The position numbers and the translations under genes were made by a program. Source: Selenomonas timonae (lineage in GTDB: Bacteria > Bacillota > Negativicutes > Selenomonadales > Selenomonadaceae). From it: a stretch of 64,000 nt of DNA. Positions 1-64,000 of this stretch are shown piece by piece. The DNA lies in contig NZ_CP060204.1 of the NCBI RefSeq assembly GCF_014250475.1, forward strand, positions 2,245,001 through 2,309,000. The letters are read 5' to 3'. Below the pieces are notes generated by a model. The model did not search any database. It saw only the letters and a list, made by a program, of their open reading frames with translations, and was not told the DNA's origin. Every line of letters starts with the position of its first letter. Within the stretch, counting starts at the first letter, position 1.

Positions 1-105
1 GATGATTGTTCCCCACCGCTGACTGTGGTATCATAGGAACGCCTGCAGCAGACGCAGGATTTCTTTCATAAAATATTTTACCCATCTGAAACGGAGTGAT
101 TCACC

Positions 106-1365
106 ATGTCCCAAAAGGTCATTGATACCACGGAGCGCCCGCCGCTCCTCACCACCATCCCGCTCTCCCTGCAGCATCTCTTCGCGATGTTCGGCTCGAC
201 CGTGCTCGTGCCGATCCTCTTTCACGTCAACCCCGCGACCGTGCTGCTCTTCAACGGCATCGGCACACTGTTCTACCTCATCCTCTGCAAGGGCAAGATT
301 CCCGCCTATCTCGGCTCGAGCTTCGCCTTCCTCTCCCCCGTCTTCCTCGTCCTCTCCGAGTACAGCTACGAGGCAGCACTCGGCGGTTTCATCGTCGTCG
401 GCATCGTCTTCTGCATTGTCAGCTTCATCGTGCATACGATCGGAACGAGCTGGATCGACGTCATCTTCCCGCCCGCCTCGATGGGCGCAATCGTCGCCGT
501 CATTGGACTCGAGCTAATGCCGACGGCGGCGGGCATGGCAGGGCTGACGGGAGAAAATACCGACGCAACCGTCATCTTCGTCTCGATCGCAACCCTCGCC
601 ATCACAATCTTCGCCTCGATGGCGTTCCGCGGCTTCCTCTCCATCATTCCGATTCTCATCGGCGTTGTCGCGGGCTACATCATCGCCTTTGCCGTTGGCA
701 TCGTCGATCTCTCGCACGTTGAGAGCGCGCCGTGGCTCGCGATACCGACGATCTACACGCCGGAGTTCGACCTGCGTGCCATCCTCATCATCCTGCCCGC
801 CTCCATTGTCGTCATCGTGGAGCACATCGGCCACCTCATTGTCACGGGCAATATTGTCGGACGCAACCTCGCAAAGGATCCGGGGCTTGATCGCTCCCTC
901 CTCGGAAACGGCGTCTCGACCATCTTCTCGGGCTTCTTCGGCTCGACACCGAACACGACCTACGGCGAGAACATCGGCGTGCTCGCCATCACAAAGGTTT
1001 ACTCCACGTGGGTCATCGGCGGCGCAGCGATCTTTGCAATCCTGCTCTCCTGTCTCGGCAAGCTCGCCGCGCTCATCCAGAGCATCCCGACGCCCGTCAT
1101 GGGCGGCGTCTCCATGCTGCTCTTCGGCGTCATCGCCGCCTCGGGCATCCGTATCCTTGTCGAGGCGAAGGTGGACTACAACAATCCGATGAATCTCCTC
1201 CTCACCTCGATCGTCATGGGTGTCGGTGTCTCGACGGCAAGCCTCACCATCGGCACGGTCACACTGCGCGGTATGTCGCTCGCGACTGTCATTGCCATCA
1301 TCCTCTCCGTCTCTTTCCGCATCATCCTCGCCCTGCGCCGTCAGGAGCAGAAACAGAGCGAGTGA
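106..1365 (+). CDS. uraA: Uracil permease (NCS2 family)
   Basis: This 419-residue, very hydrophobic protein is a nucleobase:cation symporter of the NCS2 (uracil/xanthine permease) family, importing uracil across the inner membrane for salvage by Upp. The family signature TTYGENIG lies near residues 284-291, in the substrate-binding segment, and full length is normal for UraA. The ATG start is preceded by a GGAG at positions 93-96. Its stop overlaps the start of the downstream pseudouridine synthase by one base (TGATG), so the two are co-transcribed. The salvage partner upp lies just beyond on the opposite strand. Only 105 bases of leader are in the window, and no PyrR-binding element is recognised there. 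Confidence 0.93.
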   Translation: MSQKVIDTTERPPLLTTIPLSLQHLFAMFGSTVLVPILFHVNPATVLLFNGIGTLFYLILCKGKIPAYLGSSFAFLSPVFLVLSEYSYEAALGGFIVVGIVFCIVSFIVHTIGTSWIDVIFPPASMGAIVAVIGLELMPTAAGMAGLTGENTDATVIFVSIATLAITIFASMAFRGFLSIIPILIGVVAGYIIAFAVGIVDLSHVESAPWLAIPTIYTPEFDLRAILIILPASIVVIVEHIGHLIVTGNIVGRNLAKDPGLDRSLLGNGVSTIFSGFFGSTPNTTYGENIGVLAITKVYSTWVIGGAAIFAILLSCLGKLAALIQSIPTPVMGGVSMLLFGVIAASGIRILVEAKVDYNNPMNLLLTSIVMGVGVSTASLTIGTVTLRGMSLATVIAIILSVSFRIILALRRQEQKQSE

Positions 1366-2240
1366 TGGAAATCACAGTCGACCTGCACGCGGATGAAACA
1401 TGCCCCGCAAAGGCGTACCTGATGCGCACGCGCGGCATTTCCTCGGGGCTCTGGAAACGGATCAAACACAGCGGAACATTCGCCGTGAACGGCGTCCCCG
1501 CGATTGCTGCGCGCACGATGCTGCGTGCGGGTGATATTGTCTCCTACGAACTGCCCATCGTCTCCTCCATCACACCGGAGCAGCTACCGCTCTCCATTGT
1601 CTATGAGGACAACGATCTCCTCGTCATCGACAAGCCTGCGGGGCAACTCGTCCATCCGACGACAAAGGAGGCACACGGCACCGTTGCAAACGCCGTGCTG
1701 GGACTCTATACCGCGCGTGGTATCTCTCTCGACTTTCACCCCTGCCACCGCCTCGACCGCAACACCTCAGGGCTGCTCCTCATCGCCAAGCGTCCCGAGG
1801 TGCAGCATCAGATTGCGCGTACACATACACTTGAGCGAACGTATCTGGCGCTGATCGAGGGAGCGATTACACCTACGTCAGGCACGATCGATGCGCCGAT
1901 TGCACGCGCCCTGCCGAGCATCATCTTGCGCCATGTCGCGCCCGATGGAAAGCCCGCGCGCACACATTATGAAATGGTGTGGACGAACGGAGAACATACC
2001 CTTTTGCGACTGCGCCTCGAAACGGGACGTACCCACCAGATCCGTGTCCACCTCGCCCACCTCGGGTATCCGCTGCTCGGCGATGATCTCTACGGCGGCA
2101 ATACGGAACGAATCACCCGTCACGCCCTACACTCGACACAGCTCACACTCAGCCAGCCGTGCACACATGAAGGTCTGACCATCACAGCCCCCTTACCAGA
2201 AGATATGACGGAGATTGTTCACCACATTTCTATATCATAA
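1365..2240 (+). CDS. RluA-family 23S rRNA/tRNA pseudouridine synthase
   Basis: A 291-residue RluA-type pseudouridine synthase that isomerises specific uridines in structural RNA. An S4-like N-terminal part (about residues 10-75) is followed by the catalytic domain with the HRLDRNTSG motif at about residues 128-136, where Asp131 is the expected nucleophile, and by the RTHQIRVH motif nearer the C-terminus. The open frame extends upstream inside uraA, but the ATG at 1365, overlapping the uraA stop, is the sensible start. The exact RNA target cannot be read from sequence. A second family member, at 13061-13969, is closer to RluD. Confidence 0.88.
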   Translation: MEITVDLHADETCPAKAYLMRTRGISSGLWKRIKHSGTFAVNGVPAIAARTMLRAGDIVSYELPIVSSITPEQLPLSIVYEDNDLLVIDKPAGQLVHPTTKEAHGTVANAVLGLYTARGISLDFHPCHRLDRNTSGLLLIAKRPEVQHQIARTHTLERTYLALIEGAITPTSGTIDAPIARALPSIILRHVAPDGKPARTHYEMVWTNGEHTLLRLRLETGRTHQIRVHLAHLGYPLLGDDLYGGNTERITRHALHSTQLTLSQPCTHEGLTITAPLPEDMTEIVHHISIS

Positions 2241-2310
2241 GAAGTCTTTGCTGCCTAATTATCCATATACATTTTTCGTCAACATTTTGGGATAAGAGTA
2301 ACTCATACTC

Positions 2311-2356
2311 CATAATGCAAAAGACGACTGCGCAGGCAGTCGTCTTTTGCATTATG
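2311..2356. terminator. Bidirectional intrinsic terminator between rluA-type gene and upp
   Basis: A perfect 20-bp inverted repeat (arms 2311-2330 and 2337-2356) encloses a 6-base loop. The arms contain A-rich and T-rich stretches (AAAAGACGAC and its complement), so the core forms a terminator in either direction. It lies between the convergent rluA-type gene and upp. Confidence 0.85.
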
Positions 2357-2360
2357 TTTA

Positions 2361-3047
<687 letters not shown>

Positions 3048-4295
3048 TTATTCGTACAGGGGGTATTTCGCACAGAGTGCGGCGACGCGGCTACGCGCCT
3101 CTTCCTTACGCGCTTCATCGGTCGGCGCGTCGAGGACGTATGCGATAATGCGCGCCACCTCGCGCATATCCTCTTCCTTGAAGCCGCGCGACGTGAGCGC
3201 AGGTGAGCCAAGGCGAATGCCGCTCGTGACGAACGGGCTGCGCGGCTCGAACGGAATCGTATTGCGGTTCGCCGTGATACTGACCTCGTCGAGGAGGTTC
3301 TGCGCCTCCTTGCCCGTGATCTCCTTGTTCGTGAGATCGACGAGCATGACGTGTGTGTCCGTCCCGCCCGATACGATGCGGTAGCCGCACTTCGTCAGTT
3401 CATCCGCGAGTGCTGCCGCATTTTTCACGACCTGCGCGCCGTACTCCTTGAACGAGGGCTGGAGAGCCTCGCCGAGCGCAACTGCCTTTGCCGCAATGAC
3501 GTGCATGAGAGGACCGCCCTGAATGCCGGGGAAGACCGCCTTGTTGATCTTCGCGCCAAGTTCCTCATCGCGCCCGAGGATAAGTCCCCCACGCGGCCCG
3601 CGCAGGGTCTTGTGGGTGGTCGTGGTCACAACATCGGCATAGGGCACGGGACTGGGGTGCTGCCCTGCGGCGACAAGCCCCGCAATATGCGCCATATCCA
3701 CCATGAAGAACGCGCCGACCGCCTTTGCAATCGCCCCGATGCGCTCGAAGTCAATCGTGCGTGCATATGCCGAAGCACCCGCGATAATCATTTTGGGATT
3801 GTGCTCCTTCGCAAGCGCCTCAAGCGCATCGTAGTCAATGCGCTCCGTCTCGCGATCCACACCGTAAGGAATGACCTTGTAATATGTCCCAGAGATGTTG
3901 ACGGGGCTGCCGTGTGTCAGATGCCCGCCGTCCGTCAGATTCATGCCGAGGATCGTGTCGCCCGGCTGCAACAGTGCAAAGAAGACCGCCATATTCGCCT
4001 GCGCGCCCGAATGAGGCTGCACATTCGCCCATGTCGCTCCGAAGAGCTCCTTTGCGCGGTCAATCGCAAGCTGCTCCGCCACATCGACGTATTCACAACC
4101 ACCGTAGTAGCGCTTTCCCGGGTAGCCCTCTGCGTACTTGTTCGTGAGGACACTGCCCTGCGCCTCCATAACCGCGCGGCTGACGATGTTTTCCGAGGCG
4201 ATGAGCTCCAGCTTCGTACGCTGGCGGTTCAGTTCATCCTCAATCGCCGCAAACGTCTGTGGGTCGACCTTTTCCAACGAATCCATCATGCTCAT
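3048..4295 (-). CDS. glyA: Serine hydroxymethyltransferase
   Basis: A 415-residue PLP enzyme interconverting serine and glycine while charging tetrahydrofolate with a one-carbon unit. The PLP lysine is Lys229 in [14 protein letters not shown], and the substrate and cofactor residues around [13 protein letters not shown] (54-66) are conserved. The open frame extends further upstream, but the ATG at 4295 is preceded by AAGGAGAG and gives the normal family N-terminus. It starts 11 bases after the rpiB stop and is followed by upp. Confidence 0.96.
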
Positions 4296-4306
4296 AGAAA
4301 CTCTCC

Positions 4307-4759
4307 TTAACCGTTTTTCTGATCTTCCAGCGCCATAATTTTTTCGACACGGCGCGCATGACGCCCACCCTCGAACTCCGTGCGAATCCACGCGCGCACA
4401 ATCTCGCCCGCAGGGCCGAAGCCCGTCACGCGGCCACCAAGGGCAAGCACATTCGCATCGTTGTGCTTCCGCGACATAATTGCCGTATAGACATCAGCGC
4501 AGAGTGCCGCGCGGATACCCTTGATCTTGTTCGCTGCAATCGAGATGCCAAGCCCTGTGCCGCAGAGCACGATCCCGCGATCCGCCTTTCCCGAGATGAC
4601 ATCGGCGCAGACCTTCTCCGCGATGTCAGGGTAATCGACGGCCTCCTTTCCAAAGGTTCCAACATCCTTTACATGCACATCGCTGAATTCATGGAGCACC
4701 ATCTTGACCTCTTCTTTGAGATCCACGGCACCGTGGTCGCTGCCAATCGTAATATTCAT
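4307..4759 (-). CDS. rpiB: Ribose-5-phosphate isomerase B
   Basis: A 150-residue RpiB/LacAB-family isomerase that interconverts ribulose-5-phosphate and ribose-5-phosphate, supplying the ribose for PRPP. His9, Cys66 in the CGTGLG motif and His99 match the conserved active-site positions. The ATG at 4759 follows an AGGAGGAGGG box; in-frame upstream codons lack this support. It leads the rpiB-glyA-upp group, and a gap of about 85 bases with an AT-rich stretch separates it from the upstream ABC permease, so it may have its own promoter. Confidence 0.93.
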
Positions 4760-4845
4760 GAGAATGCCCTCCTCCTCATACTTTACAATATTCTCTTTCA
4801 TTTTAGCATAGATCACTGAAAAAAAATAGGGCACGGGTTGGGACA

Positions 4846-5688
4846 TTACTGTCGAAAATGAGGGCTCAGGGCAAGCGAGAAAAAGAACATCAGCGCCGCC
4901 GCCGCCACGATCGCCGCACCCGCCGCAATACCGAAATAGTATGCCGCAAAGAGCCCAGCGAGACCCGCGCCGAGCGCAATGAGAACTGACAACAGATGAT
5001 ATGACTTGACGCTTCCCGCGAGATTCCGCGAGGCTGCCCCCGGCAGGACAAGCAGTGCGTTGATGATGAGGATGCCGACCCACTGGATGCTCACAGCTAC
5101 AACGACGGCGAGCAGCGCGGCGAACAGAGCCTCCACGGCAAATATTGAGACACCGCGGCTGCGCGCAAGTGAGGCGTTCACGGATAGCAGAAGCAATCGG
5201 TTGAAGAGCAGCATCCAGCCAACGAAGACGACGGCATCGACGGCGAGCAGACCCGCGAGATCAGCAGGGGTAATGCTCAGAATGTCTCCAATGAGGAGCG
5301 GAGAAAATTTCGAAAAGCCTCCGCCGTGACTCATAATCATGAGACCGACGGCAATCGCCGTTGAGGAGAACACGCCGATGACCGTATCCGCCGATGCCGC
5401 TGTGCGGTGCTTGATGTAGGTGATGAGAAGTGCAAACGCAATCGAAAAGAGGATGAGCGATGTGAGCGGTGCAAATATGCCGACGAGCACACCGATGGCA
5501 ATGCCCGTAAACGCGCCATGCCCGAGGGAGTCCGAGAAGAACGCCATACGGCTCGAGACCACCATCGTCGAGAGCAGTCCGAAGAGCGGTGTCATGAGGA
5601 GGATTGCAAGGAGCGCGTTCTTCATGAAGGTGTACTCCATCCATGCCAGTGGCAGGAGTGCATCCATTGCCCCGTAGATCAGTTCCAT
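4846..5688 (-). CDS. Metal ABC transporter permease (ZnuB/MntB-like, ABC-3 family)
   Basis: A 280-residue protein with about eight or nine hydrophobic segments, of the ABC-3 permease family that moves zinc, manganese or iron across the inner membrane. The family segment SDSLGHGAFTGIAIG is near residues 52-66. Its first 10 bases overlap the end of the ATPase gene upstream, so the pair is translationally coupled. No periplasmic metal-binding protein is encoded nearby, so the ion is not assignable and the binding protein must be supplied elsewhere. Codon use and GC resemble the neighbours. Confidence 0.85.
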   Translation of the reverse strand: MELIYGAMDALLPLAWMEYTFMKNALLAILLMTPLFGLLSTMVVSSRMAFFSDSLGHGAFTGIAIGVLVGIFAPLTSLILFSIAFALLITYIKHRTAASADTVIGVFSSTAIAVGLMIMSHGGGFSKFSPLLIGDILSITPADLAGLLAVDAVVFVGWMLLFNRLLLLSVNASLARSRGVSIFAVEALFAALLAVVVAVSIQWVGILIINALLVLPGAASRNLAGSVKSYHLLSVLIALGAGLAGLFAAYYFGIAAGAAIVAAAALMFFFSLALSPHFRQ

Positions 5689-6503
5689 GCCGCAGCCTCC
5701 TCTCCCCCATGCTCCTCGGCGCGCCTGTGCAGATGACGGAGATCGGGTAGGATGCCAAAGAGACGCTCCATCGCAGGGCTTGCAAAGACCGTATCCGGCG
5801 CTCCTGCCGCTGCAATCCCGTGATCCATGAGCACAACCTTGTCGGCATGGCGCGCGACCATGCCGAGGTCATGCGAGATAAGAAGGATCGCAAGGTCTTC
5901 CTGCGCGCGCAGCTGCCCCACAATGTCATAGAAGAGTGAGAGTCCGCTCTGATCGACGCCCGAGACTGGCTCGTCGAGGAGCAGAAGGTTCGGCAGGGGG
6001 TCGAGGGCGAGTGCAAGCAGGACGCGCTGCAGCTCTCCGCCTGAAAGTGCGCCGAGGCGGCGATCGATCAGATGCTCCGCGCGCACGCGTGCAAGTTTTT
6101 CAGTGACGCGCACGCGATAGCACCGTGCAGGAAAGAGCCAGACGGGGCGCATGGTCACACACGCCATAAAGAGATCCAGCACCGTTGTCGGCGCCGTCAG
6201 ATCGAGGCGCAGATACTGCGGTACATAGCCGATCACGGGCTTTCCCGTGTGCCGATCCTCCGCGTCGACGAAACGCAGACTGCCCGTATGCGCAACCTCA
6301 CCGAGGATTGCGCGCAGGAGCGTGCTCTTGCCCGCACCGTTCGGGCCTATAATTGCGGTCAGCTCGCCGCAGTGAAAATGGAGATTAACATGCGAAAAGA
6401 CTTCGAACGTCCCAAAGGAGACGCCGAAGTCCTCGACCTTGGTGCAACAGAAATGCGCGCAACCTTCGCGCGCTCCCCTGTGATGAAAGATATGTCTGAG
6501 CAT
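5679..6503 (-). CDS. Metal ABC transporter ATP-binding protein (ZnuC-like)
   Basis: A 274-residue ABC ATPase: Walker A GPNGAGKS at 53-60, signature LSGGE at 153-157, Walker B LLLLDEP at 173-179 and the switch histidine in LISHD. It is the likely energiser of the overlapping ABC-3 permease. The N-terminus is unusual: an extension of about 22 residues carries His4, His7, His8, Cys15, His17, Cys19 and Cys20 before the usual start of the fold. The ATG at 6503 has an AAAGGA box, and no later start codon fits. Zinc or manganese transport is likely but unproven. Confidence 0.85.
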   Translation of the reverse strand: MLRHIFHHRGAREGCAHFCCTKVEDFGVSFGTFEVFSHVNLHFHCGELTAIIGPNGAGKSTLLRAILGEVAHTGSLRFVDAEDRHTGKPVIGYVPQYLRLDLTAPTTVLDLFMACVTMRPVWLFPARCYRVRVTEKLARVRAEHLIDRRLGALSGGELQRVLLALALDPLPNLLLLDEPVSGVDQSGLSLFYDIVGQLRAQEDLAILLISHDLGMVARHADKVVLMDHGIAAAGAPDTVFASPAMERLFGILPDLRHLHRRAEEHGGEEAAAWN

Positions 6504-6516
6504 GATGATCCTTTTC

Positions 6517-7254
6517 CTAATCCGTCAGCCGGCGGAATTTCCACGTCCCCGCCGCGATCCCCAGAGCCGCATAGCCTACGACCACCGCAAGCGAGAGCAC
6601 GGAGAACTCCCCCGCCGATCCGAGGCTGCGCAGGAGGTGACTCGTATGCGTCAGCGGCAGCACTTCCACAATCCAACGCACGACACCCGGCAGCGCCGCC
6701 GTCGAGAAGAACGTCCCGCAAAGGAAGGACATCGGGAGCAGGACGTAGAGGTTGACCTGGCTCATCTCCTCATAGGTGGAGATATACATCGCCGCGAGAA
6801 AGCCGATCTCCGCGAAGATCATACAGTTCAGTGCAAGCACGAGGAGAAAGAGCGGCGTGATTGTGAACTGCGCGCCGAAGAGATAGCTGAGCACAACGAT
6901 GATTGCAGACGAAATCAGTCCACGCACGACAGCGCCCGCGACCTTGCCAATGACGAACGCATCGGGACGAATCGGCGCGATGAGGTACTCCTCGAGACTC
7001 TTGTGATAGACGCGCTCCGCATGCACAGAGATGATGCTGTTAAAGCTGATGTTCATGGAGTTCATCGCGAGAAGCCCCGGCACGAGAAAGTCCAGATACG
7101 AGCCCGTGCCCACGTCGATGCTGCGTCCGAGCCCCCAGCCAAACGCGATAAGGAACATCAGAGGCGAGACCATGCGGCTCAGAATGTACTTCGTCAGACG
7201 GCGGCGCAGAACAACCCAGTCGCGCCAGAACACCGTCCAGATATCCCGCAGCAT
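6517..7254 (-). CDS. ABC-2 type transporter permease
   Basis: A 245-residue membrane protein with six predicted hydrophobic segments, matching ABC-2 permeases of the DrrB/NodJ type that export drugs, polysaccharides or lipids. Its start abuts the stop of the ATPase gene upstream (overlap of one base at 7254), so the two form one exporter. The substrate is unknown. It is followed after 13 bases by the metal-type ATPase gene, but the two systems belong to different ABC families. Confidence 0.85.
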   Translation of the reverse strand: MLRDIWTVFWRDWVVLRRRLTKYILSRMVSPLMFLIAFGWGLGRSIDVGTGSYLDFLVPGLLAMNSMNISFNSIISVHAERVYHKSLEEYLIAPIRPDAFVIGKVAGAVVRGLISSAIIVVLSYLFGAQFTITPLFLLVLALNCMIFAEIGFLAAMYISTYEEMSQVNLYVLLPMSFLCGTFFSTAALPGVVRWIVEVLPLTHTSHLLRSLGSAGEFSVLSLAVVVGYAALGIAAGTWKFRRLTD

Positions 7255-8141
7255 CAGAGCCCCTCCTTTCGTCCCGTCATCTCGATGAAGACATCCTCGA
7301 GATTCGTCGGGCGCAGGAGAACGCGCTGCATCTGCTCCTCAAGCATACGCGCATGGGCACGTGCCTCCTCGCGCGTGTGGAAGAAGCGATAGGAGCGGCC
7401 GCTCTCCTCATCCCACTCCACCGCATACGCGCCCAGATTCTCACAGAATGTGCGCGGCGTCTGCACATCGACGAGCCCGCCCTTGTTGATGATCGACACG
7501 CGGTCACAGAGCGCCTCCGCCTCCTCGATGTAATGGGTCGTCAAGAGAACCGTCACACCGCTCTTTGCGACCGCGCGCACGAGATCCCAGATATGCCGCC
7601 GGATCTGCGGGTCGAGTGCAACCGTCGGCTCATCAAGAAAGAGCACCTGCGGTCGGTGGATCAGTGCACGCGCAATGAGGAGGCGCCGCTTCATGCCGCC
7701 CGAGAGGCGACGTACGTTGTCATTGCGCACCTCCGAGAGCTCCATCTCACGGAGGAGTTCCTCAATGCGCTGCGTCCGCTCCACGCCGCCCATATGGTGC
7801 AGACGCGCGTGCAGCTCCATATTGTCCCAGACCGTGAGCTCCTGATCGAAATTCACATGCTGCGGCACAACGCCGATCATCTCTTTGACAGCACGCGGGT
7901 CGCGGCAAATATCCTGCCCGCCGATGCGAACCACACCGCTCGTCGCCTGCGTCTGCATCGTGAGCATGCGGATGATCGTCGTCTTGCCCGCTCCATTGGG
8001 TCCTAGGAGGCCGAATACCTCTCCGCGCCGCACGGCGAGTGTCACCCCCGCAACCGCTGTCTTCCAGCTCTTTTTCTGCTCCGCATTCGTATGCGGAAAC
8101 TTCTTGACGAGATTCTCCATCTCGATCATCATGGATTCCAT
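7254..8141 (-). CDS. ABC-2 transporter ATP-binding protein
   Basis: A 295-residue ATPase of the DrrA/NodI-like class: Walker A GPNGAGKT at 47-54, signature LSGGM at 146-150 and Walker B VLFLDEP at 166-172, with a C-terminal extension of about 70 residues typical of this group. It should drive the downstream ABC-2 permease. The start is uncertain: a TTG at 8150 overlaps the stop of the upstream oxidoreductase gene, whereas ATG codons follow at 8141 and 8132. None has a strong ribosome-binding site; 8141 is chosen because it is the first ATG. Translation may be coupled to the upstream gene. Confidence 0.85.
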   Translation of the reverse strand: MESMMIEMENLVKKFPHTNAEQKKSWKTAVAGVTLAVRRGEVFGLLGPNGAGKTTIIRMLTMQTQATSGVVRIGGQDICRDPRAVKEMIGVVPQHVNFDQELTVWDNMELHARLHHMGGVERTQRIEELLREMELSEVRNDNVRRLSGGMKRRLLIARALIHRPQVLFLDEPTVALDPQIRRHIWDLVRAVAKSGVTVLLTTHYIEEAEALCDRVSIINKGGLVDVQTPRTFCENLGAYAVEWDEESGRSYRFFHTREEARAHARMLEEQMQRVLLRPTNLEDVFIEMTGRKEGL

Positions 8142-8146
8142 TGATC

Positions 8147-9133
8147 TCAATCCGCCCGAAACTGAATCCCTGCCATGAGGCGCGCCTTCTCCATCACTGC
8201 CATCACCGTCCGCGAGATCTGAAGACCCTCCTCCACGCTCATATAATCCTTGCGTGCAAAGATATCCCGCATCGCCTCGAACTCGTGCACCATGCGATGC
8301 TCATGACGGTTCAGTTCGTAGGTCTCCGGTTCCCTGCCACGCAGGCCGACGGTAAAGGAAGAGAGTGCGTTCACCTCACCGTCCGCGCGAATCCAACCAG
8401 ACTCGCCCTGAATCATAAAGAAGGAGGGGCTCGAGCTGTCCTTCGCCGCCGCCGCCGTTGCAACAAAGCCGTCATAACGCATCGTCATCACCCCTGAGGT
8501 ATCAATGCCGTTAAAGCCCACATTCGCGGTGTAGGCAGCGGACTTCGGGCGTCCGAAGAGCGAGACAATGAGCTCGAGATTGTAGACATTCAGATCGTAG
8601 AGCGCACCACCCGAGAGCGAGGGATCGAATGCGGGCGCAACATCGCGTGCAAGATAGCGATCATAGCGACTCGAATACTTCGAGTAATTCGCCTGCACGA
8701 GGCGAATGAGTCCGAGCTGCGGCAATGTCTCCAGTATGCCCACATAGTTCGGAAGGAAGAGCGGTGTCACGGCCTCGAACAGATAGCAATGCGCCGCACG
8801 CGCGCGGGCAATCAGCTCCTCCGCCTCCGCGAGGGTCGATGTAAAGGGCTTTTCGAGAATGACGTGCCAGCCCGCCGCAATCGCCTGCCGCGCGTAGTCA
8901 AAATGCGCACTGTTGACGATGCCGATATAGACGAAGTCCGCCTCATGCGCCGCGAGCATTGCCCCGTAGTCCGTTGCCACCTGTGGCACACCGAACTCCT
9001 GCGCGAGTACCCGCGCCTTCTCCCGACTGTGCGGACGCGCGCAGATGGTGACAACCTCGATGCCCTCCAGCTGACGCAGGGCGATGAGCGCCTCCCGCGC
9101 GATCATCCCTGTCCCTACAACTGCGATCTTCAT
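8147..9133 (-). CDS. Gfo/Idh/MocA-family oxidoreductase
   Basis: A 328-residue NAD(P)-dependent oxidoreductase. The Rossmann signature VVGTGMIA lies at the N-terminus and the EKP motif of the family is in the HVILEKPFTS segment (about residues 88-97), followed by a substrate-binding C-terminal domain. Family members oxidise or reduce sugars, inositols or related compounds; the substrate here is unknown. The ATG at 9133 follows AAGGAGAA; an upstream in-frame GTG would contain this box. It leads the run that continues into the ABC-2 exporter. Confidence 0.85.
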   Translation of the reverse strand: MKIAVVGTGMIAREALIALRQLEGIEVVTICARPHSREKARVLAQEFGVPQVATDYGAMLAAHEADFVYIGIVNSAHFDYARQAIAAGWHVILEKPFTSTLAEAEELIARARAAHCYLFEAVTPLFLPNYVGILETLPQLGLIRLVQANYSKYSSRYDRYLARDVAPAFDPSLSGGALYDLNVYNLELIVSLFGRPKSAAYTANVGFNGIDTSGVMTMRYDGFVATAAAAKDSSSPSFFMIQGESGWIRADGEVNALSSFTVGLRGREPETYELNRHEHRMVHEFEAMRDIFARKDYMSVEEGLQISRTVMAVMEKARLMAGIQFRAD

Positions 9134-9188
9134 TGCTCTATTCTCCTTCACGTGCCGACATCATTGCCCCGTACTTTCATGCCCACCT

Positions 9189-9194
9189 ATTATA
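9189..9194 (-). promoter_or_regulatory. Candidate -10 element upstream of the oxidoreductase
   Basis: TATAAT is read on the minus strand, about 55 bases before the start codon at 9133, just after the terminator of the cobaltochelatase gene. No convincing -35 hexamer is seen at the right distance, so confidence is limited. Confidence 0.4.
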
Positions 9195-9212
9195 GCAGGG
9201 TATTTCAGCAAA

Positions 9213-9254
9213 GAAAAGGGTCTGCCACAGAAGTAAAACTTCTATGGCAGACCC
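9213..9254 (-). terminator. Intrinsic terminator of cbiK
   Basis: Arms 9218-9227 and 9245-9254 (GGGTCTGCCA and its complement) form a 10-bp stem, extended inwards by a further AGAAGT/ACTTCT pairing. On the minus strand the hairpin is followed by a TTTTCTTT tract. It lies just after the cbiK stop codon. Confidence 0.85.
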
Positions 9255-9285
9255 GCACCGCAAGTATTGCAGCTGTCTGTTTCTC

Positions 9286-10317
9286 TTAGCGCATCATTTT
9301 GATGTGATCCGCATCGGCATCCTTCTTGCCCTGCAGAGCATCCCATGCATCATTTGCACGCTCCACATAGACATCGCGGATCATCTTGTTCTCGCCAAGG
9401 CCATGCATGTAGGTATCGACCTTGTAGCCCTCTCCTTCGAGAATGCTCTTGTGCGAATCCGCATCTTTTCCTGCCATGTCATTGTGCGCATGATCGCCTG
9501 CAACCATCATGATCGGCATGAGCGTCACATTCTTGATCTTGTTTGCCTTAAGCTTCGGAATGACATCCTCGAGGCTCGGCCAGCCCTCAACCGTGTAGAC
9601 ATAGACATTCTTATATCCGAGCGCATCAAGCTTCGCCTGAATCACGGAATAGTACGCGTTCGAGACATGCGGCGTACCATGTGCCATCAGGAGCAGCGCC
9701 TCGCCCTTTGCCAGTTTCGGGAACTGGCTGGAAACCGCCTGGAGGAACTCCATCACGTCATCCGGCTGATCCTCCTGACCCTGCCAGTACATAAGGGAGG
9801 TGCCGCAGGTCATCGTCTTGAACTGCTCCTTGTACTCATGGAACACGGCCTTGACATAGGAGTACTCCATGCCCGGGATGACATCGAGGGAGACGAGTGC
9901 CACACGCGAGTAGCCGTCCGCCTTGAGCTGCATGAGCGCCTCCTCAGGCGTCGGATACTTCTTGCCCTCGTTCTTGGCAATGCGGTCGATGATGATATGA
10001 GAGGTAAACGCCGTCACGACCTTCACGCCCGGATGCGCCGCCTTGATCGCGTCCACCGTTGCCTCGATCGTCTTCTCACGCGTCTCCTTGAACGTCGTAC
10101 CGAAGCTCATCACAACAATGGCGTCCTTGTTCGTGTAGTTCTGCATCTGCGGGTTCTCATACTTGAGCACGCCGATCTCCGATGCCTCCATGAGCGCGGG
10201 GGTCGCCGTCTTGACCTCGGGGTTCAGCTCATACGAGGCCTCTGCCGGGCTGTACGAAAAGCCGAGGACTGCCGAGCACGCGAGAGACGCAACCAGCATT
10301 TTCTTCCAATTCTTCAT
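9286..10317 (-). CDS. cbiK: Exported sirohydrochlorin cobaltochelatase (CbiK-type)
   Basis: A 343-residue CbiK-family chelatase, which inserts Co2+ into sirohydrochlorin in the anaerobic (early cobalt insertion) B12 pathway. Candidate metal and catalytic residues are His213 in MAHGTPH and His276/His278 in GDHAHND. Residues 1-27 form a clear signal peptide ending AEA, so the protein is exported, unlike most CbiK enzymes. A periplasmic CbiK has been described in Desulfovibrio, where a role other than B12 synthesis was suggested. The ATG at 10317 follows GGGAGGAATTC. A cobalamin riboswitch with a terminator precedes it. No other cobalamin synthesis gene is in the window. Confidence 0.88.
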   Translation of the reverse strand: MKNWKKMLVASLACSAVLGFSYSPAEASYELNPEVKTATPALMEASEIGVLKYENPQMQNYTNKDAIVVMSFGTTFKETREKTIEATVDAIKAAHPGVKVVTAFTSHIIIDRIAKNEGKKYPTPEEALMQLKADGYSRVALVSLDVIPGMEYSYVKAVFHEYKEQFKTMTCGTSLMYWQGQEDQPDDVMEFLQAVSSQFPKLAKGEALLLMAHGTPHVSNAYYSVIQAKLDALGYKNVYVYTVEGWPSLEDVIPKLKANKIKNVTLMPIMMVAGDHAHNDMAGKDADSHKSILEGEGYKVDTYMHGLGENKMIRDVYVERANDAWDALQGKKDADADHIKMMR

Positions 10318-10339
10318 CCGAATTCCTCCCATAAAATAT

Positions 10340-10375
10340 AAATAATAAAGGCTTTCCTGCCGCAACAAGAAAGCC
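10340..10375 (-). terminator. Riboswitch-controlled attenuator terminator before cbiK
   Basis: GGCTTTC and GAAAGCC (arms 10369-10375 and 10350-10356) form a hairpin that on the minus strand runs into TTTATTATTT, between the riboswitch aptamer and the cbiK ribosome-binding site. A second small hairpin (CGTGAAT/ATTCACG) lies just upstream and may belong to the switching structure. Confidence 0.75.
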
Positions 10376-10444
10376 CCGTGAATCAAATTCACGAATCCCC
10401 TTCCTGTCGCTCGCAGGTCTGTGCCCATGGCACGCGGTGGATTG

Positions 10445-10610
10445 TCAAACAGGCAGTTCTCCTGGCTCGGTTCATCGCTCCCCTGCGCCTTCCCAAGAGG
10501 AATCTCCTCTCAGTGACACCCTTGCAGGTTCGCTCCCCTCACAGTGGCGGGACCGCGCCGGCTCATCCGGCTTCTCTATTAAGCATGCACAACTGCGCTG
10601 CACCTGTCTC
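10445..10610 (-). promoter_or_regulatory. Cobalamin riboswitch aptamer upstream of cbiK
   Basis: On the minus strand the conserved landmarks of the B12 aptamer appear in order: ACAGGTGC, TTAATAGAGAAGCC, GGTCCCGCCACTGTGA, GGGAAGGC and the B12-box sequence GAGCCAGGAGAACTGCCTG (10450-10468). Cobalamin or a derivative is expected to favour the downstream terminator and switch cbiK off. This links the exported chelatase to B12 status. Confidence 0.92.
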
Positions 10611-10638
10611 CCAAAGATTAAATTATAACAACATAGAT

Positions 10639-10667
10639 AGCATACATCGTTATACGCAAATTGTCAA
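10639..10667 (-). promoter_or_regulatory. Sigma-A-type promoter of the cbiK riboswitch transcript
   Basis: TTGACA at 10662-10667 and TATGCT at 10639-10644, both read on the minus strand, are separated by 17 bp. They sit about 30 bases upstream of the aptamer and just outside the stop codon of the von Willebrand A gene. Confidence 0.7.
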
Positions 10668-10679
10668 TCACTCGCACGC

Positions 10680-11417
10680 TTATTTTGTCGTATCTTCTTC
10701 CACATATGACCGCCATTCCCCCGATGTATCGGCGTCACCACGCTCCGCCGTCTCTGCAACAAAGGCAGAAACCGCATCGTAGTTCGCACGGACACCCTTT
10801 CTCGTGTTTTTATAGGTCACGGCATTCGATTTCTTCACACCGATGGCATCCGCCTCCTCGACCGCATCAATGTTCGCACCAAGGTAGATGAAATCCCAGC
10901 CCGCTTTCTCCTGCTTGTCCGAGATCATCTGCTTGACCTTCGTCTTCGAGAATTCTGCGCTCGCGTTCTCGAGCCCGTCCGTGATAATGACGAAGACGAC
11001 CTTCGTGCCCCTGCTCTTGACCGACGGTTCGCGCTCCACCTTCAGGATCGTATTGCCCACGGCATCGAGTAGCGCCGTAGTACCCCCCACCTCATACTCC
11101 TTGTCCGTCAGCGGGCGCACGAGACGAATATTCTTGTGCGTATAAAGGACATCCGTCGTATCGTTAAAGAGCACAGCAGTCACGTCTACAGGAGTCGAAA
11201 GAGCCTTCTGCTTCTCGATCATGGAGTTGAATCCGCCGATCGTATCGGACTCGAGTCCCTGCATAGAGCCGCTCTTATCGAGAACCAGTACGAGCTCGAT
11301 GCGCTCCGGCTTCTCTGCCCGCCTCACGTCATCCGAACGCACCGCAGCAGACGCCGTTGCTGCACATGTCACGCACAGCAAACAGGCAATGACGGCACAT
11401 TGAATCTTCTTCCACAT
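10680..11417 (-). CDS. Exported von Willebrand factor A domain protein
   Basis: A 245-residue protein with a signal peptide (about residues 1-25, ending ASA) and one vWA domain filling the rest. The metal-ion adhesion site is intact: DKSGS at 47-51, the threonine in GGTTALLDA and the aspartate in IITDGLEN. It is therefore likely to bind a divalent ion and a protein partner on the periplasmic side. The ATG at 11417 follows AAAAAGGAGG. It is followed by the cbiK promoter with no obvious terminator between, so read-through is possible. Function unknown; such proteins act in adhesion, in complex assembly or with AAA+ ATPases. Confidence 0.8.
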   Translation of the reverse strand: MWKKIQCAVIACLLCVTCAATASAAVRSDDVRRAEKPERIELVLVLDKSGSMQGLESDTIGGFNSMIEKQKALSTPVDVTAVLFNDTTDVLYTHKNIRLVRPLTDKEYEVGGTTALLDAVGNTILKVEREPSVKSRGTKVVFVIITDGLENASAEFSKTKVKQMISDKQEKAGWDFIYLGANIDAVEEADAIGVKKSNAVTYKNTRKGVRANYDAVSAFVAETAERGDADTSGEWRSYVEEDTTK

Positions 11418-11501
11418 AAGATAACCTCCTTTTTCAATCAGAAGAAATAGATCTTGCTCAAATTATATCAGGTTCAAAATATTTTGCGGTTAATTCCTCA
11501 T

Positions 11502-11524
11502 AAAAAAAGAGGGGTGCCCCCCTC
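11502..11524 (-). terminator. Intrinsic terminator of sigH
   Basis: GAGGGG/CCCCTC (11509-11514 and 11519-11524) form a short GC-rich hairpin that on the minus strand is followed by seven T residues. The stem overlaps the TAG stop codon of the sigma factor gene. Confidence 0.85.
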
Positions 11525-12333
11525 TATTCCTCCGGCATGCGCACGCCGCGGTTAATCGTCGTGAGCCCCCGGTAGACCGTCCCAATGTCGAGATCGTCGC
11601 CGCGCGACTCCATATATTTTTCCAGCTTGCGCTTCACGCGTTGGAGCGCATTGTCGATGGATTTCACCTGACGGTGCAGGTCGACGGCAATCTCCTGATA
11701 GGACTTGCCGTCCAGATAGCTCATGAGCACGCGCCATTCGAGGTCGCTCAGGATCTCCTCCATCTTCTGCTCAATGTCGATGAACTCCTCGTGACTGATG
11801 ACGAGCTCCTCGGGATCGCTGATCCGCGCACCTGAGAGTACATCGAGCAGCGTGCGGTCAGAGTCCTCGTCGTAGATTGGCTTGTTGAGCGAGACGTAGG
11901 AGTTCAGCGGAATGTGCTTCTGCCGTGTCGCCGTCTTGATTGCCGTGATGATCTGCCGCGTCACACAGAGCTCGGCAAACGCACGGAACGACGATAATTT
12001 ATCCTCGCGATAGTCGCGGATTGCCTTGAAGAAGCCGATCATGCCCTCCTGTACGATATCCTCGCGATCCGCACCGATGAGGAAGTAGGAGCGCGCTTTG
12101 GAGCGCACGAAATTACGATATTTATTGATGAGATAATCGAGTGCCTCATCGCCCTCACAGGAACGAATATGTGCGAGCAGCTCCTCGTCGGTGCAGCCGT
12201 CGTAGACGCTGCTCTCCGCCCCCACCTCGTCCGATTCTTCTTCCTCCGCCTCAAGGTCACATGCCTCCAGCTCATCCGCTGAGGCCTGCTCCTCATCCAA
12301 CATGGACTTTTGCTTATCGCCGTAAAAAATCAT
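11524..12333 (-). CDS. sigH: RNA polymerase sigma factor, SigH (Spo0H) type
   Basis: A 269-residue sigma-70-family factor. Region 2, with DREDIVQEGMIGFFKAIRDY and the RQIITAIKTATRQKHIPLN stretch, matches Bacillus SigH closely, and region 4, with SYQEIAVDLHRQVKSIDNA, is intact. About 55 acidic N-terminal residues precede the usual SigH start, making it longer than the roughly 215-residue Bacillus protein. SigH directs post-exponential, competence or sporulation-entry genes in relatives; no sporulation gene is in this window. The ATG at 12333 has a GGAG box. It has its own promoter directly after the pyrR terminator. Confidence 0.88.
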   Translation of the reverse strand: MIFYGDKQKSMLDEEQASADELEACDLEAEEEESDEVGAESSVYDGCTDEELLAHIRSCEGDEALDYLINKYRNFVRSKARSYFLIGADREDIVQEGMIGFFKAIRDYREDKLSSFRAFAELCVTRQIITAIKTATRQKHIPLNSYVSLNKPIYDEDSDRTLLDVLSGARISDPEELVISHEEFIDIEQKMEEILSDLEWRVLMSYLDGKSYQEIAVDLHRQVKSIDNALQRVKRKLEKYMESRGDDLDIGTVYRGLTTINRGVRMPEE

Positions 12334-12423
12334 ACGATTGCTCCGTCACTCTTGCTCCATCACATTCAGGAGGTTCTCTCTAGTCGCCGCCCTTGTATGA
12401 GCCCCTACAAATGTCCCGATTTC

Positions 12424-12453
12424 ATTATACCTCTATTGCAAAACTTCCGTCAA
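12424..12453 (-). promoter_or_regulatory. Promoter of sigH
   Basis: TTGACG (12448-12453) and TATAAT (12424-12429), read on the minus strand, are 18 bp apart and lie about 90 bases before the sigH start, immediately after the pyrR terminator. Confidence 0.75.
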
Positions 12454-12458
12454 GATAC

Positions 12459-12484
12459 AAAAAAGAGCCGCAACGCTGCGGCTC
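12459..12484 (-). terminator. Intrinsic terminator ending the rodZ-pyrR operon
   Basis: GAGCCGCA/TGCGGCTC (12465-12472 and 12477-12484) with a 4-base loop is followed on the minus strand by a TTTTTT run. It lies just after the pyrR stop codon and ends the 12-gene operon. Confidence 0.9.
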
Positions 12485-12499
12485 TCAGCACGGGGATTG

Positions 12500-13048
12500 T
12501 CAAACGCGTTCCCGAATGACGACCTTTTCCACGCCGTCCGTGTCCTGCAAGAGCACGGACACGTCCTCGAGCGCGGCAGTCGGCACATTCTTGCCGACGT
12601 AGTCCGCGCGGATGGGCAGTTCCCTGTGCCCGCGATCGATGAGTACGGCAAGCTGTATCATGCGCGGGCGTCCGATGTCGAGAAGCGCGTTCATCGCAGC
12701 GCGGATTGTGCGTCCCGTGTAGAGCACATCGTCCACGAGCACGATGGTCTTGCTCGTGATGTCGTGCGGCATCTCCGTCGGATGCACGATGGGTTGGTAG
12801 GAGAGCTCGTTGAGATCGTCGCGGTAGAGCGTGATGTCGAGCACGCCGCACGGCAGCTCGCGCTGCTCGATGCGCGCAATCTCTGCGCCAATACGCGCAG
12901 CAATGGGGACACCACGCGTGCGGATGCCGACGAGTACGAGGTTCTCCGTGCCTTTGTTCTTCTCGACGATCTCATGTGCAATGCGCATGAGAGCGCGCCG
13001 AATGCCGTCATCGTCCATCAGGACAGCCTTTTCCCTAAATTCCGTCAT
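12500..13048 (-). CDS. pyrR: Bifunctional pyrimidine regulator / uracil phosphoribosyltransferase PyrR
   Basis: A 182-residue PyrR. In Firmicutes it binds pyr mRNA in response to UMP/UTP and attenuates transcription, and it has weak uracil phosphoribosyltransferase activity. The PRPP loop [12 protein letters not shown] is at about residues 103-114. The ATG at 13048 follows GGAGGT. It is the last gene of the long operon, 12 bases after the RluD-type gene, an order (lspA-rluD-pyrR) common in Firmicutes. The pyr biosynthetic operon is not in the window. Confidence 0.95.
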
Positions 13049-13060
13049 GTGCGTACCTCC

Positions 13061-13969
13061 TTATCCGTCCGTGCGCAGCGTATGCAAAATCTCCTCCATA
13101 TCTGCGGGAAGTGGTGCGGTAAACGCCATCTCCTCCCCCGAGCGTGGATGGACAAGGCGAAGTGTGAGCGAGTGAAGCGCCTGTCCCACGATAGCAAAGG
13201 GATTCTTCTTCGCCGTATACTTCGCATCACCCACGAGCGGATGCCCGATACTCGTCAGATGAACGCGAATCTGATGGGTGCGCCCCGTCTCGAGTCGGCA
13301 GGATATATAGGTATATGCACCGAAGCGCTCGAGCACCTCGAAATGCGTCGTTGCAGGCTTGCCGTTCTCGCGCACGATTGCCATCTTTTTGCGGTCGGTC
13401 GGGTGACGTCCAATGTCGCCCGTGATAATTCCCGCGCGCGGCACGATGTTTCCGTATACAATCGCACGGTATTCACGCCGCGCTTCCTTGTCGCGAATCT
13501 GACGCGCAAGGAAGTGATGTGCCATATCGTTCTTCGCCGCAACCATCACCCCCGAGGTATCCTTGTCGAGGCGGTGCACAATGCCGGGGCGCAGCGCACC
13601 GTTGATGCCCGAGAGATCCTTGCAGTGATAGAGGAGCGCATTGACAAGCGTGCCCCTCACGACGCCCGCAGCGGGATGCACGACCATGCCGCGCACCTTG
13701 TTGATGACGATCATGTCCTCGTCCTCATACAGCACGTCGAGCGGAATCTGCTCCGCGCGGATCTCGACCTCCTCGGCGGGCGGCACAGTGCAGGCAATCT
13801 CCTCGCCGCCGCGCAGCTTGTAGTTCCCTTTGCGCGCCACACCGTCCACCGTGACCTGGCCTGTCTCGATCAGGCGCTGTGCATAGCTGCGTGAGAGATC
13901 GGGCATATGCACAACAAGCGCACGATCCAGACGCTCACCTGCGTGTTTGGCAATGAATACAGTGCTCAT
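13061..13969 (-). CDS. RluD-type pseudouridine synthase
   Basis: A 302-residue RluA/RluD-family enzyme with an N-terminal S4 RNA-binding domain (about residues 12-70) and a catalytic domain carrying HRLDKDTSG at 132-140, where Asp135 is the expected nucleophile. RluD homologues modify helix 69 of 23S rRNA; the exact target here is inferred only. The gene overlaps the lspA stop by four bases (ATGA), as is usual for the conserved lspA-rluD pair. Confidence 0.92.
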   Translation of the reverse strand: MSTVFIAKHAGERLDRALVVHMPDLSRSYAQRLIETGQVTVDGVARKGNYKLRGGEEIACTVPPAEEVEIRAEQIPLDVLYEDEDMIVINKVRGMVVHPAAGVVRGTLVNALLYHCKDLSGINGALRPGIVHRLDKDTSGVMVAAKNDMAHHFLARQIRDKEARREYRAIVYGNIVPRAGIITGDIGRHPTDRKKMAIVRENGKPATTHFEVLERFGAYTYISCRLETGRTHQIRVHLTSIGHPLVGDAKYTAKKNPFAIVGQALHSLTLRLVHPRSGEEMAFTAPLPADMEEILHTLRTDG

Positions 13970-14433
13970 GATCGGATTTCCTTTTTCTGCACAAAGAGCG
14001 CCCAGAGCACGGCTGCCGTCCCCAGGACGATGGCAATGTCCGCGATGTTGAACACGGGCCAGACGCGGAAGTCGAAGAAGTCCACAACGAGCCCGAGGCG
14101 GATGCGATCGATCAGATTGCTCACAGCCCCCGCCGCAAGTGCAACGCTGCCGTAGTGAATGAGACTGCCGCTGCGGCGCAGACGCTCATAGAACACAAGG
14201 AAGGCGACGGAGAAGACGATTGCTGTCGCGAGGAAGAGCCACTGCTGGTCGCGGAAGATCCCGAATGCCGCGCCCGGGTTGAGGACGAAGGTGATATGAA
14301 AAAACGGCGCCGCGACGGGAATGCTCTCCCCCGGCAGCATCGTCAGTTCCACGTAGTATTTGACCAACTGATCGATCAGCAGGATCAACAAAAAGGAAAA
14401 TGCGGCTTTTACGCGTCCGCTCATCGCTCTCAA
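13966..14433 (-). CDS. lspA: Lipoprotein signal peptidase (signal peptidase II)
   Basis: A 155-residue membrane aspartyl protease with four hydrophobic segments that cleaves the signal peptide of prolipoproteins after Lgt has acted. The NPGAAFG motif and the two catalytic aspartates (in SNLIDRIRLG and VVDFFDF) are visible. The start is ambiguous: a TTG at 14433 overlaps the divIVA stop and has AGGAGG four bases away, while an ATG at 14424 is rather far from that box. Lgt is encoded at 56273-57100. Confidence 0.93.
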   Translation of the reverse strand: MRAMSGRVKAAFSFLLILLIDQLVKYYVELTMLPGESIPVAAPFFHITFVLNPGAAFGIFRDQQWLFLATAIVFSVAFLVFYERLRRSGSLIHYGSVALAAGAVSNLIDRIRLGLVVDFFDFRVWPVFNIADIAIVLGTAAVLWALFVQKKEIRS

Positions 14434-14984
14434 ACGTCCTCCTCGCTCTTCCTATCGACCTCTTCCACAAGGCTCTTTGCCTTCTTTTCAGCCATCATAT
14501 CGGGCATCTCCGCAATCGCATCCTCAATGAGTGCGAGCTCCGCCTGCACATTTCCCTTCATACGTCGCAGGAATTGATGCTTCTCGCGCACGAGGCGCTC
14601 GTACTCCGCCACGACGGCGCGCACCTTGTCGGCAGCCTCATCCAGCTGTGCCTTTGCCTGGAGCGTCGCTTCGCGGCGCAGATTCTGCGCCTCCTTTGCC
14701 GCGAGCTCGAGCGTATGGTCAGCATTTTGCTTCGCATTCGTCATCGTATCCTCGGCGGTCTTCTGCGCGACCACAAGCGTCTCGCGCACGCTCTGCTCGA
14801 TGCGCCGAAAGTCCTCGACTTTCTCCCGCTCCCGCGCAAGCTCCGCGCGCAGGTGCTCATTCTCGTCCAGCGCAGAGGCATACGCCTCCATGACCTCGTT
14901 TAGGAAATCGTTGACCTCGTTCTCATCGAATCCGCGAAAGCTCTTGCTAAATTCCTTCGCGTGTATATCCATTGGTGTCAGCAT
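14430..14984 (-). CDS. divIVA: Cell-division/polarity protein DivIVA
   Basis: A 184-residue protein with the conserved DivIVA N-terminal lipid-binding motif (DIHAKEFSKSFRGFDENEVN, from about residue 6) and long coiled-coil stretches over about residues 30-160. It marks negatively curved membrane at poles and division sites and recruits partners. The ATG at 14984 follows a GGGAG box. The gene sits after ylmH in a cell-division cluster with sepF and ylmH, the standard Firmicute arrangement. Confidence 0.92.
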   Translation of the reverse strand: MLTPMDIHAKEFSKSFRGFDENEVNDFLNEVMEAYASALDENEHLRAELAREREKVEDFRRIEQSVRETLVVAQKTAEDTMTNAKQNADHTLELAAKEAQNLRREATLQAKAQLDEAADKVRAVVAEYERLVREKHQFLRRMKGNVQAELALIEDAIAEMPDMMAEKKAKSLVEEVDRKSEEDV

Positions 14985-15001
14985 CCTGCTCCCGCCTTTC
15001 C

Positions 15002-15796
15002 TCAAAAGAATCGATTCAATACGACGACCGTGCGCCCCTTCTTCGTCTGCCCGCGCACCTCGGTCACCTCGAGGCGCCCGCGTCCGCGCATAGAGAGCAC
15101 ATCGCCCTCCTTGATCGTCTTCGAGGCGCTGCCCGCACTCTGCCAGTTGAGTTTCACCTTGTCCGCCGCGATGTCGTCCGCTGCGCGGCTGCGCGAGATG
15201 CCAAATCCCGCAGCGACAATGGAATCAAGGCGCAGAGAGGCGACCGTCGCACGGATCTCCTTCGTCCGCTCCTCGCGCGGCGCGATTTCTTCCAAATTTG
15301 AAAGTGCAGCCTTGGCACCAACCGCGCCGATCATCGTCAGATTGTTCACGATGAAGTCTGCGATCTTTGTGTCGCAGATAATCTTCGCCGTGTCCGGCGC
15401 GGGCAGGATATCACCGATCAGCTCGCGCTCGATGCCAAGCCCCATAAGAGCGCCGAGTACATCGCGGTGCGTGAGCCGTGCGAACTGCCCGTTCCACACT
15501 GACTCCACACAGGAGATCGCAAAGCCGTCCGGCGTCCCACGAAAATCCCGATGGCGCAGCATTGCACGCTGGCGTTCCGCACCTGCATAGCCGCCGTCAA
15601 GGTCAAGCTGAATCCCGTCATAGCTCGCGCATATCGTCTCCGCAATCTCCTGCCCGTACGGGTCGAGAAAGGGACTGATGCGGAATTTCTCCGTCTTCAT
15701 AACCGCCTCGGCGAGATCGAGCAGACGGATCGCTATCTCCTCGCCCTCTGTCCCCCGATAAAAGCGGAGAATCCGCTCCTTCTGTTCCGCTGCCAT
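15002..15796 (-). CDS. ylmH: S4-domain RNA-binding protein YlmH
   Basis: A 264-residue YlmH-type protein with a C-terminal S4 RNA-binding domain at about residues 185-250. Homologues act in rescue of stalled ribosomes and are encoded beside divIVA and sepF. The N-terminal half is the YlmH-specific region. Its ATG overlaps the proC stop by one base. The ylmG (YggT-family) gene often found in this cluster is absent, and proC takes the place between sepF and ylmH. Confidence 0.9.
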   Translation of the reverse strand: MAAEQKERILRFYRGTEGEEIAIRLLDLAEAVMKTEKFRISPFLDPYGQEIAETICASYDGIQLDLDGGYAGAERQRAMLRHRDFRGTPDGFAISCVESVWNGQFARLTHRDVLGALMGLGIERELIGDILPAPDTAKIICDTKIADFIVNNLTMIGAVGAKAALSNLEEIAPREERTKEIRATVASLRLDSIVAAGFGISRSRAADDIAADKVKLNWQSAGSASKTIKEGDVLSMRGRGRLEVTEVRGQTKKGRTVVVLNRFF

Positions 15797-16611
15797 TATT
15801 TTCTCCCCAACTCTTTGGATCGCTCCGCTGCCGCAAGCACTGCCTCAATCAGCGCCGAGCGCACGCCTGCGCGCTCCATGACGCGCAGCCCCGCAGCCGT
15901 CGTGCCCGCAGGACTCGTGACCGCCGCACGCAGATCGGCGGGTGAACTCCTTGCCGACAGCACCATCTCAGCCGCACCAAGCAGTGTCTGCGCTGTGAGC
16001 ATTGCCGCCGTCTCACGCCTGAGGCCTGCCGCCACACCGCCCTCAATCAGCGCCTCCATCATGAGGAACGCATATGCCGGCCCGCTGCCCGAGAGTCCCG
16101 TCACTGCATCGAGATCGCCCTCATGCACTGCAACTGTCCGTCCCGCAGCGCCGAGTATCATCTCTGCCGCCGCCAACTCTGCCGCCCCTGCATGCGTTCC
16201 GCACGCATAGGCGGACATGCCCGCCCCCACAGCGAGCGGCGTATTCGGCATCGCACGCACAACGGGATGCGCGGGATATGCCGCCTCGATCTCTGCAATC
16301 GTCAGACCCGCAACAATGGAGAGGACAAGAGCCCCCTCCTTCAACAGATGCGCCGTTTCCTGCATCGCAGCAGCTGCCGCTGCTGGCTTTACAGCGAGAA
16401 TGAACACGTCAATACGGGGCAGAAAGGATTCTGCCCCTACCTGTGCGTGTATGCCATAGCGCTGCGTAAGCACGTCACAGCGCACAGCCTTGTGTTCCGA
16501 TACGCTGATATGGGATGCGGGAACACTGCCGCGCGTCGTCAAGCCTGCAATCAGAGCCTCTGCCATCGCGCCGCCGCCGATGATGCCAATCTGAATATCG
16601 TCACGCATCAT
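15796..16611 (-). CDS. proC: Pyrroline-5-carboxylate reductase
   Basis: A 271-residue enzyme for the last step of proline synthesis, reducing pyrroline-5-carboxylate with NAD(P)H. The N-terminal nucleotide-binding motif GIIGGGAMAEA and the C-terminal substrate motif TSPAGTTAAGL are clear. It begins with two successive ATG codons (16611, 16608) after an AGGT box and follows sepF by three bases. proC is found inside the sepF-divIVA cluster in a number of Firmicutes and Actinobacteria. Confidence 0.95.
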   Translation of the reverse strand: MMRDDIQIGIIGGGAMAEALIAGLTTRGSVPASHISVSEHKAVRCDVLTQRYGIHAQVGAESFLPRIDVFILAVKPAAAAAAMQETAHLLKEGALVLSIVAGLTIAEIEAAYPAHPVVRAMPNTPLAVGAGMSAYACGTHAGAAELAAAEMILGAAGRTVAVHEGDLDAVTGLSGSGPAYAFLMMEALIEGGVAAGLRRETAAMLTAQTLLGAAEMVLSARSSPADLRAAVTSPAGTTAAGLRVMERAGVRSALIEAVLAAAERSKELGRK

Positions 16612-16614
16612 CTG

Positions 16615-17133
16615 CTACCTGTTTGGAAACGACATATCGTCGCCGAGACGATGCTCCTCCTCGGAGTAGCTGACATTGACATTATGCGGTGCGCAGAGGA
16701 TAACATTGTTGCTGATCTTCTTGATGTCGCCGTTGAGCGCATACGTCGTGCCGCTGATGAAGTCGATAATGCGGTTTGCCACACTCTTCTCCGTCTTTTC
16801 AAAATTGAGCACAACGGGCTTCTTCTTTTGCAGATTGACCGCGACCTGCTGTGCATCATCGAAGGTCTGCGGCTCAATGACAACGACATTCATGCGGTAT
16901 GCCGCGACCACATTGTCGATCGGGGTGCCGCCACCCGTGCTCGAAGGCGCAGAAAAGTCCGGAAATGCAGAGAGGTTTGCCCCCGTCTCCACACGTCGGT
17001 TCGTACGTGCGCCGATTTCGGTCACAGGCGCGGACTTCTTCTCCTTCTCCGCTTCCTGCTGCTCGTTTTCCTCCGCCTCATCCTCCGGCGTAATGCCGAT
17101 GAATTTCGTGGATATTTTCTTAAAGATACTCAC
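16615..17133 (-). CDS. sepF: Cell-division protein SepF
   Basis: A 172-residue SepF. It has an N-terminal amphipathic membrane-binding helix (about residues 1-14), an acidic linker, then the SepF/DUF552 domain (about 80-165) that polymerises and tethers FtsZ to the membrane. The residues NFEKTEKSVANRIIDFISG match the family. It lies seven bases after yggS, the usual Firmicute order. FtsZ and FtsA are not encoded in the window. Confidence 0.93.
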   Translation of the reverse strand: MSIFKKISTKFIGITPEDEAEENEQQEAEKEKKSAPVTEIGARTNRRVETGANLSAFPDFSAPSSTGGGTPIDNVVAAYRMNVVVIEPQTFDDAQQVAVNLQKKKPVVLNFEKTEKSVANRIIDFISGTTYALNGDIKKISNNVILCAPHNVNVSYSEEEHRLGDDMSFPNR

Positions 17134-17140
17134 TGATCCC

Positions 17141-17860
17141 TCACACTCCTAGTGCATATTGACGTGCACCAAATATCGCCGTGCCAACACGCACGAGATT
17201 TGCTCCCTCTTCCACTGCGATTTCGTAATCGTGGGTCATACCCATCGACAGGTAGCGAATATCCGCCGTGCGCGGCTCACACTCCTTCACCTGCCGAAAC
17301 AGCTCGTACATCGCGCGAAAGAGTGGGCGACACTCCTCCACATCGTCATAATTCGGCGCAATGCACATAAATCCCTGCAAGCGAATGGCGCGCAGCACCT
17401 CAATTTCCGCAAGTACATCATCTAGTTCCTCACGGTATACACCGGATTTGCTCTCTTCACGCGCCAAATTGACCTGCACGAGGATGTTCTGCACCTTGCC
17501 GAATTTCTCTGCCGCCTTGTCGATCTCCTGCGCAAGGCGGACGGAATCCACCGAATGAATCAGATCGAACTGCCGTACAGCATGTTTCACCTTATTCCGC
17601 TGCAAATGTCCGATGAGATGCCATTTGACCTCACGCTCCAAGGTCTGTGCCTTGTCCAGCGCCTCCTGCACGCGATTCTCACCGATGTTCATGATACCGG
17701 CGTCGATCGCGGCCTGCATTGCCTCTACGGGATGATTCTTCGTCACGGCAATCAGCTCCACGGGCGCATCTTTCGGGACGGACGTACGCCGTGCGCGTGC
17801 GGTTTCGATCGCCGCATGCACCTCCTGAATCCGTGTGCCTATCATCATATCGTCATTCAT
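17141..17860 (-). CDS. yggS: Pyridoxal-phosphate homeostasis protein (YggS/PROSC family)
   Basis: A 239-residue fold-type III PLP-binding protein without known catalytic activity that buffers PLP. The PLP lysine is in LIAVTKNHPVEAM, and the C-terminal SMGMTHDYEIAVEEGANLVR stretch is the family signature. The ATG at 17860 overlaps the pgeF stop by four bases. In many Firmicutes this gene (ylmE) stands between ylmD (pgeF) and sepF, exactly as here. Confidence 0.94.
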   Translation of the reverse strand: MNDDMMIGTRIQEVHAAIETARARRTSVPKDAPVELIAVTKNHPVEAMQAAIDAGIMNIGENRVQEALDKAQTLEREVKWHLIGHLQRNKVKHAVRQFDLIHSVDSVRLAQEIDKAAEKFGKVQNILVQVNLAREESKSGVYREELDDVLAEIEVLRAIRLQGFMCIAPNYDDVEECRPLFRAMYELFRQVKECEPRTADIRYLSMGMTHDYEIAVEEGANLVRVGTAIFGARQYALGV

Positions 17861-18672
17861 CTCAGTTCCATCACCGCCGCCAGTCGCCCCGTCCTGCCGC
17901 CTGCGGCACGATAGGAATAGAAGAATGCGCGGTCACATGAGGTGCACGTGTCCGCACTATCGATATTGCCCGCAGCAACGCCCGCCTCTACAAGCTGCAG
18001 ACGATTCGCCGACCAGAGATCGAGATGGATTGCGCCATCCCTCTCCTCTATAATCTCATCCGCATAGGATGGGAATGCCGTGCGAAAGCGCTCCGCAACC
18101 TCCGCGCCGACCGTATAGCATCCCGCTCCAATGGAAGGACCAATTCCCGCAATCACATCAGAGGGCTCCGTGCCGAACTCCTCGCCCATGCGTGCGACGG
18201 TCTGTGCCGCAATCCGCTGCACGGTGCCCTTCCAGCCCGCATGGACAACGCCTACTGCATTGTGGACGGGGTCGTAGAGGAGAACGGGCACGCAGTCCGC
18301 ATAGCAGAGCATGAGCGCAACGCCGCTGTCGTTCGTGATGACGGCATCTGCATCCGCAAGCGCGTCCGCATAGTCCCGCGCGCCGCGCCCCGCATCCCGC
18401 CGAAAGGCGCGCACAATCTCCGTGCCGTGCACCTGACGGATCGTACAAATGCGCTCGGCGTCTAGACCGAGTGCCGCAAAGTACCGCCGTCGGTTCTCCC
18501 AAACGTGCGCGGGATCATCGCCGACGTGCAGCGCCATGTTGAGCGCGTCAAACGGCGCTACGCTCACGCCGCCCTGCCGCGCTGAGAAGCCATGTACGAG
18601 CCTGTCCTCGGGAAAAATATCGAGCCGCCCACTCCAAATATTGTCCCGTATATGCCGCAGTACAAAACTCAT
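17857..18672 (-). CDS. pgeF: Purine nucleoside phosphorylase-type protein YlmD/PgeF (laccase-domain family)
   Basis: A 271-residue protein of the multicopper polyphenol oxidase (YfiH/PgeF) family. The metal-binding residues are present in CYADCVPVLL and VHAGWKGTV. Homologues have been reported to act as adenosine/inosine phosphorylases and as peptidoglycan-editing factors. The ATG at 18672 follows AAAGGAC and overlaps the upstream radical SAM stop by four bases. Confidence 0.88.
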   Translation of the reverse strand: MSFVLRHIRDNIWSGRLDIFPEDRLVHGFSARQGGVSVAPFDALNMALHVGDDPAHVWENRRRYFAALGLDAERICTIRQVHGTEIVRAFRRDAGRGARDYADALADADAVITNDSGVALMLCYADCVPVLLYDPVHNAVGVVHAGWKGTVQRIAAQTVARMGEEFGTEPSDVIAGIGPSIGAGCYTVGAEVAERFRTAFPSYADEIIEERDGAIHLDLWSANRLQLVEAGVAAGNIDSADTCTSCDRAFFYSYRAAGGRTGRLAAVMELR

Positions 18673-20420
18673 GCGTTCGTCCTTTCTTTGTTCGCTCTGC
18701 AGACGCCGCAACGCGTGCAGCCGTCAAAGCAGCCAAGCGTCGCCTTGAGCGACTCTGCCCGCTCGTATTCCTGCCGCAGATAGTGCTTCGTAAACCCCAT
18801 ATCGAGATGCTCCCACGGGAGTATCTCATCCTCCGCCCATTCGCGCGTGAGATAGTCGTCGGGAGAGAGACCCGCGTCCCGCATCTCGGGCACGAGATCC
18901 TTTGCCCCGCGGCCCGCTGCGGCGCGCATAAGTGGCAGGGAGAGACGGCGGTCGCCGCGCGCGAGAATCGCCTGTACGAGTGCCTCCTTCGGCGACTCGA
19001 AATTGACGACAATCTTCTTCGTGCGGCGCAGCGCCTGTGTGAGAGTCTTCATCACGGCGTCGAGGCGCTTCTTGGATGCCATCGGCATCCACTGGAACGG
19101 CGTGAAGGGCTTCGGCACAAACGGATTCACGCTGAGCGTGAGTGTCCCGCGGCTTCCCCTCTCGTCCATATAGCGGCGCAGCCGCTCGGCAAGGTCGATG
19201 ATCGCCGCGATGTCCGCATCCTCCTCGAACGGCAGCCCCACCATGATGTAGAGCTTGAAGTTCGGAATATGCGCCGCCGCACCGAGATCAATCGCCGTAA
19301 AGAGATGATGTTCCTCAATGCCCTTGTTGATGACAGCGCGCATCCGCGCGCTCCCCGCCTCGGGCGCAAGCGTCAGCGTCTGCAGACCGCTTGCGGCAAG
19401 TGCCTCGACGAGCTCCTTCGTCACCGAATCCGCACGGAAGGAAGCGACGGACATGGAGAGCCCCTCGCCGAGGATGGATCGGCAGAGTTCGTCAATCTCG
19501 GGATAGTCCGAGATCGCCGCCCCCATCAGCCCGATCTTCTTCCCGTAGGGCAGCGCCGCACGCACCTCTTCCTCGATGACGGCGAGGGAGCGGTTGCGCG
19601 GGCGGCGGAAACAGTAGCCCGCCATGCAGAAGCGGCAGTGCCGTCCGCAGCCGCGCGCCGTCTCAATGAGATAGAGGTTGAACTCCGTATCCTCTGTCAC
19701 CACAACCGTATGCGCAGGATGCGCGTCGAGATCCTCGACCCACTGCCGCGCAATTGTCTGCGGAATCTCCCCCTCGGACGAGAGCGCGGCAATCCGTCCC
19801 GCCGCATCGTAATCCACGCGGTAGAGCGCGGGCACATAGACCCCGGGGACGCGTGCAAGGCGACGCAGGAGTGCGGCGCGATCCGTGCCCTGACGAACAC
19901 CCTCGTGATAGGCATCCATCAGGGCAGGCATAACTGCCTCCCCCTCTCCGATCACAAAGGCGTCCACAATCTCCGCCAGTGGCTCGGGGTTGAACGTCGC
20001 ACACGGCCCGCCCGCAATGATGAGTGGATCACGCGCCGTACGCTCGGAGGCGCGCAGACGCACATGGCTGAGCGCAAGCATTTTAACAACGTGAAAATAG
20101 TCCATTTCAAACGAAATGGCAAAGCCGATGACAGCGAAGTCCGCAAGAGGCGTCTGCGTCTCCACGCTCATCATCGGCGTCTGCGTGCGCTCATAGCGCG
20201 GGAGTTCCGTGCGGTCGGGCAGGAATACGCGCTCACACGCCGTATCTCCGCGCCGATTGAGGAGATCATAGATAATGTGAATCCCGAGGTTCGACATCCC
20301 GACGAAGTAGGTGTTCGGATAGACGAGCGCAAAGCGCGTGCGTCCTCCCGCAGGATAGCGATAGCTGCCGCGCTCCCGTGCAAAGCGCTCCTGCAAACTG
20401 CTCTTCAGCCGATGATCCAA
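18669..20420 (-). CDS. Radical SAM protein (TIGR03960-like, B12-binding-type N-terminus)
   Basis: A 583-residue radical SAM protein. An N-terminal domain of about 230 residues resembling a cobalamin-binding fold, without an obvious DxHxxG cobalamin-ligand motif, precedes the 4Fe-4S motif CGRHCRFC with Cys258, Cys262 and Cys265. A cysteine cluster CFDGCTRCGVC ends the protein. It resembles the TIGR03960 family of unknown function, normally found beside a TIGR03936 partner and RNase G, neither of which is here. Translation probably starts at a TTG (20420) after AGAGGT. It lies between nrdR and pgeF in the long operon. Confidence 0.8.
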   Translation of the reverse strand: MDHRLKSSLQERFARERGSYRYPAGGRTRFALVYPNTYFVGMSNLGIHIIYDLLNRRGDTACERVFLPDRTELPRYERTQTPMMSVETQTPLADFAVIGFAISFEMDYFHVVKMLALSHVRLRASERTARDPLIIAGGPCATFNPEPLAEIVDAFVIGEGEAVMPALMDAYHEGVRQGTDRAALLRRLARVPGVYVPALYRVDYDAAGRIAALSSEGEIPQTIARQWVEDLDAHPAHTVVVTEDTEFNLYLIETARGCGRHCRFCMAGYCFRRPRNRSLAVIEEEVRAALPYGKKIGLMGAAISDYPEIDELCRSILGEGLSMSVASFRADSVTKELVEALAASGLQTLTLAPEAGSARMRAVINKGIEEHHLFTAIDLGAAAHIPNFKLYIMVGLPFEEDADIAAIIDLAERLRRYMDERGSRGTLTLSVNPFVPKPFTPFQWMPMASKKRLDAVMKTLTQALRRTKKIVVNFESPKEALVQAILARGDRRLSLPLMRAAAGRGAKDLVPEMRDAGLSPDDYLTREWAEDEILPWEHLDMGFTKHYLRQEYERAESLKATLGCFDGCTRCGVCRANKERTNA

Positions 20421-20441
20421 GTTCTACCTCTTTCGTTCTAA

Positions 20442-20906
20442 TTACTCCTTCCCGCGTCGCGCGCGCAGTGTTTCGAGCTCCTCGATAAAATTCGTGATGT
20501 CGTCGAACTTCCGATAGACGGAGGCAAATCGGATGTAGGCGACCTCGTCAAAATCCTTCAGCCGCTCCATCACGATCTCCCCGATCTTCTCCGAGGGCAC
20601 CTCCGGCTCCGTGCGGTTTCGAATGTCGCGCTCGATCTCCGCGACGAAGTTCGTGATCTGCTCCATCGATATATCGCGTTTGTCACAGGAACGGATGATT
20701 CCCGTGAGGAGCTTATCGCGGTTGAACGGCTCGCGCCGATTGTCGCGCTTCACCACCATGAGCGGCAGCTTCTCCACCACCTCATAGGTAGTAAAGCGCC
20801 GTCCACACTCGCCGCACTCGCGGCGGCGGCGAATTGTCGCCCCGTCGTCAGCGGCTCTCGAGTCGATTACCCGACTGTCCGGCTTCTTGCAAAAAGGACA
20901 TTTCAT
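20442..20906 (-). CDS. nrdR: Transcriptional repressor NrdR
   Basis: A 154-residue NrdR: an N-terminal zinc ribbon with Cys3, Cys6, Cys31 and Cys34, then an ATP-cone domain (about 49-139) that senses ATP/dATP. It represses ribonucleotide reductase genes through NrdR boxes. The ATG at 20906 gives the canonical MKCPFC start and has an AGGAAGG box nine bases away; another ATG at 20915 overlaps that box. No nrd gene is in the window. Confidence 0.94.
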   Translation of the reverse strand: MKCPFCKKPDSRVIDSRAADDGATIRRRRECGECGRRFTTYEVVEKLPLMVVKRDNRREPFNRDKLLTGIIRSCDKRDISMEQITNFVAEIERDIRNRTEPEVPSEKIGEIVMERLKDFDEVAYIRFASVYRKFDDITNFIEELETLRARRGKE

Positions 20907-20935
20907 CGTGCTCATCCTTCCTCATGCGCCGTAGT

Positions 20936-21826
20936 TCACTGCGTCTTCACCGCATCCTTTGTGCTCTTGGCATCCTTCTTGTCCGAGGTGCTGCTCTTTT
21001 CTGCACGTGCAGGTGCGGGCAGCAGCGTATCCTTCAGATCCTTCGTCGTCTTCGTGAAGCGGCGTTCCACGACTTCGCCGTTCTCACCAAATTTTCCGAG
21101 CTTCTTGCCGTTGAACGTCACGTCGAGCGCGCTCGCATTGCCCGCGCGGACAACAACGCTCTCCCTGCCCTGCCAGCTCTCGGTCTTGCCGCTCTCGATG
21201 ATCCCCTCAAAGACTTCCTTGCCGTCGACGCTGACCTCTGTCCAGCAGCGCTCCGAAAGGGTTACGCTCACGCGCACCCCATCCGCATTCGCCGCTGTAC
21301 GCGCCACATCGGACGCATCCGCCTCTGCTGCTGCAGATGCTGTAGCCGGCTGCTCCGTCTTCACCGACGGCGCTTGAGGCGTCTCCTGCGCAGACGAGTT
21401 GATCGCAGAGATCACAGCCGCACCGCCGCCCACGAGAGCGACAAGTACAATGATACCCACGGCAAGTTTGCCGAAGATCCCCGCATAGGAGGAACTCGAG
21501 CTGCCGATCGAAATCTGCGAGAGGGATTCATCGCCCACATTGCTCAGCGAAATGCGCCGCGGCGGTGCCTCCGTCAGCGGCGGCGCGGGTGCACTCGTGC
21601 TCCCGTTCTCCTCTGCAAACTGCTGCACGAGAGGTTCCGCATCCAGATTTAGGAATTTTGCATAATTCCGCACAAAGCCCTTTGCATAGACCAGCCCCGG
21701 CAACTCGGCGATGTTGCCCCGTTCGATGTGCTCGATATAAAGCCCGCGAATACTCGTCCCCTTCTCGATATCGGCAATCGTCAGCCCTTGCTTCTCGCGC
21801 TCGCGCCGCAAGATGTCCCCTACCAT
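20936..21826 (-). CDS. rodZ: RodZ-like membrane-anchored helix-turn-helix protein
   Basis: A 296-residue protein with a cytoplasmic HTH_25 domain (about residues 1-90), a single transmembrane helix near 139-158 and an extracytoplasmic DUF4115-like domain (about 195-250). A lysine- and serine-rich tail follows. This is the RodZ architecture that links MreB to the envelope and affects rod shape. The ATG at 21826 follows GGGAGGG. It is the first gene of the 12-gene operon. Confidence 0.88.
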   Translation of the reverse strand: MVGDILRREREKQGLTIADIEKGTSIRGLYIEHIERGNIAELPGLVYAKGFVRNYAKFLNLDAEPLVQQFAEENGSTSAPAPPLTEAPPRRISLSNVGDESLSQISIGSSSSSYAGIFGKLAVGIIVLVALVGGGAAVISAINSSAQETPQAPSVKTEQPATASAAAEADASDVARTAANADGVRVSVTLSERCWTEVSVDGKEVFEGIIESGKTESWQGRESVVVRAGNASALDVTFNGKKLGKFGENGEVVERRFTKTTKDLKDTLLPAPARAEKSSTSDKKDAKSTKDAVKTQ

Positions 21827-21872
21827 GAGACTCCCTCCCAAACGTGTGTCACTTTCGGAATATATCGTTCTA

Positions 21873-21901
21873 ATTATACATGAAGTTTTGAGCAAAGACA
21901 A
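21873..21901 (-). promoter_or_regulatory. Promoter of the rodZ-pyrR operon
   Basis: TTGTCT (21896-21901) and an extended TGTATAAT -10 (TATAAT at 21873-21878), read on the minus strand, are separated by 17 bp and lie about 47 bases upstream of the rodZ start. Confidence 0.75.
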
Positions 21902-21910
21902 ATATTTTCC

Positions 21911-21949
21911 ATTCTGCTGTAAAGCCTTCAAAAGTGCAGAGAGCAGAAT
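21911..21949 (-). terminator. Weak candidate terminator of the Rrf2-family gene
   Basis: ATTCTGCT/AGCAGAAT arms (21911-21918 and 21942-21949) lie directly after the Rrf2 gene stop. The loop is long and the following tract is only partly T-rich, so function is uncertain. Confidence 0.35.
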
Positions 21950-21952
21950 ATC

Positions 21953-22396
21953 TCACTGATTGCATCCCACGCGGTTTTGATTGCGCTCCATGAGATCTGC
22001 AAGTGAAATATTGTTCAGCACAGCGTTGATGCTGTCGCGAACCTCCTTCCAGATCTGGCGCGTCACACACTGTCCCACGCGCACGCAGCTCTGATCACCC
22101 GCCTCCGCATCCGTCAGCAGACAGTCCACGAGAGCAATCGGCCCCTCCACCGCCGTAATGATGCGCCCAATGGTGATCTCCTCGGGCGGAAGCGCGAGTG
22201 TGTAACCGCCCTGCGCCCCGCGCACGCTCTCCACAAGACCCGCACGGCGCAGCGGCACCATCAGCTGCTCGAGATAGGTCTCCGAGATCAGCTGCGTCTG
22301 CGCAATCGTTTTGAGCGGAACAACCCCCTCCCCGTAGTGGAGGGCAAGTTCATAGAGCGCAGTCACACTGTAGCGCCCCTTCGTCGAAAGTTTCAT
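21953..22396 (-). CDS. Rrf2-family transcriptional regulator (IscR/CymR-like)
   Basis: A 147-residue winged-helix Rrf2 regulator. It carries Cys92, Cys104 and Cys110, similar to but spaced differently from the Fe-S ligands of IscR (92, 98, 104), so cluster binding is plausible but not certain. Family members sense Fe-S status, cysteine or nitric oxide. The gene is monocistronic, with a perfect consensus promoter and its own leader. No isc, suf or cys genes are adjacent. Confidence 0.88.
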   Translation of the reverse strand: MKLSTKGRYSVTALYELALHYGEGVVPLKTIAQTQLISETYLEQLMVPLRRAGLVESVRGAQGGYTLALPPEEITIGRIITAVEGPIALVDCLLTDAEAGDQSCVRVGQCVTRQIWKEVRDSINAVLNNISLADLMERNQNRVGCNQ

Positions 22397-22438
22397 AAGA
22401 GATTTCCATCCCGATCATATTTATTGTAATGCAACGTC

Positions 22439-22467
22439 ATTATAAATGAGTTTCGTTTTCCTGTCAA
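22439..22467 (-). promoter_or_regulatory. Consensus promoter of the Rrf2-family gene
   Basis: TTGACA (22462-22467) and TATAAT (22439-22444), read on the minus strand, are both perfect consensus hexamers with a 17-bp spacer. So strong a promoter in front of a regulator suggests autorepression. Confidence 0.85.
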
Positions 22468-22516
22468 AAATTGTGTCGTGAATGAAAGTTATTTAACAAA
22501 TTCGCGGGACATTATG

Positions 22517-22969
22517 TCAGGAACCCGTCGATCCGAATCCCCCTGCGCGCACAGCTCCGCTGCCCGCCGTATCGCCATCCACCGTGAGATAATGCGTGAA
22601 GATCCCCTGCGCGATGCGCTCCCCCGCCGCAATGCGGACAGGTTCTTTCCCGTAGTTGTAGAGAGGGATGTAGATATGTCCCTCGTTCTCCGCATTCCCG
22701 TAGTAGTCCGCATCAATCACACCAACGCTGTTCATCAGCATGAGATGCTTCTTGAGCGCCGCACTCGAGCGAATGTAGATGAGCAGCACCTCGTCGGGCT
22801 GCATATACGCCTTGACGCCCGTCGGGATAAGAGCCCCATCCCCCGGCGGGATCACGACCTCCTCCGCCGCAGCGAAGTCATAGCCCGTACTCGCCCCCGT
22901 CTTGCGCTCCGGCAGATGGATGCCTACCGCCCGATACATCGAGATGATTTCAAAACCGCGTGTCTTCAT
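22517..22969 (-). CDS. dut: dUTP diphosphatase (dUTPase)
   Basis: A 150-residue trimeric-type dUTPase hydrolysing dUTP to dUMP. The conserved motifs can be followed: GASTGYDF, RSSAALKKH, the uracil/deoxyribose-binding GVIDADYYGN, GERIAQ and a glycine-rich C-terminal GGFGSTGS. The ATG at 22969 follows TTGAGGAG. It is the last gene after hfq, with a large palindromic element (22987-23044) in the gap. Confidence 0.9.
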   Translation of the reverse strand: MKTRGFEIISMYRAVGIHLPERKTGASTGYDFAAAEEVVIPPGDGALIPTGVKAYMQPDEVLLIYIRSSAALKKHLMLMNSVGVIDADYYGNAENEGHIYIPLYNYGKEPVRIAAGERIAQGIFTHYLTVDGDTAGSGAVRAGGFGSTGS

Positions 22970-22986
22970 ATCTTCTCCTCAAATAA

Positions 22987-23044
22987 AGGAATCACTGATA
23001 AACACTGCCGCCATCCGGCAGACTTCATTTTATCAGTGATTCCT
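22987..23044. repeat. 58-bp palindromic element between hfq and dut
   Basis: A perfect 16-bp inverted repeat (22987-23002 and 23029-23044) starts AGGAATCACTGATAAA and encloses a second stem CTGCCG/CGGCAG (23005-23010 and 23016-23021). It could fold into a long two-part hairpin in mRNA. The core GGAATCRCTGATAAA recurs at 28378-28395 and 33119-33135, so this looks like a complete copy of a small dispersed repeat rather than a plain terminator. Confidence 0.75.
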
Positions 23045-23093
23045 AAAAATGCCGCACCAAACACATTCCGGCAGCATTACGTTTTCCACAGGT

Positions 23094-23327
23094 TCAGGAC
23101 TCCTCCGTCATGGTCTTGACAGGCTGTGCGGGTGTGATGGTCGAGATCGCATGCTTGTAGATCATCTGCTGCTTTCCCATCGTGTCCACCATGACGACGA
23201 AATTGTCAAAGCCGCGCACCGTTCCCTTGATCTGAAAGCCGTTCACAAGATGGATCGTCACGAGCATCCCGTCCTTGCGCACCTGATTGAGAAAATTGTC
23301 CTGCAGATTGATGATTTTTGCCGTCAC
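23094..23327 (-). CDS. hfq: RNA chaperone Hfq
   Basis: A 77-residue Hfq with both Sm motifs: Sm1 around [18 protein letters not shown] and Sm2 near [11 protein letters not shown]. It promotes pairing of small RNAs with mRNAs. Translation starts at a GTG (23327) that overlaps the miaA stop (GTGA) and is preceded by AAAGGAG nine bases away. The miaA-hfq order is conserved across many bacteria. Confidence 0.95.
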
Positions 23328-24286
23328 GCCTGAGCGCTCCTTTCTCTATTGCACTGCCATGCACACACATCCGCAAGGATCGCGTGCAGGAGTTCGGTCT
23401 CTGTCTGTGTATCCGCATCATACCAGTGGATGTAGGGCATGCGCCGATACCATGTCATCTGACGCTTTGCAAAACGGCGCGTCGCCGTCTGGATGGCAGC
23501 GAGTGTTTCTGCAAAGCTCATCTCACCCGCGAGATACGCCGCCGTCTCCTTGTAGCCGATGCCCTTCATCGCCGGGGCAGCGCGTGAAATCCCGCACGCA
23601 AGGAGAGCAGTCACCTCGTCCGCAAGCCCCGCCGCAAACATCGCCTCCACGCGCATATTGATCCGCTCGTAGAGATGCGCACGTGCCCGCGTGAGTCCGA
23701 TGACAAACGCATCGTAGGGCGCATCCCCCGCATCCATCGCGCTCTCCTGTGAGATATGCTCTGCACCGTAGCGCAGTGTCTCAAGTGCACGGATGACGCG
23801 CCTGAGATTGTTCGCGTGCAGACGTGCCGCTGCTGTGGGATCGCGATGTGTAAGGAAGCCATGCACACGTTCATTTCCGCGTCGCTGTGCAATCCTCTCC
23901 ATCGCGCGGCGGAAGCAGCTGTGCTCCTGTGTCTCGTTGAAGTCATAGCCCTCAATGAGAGCCTTGATGTAGAGCCCCGTCCCGCCAACGATGTACGGTA
24001 GCCGCCCCTGCTCCTCGTGCTCCCGTACGAGCGCAGCGACGCATGTGACAAACTCCGTCACGGAAAACGGCTCGTCTGCGTCCAAGATATCTACGAGATG
24101 ATGCCGCACACGCGCCTGCTCCTCGGCTGTCGGCTTTGCGCTGCCGATATCGAAGCCGCGGTAGATGCACATAGAGTCGCCCGAGATGATATCCGTCCCG
24201 AGCGCCTCCGCAAGCTGCAGCGAAAGCGCCGTCTTTCCGACCGCCGTTGGTCCGACGAGGACGAGCAGCGGGCTTTTTGCATGCAC
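23324..24286 (-). CDS. miaA: tRNA dimethylallyltransferase MiaA
   Basis: A 320-residue enzyme transferring a dimethylallyl group to A37 of tRNAs reading UNN codons. The P-loop [11 protein letters not shown] is near the N-terminus and [18 protein letters not shown] and VGGTGLY are conserved. No ATG is available near the family N-terminus: a GTG at 24286 is chosen, with a TTG at 24292 as alternative, both just at the end of the upstream UPF0173 gene. Translation is probably coupled. Confidence 0.93.
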
Positions 24287-24288
24287 GG

Positions 24289-24966
24289 TCAAAGTTCGAT
24301 GGTTTCGCCGGGCGCAACAATATTCACCCGCGCACGCGTCATCGCCTCCGTGACCTCCTTGTAGTGGTTCACTTCCTGCGCGATGATCGGCCATGTATCG
24401 TAGTGAATGGGGATGACATGGCTCGCGTTCAGCCACTGTGCCGCCATCGCCGCATCCTCAAGACCCATCGTATAGTTGTCGCCGATGGGGAGCACGGCAT
24501 AGTCGATCGCATCCTTGCGTCCGATCAACTGCATATCGCTGAAGAGAGCGGTATCACCCGAGTAGTAGACAACCTTGCCGCCGATGTAGATCACAAAGCC
24601 GCAGGCAATCCCGCCCGCAACGCCCGCGCTGTGCTGGGCGAACGTCATGCGTACCTTTCCGAACGGCAGGTCAAGCGAGCCGCCGATGTTCATCGGATGC
24701 GACTTGATCTCTGCGCACGCCTGCCCCTCACAGACGGAGATGACCTCGGGGATGGCGACAATCGCCGCCCCCGTGCGTGCCGCAATCGATGGTGCATCGC
24801 CGAGATGATCCCCATGCGCGTGTGTGAGCAGGATAAAGTCACAGGCGGCCTCATTCGCCGCGATGCTTGCCGTCGGATTTCCCGTCAGGAATGGATCCAC
24901 AAGAACCCTGTTCGTCCCGTCATCGAGCAAAAAAGCCGCATGACCGTAGTAGCTGAATTTTACCAT
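24289..24966 (-). CDS. Metal-dependent hydrolase, UPF0173 family (YtkL-like)
   Basis: A 225-residue metallo-beta-lactamase-fold hydrolase of the UPF0173 group. The metal motif THAHGDHLGD lies near residues 50-59, with further ligands in the AQHSAG, SGDTALF and PIHYDTW segments. The substrate is unknown. The ATG at 24966 has GGAGAG eight bases upstream; an in-frame GTG at 24975 overlaps that box. It is the first gene of the UPF0173-miaA-hfq-dut operon. Confidence 0.88.
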   Translation of the reverse strand: MVKFSYYGHAAFLLDDGTNRVLVDPFLTGNPTASIAANEAACDFILLTHAHGDHLGDAPSIAARTGAAIVAIPEVISVCEGQACAEIKSHPMNIGGSLDLPFGKVRMTFAQHSAGVAGGIACGFVIYIGGKVVYYSGDTALFSDMQLIGRKDAIDYAVLPIGDNYTMGLEDAAMAAQWLNASHVIPIHYDTWPIIAQEVNHYKEVTEAMTRARVNIVAPGETIEL

Positions 24967-25007
24967 TGCGACCACTCTCCTATTTCACAATTCGCTTGTT
25001 GTGTTTC

Positions 25008-25035
25008 ATTATACGATATGTCCCCACAATGTCAA
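25008..25035 (-). promoter_or_regulatory. Promoter of the UPF0173-miaA-hfq-dut operon
   Basis: TTGACA (25030-25035) and TATAAT (25008-25013), read on the minus strand, are consensus hexamers with a 16-bp spacer, placed directly after the ileS terminator. Confidence 0.8.
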
Positions 25036-25077
25036 TAGAAAAGCCGCTTCATTCGGGAATCCCCGAACAAAGCGGCT
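25036..25077 (-). terminator. Intrinsic terminator of ileS
   Basis: AGCCGCTT/AAGCGGCT (25042-25049 and 25070-25077) with an inner TTCGGG/CCCGAA pairing forms a hairpin followed on the minus strand by TTTCTATT. It lies 15 bases past the ileS stop. Confidence 0.85.
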
Positions 25078-25091
25078 CGTTGCCGAAAATT

Positions 25092-28000
25092 TTACTTGAT
25101 ACTGATCGTCAGCTTCTCACCGTTGATGTTCCAGTCCTTGCTTGTACCAACGGGCGTGTCGTAGGATACGGAATCAGCGAGCGTAATCTCTCGGATAAAC
25201 GCCTCGTTCTTCTGGGCGATTGCCGTGAGCTTTGCATTCCCCGTAAGGCCAAGCGCAATGTGATCCGTCACCTCAAGCCCACATTCCTTGCGCATGGTCT
25301 GTACCTTGCTGATGATCTCGCGGACAAAGCCCTCCGCAAGGAGCTCCTCCGTAAGCGTCGTCTCAAGCGCAACCGTGACGCCGCCATAGCTCTGGCAGTT
25401 GTAGCCCTCCTGCTGCGAGACGGTCACTTCGACATCCTCCGACGTGACCGTGACATCGCCGTCTGCGAGGTGCAGCGTATAGCTGCCGCCGCCCGCAAGC
25501 GCATCCTTCACCGCCGCGCCGTCACTCTCCTCGAGTGCCTTCTTGACCGCATTCATCTGCTTGCCGACCTTCGCACCGAGCACGCGGAAATTCGGCTTCA
25601 CGTGATAGGCGAGGAAGGCCGACATATCGTCGCGGAACGCAACCTCCTTGACATTCAGCTCGTCCTCGATGATCTCAACGAAGAACTCCGGCAGCGTATG
25701 CTCCGCCTTGATGAACATACGCGCGACCGGCTGACGGTTCTTGATATTCGCCGCATTGCGCGCCGCGCGTCCGAGGGTGACAACCGCGAGGACGATCTCC
25801 ATATTCTCCTCAAGCTGCGTGTCAATAAGCGCCTCGTTCACCGTCGGGAAGTCCGCAAGATGCACGGAGATCGGCGCCGTCTTGTCCACCGAGCAGACGA
25901 GGTTGCGGTAGATACTCTCCGTGATAAAGGGCACCATCGGTGCCGCCGCCTTCACCGTTGTCACAAGCGCGGTGTAGAGCGTCAGGTAGGCATCCACCTT
26001 GTCCTGCTCCAGGCCCTTCGCCCAGAAGCGGCTGCGGCTGCGGCGCACGTACCAGTTGGACAGCTCCTCCACAAAGGACTGCACCGCCTTCGCCGCCTCG
26101 GTGACACGGTAATTGCCGAGGCAGTCATCCACCGTGCGCACCATCGTATTCAGACGTGAGAACACCCAGCGATCCATGACCGAGAGGCGGCTGTAGTCAA
26201 GCGTGTGCGCCGTCGGGTCGAAATTGTCGATATTCGCATAGAGAACATAGAACGCGTAGGTATTCCAGAGCGTCCCCATAAACTTTCGTGCGCCTTCCTG
26301 CACCGCATCGTCGGAGAAGCGGTTCGGCAGCCACGGCGCACTGTTCTCGTAGAAGTACCAACGGATCGCATCTGCACCGTGACGGCGTAGCGCGTCCATC
26401 GGCTCGACCGCATTCCCCTTCGACTTGCTCATCTTCTGCCCGTTCTCGTCCTGCACATGACCGAGGACAATGACATTCTTGTACGGGCTCTTGTCAAAGA
26501 GCAGCGTCGAAATCGCAATCAGAGAGTAGAACCAGCCGCGTGTCTGATCGACCGCCTCGGAGATGAAGTCTGCGGGGAAATATTTCTCAAAGATCTCCTT
26601 GTTCTCAAACGGATAGTGCCACTGCGCGAACGGCATCGCCCCCGAGTCGAACCAGCAGTCGATGACCTCGGGCACGCGGTGCATCTGTGCACCGCACTTC
26701 TCACACGGGAACGTGATTGCATCAATGTACGGACGATGCAGCTCGATATCGGCGGGACAATTCGGCTGAAGCTCACGCAGCTCCTCGATTGAACCAACCG
26801 AATGCTCGTGCCCGCAGGAGCATTTCCAGATATTGAGCGGTGTACCCCAGTAGCGGTCGCGGCTGATGCCCCAATCCTGCACATGCTCGATCCAGTTGCC
26901 GAAACGCCCGTCGCCGATCGTCTTCGGAATCCAGTTGACCGTCGCATTATTCGCCACGAGCGCGTCGCGCACCGCCGTCATGCGGATGAACCACGAGGCA
27001 CGTGCATAGTAGATCAGCGGCGTGTCGCATCGCCAGCAATGCGGATAACTGTGTGTAAACTCGGGGGCTTTGAAGAGCTTGCCGCTCTTTTCGAGATCGT
27101 CGAGAATCAACGGGTCGGCATCCTTTACGAAGACCCCCGGCCAGTCCGTCTCCTCCGTCATCTCACCCTTGTCATTGACGAACTGAACGAACGGCATGCC
27201 GTACTTGCGGCAGACGCGGTTATCGTCCTCACCGAAGGCGGGTGCGGTGTGGACAATGCCCGTGCCGTCCTCGGTCGTGACATAGTCGTCGCAGATGACG
27301 AAAAACGCCTTATCCTGCACGTCCTTCGTTGCAAAGGGATAGAGCGGCTCGTACTTGCGGTATTCGAGTTCGCTGCCCTTCATCGTCGCAAGGATCTCAC
27401 GGTCGCCCCACGAATCCGCAAATACGCTGTCCATCAGAGCCTCGGCGAGATAGTAGACCTTGCCGTAGACGCGCACCTTCACATAGGTCACATTCGGATT
27501 CACGCAGAGGCCGAGGTTCGACGGGAGCGTCCACGGCGTCGTCGTCCATGCGAGGAAATAGGCATCCTCGTCCGCCGCCTTAAAGCGCACGATTGCCGAA
27601 CGCTCCGTCACATCCTTATAGCCCTGCGCAACCTCGTGCGAAGAGAGCGGCGTGCCGCAGCGTGGGCAGTACGGGACGATCTTGTGTCCCTGATAGAGGA
27701 GCCCCTTCTTCCAGATCTCCTTGAGCGCCCACCACTCGGACTCGATAAAGTCATTTTCATAGGTAATGTAGGGATGCTCCATATCCGCCCAGAAGCCGAC
27801 GACATCGGAGAACTCCTCCCACATCGCCTTATACGTCCAGACCGACTCACGGCACTTCTTGATGAATGGCTCGATGCCGTAGTCCTCGATCTGCTCCTTA
27901 CCGTTGATGCCGATCGCCTTCTCGACCTCCAGCTCCACGGGCAGACCGTGCGTATCCCAGCCCGCTTTGCGGAGCACCTTGCGCCCCTTCATCGACTGAT

Positions 28001-28211
28001 AGCGCGGCAGCATATCCTTGATGACGCGCGTCAGAACGTGCCCGATGTGCGGGCGGCCGTTCGCCGTCGGCGGACCGTCGTAGAACGTGAACGTCTCGCA
28101 GCCCTCACGCTGATCCACCGCCTGCTGTGCAATATGATTCTCGCGCCAAAAATCCGCAACGGCTTTCTCGCGCGCGGCAAAATTCAGATTGGTATCTACT
28201 TTCTCGTACAA
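25092..28211 (-). CDS. ileS: Isoleucine--tRNA ligase
   Basis: A 1039-residue class I synthetase. The HIGH-type motif is seen in GRPHIGHVL and the KMSKS loop in DENGQKMSKSKGN. Insertion, editing and anticodon-binding domains are all present, of the longer IleS type. No ATG precedes the conserved N-terminus; a TTG at 28211 with GGGAGGGG five bases upstream is the start. No T-box leader was found: the region upstream is short and shared with the divergent phytase-like gene. Confidence 0.97.
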   Translation of the reverse strand: MYEKVDTNLNFAAREKAVADFWRENHIAQQAVDQREGCETFTFYDGPPTANGRPHIGHVLTRVIKDMLPRYQSMKGRKVLRKAGWDTHGLPVELEVEKAIGINGKEQIEDYGIEPFIKKCRESVWTYKAMWEEFSDVVGFWADMEHPYITYENDFIESEWWALKEIWKKGLLYQGHKIVPYCPRCGTPLSSHEVAQGYKDVTERSAIVRFKAADEDAYFLAWTTTPWTLPSNLGLCVNPNVTYVKVRVYGKVYYLAEALMDSVFADSWGDREILATMKGSELEYRKYEPLYPFATKDVQDKAFFVICDDYVTTEDGTGIVHTAPAFGEDDNRVCRKYGMPFVQFVNDKGEMTEETDWPGVFVKDADPLILDDLEKSGKLFKAPEFTHSYPHCWRCDTPLIYYARASWFIRMTAVRDALVANNATVNWIPKTIGDGRFGNWIEHVQDWGISRDRYWGTPLNIWKCSCGHEHSVGSIEELRELQPNCPADIELHRPYIDAITFPCEKCGAQMHRVPEVIDCWFDSGAMPFAQWHYPFENKEIFEKYFPADFISEAVDQTRGWFYSLIAISTLLFDKSPYKNVIVLGHVQDENGQKMSKSKGNAVEPMDALRRHGADAIRWYFYENSAPWLPNRFSDDAVQEGARKFMGTLWNTYAFYVLYANIDNFDPTAHTLDYSRLSVMDRWVFSRLNTMVRTVDDCLGNYRVTEAAKAVQSFVEELSNWYVRRSRSRFWAKGLEQDKVDAYLTLYTALVTTVKAAAPMVPFITESIYRNLVCSVDKTAPISVHLADFPTVNEALIDTQLEENMEIVLAVVTLGRAARNAANIKNRQPVARMFIKAEHTLPEFFVEIIEDELNVKEVAFRDDMSAFLAYHVKPNFRVLGAKVGKQMNAVKKALEESDGAAVKDALAGGGSYTLHLADGDVTVTSEDVEVTVSQQEGYNCQSYGGVTVALETTLTEELLAEGFVREIISKVQTMRKECGLEVTDHIALGLTGNAKLTAIAQKNEAFIREITLADSVSYDTPVGTSKDWNINGEKLTISIK

Positions 28212-28240
28212 AGAAACCCCTCCCGTAGCATAGTCACGTC

Positions 28241-28269
28241 ATTCTAGCACACGGAAGGGGATTTTTCAA
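28241..28269 (-). promoter_or_regulatory. Promoter of ileS
   Basis: TTGAAA (28264-28269) and TAGAAT (28241-28246), read on the minus strand with a 17-bp spacer, lie about 30 bases before the ileS start, leaving no room for a T-box. Confidence 0.8.
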
Positions 28270-28299
28270 GGAACAGGCGACATCTGCCCAAGATTTCTC

Positions 28300-28328
28300 T
28301 TGCACCTTTATCCAAAGAGTGCTATAAC
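28300..28328 (+). promoter_or_regulatory. Promoter of the phytase-like gene
   Basis: TTGCAC (28300-28305) and TATAAC (28323-28328) have a 17-bp spacer and precede a leader of about 95 bases that contains a copy of the dispersed intergenic repeat. The promoter is divergent from that of ileS. Confidence 0.7.
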
Positions 28329-28354
28329 CAACAATGGATATAGACAGCACAGAT

Positions 28355-28395
28355 AAAATCCACGTCATTCGAGCAAAGGTTTTATCAGCGATTCC
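28355..28395 (-). repeat. Copy B of the dispersed intergenic repeat
   Basis: Read on the minus strand it begins GGAATCGCTGATAAAAC and continues with partly conserved sequence into a GACGT-GAT segment, matching the copy at 33119-33160 over about 40 bases. It lies in the 5' leader of the phytase-like gene. Confidence 0.55.
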
Positions 28396-28430
28396 GAAAG
28401 GATCGTCGGTTCACACAGCGGAGGGATCTC

Positions 28431-29417
28431 ATGCACGCATTCAAACATTTACTCACTGCCCTGCTATTATGCACGCTATGTATCATCCCATACACTGCCT
28501 CTGCCGCCGATACGAATGCAGACTACCGGGGCTATCTCTGGCGCATCGACATGACTGCGGGCAATGCGGCGGAGCTGCCGCACAATTTCCGCACGGCGGG
28601 ATCGCCGTTCCAAACGCGGACAGACACAGCGAAGTTCGGTGTCGACCCGAACTACACTCCCTCTCGTGAGGGACTGGACGCCCTGCCGCTCTCGGGAAGC
28701 GCAGAGTTCTCCGTCCCTGCCTTTCATGCACTGCTGAAAGACCTGCACACGCGCGCAAAGGGCTCGATCTGTATCGTCGATCTGCGGCAGGAGTCGCACG
28801 GCTTCATGAATGGAAACGCCGTCAGCTGGTACGGCAAGCACGACTGGGGCAACATCGGCAGGACGAAGCACGAGGCACTGCGTGACGAGAACATGCGCAT
28901 TCGCAGTGCACAGGGAAAGATCGTAGTGCTCGCGCACCTCGATAAGAAAAAGCAGCCCAAAAATCAGCAGACCATTCACGTCATGGAGGCGATGACGGAG
29001 CGCCAGCTGGTCGAGGATGCGGGCGTGCGCTACGTCCGTCTCGCCGTCACCGACCACAAATGGGCAGACCCGCAGACCATCGACAAATTTGTCGATCTCG
29101 TGAAAAAAATTCCCGCGGACACATGGATACACTTTCACTGTCAGGCAGGCAAGGGACGCACGACCAGCTTTATGGCGATGTACGATATGATAAAAAATCC
29201 CTCCGTCCCGCTGAAGGACATCCTCTATCGTCAGTACCTGCTCGGCGGAGCATACCTCGCCTACGACCCGACCATGCAGCATGCACCGACGGAATGGGAG
29301 GATGCAGACTACCATCACAAGTCAGAGATGATCGCAAAGTTCTACGATTACGTTCAGCAGAATCACGAGAACGACTATGCCGTACCGTGGAGTATGTGGC
29401 TGAAGAAGAATCCATAA
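28431..29417 (+). CDS. Exported PTP-like inositol-phosphate phosphatase (phytase-like)
   Basis: A 328-residue protein with a signal peptide (about residues 1-26) and a cysteine-phosphatase fold. The P-loop HCQAGKGRT at 236-244 contains the nucleophile Cys237 and Arg243, and Asp208 in VTDHKWADP is placed as the general acid. This is the architecture of the PTP-like phytases first described in Selenomonas ruminantium, which dephosphorylate myo-inositol hexakisphosphate stepwise. The protein should act in the periplasm or outside the cell. The ATG at 28431 follows GGAGGGATC. Phytate as substrate is inferred; a protein-phosphatase role is less likely. Confidence 0.87.
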   Translation: MHAFKHLLTALLLCTLCIIPYTASAADTNADYRGYLWRIDMTAGNAAELPHNFRTAGSPFQTRTDTAKFGVDPNYTPSREGLDALPLSGSAEFSVPAFHALLKDLHTRAKGSICIVDLRQESHGFMNGNAVSWYGKHDWGNIGRTKHEALRDENMRIRSAQGKIVVLAHLDKKKQPKNQQTIHVMEAMTERQLVEDAGVRYVRLAVTDHKWADPQTIDKFVDLVKKIPADTWIHFHCQAGKGRTTSFMAMYDMIKNPSVPLKDILYRQYLLGGAYLAYDPTMQHAPTEWEDADYHHKSEMIAKFYDYVQQNHENDYAVPWSMWLKKNP

Positions 29418-29472
29418 GAGCATAAGAAAGCCCGCACATCGAATGCAATGTGCGGGCTTTCTTATGCTCTTA
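29415..29472. terminator. Bidirectional terminator that includes both stop codons
   Basis: A perfect 25-bp inverted repeat (29415-29439 and 29448-29472) with an 8-base loop lies between the convergent phytase-like gene and fbp. The TAA of each gene forms the outer end of the repeat, so both coding regions end inside it. AAGAAAG/CTTTCTT within the arms provides a T-rich exit in either direction. Confidence 0.9.
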
Positions 29473-31374
29473 CTGCGGCTTGATATGCCCTGTCTGATAT
29501 GCTCGCAGGAGGGCGTGCAGGTCAGCGATCTCGTCCATGATCGCCGCGCCGCGATCGGTGTCGCGCACAAGGCAGCTGCGTGCCTGCAGCTCGACCGTCT
29601 GCGAGACGGACTCGATGTCGCGGTTCTCGCGCAGTGCCTCACGCACATTCGCCACCGTCTGATGCTGGAGGAGACGCAGCCCGCGCGAGTTGTAGATGAG
29701 TGTGTAGCCCGAGATGCCCGTCTTGGAGTGATATGGTGTCGCAAAACCGCCGTCGATGATGATCGCACGACCATTCGCACGCAACGGACTCTCCCCCTTT
29801 TTCACCTTGACGGGAACGTGCCCGTTGATGATGTGCCCGTGCTTGGGGTCAAGCCCGAACTCCACAAGGATCTTCTCGCAGATCGCCTCCTCCTTGATGA
29901 GGCGGAAATATGGGTCGGACGGCTCTTTCCACGTCGACTCGTCGGAGATAAAGGAACGCTCAAACGTTGTGAACGAGCGTCCCGAGGTCGGCGCGAGCAG
30001 TCCGCACCAGAGGAAGTACATAAAGTCCAAGCCTTCCTGCGCGTGTTCGTTCCAAGCCGCGCGTGCCTTTTCCTCACAAAAGTCCATCCACGCGCGTCCC
30101 GTGTACTCCTCGCCCTTGTAGGTAATGGTGCGGAAGCTGCCGTCCTCATTCATGGGAACGCAGCCGTGAAAGAGCAGGTTGCCGTTGTAGCACATATACA
30201 TACTGCCGCGCTCGTAGAGATAGTCCACATGGCGTTGGAGTGCCTTACTCTCAAGGAAATAGGAGCGCAGATCGTCAATGATGTGCCGCTCCTCCTCCGT
30301 CAGTTCGTAGCAGTCCGCGCCGTCGTCAATCGTCGGGAAGTAGGCACTATCGAGTTCCACGCGCCGTCCATTGTTCAATGTGACGCAGGATAGGCTGAAG
30401 TTGATCTTATCGAGGAGCAGACGATCCTCCATGTGGAAGTCCGGATTGCGCTTGATGAGCGCCCCCTCAAGCTTGAACATCATCATCGAGATCGCACGCT
30501 CTGCCGCCTTGATCGGGTTCTCATCGGGATAGATGCGCGAGGCAAACGTCGAGAGCGGGCGCAGGCTGATGCCGTAGCCGCGTTCCAGCACGTCCGTATT
30601 GCGGTAGCGCAGCGAGTTGCGGATGACCGCTGCAATACAGACCTCACTGCCGAGTGCCGCACCCATCCAGAGCACGTCGTGGTTCCCCCACTGAATGTCA
30701 ACGGACGGATGCTGCATGAGGAGGTCGAGGATGCCGTCAGGACGGTCGCCGCGATCGAAGAAGTCGCCGACGATATGGATGCGCTCGACCGCGAGCCGCT
30801 TGACGAGCACGCTGAACGCATCGATGAAGTCCGTACCGCCGCCGATCTCCACGATGGTCTCAATCAGTTGTTTATAGTAGTAGAGCTGCGCCTCATCCAG
30901 CTCGGGGCGCGTGCTCAGCAGCTCCACAATGACGGATTCGTAGCGTTTGGGAATGTAGCTGCGCATTTTGCTCGCAGGGAATTTCCAGCTCATGAGTTTG
31001 GTCAGCTCGAGCAGATTCGCAATGTTCTGCTGATACCAGATTGCGTCCGCCTTGCCCTCCACCGTGAGCTGCTCCACCTTCTCGCGCGGATAGTAGATCA
31101 GCGTGCAGAACTCCGCCTTCTCCTCCTCCGTCATACGCTCGCCGAAGCAGTAGTCCACCTTTTCCTTGATGACACCAGAGCAGTTGTTGAGGATGTGAAA
31201 GAACGAATCGTACGCGCCGTGCAGATCGCTCATGAAGTGCTCCGTGCCCTTCGGCAGCATGAGCTGCGATTTCAGATAGACGATTTTCTCGTAGACAATC
31301 TCCTTCGTCGAGTACTTCTCCGCCATCAGACGGAGCACCTTGTCCTGCTCCGCCTTTGTTGTGTTTATACTCAT
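29470..31374 (-). CDS. fbp: Fructose-1,6-bisphosphatase class III
   Basis: A 634-residue Firmicute-type fructose bisphosphatase of the metallophosphatase fold, catalysing the key gluconeogenic step. The metal-binding motifs GDFFDRGDRPDG and WGNHDVLW are present around residues 200-235. The length is close to the Bacillus enzyme. The ATG at 31374 follows GGAGGAAG. It is monocistronic, converging with the phytase-like gene. Confidence 0.95.
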   Translation of the reverse strand: MSINTTKAEQDKVLRLMAEKYSTKEIVYEKIVYLKSQLMLPKGTEHFMSDLHGAYDSFFHILNNCSGVIKEKVDYCFGERMTEEEKAEFCTLIYYPREKVEQLTVEGKADAIWYQQNIANLLELTKLMSWKFPASKMRSYIPKRYESVIVELLSTRPELDEAQLYYYKQLIETIVEIGGGTDFIDAFSVLVKRLAVERIHIVGDFFDRGDRPDGILDLLMQHPSVDIQWGNHDVLWMGAALGSEVCIAAVIRNSLRYRNTDVLERGYGISLRPLSTFASRIYPDENPIKAAERAISMMMFKLEGALIKRNPDFHMEDRLLLDKINFSLSCVTLNNGRRVELDSAYFPTIDDGADCYELTEEERHIIDDLRSYFLESKALQRHVDYLYERGSMYMCYNGNLLFHGCVPMNEDGSFRTITYKGEEYTGRAWMDFCEEKARAAWNEHAQEGLDFMYFLWCGLLAPTSGRSFTTFERSFISDESTWKEPSDPYFRLIKEEAICEKILVEFGLDPKHGHIINGHVPVKVKKGESPLRANGRAIIIDGGFATPYHSKTGISGYTLIYNSRGLRLLQHQTVANVREALRENRDIESVSQTVELQARSCLVRDTDRGAAIMDEIADLHALLRAYQTGHIKPQ

Positions 31375-31410
31375 AACGCTTCCTCCTGCGAAATATTTTT
31401 ACTCTTCTGT

Positions 31411-31439
31411 ATTCTAACATTATGCAGAGAGATTTTCAA
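31411..31439 (-). promoter_or_regulatory. Promoter of fbp
   Basis: TTGAAA (31434-31439) and TAGAAT (31411-31416), read on the minus strand, are 17 bp apart, about 37 bases before the fbp start. Confidence 0.75.
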
Positions 31440-31447
31440 GGAATAGC

Positions 31448-31485
31448 ATAAAGCGCCCCCACCACCGCTACAGTGATGGGGGCGC
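31448..31485 (-). terminator. Intrinsic terminator of the OpuB-type gene
   Basis: GCGCCCCCA/TGGGGGCGC (31453-31461 and 31477-31485) form a 9-bp GC-rich stem followed on the minus strand by TTTATGCTATT. It lies just after the stop of the permease/binding-protein fusion. Confidence 0.75.
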
Positions 31486-31495
31486 ACATTCACGC

Positions 31496-33037
31496 TCAAA
31501 CAATTCCTTTCCCGTGCAGAAACTCTTCCGCAACGGCGCGTGGCTCTTTGCCCTCACTCTCGACGGCGTAGTTCATTGCCGCCATCTCCTCATCTGTGAT
31601 CTTATCCGTCAGCTTTTCGAGCGCAGCATCAAGCTCTGGATGGCGATCCAAGACCTCCGCGCGCACGACGTTGCCGCAGCGATAGGACGGAAAGAATCCT
31701 TGATCGTCCGTCAAGACGCGTGCATCTGCCGCCGCAAGCTGCCCATCCGTCGTGAACACAATCATCACATCAATTTGCTTGTTCGCAAGCGCCTGATATT
31801 TCAGCCCGATATCGAGATCAACCGTACGTGCAAAATCAAGTCCGTATGCCTTGCAGAGCGCGGGAAATCCATCCGCACGCTCGAAGAAATCATACTCCGC
31901 ACCAAACGTCAGCTGCGGGGCAGCGCGGCGCAGATCAGAGTAAGTGTGCAGATCGTACTTCTCAGCAATTTCCCGCCGAACGGCAACGCCGAACGTATCG
32001 TTGAAGCCGTACATCCCGACCCAACGCATCGCAAAACGCCGCTCATATTCCTCGGACAGCTGCGGAAACAGTTCCTCGCTGTATTTTGACTCCTCCTTGA
32101 GCACCATGTTCCAGCCCGTTCCCGTATACTCCGGGTAAATGTCGAACGCGCCGCTCTCCATCCCGGGGTGGATGTTCGACGTACCGCCGCCGACGCCCGC
32201 TGTGATGCGCGCCTCGAGCCCCGTATCGTGCTCAATCAGGAGTTTCAGCATCTCGCCCATAATCAGCTGCTCCGTCATCGGCTTGGTCGCAATATGGACA
32301 ACATCCGCCTTGCCAAAGAAGCCGTAGGTCACGGTGCTCACGGCAATGAGCAGTACGGCAGCTGCCCCCGCATAGGCAGCGCGTACGTTTCCTGTGATGC
32401 GTGCGGGGCGTTTCAGCCACGCCTCGACCTGCCCCAGTGCGCCGTCCACCACGAGCGCAAGCACGGCGATCAGGAGGCTCCCCGCAATCGTGAGCGCGGG
32501 GTTGTTCGTCGTGATGCCGCGATAGATGGCAACACCGAGACCGCCCGCACCGATAAAGGACGCAATGCCGGCAAGTGCAATCGTCATCGTCGCCATATTG
32601 CGAATCCCGGACATGATGACGGGCATCGCAAGCGGAATCTGAACGCGCGTCAGCACATGAAACGCCGAGCCGCCCATGCCGATTGCCGCCTCCACAAGCG
32701 AGGGCTGTATCTGCGCAAGCCCCGTATGCGTCGCGCGCACCATCGGCAGGAGTGCATAGATCGTGAGTGCAATGATCGCCGAGCGGTTGCCGATGCCGAA
32801 AAACGGAATCAAAAAACCGAGCATCGAAATCGATGGGATCGTATAGAGAAAGTTCACCGTGCCAAGCGTCGGTGCCGCCGCGCGCTCATAACGATGAATG
32901 AGGACACCTGCCACCCCGCCAAGCACAACAGCGATGCCGATTGCTGCCCCCGAGATCCACAGGTGCTCAACCAAGAGCTGTACAAAGAACGCACTGCGTT
33001 CTGAAAAGATGGAAAAAACTGCGTGCAATAGCTCCAT
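31496..33037 (-). CDS. OpuB-type ABC permease fused to substrate-binding domain
   Basis: A 513-residue fusion. About residues 1-210 form a BPD_transp_1 permease with several transmembrane segments and the EAA-type loop around EAAIGMGGSAFHVL. After a further membrane segment, about 235-513 form an OpuAC-type substrate-binding domain as in glycine betaine, carnitine and choline transporters. The binding domain is thus tethered on the periplasmic face. No ATP-binding partner is encoded next to it: the gene is monocistronic between its own promoter and terminator. The ATG at 33037 follows TTGGAG. A compatible-solute role is likely, the exact ligand unknown. Confidence 0.87.
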   Translation of the reverse strand: MELLHAVFSIFSERSAFFVQLLVEHLWISGAAIGIAVVLGGVAGVLIHRYERAAAPTLGTVNFLYTIPSISMLGFLIPFFGIGNRSAIIALTIYALLPMVRATHTGLAQIQPSLVEAAIGMGGSAFHVLTRVQIPLAMPVIMSGIRNMATMTIALAGIASFIGAGGLGVAIYRGITTNNPALTIAGSLLIAVLALVVDGALGQVEAWLKRPARITGNVRAAYAGAAAVLLIAVSTVTYGFFGKADVVHIATKPMTEQLIMGEMLKLLIEHDTGLEARITAGVGGGTSNIHPGMESGAFDIYPEYTGTGWNMVLKEESKYSEELFPQLSEEYERRFAMRWVGMYGFNDTFGVAVRREIAEKYDLHTYSDLRRAAPQLTFGAEYDFFERADGFPALCKAYGLDFARTVDLDIGLKYQALANKQIDVMIVFTTDGQLAAADARVLTDDQGFFPSYRCGNVVRAEVLDRHPELDAALEKLTDKITDEEMAAMNYAVESEGKEPRAVAEEFLHGKGIV

Positions 33038-33079
33038 GTCGTATCTCCAAAATGTAATTTACATTATCACAATAACTGA

Positions 33080-33108
33080 ATTATACCATAGAAACGATGT
33101 GCACACAA
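33080..33108 (-). promoter_or_regulatory. Promoter of the OpuB-type gene
   Basis: TTGTGT (33103-33108) and TATAAT (33080-33085), read on the minus strand, have a 17-bp spacer. Confidence 0.7.
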
Positions 33109-33118
33109 GAAAATCTTG

Positions 33119-33160
33119 GGAATCGCTGATAAAACAGTCTCTCAGATGGACGTAGATAAG
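33119..33160 (+). repeat. Copy C of the dispersed intergenic repeat
   Basis: It starts GGAATCGCTGATAAAAC and aligns with the reverse complement of 28355-28395 through GGACGTAGAT. It lies between two divergent promoters, just upstream of the -35 of the P-type-ATPase-like gene. Confidence 0.55.
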
Positions 33161-33164
33161 AGAT

Positions 33165-33193
33165 TTGTCACATCCCCGCGCCTGTGCTATAAT
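33165..33193 (+). promoter_or_regulatory. Promoter of the P-type-ATPase-like gene
   Basis: TTGTCA (33165-33170) and TATAAT (33188-33193) with a 17-bp spacer, about 40 bases before the TTG start at 33231. Confidence 0.8.
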
Positions 33194-33230
33194 GCCCGTG
33201 TAAAAGTAACAGGACAGGAGTTGAACGTCC

Positions 33231-34586
33231 TTGAAAAAAATGTTTTCTTCATTCTTTCATTTTATCGCAAGCGTCGTTCTTGCGGCAGGAGCTGCGGGAT
33301 ACTGGTACATCGCGGGCGACATCACAGTCGAAGCAGCGTCCGAAATTTTTCTCGGGGTCTTTCTCGCCGCTTCGCCTCTGCCCTTCATTGTCTCGCGCAT
33401 GCTCATTGGACTGCGCATCAAGCGGCGGCTGCGTGACTCGGGTATCACATGCAGCCGCATGAGCGCACTCACGGAGCTGCTGCATGTGGACACAATCGCA
33501 TTCAACCGCAACGGCACGCTCACGGAAGGCAGCGTATTCATCTCTGCGCTCGTGCCCGAGGGCATGACGCAGGGCTCTCTGCTCGCACTCGCCGCGAGTG
33601 CCGAGCGCGAGGCAACACACCCCTATGCGCATGCACTCTACGACACCGCTGTCCAGCGCGGTCTGCACCTGCAGCGTCACTCTGCCGCGCGCGAGACGGA
33701 GAGTTTCGGCGTCGAGGCGCTGATTGCACGCACGCCTGTGCGCGTTGGCAAGAAGGAGTGGCTGCAGGAGGAGAACATCGAGATCAGCGCTGCGCTCCTC
33801 ACGCGCGCCGATCAGCTTGCAACGAGCGGACAGACGCCACTCTTCGTCAGCTCAAGCAAATACGCGCGCGGCATCATCGCCGTCCGCGACGATGTACGAG
33901 CAGAGGCGCGGCGCGCACTGATCGCCCTGAAGGAGCGCGGACTCTCCCTCATCCTCCTCACGGGTGAGACGAAGCGCCTCGCAAATGCAACGGGCAAAGA
34001 GCTCCGTATCAGCGAGGTGCGCGCCGACCTCACGGGCACGGACAAGGCACGCGAGATCCGTCTGCTCCAATCGCGCGGTGCAGTCGTTGCGATGGTCGGT
34101 GACCCTATGGCAGATCAGCCAGCCCTGCGTGCAGCAGACATCAGCATCGGCTGCCCCTCCTCGCTCGAGAAACAGCCCACCCCCGAAGAGGAAGACACGC
34201 CGCGCGATCCGCTGCATGAGGAACTCATGCGCGGACAGAACGATGAGAAGCCAAGCGAAATGGAGCCGCTTATGCCTCCTGAGGATGCTGCCTACTTTGA
34301 GGCACAGGCACTGCGCAACCAGGGACGATCCACAAGCTTCATGCCGGACATTGTACTGGACAAGGAGGGGCTGCCGAGTCTTGTCACGCTCTGGGACACA
34401 TGCAATGCCGCACGCGCACGCGCAAAACAGAATCGCTGGCTGAGCCTCCTCTTTCTCTTCCTCTTTACACCTGCCGCAGCGGGCGTACTCACCTTCTTCG
34501 ATGCCACCGTGCTCCCCTATCCCATCGTCGGCGGTGCTCTTGTTTTGCTCCTCATTCTGCTCATTGTGAACGCACTTCGGGAATGA
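33231..34586 (+). CDS. Truncated P-type-ATPase-like protein with degenerate catalytic motifs
   Basis: A 451-residue protein whose order of parts matches the C-terminal two-thirds of a P1B-type metal ATPase: two transmembrane helices (about 7-30 and 36-60), a P/N domain, and two C-terminal helices (about 403-422 and 428-447). There is no actuator domain and no earlier membrane helices. Key residues are replaced: the DKTGTLT loop reads NRNGTLT (phosphorylated Asp is Asn92), the CPC metal motif reads SPL (48-50), TGD reads TGE (244-246), and GDGxNDxP reads GDPMADQP (290-297). The HP pair of the N domain (130-131) is kept. A 55-residue acidic insert follows the P domain. It starts at a TTG after AGGAG. 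Transport by phosphorylation is unlikely; the role is unknown. Confidence 0.75.
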   Translation: MKKMFSSFFHFIASVVLAAGAAGYWYIAGDITVEAASEIFLGVFLAASPLPFIVSRMLIGLRIKRRLRDSGITCSRMSALTELLHVDTIAFNRNGTLTEGSVFISALVPEGMTQGSLLALAASAEREATHPYAHALYDTAVQRGLHLQRHSAARETESFGVEALIARTPVRVGKKEWLQEENIEISAALLTRADQLATSGQTPLFVSSSKYARGIIAVRDDVRAEARRALIALKERGLSLILLTGETKRLANATGKELRISEVRADLTGTDKAREIRLLQSRGAVVAMVGDPMADQPALRAADISIGCPSSLEKQPTPEEEDTPRDPLHEELMRGQNDEKPSEMEPLMPPEDAAYFEAQALRNQGRSTSFMPDIVLDKEGLPSLVTLWDTCNAARARAKQNRWLSLLFLFLFTPAAAGVLTFFDATVLPYPIVGGALVLLLILLIVNALRE

Positions 34587-34595
34587 GGTTAATAA

Positions 34596-34621
34596 ATATT
34601 CATTCTTAAATAAGTGAATAT
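34596..34621. promoter_or_regulatory. AT-rich inverted repeat upstream of the cyd promoter
   Basis: ATATTCA and TGAATAT (34596-34602 and 34615-34621) flank an inner CTTA/TAAG pairing. The element lies 11 bases upstream of the cydA -35 and 10 bases after the preceding stop codon. It may be an operator for a redox-responsive regulator, or a weak terminator; it matches no consensus I can name with confidence. Confidence 0.35.
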
Positions 34622-34632
34622 ATCCATCTAAC

Positions 34633-34661
34633 TTGTATTTCATTTTAACCTATGATATAAT
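34633..34661 (+). promoter_or_regulatory. Promoter of the cydABDC operon
   Basis: TTGTAT (34633-34638) and TATAAT (34656-34661) with a 17-bp spacer. The leader of about 85 bases contains a CTTTTGT/ACAAAAG hairpin before the AGGAGGGG ribosome-binding site. Confidence 0.8.
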
Positions 34662-34750
34662 TCACCGAATCAGAGTCTTTTGTCGCAGAGAGCGCACAAA
34701 AGTCGGTGTTATTATCATCATAGGTATTTTATTTTAGGAGGGGTTTGGAA

Positions 34751-36121
34751 ATGGAAGAAGTGCTGCTGTCACGATGGCAGTTTGCAATCACCACCATCTA
34801 TCACTTTCTCTTCGTCCCCGTCACCCTCGGCATGGCGATTTTCGTCGCCATGCTTGAGACGTGCTATGTGCGGACGAAGAAGCCGGAGTGGAAGAAGACC
34901 TGCCGAAAGCTGTTGCATTTCTTCGGCACGCTCTTTCTCATCAACTTTGCGATGGGTGTCGCTACCGGTCTGGTGCAGGAGTTCCAGTTCGGCATGAACT
35001 GGTCGGAGTATTCGCGCTTCATGGGCGACATCTTCGGCGCACCGCTCGCACTTGAGGCACTGACGGCGTTCTTCCTCGAGTCGACGTTCCTCGGCATCTG
35101 GATGTTCGGCTGGGATAAGCTGCCGGAAAAGGCACACTGTGCCTGTATTTGGCTCGTTGCTCTCGGCAGCAATCTGTCCGCGTTCTGGATTCTCGTCGCG
35201 AACTCCTTCATGCAGCACCCTGTCGGCTACACCATTGCCAACGGGCGCGCGGAAATGGCGAGCTTCTTTGAACTCGTGACGAATCACTACATCCTCGGCG
35301 AGCAGTCTCATACGCTCTTTGCCGGCATCACGACGGCGGGCTTTGTCGTCATGGCGGTCTCGGCTTGGAAGCTGCTCCACGATACGGAATCACGCTACGC
35401 CTTTACACAGGCGATCAAGGCGGGCGCGATTTACACCATTGTCGGCGTCGTCGGCGTCATCGCAAGCGGACATCTGCACACGCAGTATCTCGCGCAGGCA
35501 AGCCCGATGAAGCTCGCCGCGATGGAGGCACTCTGGGAGACGGAGGATCCTGCGCCGTTCGCTGTACTCGCCTATCCAAACATGGAGAAGGGGCACAACG
35601 ACTTCGAGATCACGATCCCCTATATGTTCACGATCATGGTACATGACGGCATCCAGGGTGAGGTGCGCGGCATCAACGACCTTCAGAAGGAAGCCGTCGA
35701 AAAATTTGGTCCTGGCGACTACCGTCCGCATGTCACCATGCTTTTCTACGCGTTCCGTGCGATGGTCGGCGCCGGCTTCTTCATGGTGCTCGTCTCGCTC
35801 GTGGTGTTCTACCTCGCGAAAAAGGACAAGCTGTTCTCGGCGAAGAAGTTACTCTTCGCGCTCCCGTGGCTCGTCATCGTTCCTTTTATTGCGAATTCCT
35901 GCGGCTGGATCGTTGCGGAGATGGGTCGTCAGCCGTGGCTCGTCATGGGGCTGCAAAAAACCGTTGACGGTGTGTCGCCGAACCTTACCTCGGCAGAGAT
36001 TATGTTCACGATAATCGGCTTTACCGTGCTCTATCTGCTGCTCATCATCACGGCGCTCTACATCGCCTTCCGCTTCATCCGCCGCACGCAGATCACACCT
36101 GCCATCGAAGGAGGGAAGTAA
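34751..36121 (+). CDS. cydA: Cytochrome bd oxidase subunit I
   Basis: A 456-residue integral membrane subunit of the quinol:O2 oxidoreductase that carries hemes b558, b595 and d. His20 in [10 protein letters not shown] matches the conserved N-terminal heme ligand, and the GRQPW signature is near residue 394. The quinol-binding Q-loop is of the short, Firmicute type. The ATG at 34751 lies seven bases after AGGAGGGG; an in-frame TTG at 34745 is less likely. First gene of the cyd operon. Confidence 0.95.
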
Positions 36122-36123
36122 GA

Positions 36124-37140
36124 ATGGACTACAATATTCTCTGGTTCGTGCTCATCGTCGTCCTCTTCACGGGATTCTTCTTCCTTGAGGGATTCGACTA
36201 CGGTGTCGGCACACTGCTCACACTCCTCTCGGACAAGGAGAGCGACCGCTCTCAGATCGTTCGCTCCATCGGCCCTGTCTGGGACGGGAACGAGGTCTGG
36301 ATGATTACGGCGGGCGGCGCAATGTTCGCGGCATTCCCGCATGTCTACGCCACGCTCTTCAGCACGTTCTACATTGCGCTCTTTCTCATGCTCGTCGCGC
36401 TCATCCTGCGTGCGGTCGCATTCGAGTTTCGCCATCAGCGCACGGATGAAAAATGGCAGCGCGCATGGTCGTGTGCGATTGCGTTCGGCAGCATCGTCCC
36501 CGCGTTCCTCTGGGGCGTGGTTGTCACGAACCTCATCGCGGGTCTGCCCATCGGCGCAAATATGGTCTATCGAGGCGGCTTTTTCGATCTCCTGACCCCG
36601 TACACGGTGGTCGGCGGCGTGACATTCTTCGCAGTCTTTGCATTCCACGGCGCGACATTCCTGAACCTGCGCCTTACGGATCGCTACCTGCTGGAGCGTG
36701 CACGCAGCTATGGGCTGAAATTCGGTGTCGCTGCAGCGCTTCTCTACGTACTCTGCATGGTACTCACGTACACGAATACCGACCTCTACAGCAGCCCGCT
36801 TGCAGCTGGCGCACTTGTCCTCTCCGCCGCAGCGTTTGTCGCTGCCATCGGTGCGCTCTATGCCAAGGCACATAAACCCGCGTTCATCCTTGGCGGTCTT
36901 GCCATCGCGGGCACGACGGTTGGCTTCTTCGCGGGGCTCTTCCCGCGCCTCATGGTCTCAAGCCTGAATGCGGGCTGGAGCCTCACGATCTACAATGCGT
37001 CCTCAACGGAGTACACACTCTCCATCATGACAGTCGCAGCGGTCATCCTCGTTCCGATTATCCTCGGCTATCAGATCTGGACGTACTACATCTTCCGCAA
37101 ACGCATCTCTCCAAACGATGCGGGACATCAGGCATACTAA
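36124..37140 (+). CDS. cydB: Cytochrome bd oxidase subunit II
   Basis: A 338-residue membrane protein, the structural partner of CydA. The N-terminal segment FFLEGFDYGVGTL and the WDGNEVWM motif are typical of CydB. The gene begins two bases after the cydA stop with a GAAGGAGGG box inside the cydA end. Together the two subunits reduce oxygen to water with menaquinol, giving oxygen protection and some proton-motive force. Confidence 0.95.
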   Translation: MDYNILWFVLIVVLFTGFFFLEGFDYGVGTLLTLLSDKESDRSQIVRSIGPVWDGNEVWMITAGGAMFAAFPHVYATLFSTFYIALFLMLVALILRAVAFEFRHQRTDEKWQRAWSCAIAFGSIVPAFLWGVVVTNLIAGLPIGANMVYRGGFFDLLTPYTVVGGVTFFAVFAFHGATFLNLRLTDRYLLERARSYGLKFGVAAALLYVLCMVLTYTNTDLYSSPLAAGALVLSAAAFVAAIGALYAKAHKPAFILGGLAIAGTTVGFFAGLFPRLMVSSLNAGWSLTIYNASSTEYTLSIMTVAAVILVPIILGYQIWTYYIFRKRISPNDAGHQAY

Positions 37141-37145
37141 TCACA

Positions 37146-38792
37146 ATGAAAAAAAAGAAGTCCATTCTACGCTCTGTGCTGCACACCGAACGCAGCAGCC
37201 TCCTCATACGCGCGGTGATCGAACTCCTCCACGGGGGGCTCGTCATCGCGGCGGCATGGGAAACTGCCGTCATCGTGAATGCAGTATTCATGGAGCACGG
37301 CGGACCTACCGAAACAGCATCAGATCTTCTGATGCTGTTTTTGTGCGTCCTCTCTATGGCACTGCTGCGCCTCCCCAAGGGACGCATCGAGGCGCAGCTC
37401 TCCCATCGGCTGCGCCTCTCTGTACGCACGGCCTTGCACGAGGCGATGCTGATGCACGGACGTACCTCTGCAGGTACACTGACACTGACCCTTGAGCGCG
37501 TAGATGCACTCGACCCATTCTTCCACACGGTGCTGCCAACGATGATTGCGGGCGCAGTGCTCATCCCTCTGATCCTCATTGTCACGGCGTTTGCAGACCC
37601 ACTCTCGGCGCTGCTCTTCCTCGTAACGCTGCCGATTGCGCCGTTCCTGCTCTTCCTCATCGGAAAGGCGACGCGCCGTGCGAGCGAACGCCAGTGGGAC
37701 AAGATGCAGACGCTCACAAACGGCTTCGGCGAGCTTGTGCGCGCGGCAATGACGCTCAAGATCTTTCGCCGCATCGATGCCGAGGGCGTGCATCTCGCGC
37801 ATATGAGCCACAGCTTCGCCGAGGCATCGCTCTCCGTTCTCCGGCTTGCCTTTGTCTCGGCATTCGCACTGGAGCTGATTACCACCCTCTCGATTGCGCT
37901 CATTGCCGTCTCCATCGGTCTGCGTCTTCTGGAAGGAATGATGTCCTTCCAGCCGGCGTTCTTTGTACTCATTCTTGCGCCGCTGTTCTATCAGCCACTG
38001 CGCGAGGGCGGCATTGCATTCCATGCAGCGATGGATGCAAAGACGGCAGAGGAGGCGCTCACCCCCTATCTGGATCTCCCCTCCCCCACGGACGGCGCAC
38101 GCAGTCAGATCCTGTCACCGCCCGCCGTGCATACAGAACAGCTCTCCTATCGCTATCCACTGACCGCGGAGGAGGTGCTTACCGATCTGACCCTCTCCTT
38201 CCCCGCAGGAAAGTCCACGGTGCTCGCAGGGGCGAGCGGCATCGGCAAGTCCACGCTGCTCCTCCTGCTCGCAGGTCAGATTGCACCGACCGAGGGAAAG
38301 ATTGTGCTCGCGGACGGGGCAGGGAGCGCCAACGTATTTGACCTTACACAGCTCTCGGAGGCAACAAAACAAAATCTCATCACCTACGTACCACAGGAGC
38401 CGCATATCTTTACAGCAACGCTCGCCGAGAATGTCAGCCTGTGGCATGAAAACGCCTCGGACGAAGCCGCTATCGAGGCGCTCGAAGCAGCGGCACTCGG
38501 AGACTTCGTGTGCGCCCTGCCCGAGGGACTTCGGACACCGCTCGGACAGGGCGGACATCCCCTTTCTGCCGGACAGCGTCACCGTCTCGGGCTCGCACGG
38601 GCGTTCTTCCAGAACCGCCCCATTGTCCTCCTCGACGAGGTGACAGCGGGACTGGACGAAGCGACAGAAGCAACCGTCATTCATGCACTGACGCGCTTTG
38701 CCCATCATCGCACGCTGATTCTGACATCACACCGCCCCGCACTCATTGCGTGGGCAGATCATGTCATCACATTGGGAGGTGAGCACGCATGA
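37146..38792 (+). CDS. cydD: CydD-type half of the CydDC ABC exporter
   Basis: A 548-residue ABC half-transporter: an exporter membrane domain (about 1-315) then an ATPase with Walker A GASGIGKS at about 362-369, the signature LSAGQ and Walker B IVLLDEV. CydDC is needed for bd oxidase assembly; it was described as a cysteine/glutathione exporter and more recently as a heme transporter. It starts five bases after cydB with only a weak ribosome-binding site. In Bacillus naming this position would be cydC. Confidence 0.9.
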   Translation: MKKKKSILRSVLHTERSSLLIRAVIELLHGGLVIAAAWETAVIVNAVFMEHGGPTETASDLLMLFLCVLSMALLRLPKGRIEAQLSHRLRLSVRTALHEAMLMHGRTSAGTLTLTLERVDALDPFFHTVLPTMIAGAVLIPLILIVTAFADPLSALLFLVTLPIAPFLLFLIGKATRRASERQWDKMQTLTNGFGELVRAAMTLKIFRRIDAEGVHLAHMSHSFAEASLSVLRLAFVSAFALELITTLSIALIAVSIGLRLLEGMMSFQPAFFVLILAPLFYQPLREGGIAFHAAMDAKTAEEALTPYLDLPSPTDGARSQILSPPAVHTEQLSYRYPLTAEEVLTDLTLSFPAGKSTVLAGASGIGKSTLLLLLAGQIAPTEGKIVLADGAGSANVFDLTQLSEATKQNLITYVPQEPHIFTATLAENVSLWHENASDEAAIEALEAAALGDFVCALPEGLRTPLGQGGHPLSAGQRHRLGLARAFFQNRPIVLLDEVTAGLDEATEATVIHALTRFAHHRTLILTSHRPALIAWADHVITLGGEHA

Positions 38793-40399
38793 CTGCACTT
38801 GTTCGTCTGCTCGCAATCGCGGCACCGTCAAAGGCATTGCCCGCCCTCCTCGCGGGTGTTCTCGCGGCCGCCTCGGGCATTGCTCTGATCGGGACGGCTG
38901 CGTGGATCATCGCAAGCGCGGCACTGCAGCCGCCGCTCTCCACGCTTGCACTTGCGATTACATTGGTGCGGGCGTGCGGCATCGGGCGTGCCGTCTTTCG
39001 CTATCTCGACCGTCTGCTCTCCCATCGACTTGCATTTGCGTGCTATGAGAACCTACAGCAGGCAACCTATCGACGTTCTGCTGCAACGATTCCTCTGCGG
39101 GAGGGCAATGTCCGCGAAGGCGAATTTCTGCACGATCTTCTGACGGGCTGCGAGACCCTGCGTGACTTCTACCTGCGTACCGTTCCGCAGCCGCTGATTG
39201 CAGGAATGCTCACTGCCGTGACCTGTGCGGTACTCCTGCCGCTCAGCCCATGGGGCGCACTTCTTATTGCATTTCTCTATCTCCTGCATCTCGCCCTCCC
39301 CCACCTTCTGCATGAAGCAGATCTGCGCACGGAGAGCACTTCCTATCGAGAAATTTTGCTCGACCGCCTCGACGGACGTGCTGAGCTTGCGGCGGCGGGT
39401 ACACTCAGACGGACACAGGGACAGCTCGATCATGCAGCGGAGGTTTTTCAGCAAAAACAGGATGACAAACGCACGAAGCGCGAGCGCCTCTTCACCTTGC
39501 TCGATGTTCTGCGTGTCGCGGTCTGGATTCTCCTGATTGTTCTCCTTACGCCGCGCGTCGCGGACGGGACACTGACAGGCGTGCAGTACGCTGTCTGGGT
39601 GCTCGTCCTCGAAGCCGTTATCAGCGAGTACCGTCCTCTGCCCGCCGCAAGCCTCGGTGCAGTGGAGGCAGTGCAGGCAGCAGAGACGATCCTGCCAGCA
39701 AAGGAACAGTCCTCTGAAAAAAACTTGTCAGCATCCTCTCTCGCGTGGCAGGAGGATGCTCCGCTGATTGCGGCGGAGCATCTCGCCTTTGCCTACCATG
39801 ACGGCATTCCGATCCTGCAGGATTTTTCATGCACGATTCGGCGCGGCGAGCACACGGCGATCATCGGCGAGAGCGGCGCAGGCAAGACCACGCTTGCAAG
39901 CCTTCTCCTGCGCCTCTGGGAGCCCGACAACGGTACAATCTCATATAGAGGAGTACCGCACACCGCCATTTCTGCCGACGCCTCACGCGCCCTCTTTGGA
40001 GCGTCCCTGCAGGGGAGCTTTCTCTTCAGCACATCGACGCGTGACAACTTCCTGCGCCTGCACGCGGATATGGATGAGCAGCGGATGTGGCATGCACTTG
40101 AAACAGCGCAGCTTGCCGATGTCGTGCATGCGCTCCCCGCAGGCCTCGACGAGCCGCTCGGTGTAAATGCCGCACGGCTCTCGGGTGGACAGCGCAGCCG
40201 CCTTCTCACGGCGCTTGCCCTTGCCTCCGATGCCCCGCTGCTCCTCCTCGATGAACCCACAGCAGGACTGGATGCAGAGCGTGGTGCACGCCTGATTGAG
40301 TGTGTGCTCGCGGCACTCGATGCACGCGGCGGTACGCTCATCGTCATCACGCACGACCTTCCCCTTTTAGACCGTATGAAACAGGTGATAGAACTATGA
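38789..40399 (+). CDS. cydC: CydC-type half of the CydDC ABC exporter
   Basis: A 536-residue ABC half-transporter that pairs with CydD. Walker A GESGAGKT is at about 360-367, with signature LSGGQRSRL and Walker B LLLLDEPTAGLD near the C-terminus. Its ATG overlaps the cydD stop by four bases and follows GGGAGGTGAG. The membrane domain is in the N-terminal 310 residues. Bacillus naming would call it cydD. Confidence 0.9.
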   Translation: MTALVRLLAIAAPSKALPALLAGVLAAASGIALIGTAAWIIASAALQPPLSTLALAITLVRACGIGRAVFRYLDRLLSHRLAFACYENLQQATYRRSAATIPLREGNVREGEFLHDLLTGCETLRDFYLRTVPQPLIAGMLTAVTCAVLLPLSPWGALLIAFLYLLHLALPHLLHEADLRTESTSYREILLDRLDGRAELAAAGTLRRTQGQLDHAAEVFQQKQDDKRTKRERLFTLLDVLRVAVWILLIVLLTPRVADGTLTGVQYAVWVLVLEAVISEYRPLPAASLGAVEAVQAAETILPAKEQSSEKNLSASSLAWQEDAPLIAAEHLAFAYHDGIPILQDFSCTIRRGEHTAIIGESGAGKTTLASLLLRLWEPDNGTISYRGVPHTAISADASRALFGASLQGSFLFSTSTRDNFLRLHADMDEQRMWHALETAQLADVVHALPAGLDEPLGVNAARLSGGQRSRLLTALALASDAPLLLLDEPTAGLDAERGARLIECVLAALDARGGTLIVITHDLPLLDRMKQVIEL

Positions 40400-41112
40400 C
40401 ACAGGAACACTTTCACGAACTCATCCACGTTGTTTTGGATCGTCTCGGAGCGGCAGCCCCGCCGCACGAGCTCTTTGCAGGCGGTGTGGAGGACTGGCAT
40501 GCACGCGCACGCCTTGCCCACTTCCTCACACAGACCGAAGAATACCATGCCGAAGCCTTGGAGCTCTTTCTGAGCGTCGTCGACGCAGAGCCGAACGAGG
40601 AGCTTGCACAGGATGTAGAGGAAAAAGTCTATGCTATGCAGGGGCTGAGTGCCCTCGAAGCGGCGGACAAGGCGACCCGGGAAGCTGCGCTTGAGCACAT
40701 CAACCTGGCGATCGAATGTGCCGAATCCACGGATTTCCTCTACAAGTACATCCTGCGCGGCGAGCTCTGGGCGGATCGCTGGAATCTCATGCACAAGCTG
40801 CGCATGACCGAGGAAGCAGAGGCGGAGGCAGATGAGCGCATTGCCGCCTTTGACGGCCTTGCGGAGGCGGTGCCGCACAATTCCTATCTCTACTACGGCT
40901 ATCGGTTCAAGGCACATCTCGCCGCCGAGCGCGGCGTCGTTCTCATCGCAAAGGACTATATGCACATGGCAATTCACGCGATGGAGATCCCGCCTGCGTA
41001 TGAGCAGGGCCTTGCGGATGCCTTTGCCGCGACACATGAAAATGCCCCGTGGATTCTGCGTGAAATCGACCGCGCGACACCGAATCCAGAAGGACTGCAC
41101 TGGGATATATAG
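40396..41112 (+). CDS. Uncharacterised helical-repeat (TPR-like) protein at the end of the cyd operon
   Basis: A 238-residue, predicted cytosolic protein, not recognised as a named family. It is helix-rich and acidic; a segment WHARARLAHFLTQTEEY followed by EALELFLSVVDAEPN has tetratricopeptide-like spacing, and a second repeat-like stretch occurs near residues 90-130. No signal peptide or catalytic motif is visible. Its ATG overlaps the cydC stop (ATGA), so it is translated with the bd oxidase genes and may help assembly of that system. The cyd terminator follows. Confidence 0.75.
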   Translation: MTQEHFHELIHVVLDRLGAAAPPHELFAGGVEDWHARARLAHFLTQTEEYHAEALELFLSVVDAEPNEELAQDVEEKVYAMQGLSALEAADKATREAALEHINLAIECAESTDFLYKYILRGELWADRWNLMHKLRMTEEAEAEADERIAAFDGLAEAVPHNSYLYYGYRFKAHLAAERGVVLIAKDYMHMAIHAMEIPPAYEQGLADAFAATHENAPWILREIDRATPNPEGLHWDI

Positions 41113-41168
41113 AAGCCGCTGATAACTTCAGCCCATTGTTTTGTCCGAGATTTCTATACTTTCTTTTG

Positions 41169-41206
41169 GATCTGCTGCATAAATGATGCGGCAGATCTAT
41201 TTTTAT
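41169..41206 (+). terminator. Intrinsic terminator of the cyd operon
   Basis: GATCTGCTGCAT and ATGCGGCAGATC (41169-41180 and 41186-41197) form a 12-bp stem with one G-U pair and a 5-base loop, followed by TATTTTTA. The rest of 41207-41357 is AT-rich leader of the lipoprotein gene, with a GATAAAAT -10-like box near 41268-41276 but no clear -35. Confidence 0.85.
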
Positions 41207-41357
41207 AGAATTTTTTCAAAATTTTTCGTGAAACCTGTTATTTATGACAGTACGTTTTTTCTTTGCCTGTGATAAAATATAGGGGAACTTTCTGGAGAGT
41301 ATCCAAAAGGGATATTGGGTTGGTTTTGGTTTTTTCTCAGGAAAAGGAGGAACGACG

Positions 41358-42014
41358 ATGAACACCTATATGTCAACGATGAGCAAGCTCTTGCTCGCCC
41401 TCTGTTTCGCACTCTTTACGAGTGTCACGCTCATGGGTTGCGGCGGGAACGATCCGAATGTTGATGTCCAGGCACTCGCGGAGGGAATCGGTCACGGTGA
41501 TACCGCTGCGATGAAGGATTTCAAGCTGACAGGCGACGGTGCCAAGCCCATCAGTGAGGTCTTCATCAAAGAGCTCGGGAAGAGTCTCAGCGCAACGCAG
41601 GAAGGAATGGACAGTGCCCAGAAGATCATGGGTGACAAACTCAAAGAACTAAAGATCAAGACGGAGGTCGTATCCAAGAGCGATAATTCCGCTAAGGTCA
41701 AGATCACGACCGACTACATTGAATTCGCTTCTGTCATGATGGGTTCAATGCAAAAGATGGAAAAAGAGATCGAGAAGATGGATCCAAACGATATGTCAGC
41801 TCTTGACAAGTTCGGTGATATGTACCTGAAGCTATTCTCCGACGACATGAAGAATGCCAAGGTTGCGGGACAGCAGTCCTTCGAGGTCGAGGTCAAAAAG
41901 GACAAGGACACGGGCAAGTGGATTCCCGATGACATCGGCAAATTCCAGGAAGATCTCGCTAGATACATGCTCTTCAAGGGCGGCGATGACTCCATCCTAG
42001 ACGAGATGAAATAG
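41358..42014 (+). CDS. Uncharacterised lipoprotein
   Basis: A 218-residue protein with a lipoprotein signal peptide ending LMGC, where Cys28 would be lipidated after cleavage by LspA. The mature part is Lys- and Asp-rich, with alternating helix and strand, and holds the segment VVSKSDNSAKVKITTDY, suggesting a small DUF4878/NTF2-like or similar fold; no family is assigned with confidence. The ATG follows AAAAGGAGG. Monocistronic, ending in a terminator shared with the convergent nuo operon. Confidence 0.8.
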   Translation: MNTYMSTMSKLLLALCFALFTSVTLMGCGGNDPNVDVQALAEGIGHGDTAAMKDFKLTGDGAKPISEVFIKELGKSLSATQEGMDSAQKIMGDKLKELKIKTEVVSKSDNSAKVKITTDYIEFASVMMGSMQKMEKEIEKMDPNDMSALDKFGDMYLKLFSDDMKNAKVAGQQSFEVEVKKDKDTGKWIPDDIGKFQEDLARYMLFKGGDDSILDEMK

Positions 42015-42033
42015 AAACTTTTCCCCAGCACAC

Positions 42034-42066
42034 AAAAAACGCCCGACGTTCCGTCGAGCGTTTTTT
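42034..42066. terminator. Bidirectional terminator between the lipoprotein gene and nuoN
   Basis: AAAAAACGC...GCGTTTTTT with an inner CGACG/CGTCG pairing (42034-42042, 42044-42048, 42052-42056 and 42058-42066). It has T runs in both directions and serves both convergent units. Confidence 0.9.
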
Positions 42067-42089
42067 GATTGGGCATTGGATGATTAAGT

Positions 42090-43544
42090 TTACCTCATAA
42101 ACGTATAGACCGCAACATTGCTGAAGATCGAGAGCGGTTCTGCCCAGACGCCGATGATGAGAGAAAAGGCGACGGCGATGATCCCCATTGCGCTTGCCGG
42201 AAGCGGCAGACGCAGATGCTCCTCGACCACCTTCTCCCCCTCCTCGACATCGCGGAACATCTCCTTGATGACAAGCAGGTAGTAGTAGACGGACATCATC
42301 GACATGACGAAGCCGACACCCGCGAGCCAGAGATAGCCCGCGTCAATCGCGGCGGAGAAGATGTAGATCTTCCCGACGAAGCCCGCCGTCGGGGGGATGC
42401 CCGCCATCGTGAGCAGGGCGACCATCAGGATGCCCGCCGGGAGCAGGGAGTCTTTTGCAAGTCCGCGCACACTCGTAAAGTCCGCGCCGCCACGTTTCGT
42501 CTCAAGGTAGGATACTGTGACAAACGCGCCGACATTTGCGAAGACGTAGACCATCGCGTAGAAGAGCACCGCCTTGATGCCCGCTGCATTCGTCGCGACC
42601 ATCGCGGTCATCATGTAGCCTGCCTGTGCAATGGACGAGTATGCAAGCATACGCTTAATATTCGTCTGACGGAATGCCATGAGGTTGCCGCCGACCATCG
42701 AAACCGCCGCAAAAATTGCAAGCAGATGCGCCCAGTACGGCGAGAGGAACGGGAATGCCACAAAGAGCACACGCAGCAGGATCGCAATCCCCGCTGCCTT
42801 CGAGCACATCGCAAGGAGTGCCGTCACGGGTGCGGGCGCACCTTCGTACACATCGGGTGCCCAGAGGTGGAACGGAATGATCGAGAGCTTGAAGAAGAAA
42901 CCGGCAAGGATAAAGACCACGCCGATCAGCCCGAGTGAGAACACGAGCCCAAGCCCCTGTGCAATGTTCTGGAACACCATCGTCCCCGTCATGCCGTAGA
43001 CGAGGCTCATACCGTAGAGCAGCACCGCCGTCGAACCGGAGCCAAAGACGAGATACTTGATGCCCGCTTCCGCCGAGAGCGGCGAATCCGTACGAATCGC
43101 AACGAGCCCGTAGAACGAAATCGTCATCAGCTCAAGTCCGACGAACGCCGTCATGAGGTCGTTCGCCGAGGCAAGGACGCACATGCCGAGCAGCGCCGAG
43201 AGAAGGAGCAGATAGAACTCCCCCTTGTGCCTAAGTGTCTGCTCCACATAGTCCGCCGCAAAGATGACGGTCGATAGAATCCCGATGATGAAGAGAATCT
43301 TGAAGAACACGGAATAGCCATCGACGATGTAAAGTCCCGCATAGAATGCGGTCGCACCGCCGTCGGGCGGGTACATGCCCACGGCAAGCGCGAGCACACC
43401 GAGAAGCCCTGCAACGGTCAGCCAGACCACAGGGCAGCGCGGCGCGTCCTTTTTGAGGACGAGATCGGTGACGAGCACCACCGCCATCAGTGCGGCGATT
43501 CCGATCTCCACGGAGATCGCGGTAAAATTCATCGCTTGCAGCAT
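42090..43544 (-). CDS. nuoN: NADH-quinone oxidoreductase subunit N
   Basis: A 484-residue antiporter-like proton-pumping subunit of complex I with about 14 transmembrane segments. The conserved lysine-containing segments are recognisable, e.g. FFFKLSIIPFHLWAPDVYEG in the discontinuous helix region. The start overlaps the nuoM stop by one base (TGATG) after AGGAGGTGG. Last gene of the operon. Confidence 0.94.
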   Translation of the reverse strand: MLQAMNFTAISVEIGIAALMAVVLVTDLVLKKDAPRCPVVWLTVAGLLGVLALAVGMYPPDGGATAFYAGLYIVDGYSVFFKILFIIGILSTVIFAADYVEQTLRHKGEFYLLLLSALLGMCVLASANDLMTAFVGLELMTISFYGLVAIRTDSPLSAEAGIKYLVFGSGSTAVLLYGMSLVYGMTGTMVFQNIAQGLGLVFSLGLIGVVFILAGFFFKLSIIPFHLWAPDVYEGAPAPVTALLAMCSKAAGIAILLRVLFVAFPFLSPYWAHLLAIFAAVSMVGGNLMAFRQTNIKRMLAYSSIAQAGYMMTAMVATNAAGIKAVLFYAMVYVFANVGAFVTVSYLETKRGGADFTSVRGLAKDSLLPAGILMVALLTMAGIPPTAGFVGKIYIFSAAIDAGYLWLAGVGFVMSMMSVYYYLLVIKEMFRDVEEGEKVVEEHLRLPLPASAMGIIAVAFSLIIGVWAEPLSIFSNVAVYTFMR

Positions 43545-45076
43545 CAGTGCCCACCTCCTAAGATTGTCGGCGCATCCTGAATCAGTTCAAAGAGCGGCGC
43601 GAGCGGGGCAACCCCCGTATCCACGACATTCATGAGCAGTCCCGGGAACACACCGAATCCGACGAGGAAGACGCCGAGCACGACGAGCGGCACAATGTCA
43701 ATCTTGCGCTCATCGGGGAATTTCGCAAAGCGTTCCACACGCGGCCCGAAGAGCACGCGCGCGAGCATGCGCAGGACGTAGAACGCCGTGAAGATGATGC
43801 CCGAAACGGCAATCACGGCAATCACGGGATAGACCTCGATGATGCCGACGAAGATCGTGAACTCCGGGATAAAGCCGATCAGCCCCGGCAGCCCGAGCGA
43901 GCACAGACCCGCGAGCATAAAGCCGACCGTGATGTGCGGCATATGATGTGCCAGTCCCCAGAGGTCGCCGACGCTGCGCAGCTCCGTCTTCTCATAGACA
44001 TAGCCGACCTGCGAGAAGAAGAGCGCGAGCATAATGCCGTGCGCAACCATGTAGGCAACCGCACCGCTCACACTCACGACGTTCAGAGCCGCAAAGCCGA
44101 GCAGGACATAGCCCATGTGGGAAACCGAGGAATACGCAATCATGTACTTGATGTCGCGCTGCGCGAGCGCAATGTAGGACGCATAGATGACGTTGATCAT
44201 CGCAAGCACGGCGATCACGGGTGCCCAGAACTTTGCACCGAGCGGCAGAATGAAGAAGCCGATGCGGATGAGCGCGTAGCCTCCGATCTTTTTCAGCACA
44301 CCTGCGTTGATCATCGAGATTGCCGTCGGCGCGCCCGCATAGCCGTCGGGGGACCAGATGTGGAACGGGAACATCGAAAGATGCGACCCGAACCCGATGA
44401 GGAGGAGGAAGAATGCCGTGACCTGTATCTCCCACGAGATATGCCCCATGAGTGCGGCAGTAGCAAGTGCCTCGAAATCGAACGTGCGCATCCCCGACTC
44501 GTACGCGCTCACATACAGGAGGAGCACACCGAGCAGCATGAATGCCGAGCCGACGAGCAGGAAGATCGTCATCTTCATCGCCGCATGCTCTTTGCTCACG
44601 CGCTCCGACGAGCCCCAGATGAGCACCATCAGGTACGCCGGAATGACAACCATCTCGCAGAGCACAAGGAAGAAGAAGAGGTCGCGCACGAGGAATGCCC
44701 CCGACACGCCTGCAATGACGATGAGGAGGAGCACAAAGTACTCCTTCACGCGCTTCTCCACGTGCCACGAGCTGTAGATTGCGGCAAGCCCGACAACACT
44801 CGAGAGCAGAAGCATGGGCAGCGAGATGCCGTCAACACCAAGCGAATACGCTACGCCGAGATCCGTGATCCACGGGATGTACTCCGTGTACTGCATCCCG
44901 CCGCGCGCCATATCATAGTCCGCATAGACAAAGAGCGTGAGGATGGTTGCGACCATCATCGCAAACGCGGAGAGCTGACGAATCGTATCGTGCAGCCGCC
45001 CCGGCAGAAGCGCAATGATGAGTGCTGCCGCAAGCGGGGTCAGGAGAATGACCGAAAGAATCGGAAATGTCATCAT
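43544..45076 (-). CDS. nuoM: NADH-quinone oxidoreductase subunit M
   Basis: A 510-residue antiporter-like proton-pumping subunit. The FPFHIWSPDGYAGAPT segment and the neighbouring conserved glutamate and lysine positions identify NuoM. The start is the first of two adjacent ATG codons (45076/45073), which overlap the nuoL stop and follow GGGGAGGTGG. Confidence 0.94.
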   Translation of the reverse strand: MMTFPILSVILLTPLAAALIIALLPGRLHDTIRQLSAFAMMVATILTLFVYADYDMARGGMQYTEYIPWITDLGVAYSLGVDGISLPMLLLSSVVGLAAIYSSWHVEKRVKEYFVLLLIVIAGVSGAFLVRDLFFFLVLCEMVVIPAYLMVLIWGSSERVSKEHAAMKMTIFLLVGSAFMLLGVLLLYVSAYESGMRTFDFEALATAALMGHISWEIQVTAFFLLLIGFGSHLSMFPFHIWSPDGYAGAPTAISMINAGVLKKIGGYALIRIGFFILPLGAKFWAPVIAVLAMINVIYASYIALAQRDIKYMIAYSSVSHMGYVLLGFAALNVVSVSGAVAYMVAHGIMLALFFSQVGYVYEKTELRSVGDLWGLAHHMPHITVGFMLAGLCSLGLPGLIGFIPEFTIFVGIIEVYPVIAVIAVSGIIFTAFYVLRMLARVLFGPRVERFAKFPDERKIDIVPLVVLGVFLVGFGVFPGLLMNVVDTGVAPLAPLFELIQDAPTILGGGH

Positions 45077-46974
45077 CGGAACCCACCTCCCCAGTAAGCG
45101 ATGATCTGTATCGCCCAATAGAGCGCGTAGCAAAGGAGAATGAGCACACCCGTGTAGAATACGACGACGTACCGCTGTGCCTGCCCGTTCGCAGACTCCG
45201 TGAGGAGGTCGCTCGTGGCGAGCGCATACGCCCCCAGACCGATCATAATGTTGTCGAAGATCTTTTCATCGACCCATTTCAGGATCAGCGCCGTGCCGTA
45301 GACGAGCCGCTCACGGAAATAACCGTAGAGTTCGTCGATGTAGAACTTGTTATAGACGACGCGGTAGAGGAAACCGTAGCTGCGCTGCTGCATCGCCGTC
45401 CGCAAACTGTGCCGCCCGTAGATCTGATAGGCGGCGGCAAAGGCAATCAGTGCAAGCACCGTACTCGTCCCTGCAACCGTCCAGTCGATTGTCTCATGAT
45501 GCGGTACACCTTCATTGACCCAAACGGAGAAGCCGCCGAAGTACCCCAACGCGCCGCTCACGAGGGTGAGCATAATGAGCATAATCATTGGCCAGCGCAT
45601 GAATGCGTCGACCTCGTGAGCCTCGTATTTGCTGCGGCTCTCGCCAAGGAACGCCAAAATGAGCAGACGCGCCATATAGAACGCCGTTAGGAAGGACGTG
45701 ACGGTTGCCATCACGTAGAGCGGGGTGCTCGCGTGCATGACCGCCGCGAGGATCTCATCCTTTGAGAAGAAGCCCGAGAACGGCGGAATGCCCGCAATGG
45801 CAAGCACACCGACAAGCATTGCCGCAAAGGTCAGCGGCATCTTTTTCCACAGGCCGCCCATCTTCGTAATGTCCGTCTCATCGTGCAGTGCGTGCATGAC
45901 GGCACCCGCACAGAGGAAGAGCATCGCCTTGAAGAAGGCGTGCGTCATGAGGTGGAACATCGAGGCGGAGAACGCACCGACACCGACCGCAAGCATCATA
46001 TAGCCGAGCTGACTGATGGTCGAGTACGCGAGCACCGACTTGAACTTGCGCTGGGTCACGGCGATGATCGCCGCAAAGAGCGCGGTAAATGCACCGAGCC
46101 CCGCGATAAAGTCCATCACAAACGGAGATTCACTGAAGATGAAGAATGCGCGTGCGACGAGGTAGACACCCGCCGCGACCATTGTCGCCGCATGGATGAG
46201 TGCCGATGTGGGCGTAGGGCCTTCCATCGCATCGAGCAGCCAGACGTGGAGCGGGAACTGTCCCGACTTGCCGATCGCCCCCATAAAGAGCAGGAGGCCG
46301 ATGACGGTCAGGAAGCCCGTGCCCGCAGCGAGAACATAGGGGGGCACGAGCATACGCAGCTCGATGAAATCCATCGTACCAAACACCATCTGGACGAGCA
46401 GGATGCCGACGAGCATCCCGAAATCGCCGATGCGGGTCGTGATGAATGCCTTTTTTGCCGCCTCACGCGCCGAAACCTTGTGATAGTAGAAGCCGATGAG
46501 GAGGTACGAGCAAAGTCCGACCCCCTCCCAGAACACGTAGAGCTGGAGGAAGTTGACCGAGACGACGAGCCCGAGCATCGCCGCCGAGAACAGCGAGATG
46601 AACGCGAAGAAACGCCCCATCCCCTCGTCGTGCTCCATGTAGCTTACGGAGTAGATATAGACGAGCAGCGAGACAAGCGTCACAATGACGAGCATCATCG
46701 CCGCGAGAGGATCGATGAGCACGCCCATTGTCAGCTTCACATCGCCGATCTGCGCCCAGAGTGCCTTCATCACATAGGGATCGTTCATCGTGATCTGATA
46801 GTTCACGGTGGCGAGAGCGACGAAGACAGAGAACGCGAACGCAAGAGACATCATCGTGATTGCGATCGTCGCGGAGAGGTTTTTCTCCTGCCGCGTAAAC
46901 GGCCCGATGATGAGAAATGCGAGCGCAGGGAAGAGTGGGATCAGATAGGCATGCGTGAGTGCAAATGTAAACAT
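45073..46974 (-). CDS. nuoL: NADH-quinone oxidoreductase subunit L
   Basis: A 633-residue proton-pumping subunit with antiporter-like helices and the long C-terminal lateral helix region that runs along the membrane arm. FPLHVWLLDAMEGPTPTSAL is the typical NuoL signature. The ATG at 46974 follows AGGGGAGGGG, 14 bases after nuoK. Confidence 0.95.
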   Translation of the reverse strand: MFTFALTHAYLIPLFPALAFLIIGPFTRQEKNLSATIAITMMSLAFAFSVFVALATVNYQITMNDPYVMKALWAQIGDVKLTMGVLIDPLAAMMLVIVTLVSLLVYIYSVSYMEHDEGMGRFFAFISLFSAAMLGLVVSVNFLQLYVFWEGVGLCSYLLIGFYYHKVSAREAAKKAFITTRIGDFGMLVGILLVQMVFGTMDFIELRMLVPPYVLAAGTGFLTVIGLLLFMGAIGKSGQFPLHVWLLDAMEGPTPTSALIHAATMVAAGVYLVARAFFIFSESPFVMDFIAGLGAFTALFAAIIAVTQRKFKSVLAYSTISQLGYMMLAVGVGAFSASMFHLMTHAFFKAMLFLCAGAVMHALHDETDITKMGGLWKKMPLTFAAMLVGVLAIAGIPPFSGFFSKDEILAAVMHASTPLYVMATVTSFLTAFYMARLLILAFLGESRSKYEAHEVDAFMRWPMIMLIMLTLVSGALGYFGGFSVWVNEGVPHHETIDWTVAGTSTVLALIAFAAAYQIYGRHSLRTAMQQRSYGFLYRVVYNKFYIDELYGYFRERLVYGTALILKWVDEKIFDNIMIGLGAYALATSDLLTESANGQAQRYVVVFYTGVLILLCYALYWAIQIIAYWGGGFR

Positions 46975-46988
46975 ATTGCTCCCCTCCC

Positions 46989-47294
46989 CTAGTCTCTGAG
47001 CGTATCCAGTTCATCGACATTCGTCGTGAAGCGGATCTGATACAGACGGAATGCGAGGGCAAGCCCGACGGCGATCTCGGACGCGGCGACCGCAATCGAG
47101 AAGAGAGCCATGAGCTGTCCCTCCATGTTGTGTGCATAGAAGCGGTCGAATGCGACGAGGTTGATGTTCACCGCATTGAGCATCAGCTCCACGCACATGA
47201 GAATCGGGATGATGCCGCGCCGTGTGAGCAGACCGTAAAGTCCGATACAGAAGAGTACGGCCGCGACAAAGAGCAAATCTGGCAGTCCAATCAT
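46989..47294 (-). CDS. nuoK: NADH-quinone oxidoreductase subunit K
   Basis: A 101-residue three-helix membrane subunit. The two buried glutamates needed for proton transfer are in CVELMLNAVN and in the following helix (AASEIAVGLA). The start overlaps the nuoJ stop by four bases. Confidence 0.95.
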   Translation of the reverse strand: MIGLPDLLFVAAVLFCIGLYGLLTRRGIIPILMCVELMLNAVNINLVAFDRFYAHNMEGQLMALFSIAVAASEIAVGLALAFRLYQIRFTTNVDELDTLRD

Positions 47295-47785
47295 GCCGTA
47301 TCCCCTCCCCTCGCGAGGACAAGTGCCCCGACCATCGCGACGAGCAGCAGCACCGCCACGATCTCAAACGGCAGGATGTACGTGCCGAGCATCAGCCGCG
47401 CAATCTCCTGCGCACCCGTAGATGCGCCGAGTTCTCCACCCGGCAAGGGGGAGAGGACGATGCCGAGACCGATGAGGAAGAAGAAGCCGCCCGCGAGCAA
47501 ACCCGTCACCACGCGGCGAAAGAGCTTCTGCGAGGGGTTCGACTGCGCCATTGAGTCGCGCCGCGTCAGCATAATCGCCATGACAATGAGGACGGCAACC
47601 GCGCCACTGTAGACCATCAGCTGCACCGCGCCGAGGAACTCCGCGCCGATATAGAAGTAGATCGCCGCCACACCGATAAAGGAGAGGACGAGGAAGAGTG
47701 CGCTGTGCACAACATTTGGGGACAGGACGACACCGAGGGCACCGATGATTGTCACCGCCGCAAGAAAATAGAAGATGATACTCAT
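47291..47785 (-). CDS. nuoJ: NADH-quinone oxidoreductase subunit J
   Basis: A 164-residue membrane subunit with five hydrophobic segments; the conserved YIGAEFLGAVQLMVYSGAVA stretch marks the third helix, whose pi-bulge couples quinone chemistry to pumping. The start overlaps the nuoI stop by four bases. Confidence 0.94.
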   Translation of the reverse strand: MSIIFYFLAAVTIIGALGVVLSPNVVHSALFLVLSFIGVAAIYFYIGAEFLGAVQLMVYSGAVAVLIVMAIMLTRRDSMAQSNPSQKLFRRVVTGLLAGGFFFLIGLGIVLSPLPGGELGASTGAQEIARLMLGTYILPFEIVAVLLLVAMVGALVLARGGDTA

Positions 47786-48516
47786 GCCGTCCCTCCTTTC
47801 TGCTCCGTGTTCTTCGTTTCGACGGGCGGCTCCGCCTTCGTCTCAGCCGATTTCTCCGCCACCGGAGATTTTGCTGCGGCGGCTTTTGCCGCAGCTGCCT
47901 TGGCTGCAGCCGCCTTCGCCGCCGCCATTTTTTCTGCTGCATCGGCGGGTGCAGCGGGTTTTTCCGCTGCCGCAGGCTTTGCCGTCTCCGGATTCTCCGC
48001 CGCCGCCTTCTCCGCCTCGGCTTTTGCCTTCGCGGCCGCCTCCGCCTTTGCCTTGGCAGCGGCTTCCTTCTTCGCCTTTTCCTCCGCTGCCTCAACTTCG
48101 ACCTGCGCGAGGAATTCCTCCAGATCCGCGCGATCCGCATCCGTCATTGCGTCGTGGGTCATCGTCTCCTTGCTCCACGTCGAGATCGCATATTCCTTGT
48201 CCCAGACGAGGGTCTTGACGGGGCAGACCTCCACGCAGAGATTGCAGTAGAGGCATCGTCCGGACTTGTGCACATAGGACTTCATATGACGCTTTTTCTT
48301 TGCATCCTGTACAATGGTAAGATCGAGTGCCTTGTTCGGGCACGCATTCGCACACATCGAGCAGCCGATGCAGACACGCCAGTCCATCGCGAGGTTTCCC
48401 CCGCGGAAATTATCCGTCATCGGAAGTTTTTCTTCGGGGTAGCAGAACGTTTCCTTCTTGCCCCAGAGATGCTTCCATGTGACGCTCATGCCTGTCAAGA
48501 GGCCTTTTCCAAACAT
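47782..48516 (-). CDS. nuoI: NADH-quinone oxidoreductase subunit I with Ala/Lys-rich tail
   Basis: A 244-residue NuoI. Two 4Fe-4S motifs of the type CxxCxxCxxxCP are intact: CIGCSMCANACP at 49-60 and CLYCNLCVEVCP at 88-99, the electron relay between NuoB and the upstream clusters. After about residue 138 there is an added low-complexity tail of about 106 residues, rich in Ala, Lys, Glu and Pro, with an AAAAK repeat of period five near 199-216. The usual protein ends near residue 140-180. The ATG at 48516 follows AAGGAGGGG. The tail is in frame and followed directly by nuoJ, so it is not a frameshift. Confidence 0.92.
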   Translation of the reverse strand: MFGKGLLTGMSVTWKHLWGKKETFCYPEEKLPMTDNFRGGNLAMDWRVCIGCSMCANACPNKALDLTIVQDAKKKRHMKSYVHKSGRCLYCNLCVEVCPVKTLVWDKEYAISTWSKETMTHDAMTDADRADLEEFLAQVEVEAAEEKAKKEAAAKAKAEAAAKAKAEAEKAAAENPETAKPAAAEKPAAPADAAEKMAAAKAAAAKAAAAKAAAAKSPVAEKSAETKAEPPVETKNTEQKGGTA

Positions 48517-48529
48517 CAGAGCCCCTCCT

Positions 48530-49576
48530 TTAGACAATACCGACGAGATACATCCCGACCCCCGTCAAAAAGACATTGAGGATCGAGAGCGGCACGAGCA
48601 CCTTCCAGCCGAAGGTGAGGATCTGATCGACGCGCGTACGTGGGAACGTCCATCGGAACCACATGATGAGCAGCACCATGAGTACCGCCTTGAGGGCGAA
48701 CCAGACGAAGCCCGGCAGGAACTCGGGGCCGCTGTAGCCGCCCAGGAAGAACGTTGTCGCGAGAATCGCCGCCGTCAGGAGGTTCGCGTACTCCGCAAGG
48801 AAGAACAGCGCCCAGCGCATCCCCGAGTACTCCGTAAAGGGGCCTGCAATGATCTCGGACTCGCCCTCCACGAGGTCGAACGGCGTGCGGTTCGTCTCCG
48901 CGACCGCCGCAATCAGGAAGATGATGAACGCGAGCGGCTGCATGAAGATGAACCAGCTTGTCTGCGCCTGCATCTGCACGATGTCGTCCATGCGCAGAGA
49001 GCCTGTAATCATGACGACACCGAGCAGCGAAAAGAGCAGCGGTGCCTCATAGCTGAGCATCTGCCCGACGATGCGCATGCCGCCGATGAACGAGTATTTA
49101 TTGTTCGACGCATAGCCCCCCATCAGGAACGGCAGAACCGCCTGTCCCGAGACAGCGAACAGGAGGAACACACCCACGTTCACATCGGCGAGTACCGCGC
49201 CCGCATCGAACGGGAAGAACGCATAGGCGAGTGCCGCAGGCACAAAGAGCAGTGCGGGCGAGAGTGCCCAGACCACCTTGTCCGCACCGGCGGGCATGAT
49301 ATCCTCCTTGCTCATGAGTTTCAGCATATCCGCGATGGGCTGAAGCAGACCGAAGCGTCCGCCGACGCGGTTCGGACCGATGCGCACCTGGATGAACGCA
49401 CAGATCTTGCGCTCCGCATAGGTGAAGACAATCGCCGCCATCGAGATGATCCCGAGCAGGATTGCGATGCCGACGAAGGTCATGACAAGATCCACCACAA
49501 ACGGGATCGGCACAACACTGTAAACAGCAGCGCGCAGCGTGAGTGCAATCGCTCCCAAGAAAGAAAGTTCCATCAT
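48530..49576 (-). CDS. nuoH: NADH-quinone oxidoreductase subunit H
   Basis: A 348-residue membrane subunit with eight helices that forms part of the quinone-binding chamber. AERKICAFIQVRIGPNRVGG and ETNRTPFDLVEGESE are the family signatures. The gene starts with two ATG codons (49576, 49573) after AAAGGAGG. Confidence 0.95.
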   Translation of the reverse strand: MMELSFLGAIALTLRAAVYSVVPIPFVVDLVMTFVGIAILLGIISMAAIVFTYAERKICAFIQVRIGPNRVGGRFGLLQPIADMLKLMSKEDIMPAGADKVVWALSPALLFVPAALAYAFFPFDAGAVLADVNVGVFLLFAVSGQAVLPFLMGGYASNNKYSFIGGMRIVGQMLSYEAPLLFSLLGVVMITGSLRMDDIVQMQAQTSWFIFMQPLAFIIFLIAAVAETNRTPFDLVEGESEIIAGPFTEYSGMRWALFFLAEYANLLTAAILATTFFLGGYSGPEFLPGFVWFALKAVLMVLLIMWFRWTFPRTRVDQILTFGWKVLVPLSILNVFLTGVGMYLVGIV

Positions 49577-49588
49577 TTGCCTCCTTTC

Positions 49589-50689
49589 TCAGCAGTCCAC
49601 TTCGCCCATGATCGGGTCGATGGATGAATACGCGGCGACCGAGTCACCGATGAACATACCGCGGCACATCGCATCCAGCCCCTGCATATTGACGAACGAG
49701 GGGCGGCGGATGTGGATGCGGTACGGCTTCGTCGTCCCGTCGCTGACAATGTAGAAGCCGAGCTCGCCGCGCGTGCCCTCCGTACGGCTGAACACCTCGC
49801 CCTTCGGCGGCTTGATGACCTTGGGTACTTTTTTCCCCATAAAGTCACCCTCGGGCAGACCGTCGATCGCCTGACGAATGATCTTCGCGCTCTCGGCGAT
49901 CTCATTCAGCTTCACCATGTAGCGATCCCAGTTGTCGCCGTTCTTGCCCACGGGGATGTCAAAGTCAAAGTCGTCATAGACGCTGTAGCCATCCACCTTG
50001 CGCAGGTCAAAGGCCAGCCCCGTCGCACGCAGATTCGGCCCCGTCATATTGTAGGACAGTGCCTGTTCCGTTGTCAGCGGCGATGTCCCCACAATGCGGC
50101 GGATAAAGATCTCGTTCCCCGTCAGAAGCTTGTTGTACTCCTCAAGAAAAACGGGAACTTCATCGAGAAACGCGCGAATCAGCACCTCTGCCTCGGGTGA
50201 GATGTCTTCCTTGACCCCGCCGATGCGGATATAGTGGAAGGTCTGCCGTGCACCGCAGACGAGGTTGAAGATGTCGAGGATCTTCTCGCGGTCGCGGAAA
50301 CAGTAAAGCATTCCCGTCGACGCGCCCAGATCGTTTGCAAGCGTCCCGATAAAGATCAAATGGCTGTTGATGCGGTTCAGCTCCGCCATGATGACACGGA
50401 TGTACTCCGCACGCGGTGTCGTCTCGATGCCCGCAAGCTCCTCAACCGCAAGCGCATAGCCGAAATTGTTGTTCATCGCAGAGATGTAGTCAAGGCGATC
50501 CGTATAGGGGAGTCCCTGCACATACGTCCTGTCCTCGAGCAGCTTTTCGATGCCGCGATGGAGATAGCCCATGATCGGCGTCGCCTTCACGATGCGCTCA
50601 CCGTCAAGCTCGAGCTGTACCTGCAGAACGCCGTGCGTCGAGGGATGCTGCGGCCCCATGTTAAGCGTGTAGGTCTCGCTGCGTACCAT
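49589..50689 (-). CDS. nuoD: NADH-quinone oxidoreductase subunit D
   Basis: A 366-residue 49-kDa-type subunit, related to NiFe-hydrogenase large subunits, that lines the quinone pocket. NMGPQHPSTHGV near the N-terminus carries the conserved histidine loop. It is separate from nuoC rather than fused. The start overlaps the nuoC stop by one base. Confidence 0.95.
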   Translation of the reverse strand: MVRSETYTLNMGPQHPSTHGVLQVQLELDGERIVKATPIMGYLHRGIEKLLEDRTYVQGLPYTDRLDYISAMNNNFGYALAVEELAGIETTPRAEYIRVIMAELNRINSHLIFIGTLANDLGASTGMLYCFRDREKILDIFNLVCGARQTFHYIRIGGVKEDISPEAEVLIRAFLDEVPVFLEEYNKLLTGNEIFIRRIVGTSPLTTEQALSYNMTGPNLRATGLAFDLRKVDGYSVYDDFDFDIPVGKNGDNWDRYMVKLNEIAESAKIIRQAIDGLPEGDFMGKKVPKVIKPPKGEVFSRTEGTRGELGFYIVSDGTTKPYRIHIRRPSFVNMQGLDAMCRGMFIGDSVAAYSSIDPIMGEVDC

Positions 50690-51177
50690 CAGATCCCCTC
50701 CCTTCGGATGCGCGGAATGTTCGGCGGAGGCGGCGGCACAAAGTCCTTGCGCAGCGGATGCCCGACGAAATCCTCATGGTGAAACACGCGCCTGAGATCG
50801 GGATGCCCCGTGAACGTGATTCCCATGAGGTCATAGACCTCGCGCTCCTCGAACTCCACGCCCGGGAACACTGCCGTTGCCGACGGGATGACGGGGGCAT
50901 CGTGATCCAGCGTCACCTTCACCGTCAGCCAGTGCATATGTGTGTATGAAAAGAGATGGTAGACCATCTCAAAGCGATCCTTCCAGTCGACCGCCGTCAC
51001 ATTCTCCATACGCGTCAGCTGCAGATTGCTGTCGTCGCGCAGGAATGTCAGCAGCGCGATGAGTTCATCTGCCCCGATATAGAGGGCGGGACGCTCTGCC
51101 TCGGCATCGTACTCTGCATTGGGAAAGGCAAGTCGGATGCCGGCAAGCGCATCGAGAGATACATAGTTTTTTCTCAT
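50689..51177 (-). CDS. nuoC: NADH-quinone oxidoreductase subunit C
   Basis: A 162-residue 30-kDa-type subunit of the peripheral arm. The segment [20 protein letters not shown] and [18 protein letters not shown] are the family signature. The start overlaps the nuoB stop by four bases. Confidence 0.95.
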
Positions 51178-51713
51178 GCGTTCACCGCCTTCTTCTCCGC
51201 CTGCTCCGCCCAGAACGCACGCTCGGCAGCGACCCGTTCGGGGTGTAGAATCTTCTCGCGCAGCTTGAGCATCCCGTCGATCAGTGCCTCGGGACGCGGC
51301 GGACAGCCGGGGATATAGACATCCACGGGCAGGATCTCATCCACGCCCGGCACAACGGCATACGAATCCGCAAAGGGGCCGCCCGCAATTGTACACGCCC
51401 CCATTGCGATCACATATTTTGGCTCGGGCATCTCCTCGTAGAGGCGTACAATCGGATCTGCCATCTTCCACGTCAGCGTCCCCGCAACGATCAGGAGATC
51501 CGCCTGACGCGGACACGGGCGAAACACCTCGTAGCCGAAGCGCGCGAGGTCGAAGCGCGCCGTCGCCGTGCTCATCATCTCGATTGCACAGCAGGCAAGC
51601 CCCGAAGAGAGCGGCCAGATCGAGCTCGCATGCGCCCAGCGCAGAAGCTCGTCGAGCTTCACCACGAAGACATTGTGCCGCAGGCTTTCGGGAACGCGAT
51701 CCGCTATCTCCAT
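51174..51713 (-). CDS. nuoB: NADH-quinone oxidoreductase subunit B
   Basis: A 179-residue subunit that holds the terminal N2 4Fe-4S cluster and hands electrons to quinone. The adjacent cysteine pair in [10 protein letters not shown] and the later cysteines in GACTIAGG and [10 protein letters not shown] match the N2 ligands. The ATG at 51713 follows AAGGGGG and overlaps the end of nuoA by 10 bases; the longer upstream frame is spurious. Confidence 0.95.
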
Positions 51714-52057
51714 GTGAGATCCCCCTTTCGCCACGCATAGCCAAGGCCGAGCGCGAGAATTCCGACGAAGACGAACATCTCGAGCAGCGCGAACAGCCCC
51801 AGCATCTGGAACTCCACCGCCCACGGATAGAGGAACACCGTCTCGATGTCAAAGACGATGAAGAGCAGCGCGTAGAGGAAATACCCCGCGCGGAACTGCA
51901 CATACGGCGAGCCGATCGGGTCGACACCGCACTCGTAGGGGATGTATTTCTGCGGTGACGGCTGCTTCGGCTGCAAGAGAAATGCAGGACCGAGCGCCAT
52001 GACAGGAAACAGCAGCGCCACCACGAGAAAAATCCCCAGACTTCCAAACTCTCCCAT
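51704..52057 (-). CDS. nuoA: NADH-quinone oxidoreductase subunit A
   Basis: A 117-residue three-helix membrane subunit. The segment [19 protein letters not shown] contains the loop with the redox-sensitive cysteine, and [15 protein letters not shown] is the second signature. First gene of the 11-gene operon; the ATG at 52057 follows AAGGAGGCC. Confidence 0.95.
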
Positions 52058-52118
52058 ACACAGGCCTCCTTATTAGAGTATAAAATAAATACATAGGGAA
52101 AATAAATAATCAGAAACA

Positions 52119-52147
52119 ATAATTGTAAGGTAAAAAAATTATGTCAA
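52119..52147 (-). promoter_or_regulatory. Candidate promoter of the nuo operon
   Basis: A perfect TTGACA (52142-52147) and AATTAT (52119-52124), read on the minus strand, are 17 bp apart, about 60 bases before nuoA. The -10 match is only partial. Confidence 0.5.
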
Positions 52148-52311
52148 AACACGTGGTACTAGATAAAATTTATAATTAATGGAAGAAACAATAAAATCTA
52201 TGTATAATATACCCGAAAAGCATTTCTTTTACAAGGAAAACGGCGAAAAAACTTCCTTATGTATAAGTAACAAAAACCTATCATGGAATGCACCGAATCC
52301 CGCTTCGTCAT

Positions 52312-52340
52312 TTGAAAGAAATGGCTTTTCCTGCTATAAT
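52312..52340 (+). promoter_or_regulatory. Promoter of the U32-aminotransferase operon
   Basis: TTGAAA (52312-52317) and TATAAT (52335-52340) with a 17-bp spacer, about 70 bases before the U32 start. Confidence 0.8.
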
Positions 52341-52412
52341 CATAAGCAATATCGGGGAACGCTTCGTTGATCGGAGCAACAAGTTCTCAAGCCAGAAGGA
52401 GTTTTTTACACA

Positions 52413-54359
52413 ATGCTGTTACACCGAAAATCCGTCGAACTGCTTGCCCCGGCGGGCACATGGGATGCCATGACCGCAGGCATTGCAGCGGGTGCGGATG
52501 CCGTCTATCTCGGCGGCAAACATTTCAATATGCGTCTGCACGAGGGCGACTTCAATTTCGATGACGAGCGCCTGAAGGCAGCCGTCGACTACGCGCACGC
52601 GCACAATGTTGAGCTCTACGTCACGCTCAACAACCTCATCAGCAACGAGGAGCTGCCCGCGCTACGCGAATACCTCGCCTACCTCAACGAGATCCGCCCC
52701 GACGCAATCCTCGTCCAGGACTTCGCCGTACTCGAACTCGTACACGAGATGGGCATCACCGTCCCCCTGCACACCTCCGTCATGATGAACACGCACAACG
52801 AGCACGCCATCGAAAAACTCAAGGAGTATGGCATCACGCGCATCGTCGTCGGGCGCGAGATGACGCTCTCCGAACTCGCACTTTTCCGCACGCGCACGGG
52901 CATAGAGGTCGAGTACTTCATGCACGGCGATATGTGCATCTCCGAGAGCGGTCAATGCATCCACTCGGGGGTGCTCTTCGGACAGAGCGGCAATCGCGGA
53001 CGCTGCATGAAGATCTGCCGCTGGCCGTTCGCCCTCATCGACGAGACGACAGGAGAAGTGCTCGATGCGAACAGCCCCGGGCCGTATAAGCTCGCACTCA
53101 AGGATATGTGCATGTACCGCTCCATCCCCGCACTCATTCAGGCGGGGGTCTATTCGTTCAAAATTGAGGGGCGGATGCGTTCGCCCGAGTTCATCGCGCG
53201 GCTCGTCTCTACCTACCGCAAGGCAATTGATGCCTACATTGCAGACCCGAATGGCTACACAACGGATGAGGAGGGCTGGCGTACACTCTACGACAACCGT
53301 GTACGCGACTACACGACGACGTTTGCATTCGGACAGCCGACGGCTGTCGACATCGGCATGACGGGCGAGCGCGAACCGCGCTTCTTCAGCCAAGCGGTCG
53401 AAGAGGCGGGCTTTGCCGACGAGGTGCTGCGCGCCGAACGCCCGATTGAAAAGGAAAATGCGCCGAGCCGCCATCTCAGCGTTCGCGTCGGCACGGTCGA
53501 TGCTGCGCGTGCGGCGGTGGATGCGGGTGCCGATACCGTCTATGTCGGCGGCGAGGCATTCCGCCCCAACCGCCCGTGGAAGCTCACGGACTACGAGGAT
53601 CTCGTCCGCTATGCAGCAGGACGCGCACGCGTCGTCGTGAACACACCGCGCACGACCATGCGCCGTGAGTGCGGTGAACTCGAACAGTTCTTTGCCGCAC
53701 TGAACGACATCGGCGTTGACGGCATCATGGTCGGCAACCTCGGCACGCTGAAGCTCGCACGCACGCTCACGAAGCTGCCTGTGCAGGCGGACCATTCGTT
53801 CAACATCTTTAACCACCTCGCAATCACCTTTCTCAAGGAGAACGGGCTCACGATGGCGACCGCCTCCTACGAGCTTTCGTTTCAGCAGCTGCGTCAGATC
53901 GTCGAGAACGCTGTGCTGCCCGTTGAGGCAGTCATCCACGGTGCATACGAGTCGATGATCTGCGACTACAATTTCCCCGCGATGTCGCTGCCGAACTACA
54001 GCGACCTCGCTGCACCCGAGCTGTTGGATCGCCTCTACGCGTTTCGTGACGAGGCGGGCGGCGTGCACTCCATCCGCATCGACCAGTACGGGCGCAACCA
54101 CCTCTACTTTGCAAAGGATCTGTGTCTCTATCCCTACTTGGAGAAGTTCAACGGACTCGGCTCCTATCGCATCGAGGCGCAGGACTATACGGCGGACGTG
54201 ACCGCAGAGATCGTCCGCATCTACCGCGCTGCACTCGACCGCCTCGCGGCGGGCAGTGACGGCTATCGGACAGAGGATTTCGAGCGGCTCACGGAGATTT
54301 CGCCGCGCCCACTCGGCATTGGCACGTACCGTTTCCGCCAGAGCCGTAATTCAATCTGA
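52413..54359 (+). CDS. U32-family protein (collagenase-like / RNA hydroxylation type)
   Basis: A 648-residue U32 protein. The N-terminal TIM-barrel-like part begins VELLAPAGTWDAM, and the four-cysteine set is at about residues 175-205 (in MCISESGQC and NRGRCMKICRWP). A C-terminal DUF3656-type region follows. Family members were named collagenases, but RlhA and TrhP are now known to hydroxylate cytidine or uridine in rRNA or tRNA, so an RNA-modifying role is as likely as proteolysis. The ATG follows AAGGAG by 11 bases. First gene of a four-gene run. Confidence 0.85.
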   Translation: MLLHRKSVELLAPAGTWDAMTAGIAAGADAVYLGGKHFNMRLHEGDFNFDDERLKAAVDYAHAHNVELYVTLNNLISNEELPALREYLAYLNEIRPDAILVQDFAVLELVHEMGITVPLHTSVMMNTHNEHAIEKLKEYGITRIVVGREMTLSELALFRTRTGIEVEYFMHGDMCISESGQCIHSGVLFGQSGNRGRCMKICRWPFALIDETTGEVLDANSPGPYKLALKDMCMYRSIPALIQAGVYSFKIEGRMRSPEFIARLVSTYRKAIDAYIADPNGYTTDEEGWRTLYDNRVRDYTTTFAFGQPTAVDIGMTGEREPRFFSQAVEEAGFADEVLRAERPIEKENAPSRHLSVRVGTVDAARAAVDAGADTVYVGGEAFRPNRPWKLTDYEDLVRYAAGRARVVVNTPRTTMRRECGELEQFFAALNDIGVDGIMVGNLGTLKLARTLTKLPVQADHSFNIFNHLAITFLKENGLTMATASYELSFQQLRQIVENAVLPVEAVIHGAYESMICDYNFPAMSLPNYSDLAAPELLDRLYAFRDEAGGVHSIRIDQYGRNHLYFAKDLCLYPYLEKFNGLGSYRIEAQDYTADVTAEIVRIYRAALDRLAAGSDGYRTEDFERLTEISPRPLGIGTYRFRQSRNSI

Positions 54360-54377
54360 TACTAGAAAGAATACTTC

Positions 54378-55691
54378 ATGGACACAGCTTCCTCGAACGA
54401 GAAGAACTATATCGGCGCAGCCGCCATCCTTGAGAAAAAGCAGAAATACATCATGCCCTGTCTTGGGCATTTCTACAGCGAGCCGCGCCAGATCGTACGC
54501 GGCGAGATGCAGTACCTCTACGACAGCGAGGGCAGGAAATATCTTGACTGCTTTGCGGGTGTCTCCGTCATCAACTGCGGGCACTGCAATCCCGCGATCA
54601 ATGCCGCCGTCACAGAGCAGCTGAACACGCTCCAACACGTCTGCAACATCTACCTCACGGAGAACTTCGTCAACCTCGCCGAGCAGCTTGCACGCATCAC
54701 ACCGGGAAAACTCCAAAAAAGCTTTTTCTGCTCCACGGGCACAGAGGCGAACGAGGGTGCAGCACTTCTCGCCCAGGTTGCCACGGGCAGCAGCGAGTTC
54801 ATCGCTCTGCGCGGCGGTCTCCACGGGCGCACGAAGCTCACGATGAGCCTCACGGGCATCTCCATGTGGCGCACCGACCCGAATCCCGTCGGCGGCATCC
54901 ACTTTGTCAAAAATCCCTACTGCTACCGCTGCCCGCATCAGCATACGCCCGAGGAGTGCGGCATTGACTGCACCTACGAGCTCGAGGAAACGATCAAAAG
55001 TGCCACCTCTGGGCGTCCTGCCGCATTTATCGCGGAGACCATTCAGGGCAATGCTGGCATCATCGTCCCGCCCAAGAACTACTTCAAACGCGTCAAGGAG
55101 ATCCTCGACCACTATGGCGTGCTCTTCATCGCGGACGAGGTGCAGACGGGCTTTGCGCGCACGGGCAAGATGTTCGCCATCGAGCATTTCGGCGTCACGC
55201 CCGACATTATGACCATGGCGAAGGCACTCGGCAACGGTGCACCCATCAGCGCATTCATCGCCACGCCTGAGGTCGCGGATACCTACACGAAGCCCGGCGC
55301 ATCGACACTTGGCGGCAACCCCGTCTCCACAACGGCAGGCCTTCATGTCATTCGCTATATCGAGGAGCACGATCTCATCGGAAACGCCGAACGGCGTGGA
55401 GTGCAGCTGCGTGCAGGCCTCAGGGAAATCCAGAAACGCCATCCCATCATCGGCGATGTGCGCGGACTCGGACTGATGGTCGGCGCAGAGTTCGTCCACG
55501 CGGACAAATCCCCCGCCGCCGCCGAACTCGACATGGTACTTGAAGAGCTCAAAAACAGGGGCTTTATCATCGGCAAGAATGGCATCGGACGCAACGTCAT
55601 GGCGTTTCAGCCGCCGCTCATCATCACCGAGGACAATATCAACGACGTACTGAACGCCGTAGAGCTCGTCCTCACAGAGAAAGGACTCTAA
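54378..55691 (+). CDS. Class III PLP-dependent aminotransferase
   Basis: A 437-residue fold-type I aminotransferase of class III (ornithine/acetylornithine, GABA and AGXT2 group). The PLP lysine is Lys282 in MAKALGNGAP, with the aspartate in IADEVQTGF. A cysteine-rich loop with Cys182, Cys185, Cys194 and Cys198 is present; similar loops occur in the AGXT2-like group. The substrate pair cannot be fixed. It begins 18 bases after the U32 gene and is followed after 10 bases by a phosphoribosyltransferase. Confidence 0.87.
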   Translation: MDTASSNEKNYIGAAAILEKKQKYIMPCLGHFYSEPRQIVRGEMQYLYDSEGRKYLDCFAGVSVINCGHCNPAINAAVTEQLNTLQHVCNIYLTENFVNLAEQLARITPGKLQKSFFCSTGTEANEGAALLAQVATGSSEFIALRGGLHGRTKLTMSLTGISMWRTDPNPVGGIHFVKNPYCYRCPHQHTPEECGIDCTYELEETIKSATSGRPAAFIAETIQGNAGIIVPPKNYFKRVKEILDHYGVLFIADEVQTGFARTGKMFAIEHFGVTPDIMTMAKALGNGAPISAFIATPEVADTYTKPGASTLGGNPVSTTAGLHVIRYIEEHDLIGNAERRGVQLRAGLREIQKRHPIIGDVRGLGLMVGAEFVHADKSPAAAELDMVLEELKNRGFIIGKNGIGRNVMAFQPPLIITEDNINDVLNAVELVLTEKGL

Positions 55692-55701
55692 AGGGTGCAT
55701 T

Positions 55702-56253
55702 ATGGCAAAACGATACTACGATCTTACGGTCGCGGGCTGCAAGCGCAGTCTCCCCATCCTCAACCTGAGTGACAGTCTTGCAATTGCCGGCTTCGTCATG
55801 CTCGGCGATGTCGAACTCTGCGAAAACTGTGCGCGTGAACTCGCAAAGAAGGTGCCCGCCGAAGCCGAGATCATCATGACCGCCGAGACGAAGGGAATCC
55901 CCCTCGCGGCGGAGCTTGCACGGCAGATTGGAATGCCCTACTACATCACAGCACGCAAATCTGTCAAGGCATACATGGAAGATCCCATCTGGGTCGAGGA
56001 TGAATCGATTACGACAATGGGCAAGCAACGGCTCTATCTCACGCGTGCGGATATCGACCGCATTGCGGGGCGCAAGGTGCTCCTCCTCGACGATGTCATC
56101 AGCACGGGCGGCTCCATGACGGCACTCAGCAATCTCGCCGAAAAGGCGGGCGCACACGTCGTCGGACAGGCTGCCGTGCTTGCCGAGGGCGATGCGGTAA
56201 AGCGCACGGATATTATCTTCCTCGAGTCGCTGCCGCTCTTTGAGGCAGAGTAG
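55702..56253 (+). CDS. Phosphoribosyltransferase-family protein
   Basis: A 183-residue type I phosphoribosyltransferase. The PRPP loop VLLLDDVISTGGS is at 126-138, and the ITARKSVKAYM segment resembles adenine and orotate enzymes. The base acceptor is unknown; an adenine-type or regulatory (PurR-like, without the HTH) role is possible. Cys40 and Cys43 form a CxxC pair. It lies between an aminotransferase and lgt. Confidence 0.8.
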   Translation: MAKRYYDLTVAGCKRSLPILNLSDSLAIAGFVMLGDVELCENCARELAKKVPAEAEIIMTAETKGIPLAAELARQIGMPYYITARKSVKAYMEDPIWVEDESITTMGKQRLYLTRADIDRIAGRKVLLLDDVISTGGSMTALSNLAEKAGAHVVGQAAVLAEGDAVKRTDIIFLESLPLFEAE

Positions 56254-56272
56254 AGAGGATAGGTAGGCTTCC

Positions 56273-57100
56273 TTGCATCAATATCTCTTCTACATCGGAG
56301 ACTTCCCCATCCGCTCGTACGGTGTCGTCATCTCCCTCTCCATCCTGCTTGCGACGGGTGTCGGCTACTTCCTCGCAAAGACGGACGGACGCGGCTATGA
56401 GAAGCACATTCCCGATCTCGGCATCTACTGCGGCATCGCGGGACTCCTCGGCGCGCGGCTCTGGGACGTGTTCTTCTTCGACTGGGACTACTACCAGCAC
56501 CACCTGACCGAGATTCTGAACGTCTGGCAGGGCGGCATGGCGATCCAGGGCGGTGTCTTTCTCGGTGTGCTCGTCGGCATCCTCTACAGCCGAAATCACA
56601 AGCTCGACACCATCCACTTTATGGACATTGCCGCTCCTGCGATTGTCCTCGGACAGGCGCTCGGCCGCTGCGCAAACCTCCTCAACGGGGATGCCTTCGG
56701 CGCACCGACGGGCAGCAGCTACGGCATCCTCTACCCCGACACCACCCTCGCGCACCACACCTACGGTGCGCAGCCGCTCTGGCCGGCGGAGGTCTGGGAG
56801 GGGCAGCTCGACATCGTCATCTTTGCGCTGCTGCTCATCTTCCGCGCACGTGGACACGCACGTGGACAGTGCTTCGCCCTCTACGTCATGCTCTACAGCC
56901 TCGTGCGCTTCGCCCTCGAGTACCTGCGCGGCGACTACACGGAGAAATACCTCGGACTCTTTACCAGTGCCCAGATGACCAGTCTCGGCTTCGGTCTCGT
57001 CGCCCTTGGCTTCTTCCTCTGGCTCGGACTGCGAAAAGAAGCTGTACCAACAGAAGTAGAGTTTTTTCCTCAGGAGCGTAAGAAACGCCGGAAGAAATAA
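56273..57100 (+). CDS. lgt: Prolipoprotein diacylglyceryl transferase
   Basis: A 275-residue inner-membrane enzyme with about seven helices that attaches diacylglycerol to the lipobox cysteine of prolipoproteins, the step before LspA. The LGRCANLLNGDAFG signature lies near residues 127-140. Translation starts at a TTG (56273) after AGGTAGG, as no ATG occurs before the first conserved segment. The C-terminus is basic (KKRRKK). Confidence 0.93.
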   Translation: MHQYLFYIGDFPIRSYGVVISLSILLATGVGYFLAKTDGRGYEKHIPDLGIYCGIAGLLGARLWDVFFFDWDYYQHHLTEILNVWQGGMAIQGGVFLGVLVGILYSRNHKLDTIHFMDIAAPAIVLGQALGRCANLLNGDAFGAPTGSSYGILYPDTTLAHHTYGAQPLWPAEVWEGQLDIVIFALLLIFRARGHARGQCFALYVMLYSLVRFALEYLRGDYTEKYLGLFTSAQMTSLGFGLVALGFFLWLGLRKEAVPTEVEFFPQERKKRRKK

Positions 57101-57103
57101 TCC

Positions 57104-57128
57104 CTGCATACATGGCGTATGAAGGGAC
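57104..57128. repeat. Imperfect hairpin after lgt
   Basis: CCCT-CATAC and GTATG-AGGG arms, with a mismatch, follow the lgt stop closely. The nearest T run is about 12 bases further on, so it is at best a weak terminator. Confidence 0.3.
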
Positions 57129-57146
57129 TGTTACACAAAGTTTTTT

Positions 57147-57187
57147 GACCTGCCCCCCTCTTTAAGTCTAACTTTGGGGGGCAGGTC
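57147..57187. repeat. 12-bp inverted repeat after the convergent lgt and binding-protein genes
   Basis: GACCTGCCCCCC and GGGGGGCAGGTC (57147-57158 and 57176-57187) enclose a 17-base loop. The T run lies on the wrong side for a standard terminator of the plus-strand gene, and A residues follow on the minus strand. The adjacent TTACACAAAG recalls insertion-sequence ends, but no transposase is present. Confidence 0.5.
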
Positions 57188-57188
57188 A

Positions 57189-58190
57189 TTACATATTGGG
57201 ATACAATCCCTTTTTGATCGCACGCAAACCATCAAGCGTCTTAATTCCCGGCGTGTAAATATAGCCAAAGGGAATCATATAGATACGCTTGTTTTGCACC
57301 GCACGCAGTGAGTTCAAGCGCACATTTCGAAAGAATGCCTCCGACTGCGCACGATGCCGCTCATCGAAATATACCGCAAATATTACATCGGGATTCTGCA
57401 GGATCATCTCCTCCACACCTGCCGATTCACTTTGAAGGGGCATACGCCCGCCCAAACGCCGTACCATATCTCCCACGATCCAGCCCTCATCATAGTTCAT
57501 GACCTCGTTCCCATCAACCTCCACAACCATGACATCCTGCTGCTTCACCCTGTCATCCGTCCAGTCAATCTCCAACTCCGCATAAATATCCCGTATGACA
57601 GCATTCGTTTTCTCTTGCACGTCAAAAATCTGCCCCATATCATCTAAGAACTTACACTCATCTTCGATGGTCGCGGATTTTTTCACATGATTGGAAGTCG
57701 CGACAACATAGGATGGGATACTGCGCGCCTCCCACCATCGGATGCTGCCAAATCGGTGCGGAGAGAATGCAGATTTCCACCCAATAATAAAATCCGGCTG
57801 ATAGGAAATCAGCTCTTCACGACTGATAAGCCGAGAAGAAATATGCGGTATTTTTTTGATCTCCTCCGGATATTCCCTTTTCAAATTTTCATAAAGGCCG
57901 CTTGCCGTGTTGCTAATTGATGCCCCAATAATCCGATCCCCAATCCCCAGCGGGATCAGGGTATTCAGCAAAACGCCATCGCATACAAAAACGCGGGAAG
58001 GTATTGTTGTGAGATAAATGGACCGTGGCTCCTCATTCGTATCAATATTTTGAATCTCGATTGACTCATGTCGTATATCATTAACGTAATTATTGCGCGG
58101 CTCGTCCATAACAGGATATGGATCCCGAACCATTGCAGCCGCTATGATAATGCCCCCCATAACAAACAATAACAGAATAGATTTTTTCAT
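57189..58190 (-). CDS. B12/siderophore-type periplasmic binding protein (BtuF-like), copy 1
   Basis: A 333-residue class III ABC binding protein. It has an N-terminal hydrophobic segment (about residues 4-21) but no lipobox cysteine, so it is secreted or anchored by an uncleaved helix. The core includes RSIYLTTIPSRVFV, a DRIIGAS segment and the EDECKFLDD and DEGWIVGDMVRRLGG stretches, all shared with the paralogue at 62973-63980. It follows the TonB-dependent receptor by about 70 bases, separated by a hairpin. Cobalamin or cobinamide is the likely ligand because of the riboswitch upstream of the receptor. Confidence 0.82.
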   Translation of the reverse strand: MKKSILLLFVMGGIIIAAAMVRDPYPVMDEPRNNYVNDIRHESIEIQNIDTNEEPRSIYLTTIPSRVFVCDGVLLNTLIPLGIGDRIIGASISNTASGLYENLKREYPEEIKKIPHISSRLISREELISYQPDFIIGWKSAFSPHRFGSIRWWEARSIPSYVVATSNHVKKSATIEDECKFLDDMGQIFDVQEKTNAVIRDIYAELEIDWTDDRVKQQDVMVVEVDGNEVMNYDEGWIVGDMVRRLGGRMPLQSESAGVEEMILQNPDVIFAVYFDERHRAQSEAFFRNVRLNSLRAVQNKRIYMIPFGYIYTPGIKTLDGLRAIKKGLYPNM

Positions 58191-58210
58191 TGCTATAACA
58201 CCTCAAACAT

Positions 58211-58243
58211 AATGGCAAGTGGTTATCGAACCAACTTGCCATT
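58211..58243. repeat. Intercistronic hairpin between receptor and binding-protein genes
   Basis: AATGGCAAG/CTTGCCATT arms extended by GGTT/AACC with a one-base bulge. No T run follows on the minus strand, so it is more likely an mRNA-stabilising or expression-setting hairpin than a strong terminator. Confidence 0.55.
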
Positions 58244-58259
58244 ATATTCTATGGAATTC

Positions 58260-60563
58260 TTAGAACGTATACTTCGCACCGATCATGAAACGACGTCCCG
58301 CCTCCGGCCAAGAGCCTTTTCCATGATACTCTGACACAATCGTTTCGTAGGATTGATTCGTGAGATTTGACACCGATGCATAGATCGTCATGTCATCATG
58401 CAGCTTGTAATTGATGTTGAAATCGAGCAGGAGTGCGCGCGCACTCGTAAATGCCGCCGTATTGCAGCCCGTATACCACGTTCCCGTCAGCGATGTATTG
58501 AGTTTGCCGTTCTCATAGACGAGATCCGCCATATAGACATTTGCAGGGCGCATGTCATTGATGGCAGCATTAACATTTCCGTTCGCCCATGTGAGTGCAG
58601 GGTCAAAGATGAGTCCATCCTTTGCAGAGAACTTGTCAAAGGCATGGGTGTAATTCAGCGTCAGCGACCAATGCGGGCGGAAACGGTGCGAAAGAGAAAG
58701 GTTGAACGCCTTCTTTACCTCTTTTGCATTGATGGACTTCGCAGTAAAATCTCCTTCATCATCGTCCCAAACGCTGTACTCCGTAATTGCATTGGCCATG
58801 TGCGTATAATTGTAGTGAACGGCAAGCGATGTGTCCTTGCTGAATGCGTGACGAACACCCACCGTCCATACATCGCCCTTTTCATCTTCGAGCGGACGCG
58901 GACCAAGATCGTTCGTATAGTCGTCCACCTTGATGGGACGGTGTATCCGGCTGTAGCCGAAATATGCACTCGTCGCCTTGTCAAAAGCATACTGCGTATT
59001 CAGTGACGGCGTAAAAATAGCGCCGCCCGAGGTTCGAATCGTTGATTCCACATCGGTTTTTGTCCGTTGACCGATGTCATTATAGCGTGCATAACGTACC
59101 GCAGGGGTCAGTTCCCATTTATCCGAGAGGAAAATCTTGTCCTGAAGATAGCCCGTCAGCGTACTGCGCTCCAAATGGTATATCTTTCCAGTACCAAGAT
59201 AGATATGATCATACTCCGAACTGTCATACGACCATGTCGTCAGCACATTATGCTTCCCATACGCCTTACCAAGCTGCAGTTGGATTCCCTCATTGCCGAG
59301 ACGGTCATACCACTTCCGAAAATCTCGCCCTTTGTAATGAGCCTTTGCCCATGCATACCATTCTGGGGTCTCCGGAACGGGCGTATCAGCAAGTATGTCC
59401 TCCTGTCCGTTCGATCCCCAATAACGCTCATTCTGCTGATAGACGCGCACAAAACTTTCCATCCCGCTGTCACGATGGAACACATAGGTCAAATCGTGAT
59501 TGTTCTTGTTATAGGCGCTGAATGCTCCCGTTGCCGCCCAAATTGCCCACTTGGTACGGAATCCTGGGAATACAGACTCTCCCTTCGGGCTCCTTGGTGT
59601 CAGCCAATGCCTCTTAATGCGCTCCCAGTCCGTCGGATTAAAGTATTTATGGTCGGGCGCCGCCATCGGATAGTCTGCATCACTCTGCATGTGATTATGC
59701 GCAAAACGCAGCGTATGATTCTTGTCGAAATCGTAGTCGATACGGATATTCGCGGCCTCATCCTTATACCCCGTATTGACAAAGGTATAGGTGTTGCCGC
59801 TGAGACCGTCCTTATATTTGGAATCACCGCTCATCTCGCGGCTCAGCCCGACAAAGTATTTGAGACGGTTCTCATCGAGACTGCCTGCATAGCTGAGTTT
59901 ATAGTTATGACGATGCCACGAGCCCGTCGAAATGTCGAGTGTCCCCTCCGTTTGATCGATACCTTTACGCGTGATAATGTTGATGACGCCACCCGTTGCG
60001 TCTGAGCCGTAGATCGAAGCGCCAGGTCCCTTGATGACTTCAATCTTCTCGATACCATTCATGTTAATTACTTGGTTAATATCGACATTTGCCTTTGTCT
60101 CAGCATCGGAGTAGGATCCAAAGATATCGCTCACAGAATTATCAACACGCCGTCCGTCAACAAGTACAACAACGCGATCATCACCGTTGATACTCACAAC
60201 ATTATGATTGTTGGCGATCTGAAACTCACCGCCGCGAAATCCTGGCGTGCGGACTAAAACCCCCGGTACATGCCGCAGTGCATCCGTCAGCTGCTCATAA
60301 TGCCGTTTCTCTATCATATCCCGATCAATGACATTCACGTCGCCGCCCGTGCGGTAGTAGGACTGCTCCGTGATCACGTTGCCAAATGGGTCTTTGAGTT
60401 CTCCCTCGACCTCAATATCCTTTGTCGTATAAGAAACGGATTCTGTTGTTTCTTCAGTGGATTCAGACTCGTTCACTTCCTGTGCATGAACGTCAAGTCC
60501 CCCGTACGCAACAGTTGACAGTAAGATGCCAAGCACAGCAGACTTCTTCAGGTTCTTCTTCAT
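58260..60563 (-). CDS. TonB-dependent outer-membrane receptor (BtuB-like)
   Basis: A 767-residue outer-membrane receptor. A signal peptide of about 27 residues is followed by an acidic stretch with a possible TonB box, then the plug domain (about 60-200; RHVPGVLVRTPG and KGPGASIYGSDATGGVIN). The 22-strand barrel ends with an aromatic residue (AKYTF). The cobalamin riboswitch before it indicates a corrinoid ligand. ExbB, ExbD and TonB are not in the window. Its presence is strong evidence for an outer membrane. The ATG follows AAGGAGACC. Confidence 0.93.
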   Translation of the reverse strand: MKKNLKKSAVLGILLSTVAYGGLDVHAQEVNESESTEETTESVSYTTKDIEVEGELKDPFGNVITEQSYYRTGGDVNVIDRDMIEKRHYEQLTDALRHVPGVLVRTPGFRGGEFQIANNHNVVSINGDDRVVVLVDGRRVDNSVSDIFGSYSDAETKANVDINQVINMNGIEKIEVIKGPGASIYGSDATGGVINIITRKGIDQTEGTLDISTGSWHRHNYKLSYAGSLDENRLKYFVGLSREMSGDSKYKDGLSGNTYTFVNTGYKDEAANIRIDYDFDKNHTLRFAHNHMQSDADYPMAAPDHKYFNPTDWERIKRHWLTPRSPKGESVFPGFRTKWAIWAATGAFSAYNKNNHDLTYVFHRDSGMESFVRVYQQNERYWGSNGQEDILADTPVPETPEWYAWAKAHYKGRDFRKWYDRLGNEGIQLQLGKAYGKHNVLTTWSYDSSEYDHIYLGTGKIYHLERSTLTGYLQDKIFLSDKWELTPAVRYARYNDIGQRTKTDVESTIRTSGGAIFTPSLNTQYAFDKATSAYFGYSRIHRPIKVDDYTNDLGPRPLEDEKGDVWTVGVRHAFSKDTSLAVHYNYTHMANAITEYSVWDDDEGDFTAKSINAKEVKKAFNLSLSHRFRPHWSLTLNYTHAFDKFSAKDGLIFDPALTWANGNVNAAINDMRPANVYMADLVYENGKLNTSLTGTWYTGCNTAAFTSARALLLDFNINYKLHDDMTIYASVSNLTNQSYETIVSEYHGKGSWPEAGRRFMIGAKYTF

Positions 60564-60707
60564 TCAATCGGTCTCCTTATCACACATAGGTCACAAATAC
60601 GGCTATACATTTATGGAAACAATGTCCGAATGCGTACATCCACATTTCGTTTCCAGTAATGCCATCGGCAAATCCGGTGAGATCCGCCTGATCGTCACAA
60701 TCGCAAC

Positions 60708-60743
60708 AAAACAAAAAGCCTTCTTGCTCGCTGGCAAAAAGGC
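60708..60743 (-). terminator. Riboswitch-controlled terminator before the TonB-dependent receptor gene
   Basis: GCCTTTTTGC and GCAAGAAGGC (read on the minus strand; 60734-60743 and 60718-60727) form a 10-bp stem with one G-U pair and a 6-base loop, followed by TTTTTGTTTTGTTG. It lies between the aptamer and the receptor start. The remaining leader, 60564-60707, shows nothing else beyond the ribosome-binding site. Confidence 0.88.
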
Positions 60744-60794
60744 ATACAAAAAAATCTTATCGCGCCTTCCTGTCTCTCGCAGGGACGATACAGC

Positions 60795-60950
60795 GTTCCA
60801 ACGAGGCAGTTCTTCTGGCTCTGCATCCTCGTCCTCCCCCGCCTTCCCGGTTTCCCAGTGACGTGTTGGGGGCGACTCCGCATCACAGCTGCGGGACAGC
60901 GCAGGTCTTTCACCTGCTTCTCTATTAAGCGCGGCGCACACCTCATCGGC
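60795..60950 (-). promoter_or_regulatory. Cobalamin riboswitch aptamer upstream of the TonB-dependent receptor
   Basis: On the minus strand the B12 landmarks run in order: GAGGTGTGCGCC, TTAATAGAGAAGC, CTGTCCCGCAGCTGTGA, GTCACTGGGAAACC, GGGAAGGC and the B12-box-like GAGCCAGAAGAACTGCCTC. It differs slightly from consensus (CCAGAAGA rather than CCAGGAGA). With the downstream terminator it should turn the receptor operon off when cobalamin is plentiful. Confidence 0.9.
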
Positions 60951-60990
60951 AAATAATTCAATTATAATTTGGCTCTCAAGAACCTTATGT

Positions 60991-61019
60991 AGGGTATCAT
61001 ACTCCAAATTGTGTGTCAA
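60991..61019 (-). promoter_or_regulatory. Promoter of the receptor riboswitch transcript
   Basis: TTGACA (61014-61019) and an extended -10, TGATACCCT (hexamer 60991-60996), read on the minus strand with a 17-bp spacer. It separates the receptor from the btuD-like gene upstream. Confidence 0.6.
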
Positions 61020-61151
61020 GACAATTTTTTCTTAAATTCATTTGTTTTAGGCATATAAATAATTACTAGCAATCATATTCCCTGCGTTATGTCATTATTG
61101 TTTCGGATATCCCTGGGAGAGCTTGCCTCACAAATATAAAGGGAACAATTT
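61020..61151. other. AT-rich gap after the BtuD-like gene
   Basis: No gene, riboswitch or convincing terminator is recognised here. A small AGAGCTTGCC/GGCAAGCTCT palindrome lies near 61118-61127. Confidence 0.4.
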
Positions 61152-61910
61152 CTATAGATGATACGAAATCACAATATTCCCATCTCCAAAGCGGTGAATT
61201 CTTGCCCGCACACCATACAATTCATAGATAAACTCATCTGTGAAAATCTCCTCGGGGGTTCCCTCTCTCAATATCATGCCGTCTTTCATCGCAATAATTC
61301 GATCGCAGTATGAGGCGGCGACATTGAGATCGTGAATCGCGGCAATCACCGTCAGATTCATCTGCCGAATATTTTCCATGATCTCCAATTGGTAGCGAAT
61401 ATCCAGATGATTCGTCGGCTCATCGAGAATCAGACAGGCAGTCGACTGCGTGAGCGCCCGCGCGAGAAGCACGCGCTGCTGCTCGCCGCCCGACAGACTG
61501 GAAAAGGGCTGCTCCTCAAAGGCTTCCATCCCGGTGAATGCCAAATAGCGCTTGGCAAGTTTATAGTCCTCTTCATGATAGCGCTCCAACATGCGCTTGT
61601 GGGGACTGCGCCCCATCAGAACGACCTCCAACACGCTGAAATCAAACGAGAACGCATGATGCTGGGCGAGCACAGCCTGTCGTGTCGCCGTTTCCCGTAC
61701 CGAAAGATCATCCAGACGATCCCCGCCAAGGAACATGGTGCCGCCATCCGGACTGAGCACACGATAGATGCACTTGAGGAGCGTGCTCTTTCCACTCCCG
61801 TTCGGGCCGATAATGCCGACGAATTCCTTATTATGTACCGCAAGAGAAATTTTATTTAAAATCTGCCGCCCATCAAAACTCTTTTCCAACGCTTCTACGC
61901 GAATATCCAT
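61152..61910 (-). CDS. B12/iron-type ABC transporter ATP-binding protein (BtuD-like)
   Basis: A 252-residue ATPase of the FecE/BtuD family: Walker A GPNGSGKS at 35-42, signature LSGGE at 139-143 and Walker B CLILDEP at 159-165. It should energise the FecCD-type permease encoded directly upstream, with 16 bases between them. The ATG at 61910 follows GGGGTGAG; the longer upstream frame overlaps the permease and is unlikely. Confidence 0.9.
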   Translation of the reverse strand: MDIRVEALEKSFDGRQILNKISLAVHNKEFVGIIGPNGSGKSTLLKCIYRVLSPDGGTMFLGGDRLDDLSVRETATRQAVLAQHHAFSFDFSVLEVVLMGRSPHKRMLERYHEEDYKLAKRYLAFTGMEAFEEQPFSSLSGGEQQRVLLARALTQSTACLILDEPTNHLDIRYQLEIMENIRQMNLTVIAAIHDLNVAASYCDRIIAMKDGMILREGTPEEIFTDEFIYELYGVRARIHRFGDGNIVISYHL

Positions 61911-61926
61911 CACATGCTCACCCCAC

Positions 61927-62976
61927 CTACGCGCCGCCAAAACCATACGTCCGCTTCACCATCAGATAGATAAAGCAGGGCGCTCCGATCATCGAAATCA
62001 GAATCCCGATCGGCAGTTCGGTCTGCGGAATAATCACGCGGCAGAGCACATCTGCCCAGACGAGAAAGATTGCGCCGGAGAGCGCTGCAATCGGCAGCAG
62101 CCTCCTGTGATCTGCGCCGACCAGCATGCGGCTGACGTGCGGGACGATAAGTCCGACAAAGCCGATCATGCCCGCCGCATAGACCGCAAAACCAACGAGA
62201 AGTGCACTGACAAGCAGATATGCTTGCCGATATCTATGCAGATCCACGCCGAGCGTGATCGCCGTATCATCTCCGAGGAGCATCAAATTCAAAATCTTTG
62301 CCTGCGTGTAGAAAAAGAACGGTATGATAATGCTCATCGGAATCATCACCTGCAGCGTCGACCATTTCGCCCCCGCCATGCTCCCCATCAGCCAGTATGT
62401 GATGGACTGGATGCCGTCCTTATCGTTCGCAAAGTAGACAATGAAACTGGCAAACGCGCTGCATACAGCGCTGAGCGCCATGCCCGCGAGCAGGAGCTTC
62501 ACTGCATTCGCACGCCCTCCCATATTCGCAATGAAGACAATCGCAAGCGATATGGCAAAGGCACCGATGAATGCGGCGATCCCAACGAAGTTCTCACCCA
62601 GTGATACGCCAACACCAAGCAAAATTGCTGCCGTTGCGCCGAGAGAGGCACCGGAAGAAACGCCCAGAATATAGGGGTCAGCAAGCGGATTTTTCACAAT
62701 CGCCTGCATGATGACACCCGATGTTGCAAGCCCCGCACCAATACACGCAGCCATGAGAATACGCGGCATACGGAGCAGCCATACAATATCATGCAGCGGC
62801 CCCTGCCCCGGCGCATCAATCGGCACACTGCTGCGCAGGGAGTCATAGACTGCGGATACCACATCTCCGACAGATAGGGATACCGTGCCAATCGTCAGTG
62901 CGCCCGCCATGCTGACGAGCAAAATCAAAAATAGTTCGAGAAGGATTACGGCATGCCGCCAATCTTTACGATTCAT
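61927..62976 (-). CDS. B12/iron-type ABC transporter permease (BtuC/FecCD family)
   Basis: A 349-residue protein with about ten transmembrane segments of the FecCD family. RMPRILMAACIGAGLATSGV near residues 69-90 and the GLIVPHVSRMLVGADHRRLLP coupling region are diagnostic. It forms the channel for substrate passed on by the binding protein. Its ATG overlaps the stop of the binding-protein gene by four bases. Confidence 0.92.
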   Translation of the reverse strand: MNRKDWRHAVILLELFLILLVSMAGALTIGTVSLSVGDVVSAVYDSLRSSVPIDAPGQGPLHDIVWLLRMPRILMAACIGAGLATSGVIMQAIVKNPLADPYILGVSSGASLGATAAILLGVGVSLGENFVGIAAFIGAFAISLAIVFIANMGGRANAVKLLLAGMALSAVCSAFASFIVYFANDKDGIQSITYWLMGSMAGAKWSTLQVMIPMSIIIPFFFYTQAKILNLMLLGDDTAITLGVDLHRYRQAYLLVSALLVGFAVYAAGMIGFVGLIVPHVSRMLVGADHRRLLPIAALSGAIFLVWADVLCRVIIPQTELPIGILISMIGAPCFIYLMVKRTYGFGGA

Positions 62977-63980
62977 AATTCCGGATACAGCCCCCTCTTG
63001 ATCGCCCGAATACCCTCCAATGTGTTGACTGCCGGGGTATACATATACCAGAACGGCAGCATATAGATCCGCTTGTTTTTCGATGCCTTCAACGAATTAA
63101 AGCGCACATCTCCTAAAAATTCCTCCGCATGCTTTCCGTGTTGAGGATTAAAATACACTACAAATATGACATCCGGATCATACGCAAACAGCACCTCTTC
63201 GCTCACACGACGGCTGGTAACAGGCATGTGCCCCCCCAGACGCTTCACCATATCTCCTACAAGCCATCCATCATCATAATTTGTAATCGCCCGTCCATTG
63301 ATCTCGATAACCATAACGTCTTGCTTTTTTTGCTGCGCGATCCACTCACCATCCTTTTCCAGCTCAGCATGAATGGAATGGATAAGAGAATCCGTCTGAT
63401 CTTTCACCTCAAAAATACGCCCGATATCATCCAGAAATTTACATTCGTCCTCAATAGTACCGTACTTCAATACATGATTCGATGTCGCAGCAATATAGGT
63501 ATTGACCCCGCGTTCCTGCCACCATGAAACAGTTCCAAACCGCGACAATGTAAAGGCGGACTGCCATCCCATGATAAAGTCCGGAGCATAGGCGACAACC
63601 TGCTCCCTGTTCATTCCCTGCGGCGCGATATGCGGTACCTTCTCAAGCTCCTCAGGATACTCCTGCCGAATCCTCTCGTATGCGCCGCTCGACGCCCCAC
63701 TGATCGATGCGGCAACGATCCTGTCGCCCTGTCCCAAAGCCAGCAATGATTCCAAAATACTGCCCTCACTCACAAAGACGCGTGATGGTATCTCTGTCAA
63801 ATAGATTGAGCGTGGCTGCTTTGCCGTATCAAAGGTCTGTATCTCTACGAGATTCTGCCCCGTCTGGTGGATCAAAGCCTTTGTTTCAGACTCATCTCTA
63901 TATATGGAGGAGCGCTCTCTCCCGAGCAAAAGGATCACGACTATAACGAGAACAACCAATAAGATCGAAATTCTTCTCAT
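62973..63980 (-). CDS. B12/siderophore-type periplasmic binding protein (BtuF-like), copy 2
   Basis: A 335-residue class III ABC binding protein, paralogous to 57189-58190 along its whole length (shared RSIYLT, PSRVFV, ATSNH, EDECKFLDD and GWLVGDMVKRLGG). Residues 5-20 form a hydrophobic anchor without a lipobox cysteine. It overlaps the permease gene, so it is the dedicated binding protein of this BtuCD-like transporter. Its promoter lies beyond the window, with only 20 bases of leader visible, so any riboswitch there cannot be assessed. Confidence 0.88.
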   Translation of the reverse strand: MRRISILLVVLVIVVILLLGRERSSIYRDESETKALIHQTGQNLVEIQTFDTAKQPRSIYLTEIPSRVFVSEGSILESLLALGQGDRIVAASISGASSGAYERIRQEYPEELEKVPHIAPQGMNREQVVAYAPDFIMGWQSAFTLSRFGTVSWWQERGVNTYIAATSNHVLKYGTIEDECKFLDDIGRIFEVKDQTDSLIHSIHAELEKDGEWIAQQKKQDVMVIEINGRAITNYDDGWLVGDMVKRLGGHMPVTSRRVSEEVLFAYDPDVIFVVYFNPQHGKHAEEFLGDVRFNSLKASKNKRIYMLPFWYMYTPAVNTLEGIRAIKRGLYPEL

Positions 63981-64000
63981 AAATAGAGCCCCTCAAACAC

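Follow-up and report, generated by a model that had tools for sequence, protein, structure and literature searches.

Gene organization and protein features

The window (the whole 64,000-nt stretch of Selenomonas timonae DNA that was analyzed) carries, upstream of a cydABDC cluster, a gene for a homologue of P1B-type copper ATPases (CopA) that has lost the catalytic residues of the pump (Table 1). An earlier note, made from the sequence alone, had described an open frame of 451 codons, and the ORF listing agrees (33231–34586, plus strand, uninterrupted). The profile search matched the protein to the Pfam HAD hydrolase family (PF00702: 70.7 bits), to the NCBIfam HAD-IC P-type ATPases (TIGR01494: 90.7 bits, above the cut-off of 62.3) and to the NCBIfam heavy-metal P-type ATPases (TIGR01525: 180.7 bits, below the cut-off of 346.25); its best solved relatives were copper ATPases (E = 3.9e-34).

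All the motif changes that the earlier note had listed were found as described. DKTGT is NRNGT, with Asn92 where the phosphorylated Asp is expected, the copper-site motif CPC is SPL (residues 48–50), TGD is TGE in the second part of the P domain, and the hinge GDGxNDxP reads GDPMADQPA. The nucleophilic Asp of HAD phosphatases and hydrolases is thus replaced by Asn despite the match to PF00702. M1–M2 and the actuator domain (with its TGE motif) are missing, as had also been claimed: nothing precedes the CPx-helix pair, and upstream the frame extends by just two codons. An active CopA has a phosphorylated Asp, CPC, an actuator domain and the GDGxND hinge, all absent here; the P and N domain fold of an active P1B ATPase is present, as judged from the structure match and the retained HP motif (His130–Pro131). 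A homologous fold with lost catalytic residues, in a gene retained by purifying selection, marks the protein as a pseudoenzyme.

An AlphaFold2 model was built from 24 sequences (24 of 26 candidates, the window protein included; the G004 copy, with a run of N, and locus L106, with a broken frame, were excluded), with a mean pLDDT of 80.1 and a pTM of 0.64. Helices at residues 2–27, 33–46/50–70, 381–417 and 430–449 surround the P and N unit. The fold search proposed earlier did recover copper P1B ATPases: 7r0g was the top Foldseek match, and in VIA-align the model superposed on the P and N domains of nucleotide-bound CopA (3a1c_B: Z = 28.4, rmsd = 2.6, 273 residues aligned) and its N domain on that of CopA (2voy_J: rmsd = 1.2 Å over 118 residues). 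The acidic insert before the last two helices, previously called long and atypical, does exist (18 D/E among 71 residues), but in the degenerate homologues that reach this part it can be anything from 1 to 75 aa long.

Table 1 Features of the pseudo-pump gene and its surroundings in the window
Feature	Position	Strand	Evidence or remark
Promoter-like site TTGTCA-17-TATAAT, TG before -10	33165..33193	+	11/12 consensus match; 10/10 genus species aligned
Shine-Dalgarno AGGAG, 10 nt before TTG start	33216..33220	+	Sequence; GGAG conserved in genus alignment
Pseudo-P1B-ATPase (CopA-derived), 451 aa, TTG start	33231..34586	+	ORF, profile, structure and tree evidence
M3–M4 helix pair, aa 5–70, SPL instead of CPC at aa 48–50	33243..33440	+	Alignment, model
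P domain, first part, aa 78–103, NRNGT for DKTGT	33462..33539	+	Alignment
Codon AAC, Asn92, site of phosphorylated Asp	33504..33506	+	Sequence, alignment; Asp in 1/50 degenerate homologues
N (nucleotide-binding) domain, aa 104–219, most constrained part; E125, H130, G160, G173, W177 retained	33540..33887	+	
P domain, second part, aa 220–309, TGE and degenerate hinge	33888..34157	+	Alignment
Acidic low-confidence linker, aa 310–380	34158..34370	+	Block pLDDT 37–55 over aa 311–370
M5–M6 helix pair, aa 385–450, weakly conserved	34383..34580	+	Model, conservation
cydA promoter-like element TTGTAT-17-TATAAT, TGA before -10, 3' of pseudo-pump gene	34633..34661	+	Nearly invariant, genus alignment
cydA (cytochrome bd subunit I)	34751..36121	+	ORF listing starts it at TTG 34745
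cydB	36124..37140	+	Name from position and reading
cydD-like ABC transporter half	37146..38792	+	Name from position and reading
cydC-like ABC transporter half	38789..40399	+	Name from position and reading

Retention and selection within the genus

An orthologue was found in all 14 genomes of the genus, the other 13 copies being 73–91% identical to that of the window, and Asn92 is present in 14/14. No internal stop was reported in any of the 14; in G004 a run of N breaks the copy. Those relatives that carry names are oral Selenomonas species, plus Centipeda periodontii. For the 13 genomes left after exclusion of the G004 copy (loci L014 and L092; run of N), dN/dS between the window and the 12 other species was 0.09–0.20 (pS = 0.37–0.61), with nonsynonymous change minimal in residues 91–210. 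Two of the checks proposed in the earlier note, conservation of Asn92 and dN/dS, came out in favor of its claim that the gene is not decaying: retention in 14/14 genomes and the low dN/dS rule out local decay, and support a pseudo-enzyme maintained by purifying selection over a recently formed pseudogene.

The consensus promoter that had been assigned to the gene is conserved in the 10 genus species aligned, where promoter, Shine-Dalgarno sequence and start region form a conserved island while the rest of the upstream DNA is barely alignable. The promoter scan that gave this site did not list the element before cydA, which was recognized in the genus alignment; its conservation suggests that cydA is transcribed separately. 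Between the pseudo-pump gene and that element lies an AT-rich imperfect inverted repeat (34598–34620, ATTCATT...AAGTGAAT), which is only partially conserved in the genus alignment.

Distribution and phylogeny in Selenomonadaceae

We use slot gene for any member of the clade that unites the pseudo-pump of the window with its intact CopA relatives. Among the Selenomonadaceae, 155 of 189 genomes gave a match at E ≤ 1e-40; some of the 34 without one carry diverged copies (L132–L134). Forty regions were examined, and twenty more, some of them outside the family; the frames outside the family were at least 743 aa among the matches listed in a search of 250 genomes of the class. The losses seen in the window protein recur throughout: in 50 degenerate Selenomonadaceae proteins the Asp is kept in 1, the first Cys of CPC in 10, the second in 4, the hinge Gly in 5 and the hinge Asn in 6.

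Slot genes occur in three states. Six genomes from four genera (g9, g11, g25 and g26) have an intact CopA of ~740–760 aa (L055, L161, L059, L138, L075 and L076) with a metal-binding N-terminus, TGES, CPC, DKTGT and TGD, none of which is intact in the window protein; the hinge GDGIND is also whole in all but L076, whose sequence stops at a contig edge after 632 aa. Seven genera (g8, g15, g17, g18, g19, g20 and g24) have long dead forms of 532–756 aa, which share with the window protein the retained N domain and the lost Asp and differ from it in a longer N-terminal part. The g8 form has an altered yet recognizable actuator motif, and the g24 form (L074) is the exception in retaining the Asp, with CPC and hinge gone. 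The largest group consists of short forms of 362–475 aa. Some copies are broken, with in-frame stops in G117 and G162 and a disrupted frame in a metagenome sequence (L106); the frame of L060 lacks the end of the protein.

In the IQ-TREE phylogeny (without L161) all slot genes, the intact ones of g9, g11, g25 and g26 included, were joined with a UFBoot of 100, and so were the dead forms with g25 and g26 (UFBoot = 100). Monophyly of the dead forms alone was weak (UFBoot = 29 in IQ-TREE, 0.893 in FastTree), and g9 was placed elsewhere, with weak support, by FastTree but not by IQ-TREE. The earlier note would have taken full-length intact homologues in close relatives as a sign of local decay. Such homologues do exist, but they belong to different genera within the clade, and the loss is thus ancient and not local.

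Genus g3 has short degenerate forms of 379–444 aa (L132 in G021, L134 in G017, L052 in G020 and L133 in G028), which FastTree places together with the long dead g8 forms (0.895). Were this grouping right, truncation would have occurred independently at least twice.

A second CopA and redundancy

We checked 40 genomes from 27 genera for a second CopA. Thirty-three had it as a frame of 810–985 aa (typically ~860 aa), and G126 had a frame of 459 aa that a contig end may have cut. It was missing in exactly six (G047, G048, G115, G116, G178 and G179), which are those with an intact slot CopA. Of the other 34 genomes, 29 have a slot gene read as degenerate, and five (G036, G037, G039, G067 and G091) have none at E ≤ 1e-40, G036 having another match in the class search. 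This co-distribution fits release of the slot gene by redundancy, and on the tree the association may represent about one evolutionary event. When all 189 genomes were scanned with an intact M4–P1 stretch, the six intact slot genes led among the matches listed, with the next match (a ~866-aa CopA) scoring close behind and eight genomes without a match at the cut, which supports, and does not prove, that these six are all the intact slot genes in the family.

Another P1B ATPase, perhaps of the zinc/cadmium type, is found in 14/14 genus genomes (G000:C1:869196-869891 and loci L141–L153; frames of 530–826 aa).

Neighboring genes

The neighborhood was counted in 47 loci, with limits set at 3.5 kb and 1.5 kb; a number of the contigs are short. 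Both ispE and cydA were near the slot gene in 11 loci, cydA alone in 5, ispE alone in 19 and neither in 12. Where present, cydA lies directly downstream (16/47 loci, 9 genera) and always on the same strand (16/16), while ispE is on the opposite strand in 28/30. More lasting as a neighbor is the ispE side, which comprises ispE itself, a GntR-type regulator, glmU and prs (named by reading the sequences). Genera g1 and g22 retain cydA though ispE was not found nearby, and so does the genus of the window, in which, as far as can be read, a glycine-betaine-type transporter and a class III FBPase-like gene have replaced the ispE side while cydABDC stayed. The intact genes of g9 and g25 adjoin ispE, and that of g9 also lies upstream of cydABDC, so ispE-copA-cydABDC is likely the ancestral order; given the constant strand, the position of cydA looks like inherited gene order. 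On whether the gene stays next to cydAB, a check proposed in the earlier note, the count is thus 16/47 loci, and the gene is also retained in draft genomes without a detected cydA (e.g., G034, G124, G126 and G127).

For ten copies that adjoin neither ispE nor cydA (the intact L059 included), inspection by eye revealed no common neighbor; the exception is three S. ruminantium copies (L068, L108 and L110), which share neighbors among themselves. In the genus of the window, a single ORF divergent from the pseudo-pump gene (31496–33037, minus strand) seems, from reading its sequence, to encode an ABC permease joined to a glycine betaine (OpuC)-type substrate-binding domain.

Constraint on the N domain and its nucleotide pocket

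The distribution of constraint along the protein is inverted relative to CopA. Across 22 degenerate genera (the P724 paralogue excluded from these domain statistics), mean pairwise identity was 0.45 in the N domain and 0.21–0.32 in the other parts; across 18 intact CopAs the N domain was the lowest (0.40 vs 0.59–0.69). Among the 6 pairs formed by four intact members of the family itself, the N domain ranked lowest in 4 and level with P2 in the other 2; the inversion is therefore not due to the family's age.

As a control, we compared pN/pS in five parts of the pseudo-pump and of the working CopA from the same seven species, with intervals from a codon bootstrap. In the N domain, pN/pS was 0.040 (0.020–0.066) in the pseudo-pump and 0.335 (0.264–0.417) in the working CopA, so that the most constrained part of the one is the least constrained of the other; in M5–M6 the order was reversed (0.327, 0.245–0.420 vs 0.109, 0.046–0.190), and in the remaining parts the intervals overlapped. 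Whole-gene pN/pS was alike (0.209 in the pseudo-pump, 0.230 in the working CopA), and the difference therefore concerns where the constraint lies. Selection on DNA or RNA can be ruled out as the main cause, since pS was merely slightly lower in the N domain (0.511) than in the other four parts (0.536–0.625).

Among the 50 degenerate proteins, G160 and G173 are invariant, and E125 is kept in 47, H130 in 45, W177 in 45 and G158 in 40. We matched residues to ATP7B numbering by eye, from motifs and spacing. According to PMC3203118, ATP7B G1099, G1101 and G1149 sit at the ATP, a simulation places W1153 at the ribose, and the N domain on its own has a Kd for ATP of 52–74 uM; H1069Q is given there as binding ATP like the wild type, so the role of the histidine is disputed. 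The match is incomplete in places: the genus of the window has Ser at the G158 site and Lys at the position of ATP7B Asn1150, where Asn occurs in 4/50 degenerate and 15/21 intact proteins. Three proteins of the S. ruminantium group (L067, L085 and L096) have lost both E125 and H130, with Gln at the His site, and keep the pocket glycines; such proteins can evidently do without the Glu-His part of the site, and these three offer a natural test of nucleotide binding.

Other N-domain sites are kept as well. For E155, E181, T191 and D194 no place was found in the pocket, and they fit a docking surface equally well. E155 is present in 20/20 short forms, where the four intact members have T or A, and R213 in 17/20.

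Discussion

At this locus a redundant copper exporter has lost transport, and selection has kept its N domain. From P1B-1 CopA (e.g., that of Archaeoglobus; PDB 3a1c, 7r0g and 2b8e) the protein retains the P and N fold, the position of the CPx helix, M5–M6 and the Glu, His and Gly residues of the N domain, and it differs in lacking M1–M2, the actuator domain, CPC and the phosphorylated Asp and in its broken hinge. Constraint rests on the transport core in CopA and on the N domain in the pseudo-pump. The pseudo-pump has been retained since ancient times, and residues of its nucleotide pocket are kept. This evidence points to the nucleotide-binding domain, rather than to metal sensing or a link to the bd oxidase, as what selection maintains.

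The history can be reconstructed as follows. The gene goes back to a full-length CopA in Selenomonadaceae, adjoining ispE and, in the likely ancestral order, upstream of cydABDC. With a second CopA of ~860 aa present, the slot copy would have been free to lose transport: it shed its copper ligands, its phosphorylated Asp and its hinge, and in the end the actuator domain together with the first helices. What selection has retained is a cytoplasmic N domain on a P-domain base, with four helices of nearly free sequence as membrane anchor. Such a protein could still bind ATP or ADP in the absence of phosphorylation, and might act when nucleotide brings its N and P domains together, or by docking to a partner, as a nucleotide-responsive membrane adaptor. 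We put the chances at about even that the protein binds nucleotide without becoming phosphorylated and serves as an adaptor or sensor anchored in the membrane, with ATP binding and the partner as the conjectural parts. Somewhat more tentative, at a little under even, is the family-wide version, in which the slot gene in over 20 genera (22 were sampled) would represent a pseudo-P-type ATPase turned from redundant copper exporter into membrane-anchored nucleotide sensor by stepwise loss of the actuator domain, with the N domain as functional core and the transport machinery as a mere anchor.

The nearest competitor to nucleotide sensing would keep the N domain as a protein-protein surface, with nucleotide binding incidental or lost. 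The strongly kept sites for which no place was found in the pocket, E155 and R213 in the short forms among them (E155 being new relative to the intact family members), and the absence of E125 and H130 from L067, L085 and L096 would suit such a scaffold, but it leaves the universal G160 and G173 and the nearly universal E125, H130 and W177 without a reason once catalysis is gone, and we regard it as unlikely. Sensing of metal or heme by the membrane part, which the earlier note had entertained, finds no support in the lost copper ligands or in helices that are among the least conserved regions. The same note had linked the gene to the bd oxidase encoded downstream. A role in assembly or regulation of CydAB/CydDC would agree with the same-strand position before cydA in 9 genera and with its persistence in g1 and g22 where no ispE was found nearby; the intact g9 gene already stands in this order, which can be counted for such a role and equally reads as ancestry. 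Weighing on the other side are ispE, nearby in 30/47 loci of which 19 are without cydA, the drafts that keep the gene without a detected cydA, and the promoter-like element of cydA's own. The link is thus possible but not favored, that claim is largely unsupported, and an accessory of cytochrome bd seems quite improbable.

Degenerate forms occur only where a second CopA exists (40 genomes; a fragment only in G126), as they would if the protein were a regulatory partner of the working pump, for instance in a mixed dimer. Simple redundancy predicts the same pattern, however, and a partnership of this kind strikes us as very unlikely. Least credible of all is a decaying pseudogene whose frame is open by chance: progressive domain loss and the broken copies in G117, G162 and L106 are what decay would produce, but decay does not yield low dN/dS at such pS, 14 genus genomes with no reported internal stop, or a conserved promoter and ribosome site. 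The preferred reading remains a nucleotide-binding adaptor or sensor, from which we predict that nucleotide binds to the N domain and that this domain is important, whereas the transport core is not.

Pseudo-enzymes are already known as a kind; in pseudokinases and others, ATP-binding folds have been reused for signaling after catalysis was lost. If our reading is true, a P-type ATPase has taken the same route, which would provide a clean case of pseudo-enzyme evolution within a transport family. Its stages survive today as the intact pump, the dead form of full length and the membrane N-domain protein of half that size. A limited search of open-licence literature found no bacterial pseudo-P-type ATPase. 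The P4-ATPase domain of Plasmodium guanylyl cyclase alpha is comparable as a P-type ATPase module that serves as more than a pump; according to PMC7858053, it shares 47 of 56 key residues, and its authors consider the domain, fused to the cyclase, consistent with a functional ATPase. The window protein has neither the mostly kept key residues nor the cyclase fusion. For annotation, such proteins call for caution, since they score as P-type ATPases and most cannot pump.

Elsewhere in the window, the gene at 28431–29417 (plus strand) encodes a protein with a signal-like N-terminus and the motif HCQAGKGRT, which presumably resembles the cysteine-phosphatase phytases of Selenomonas.
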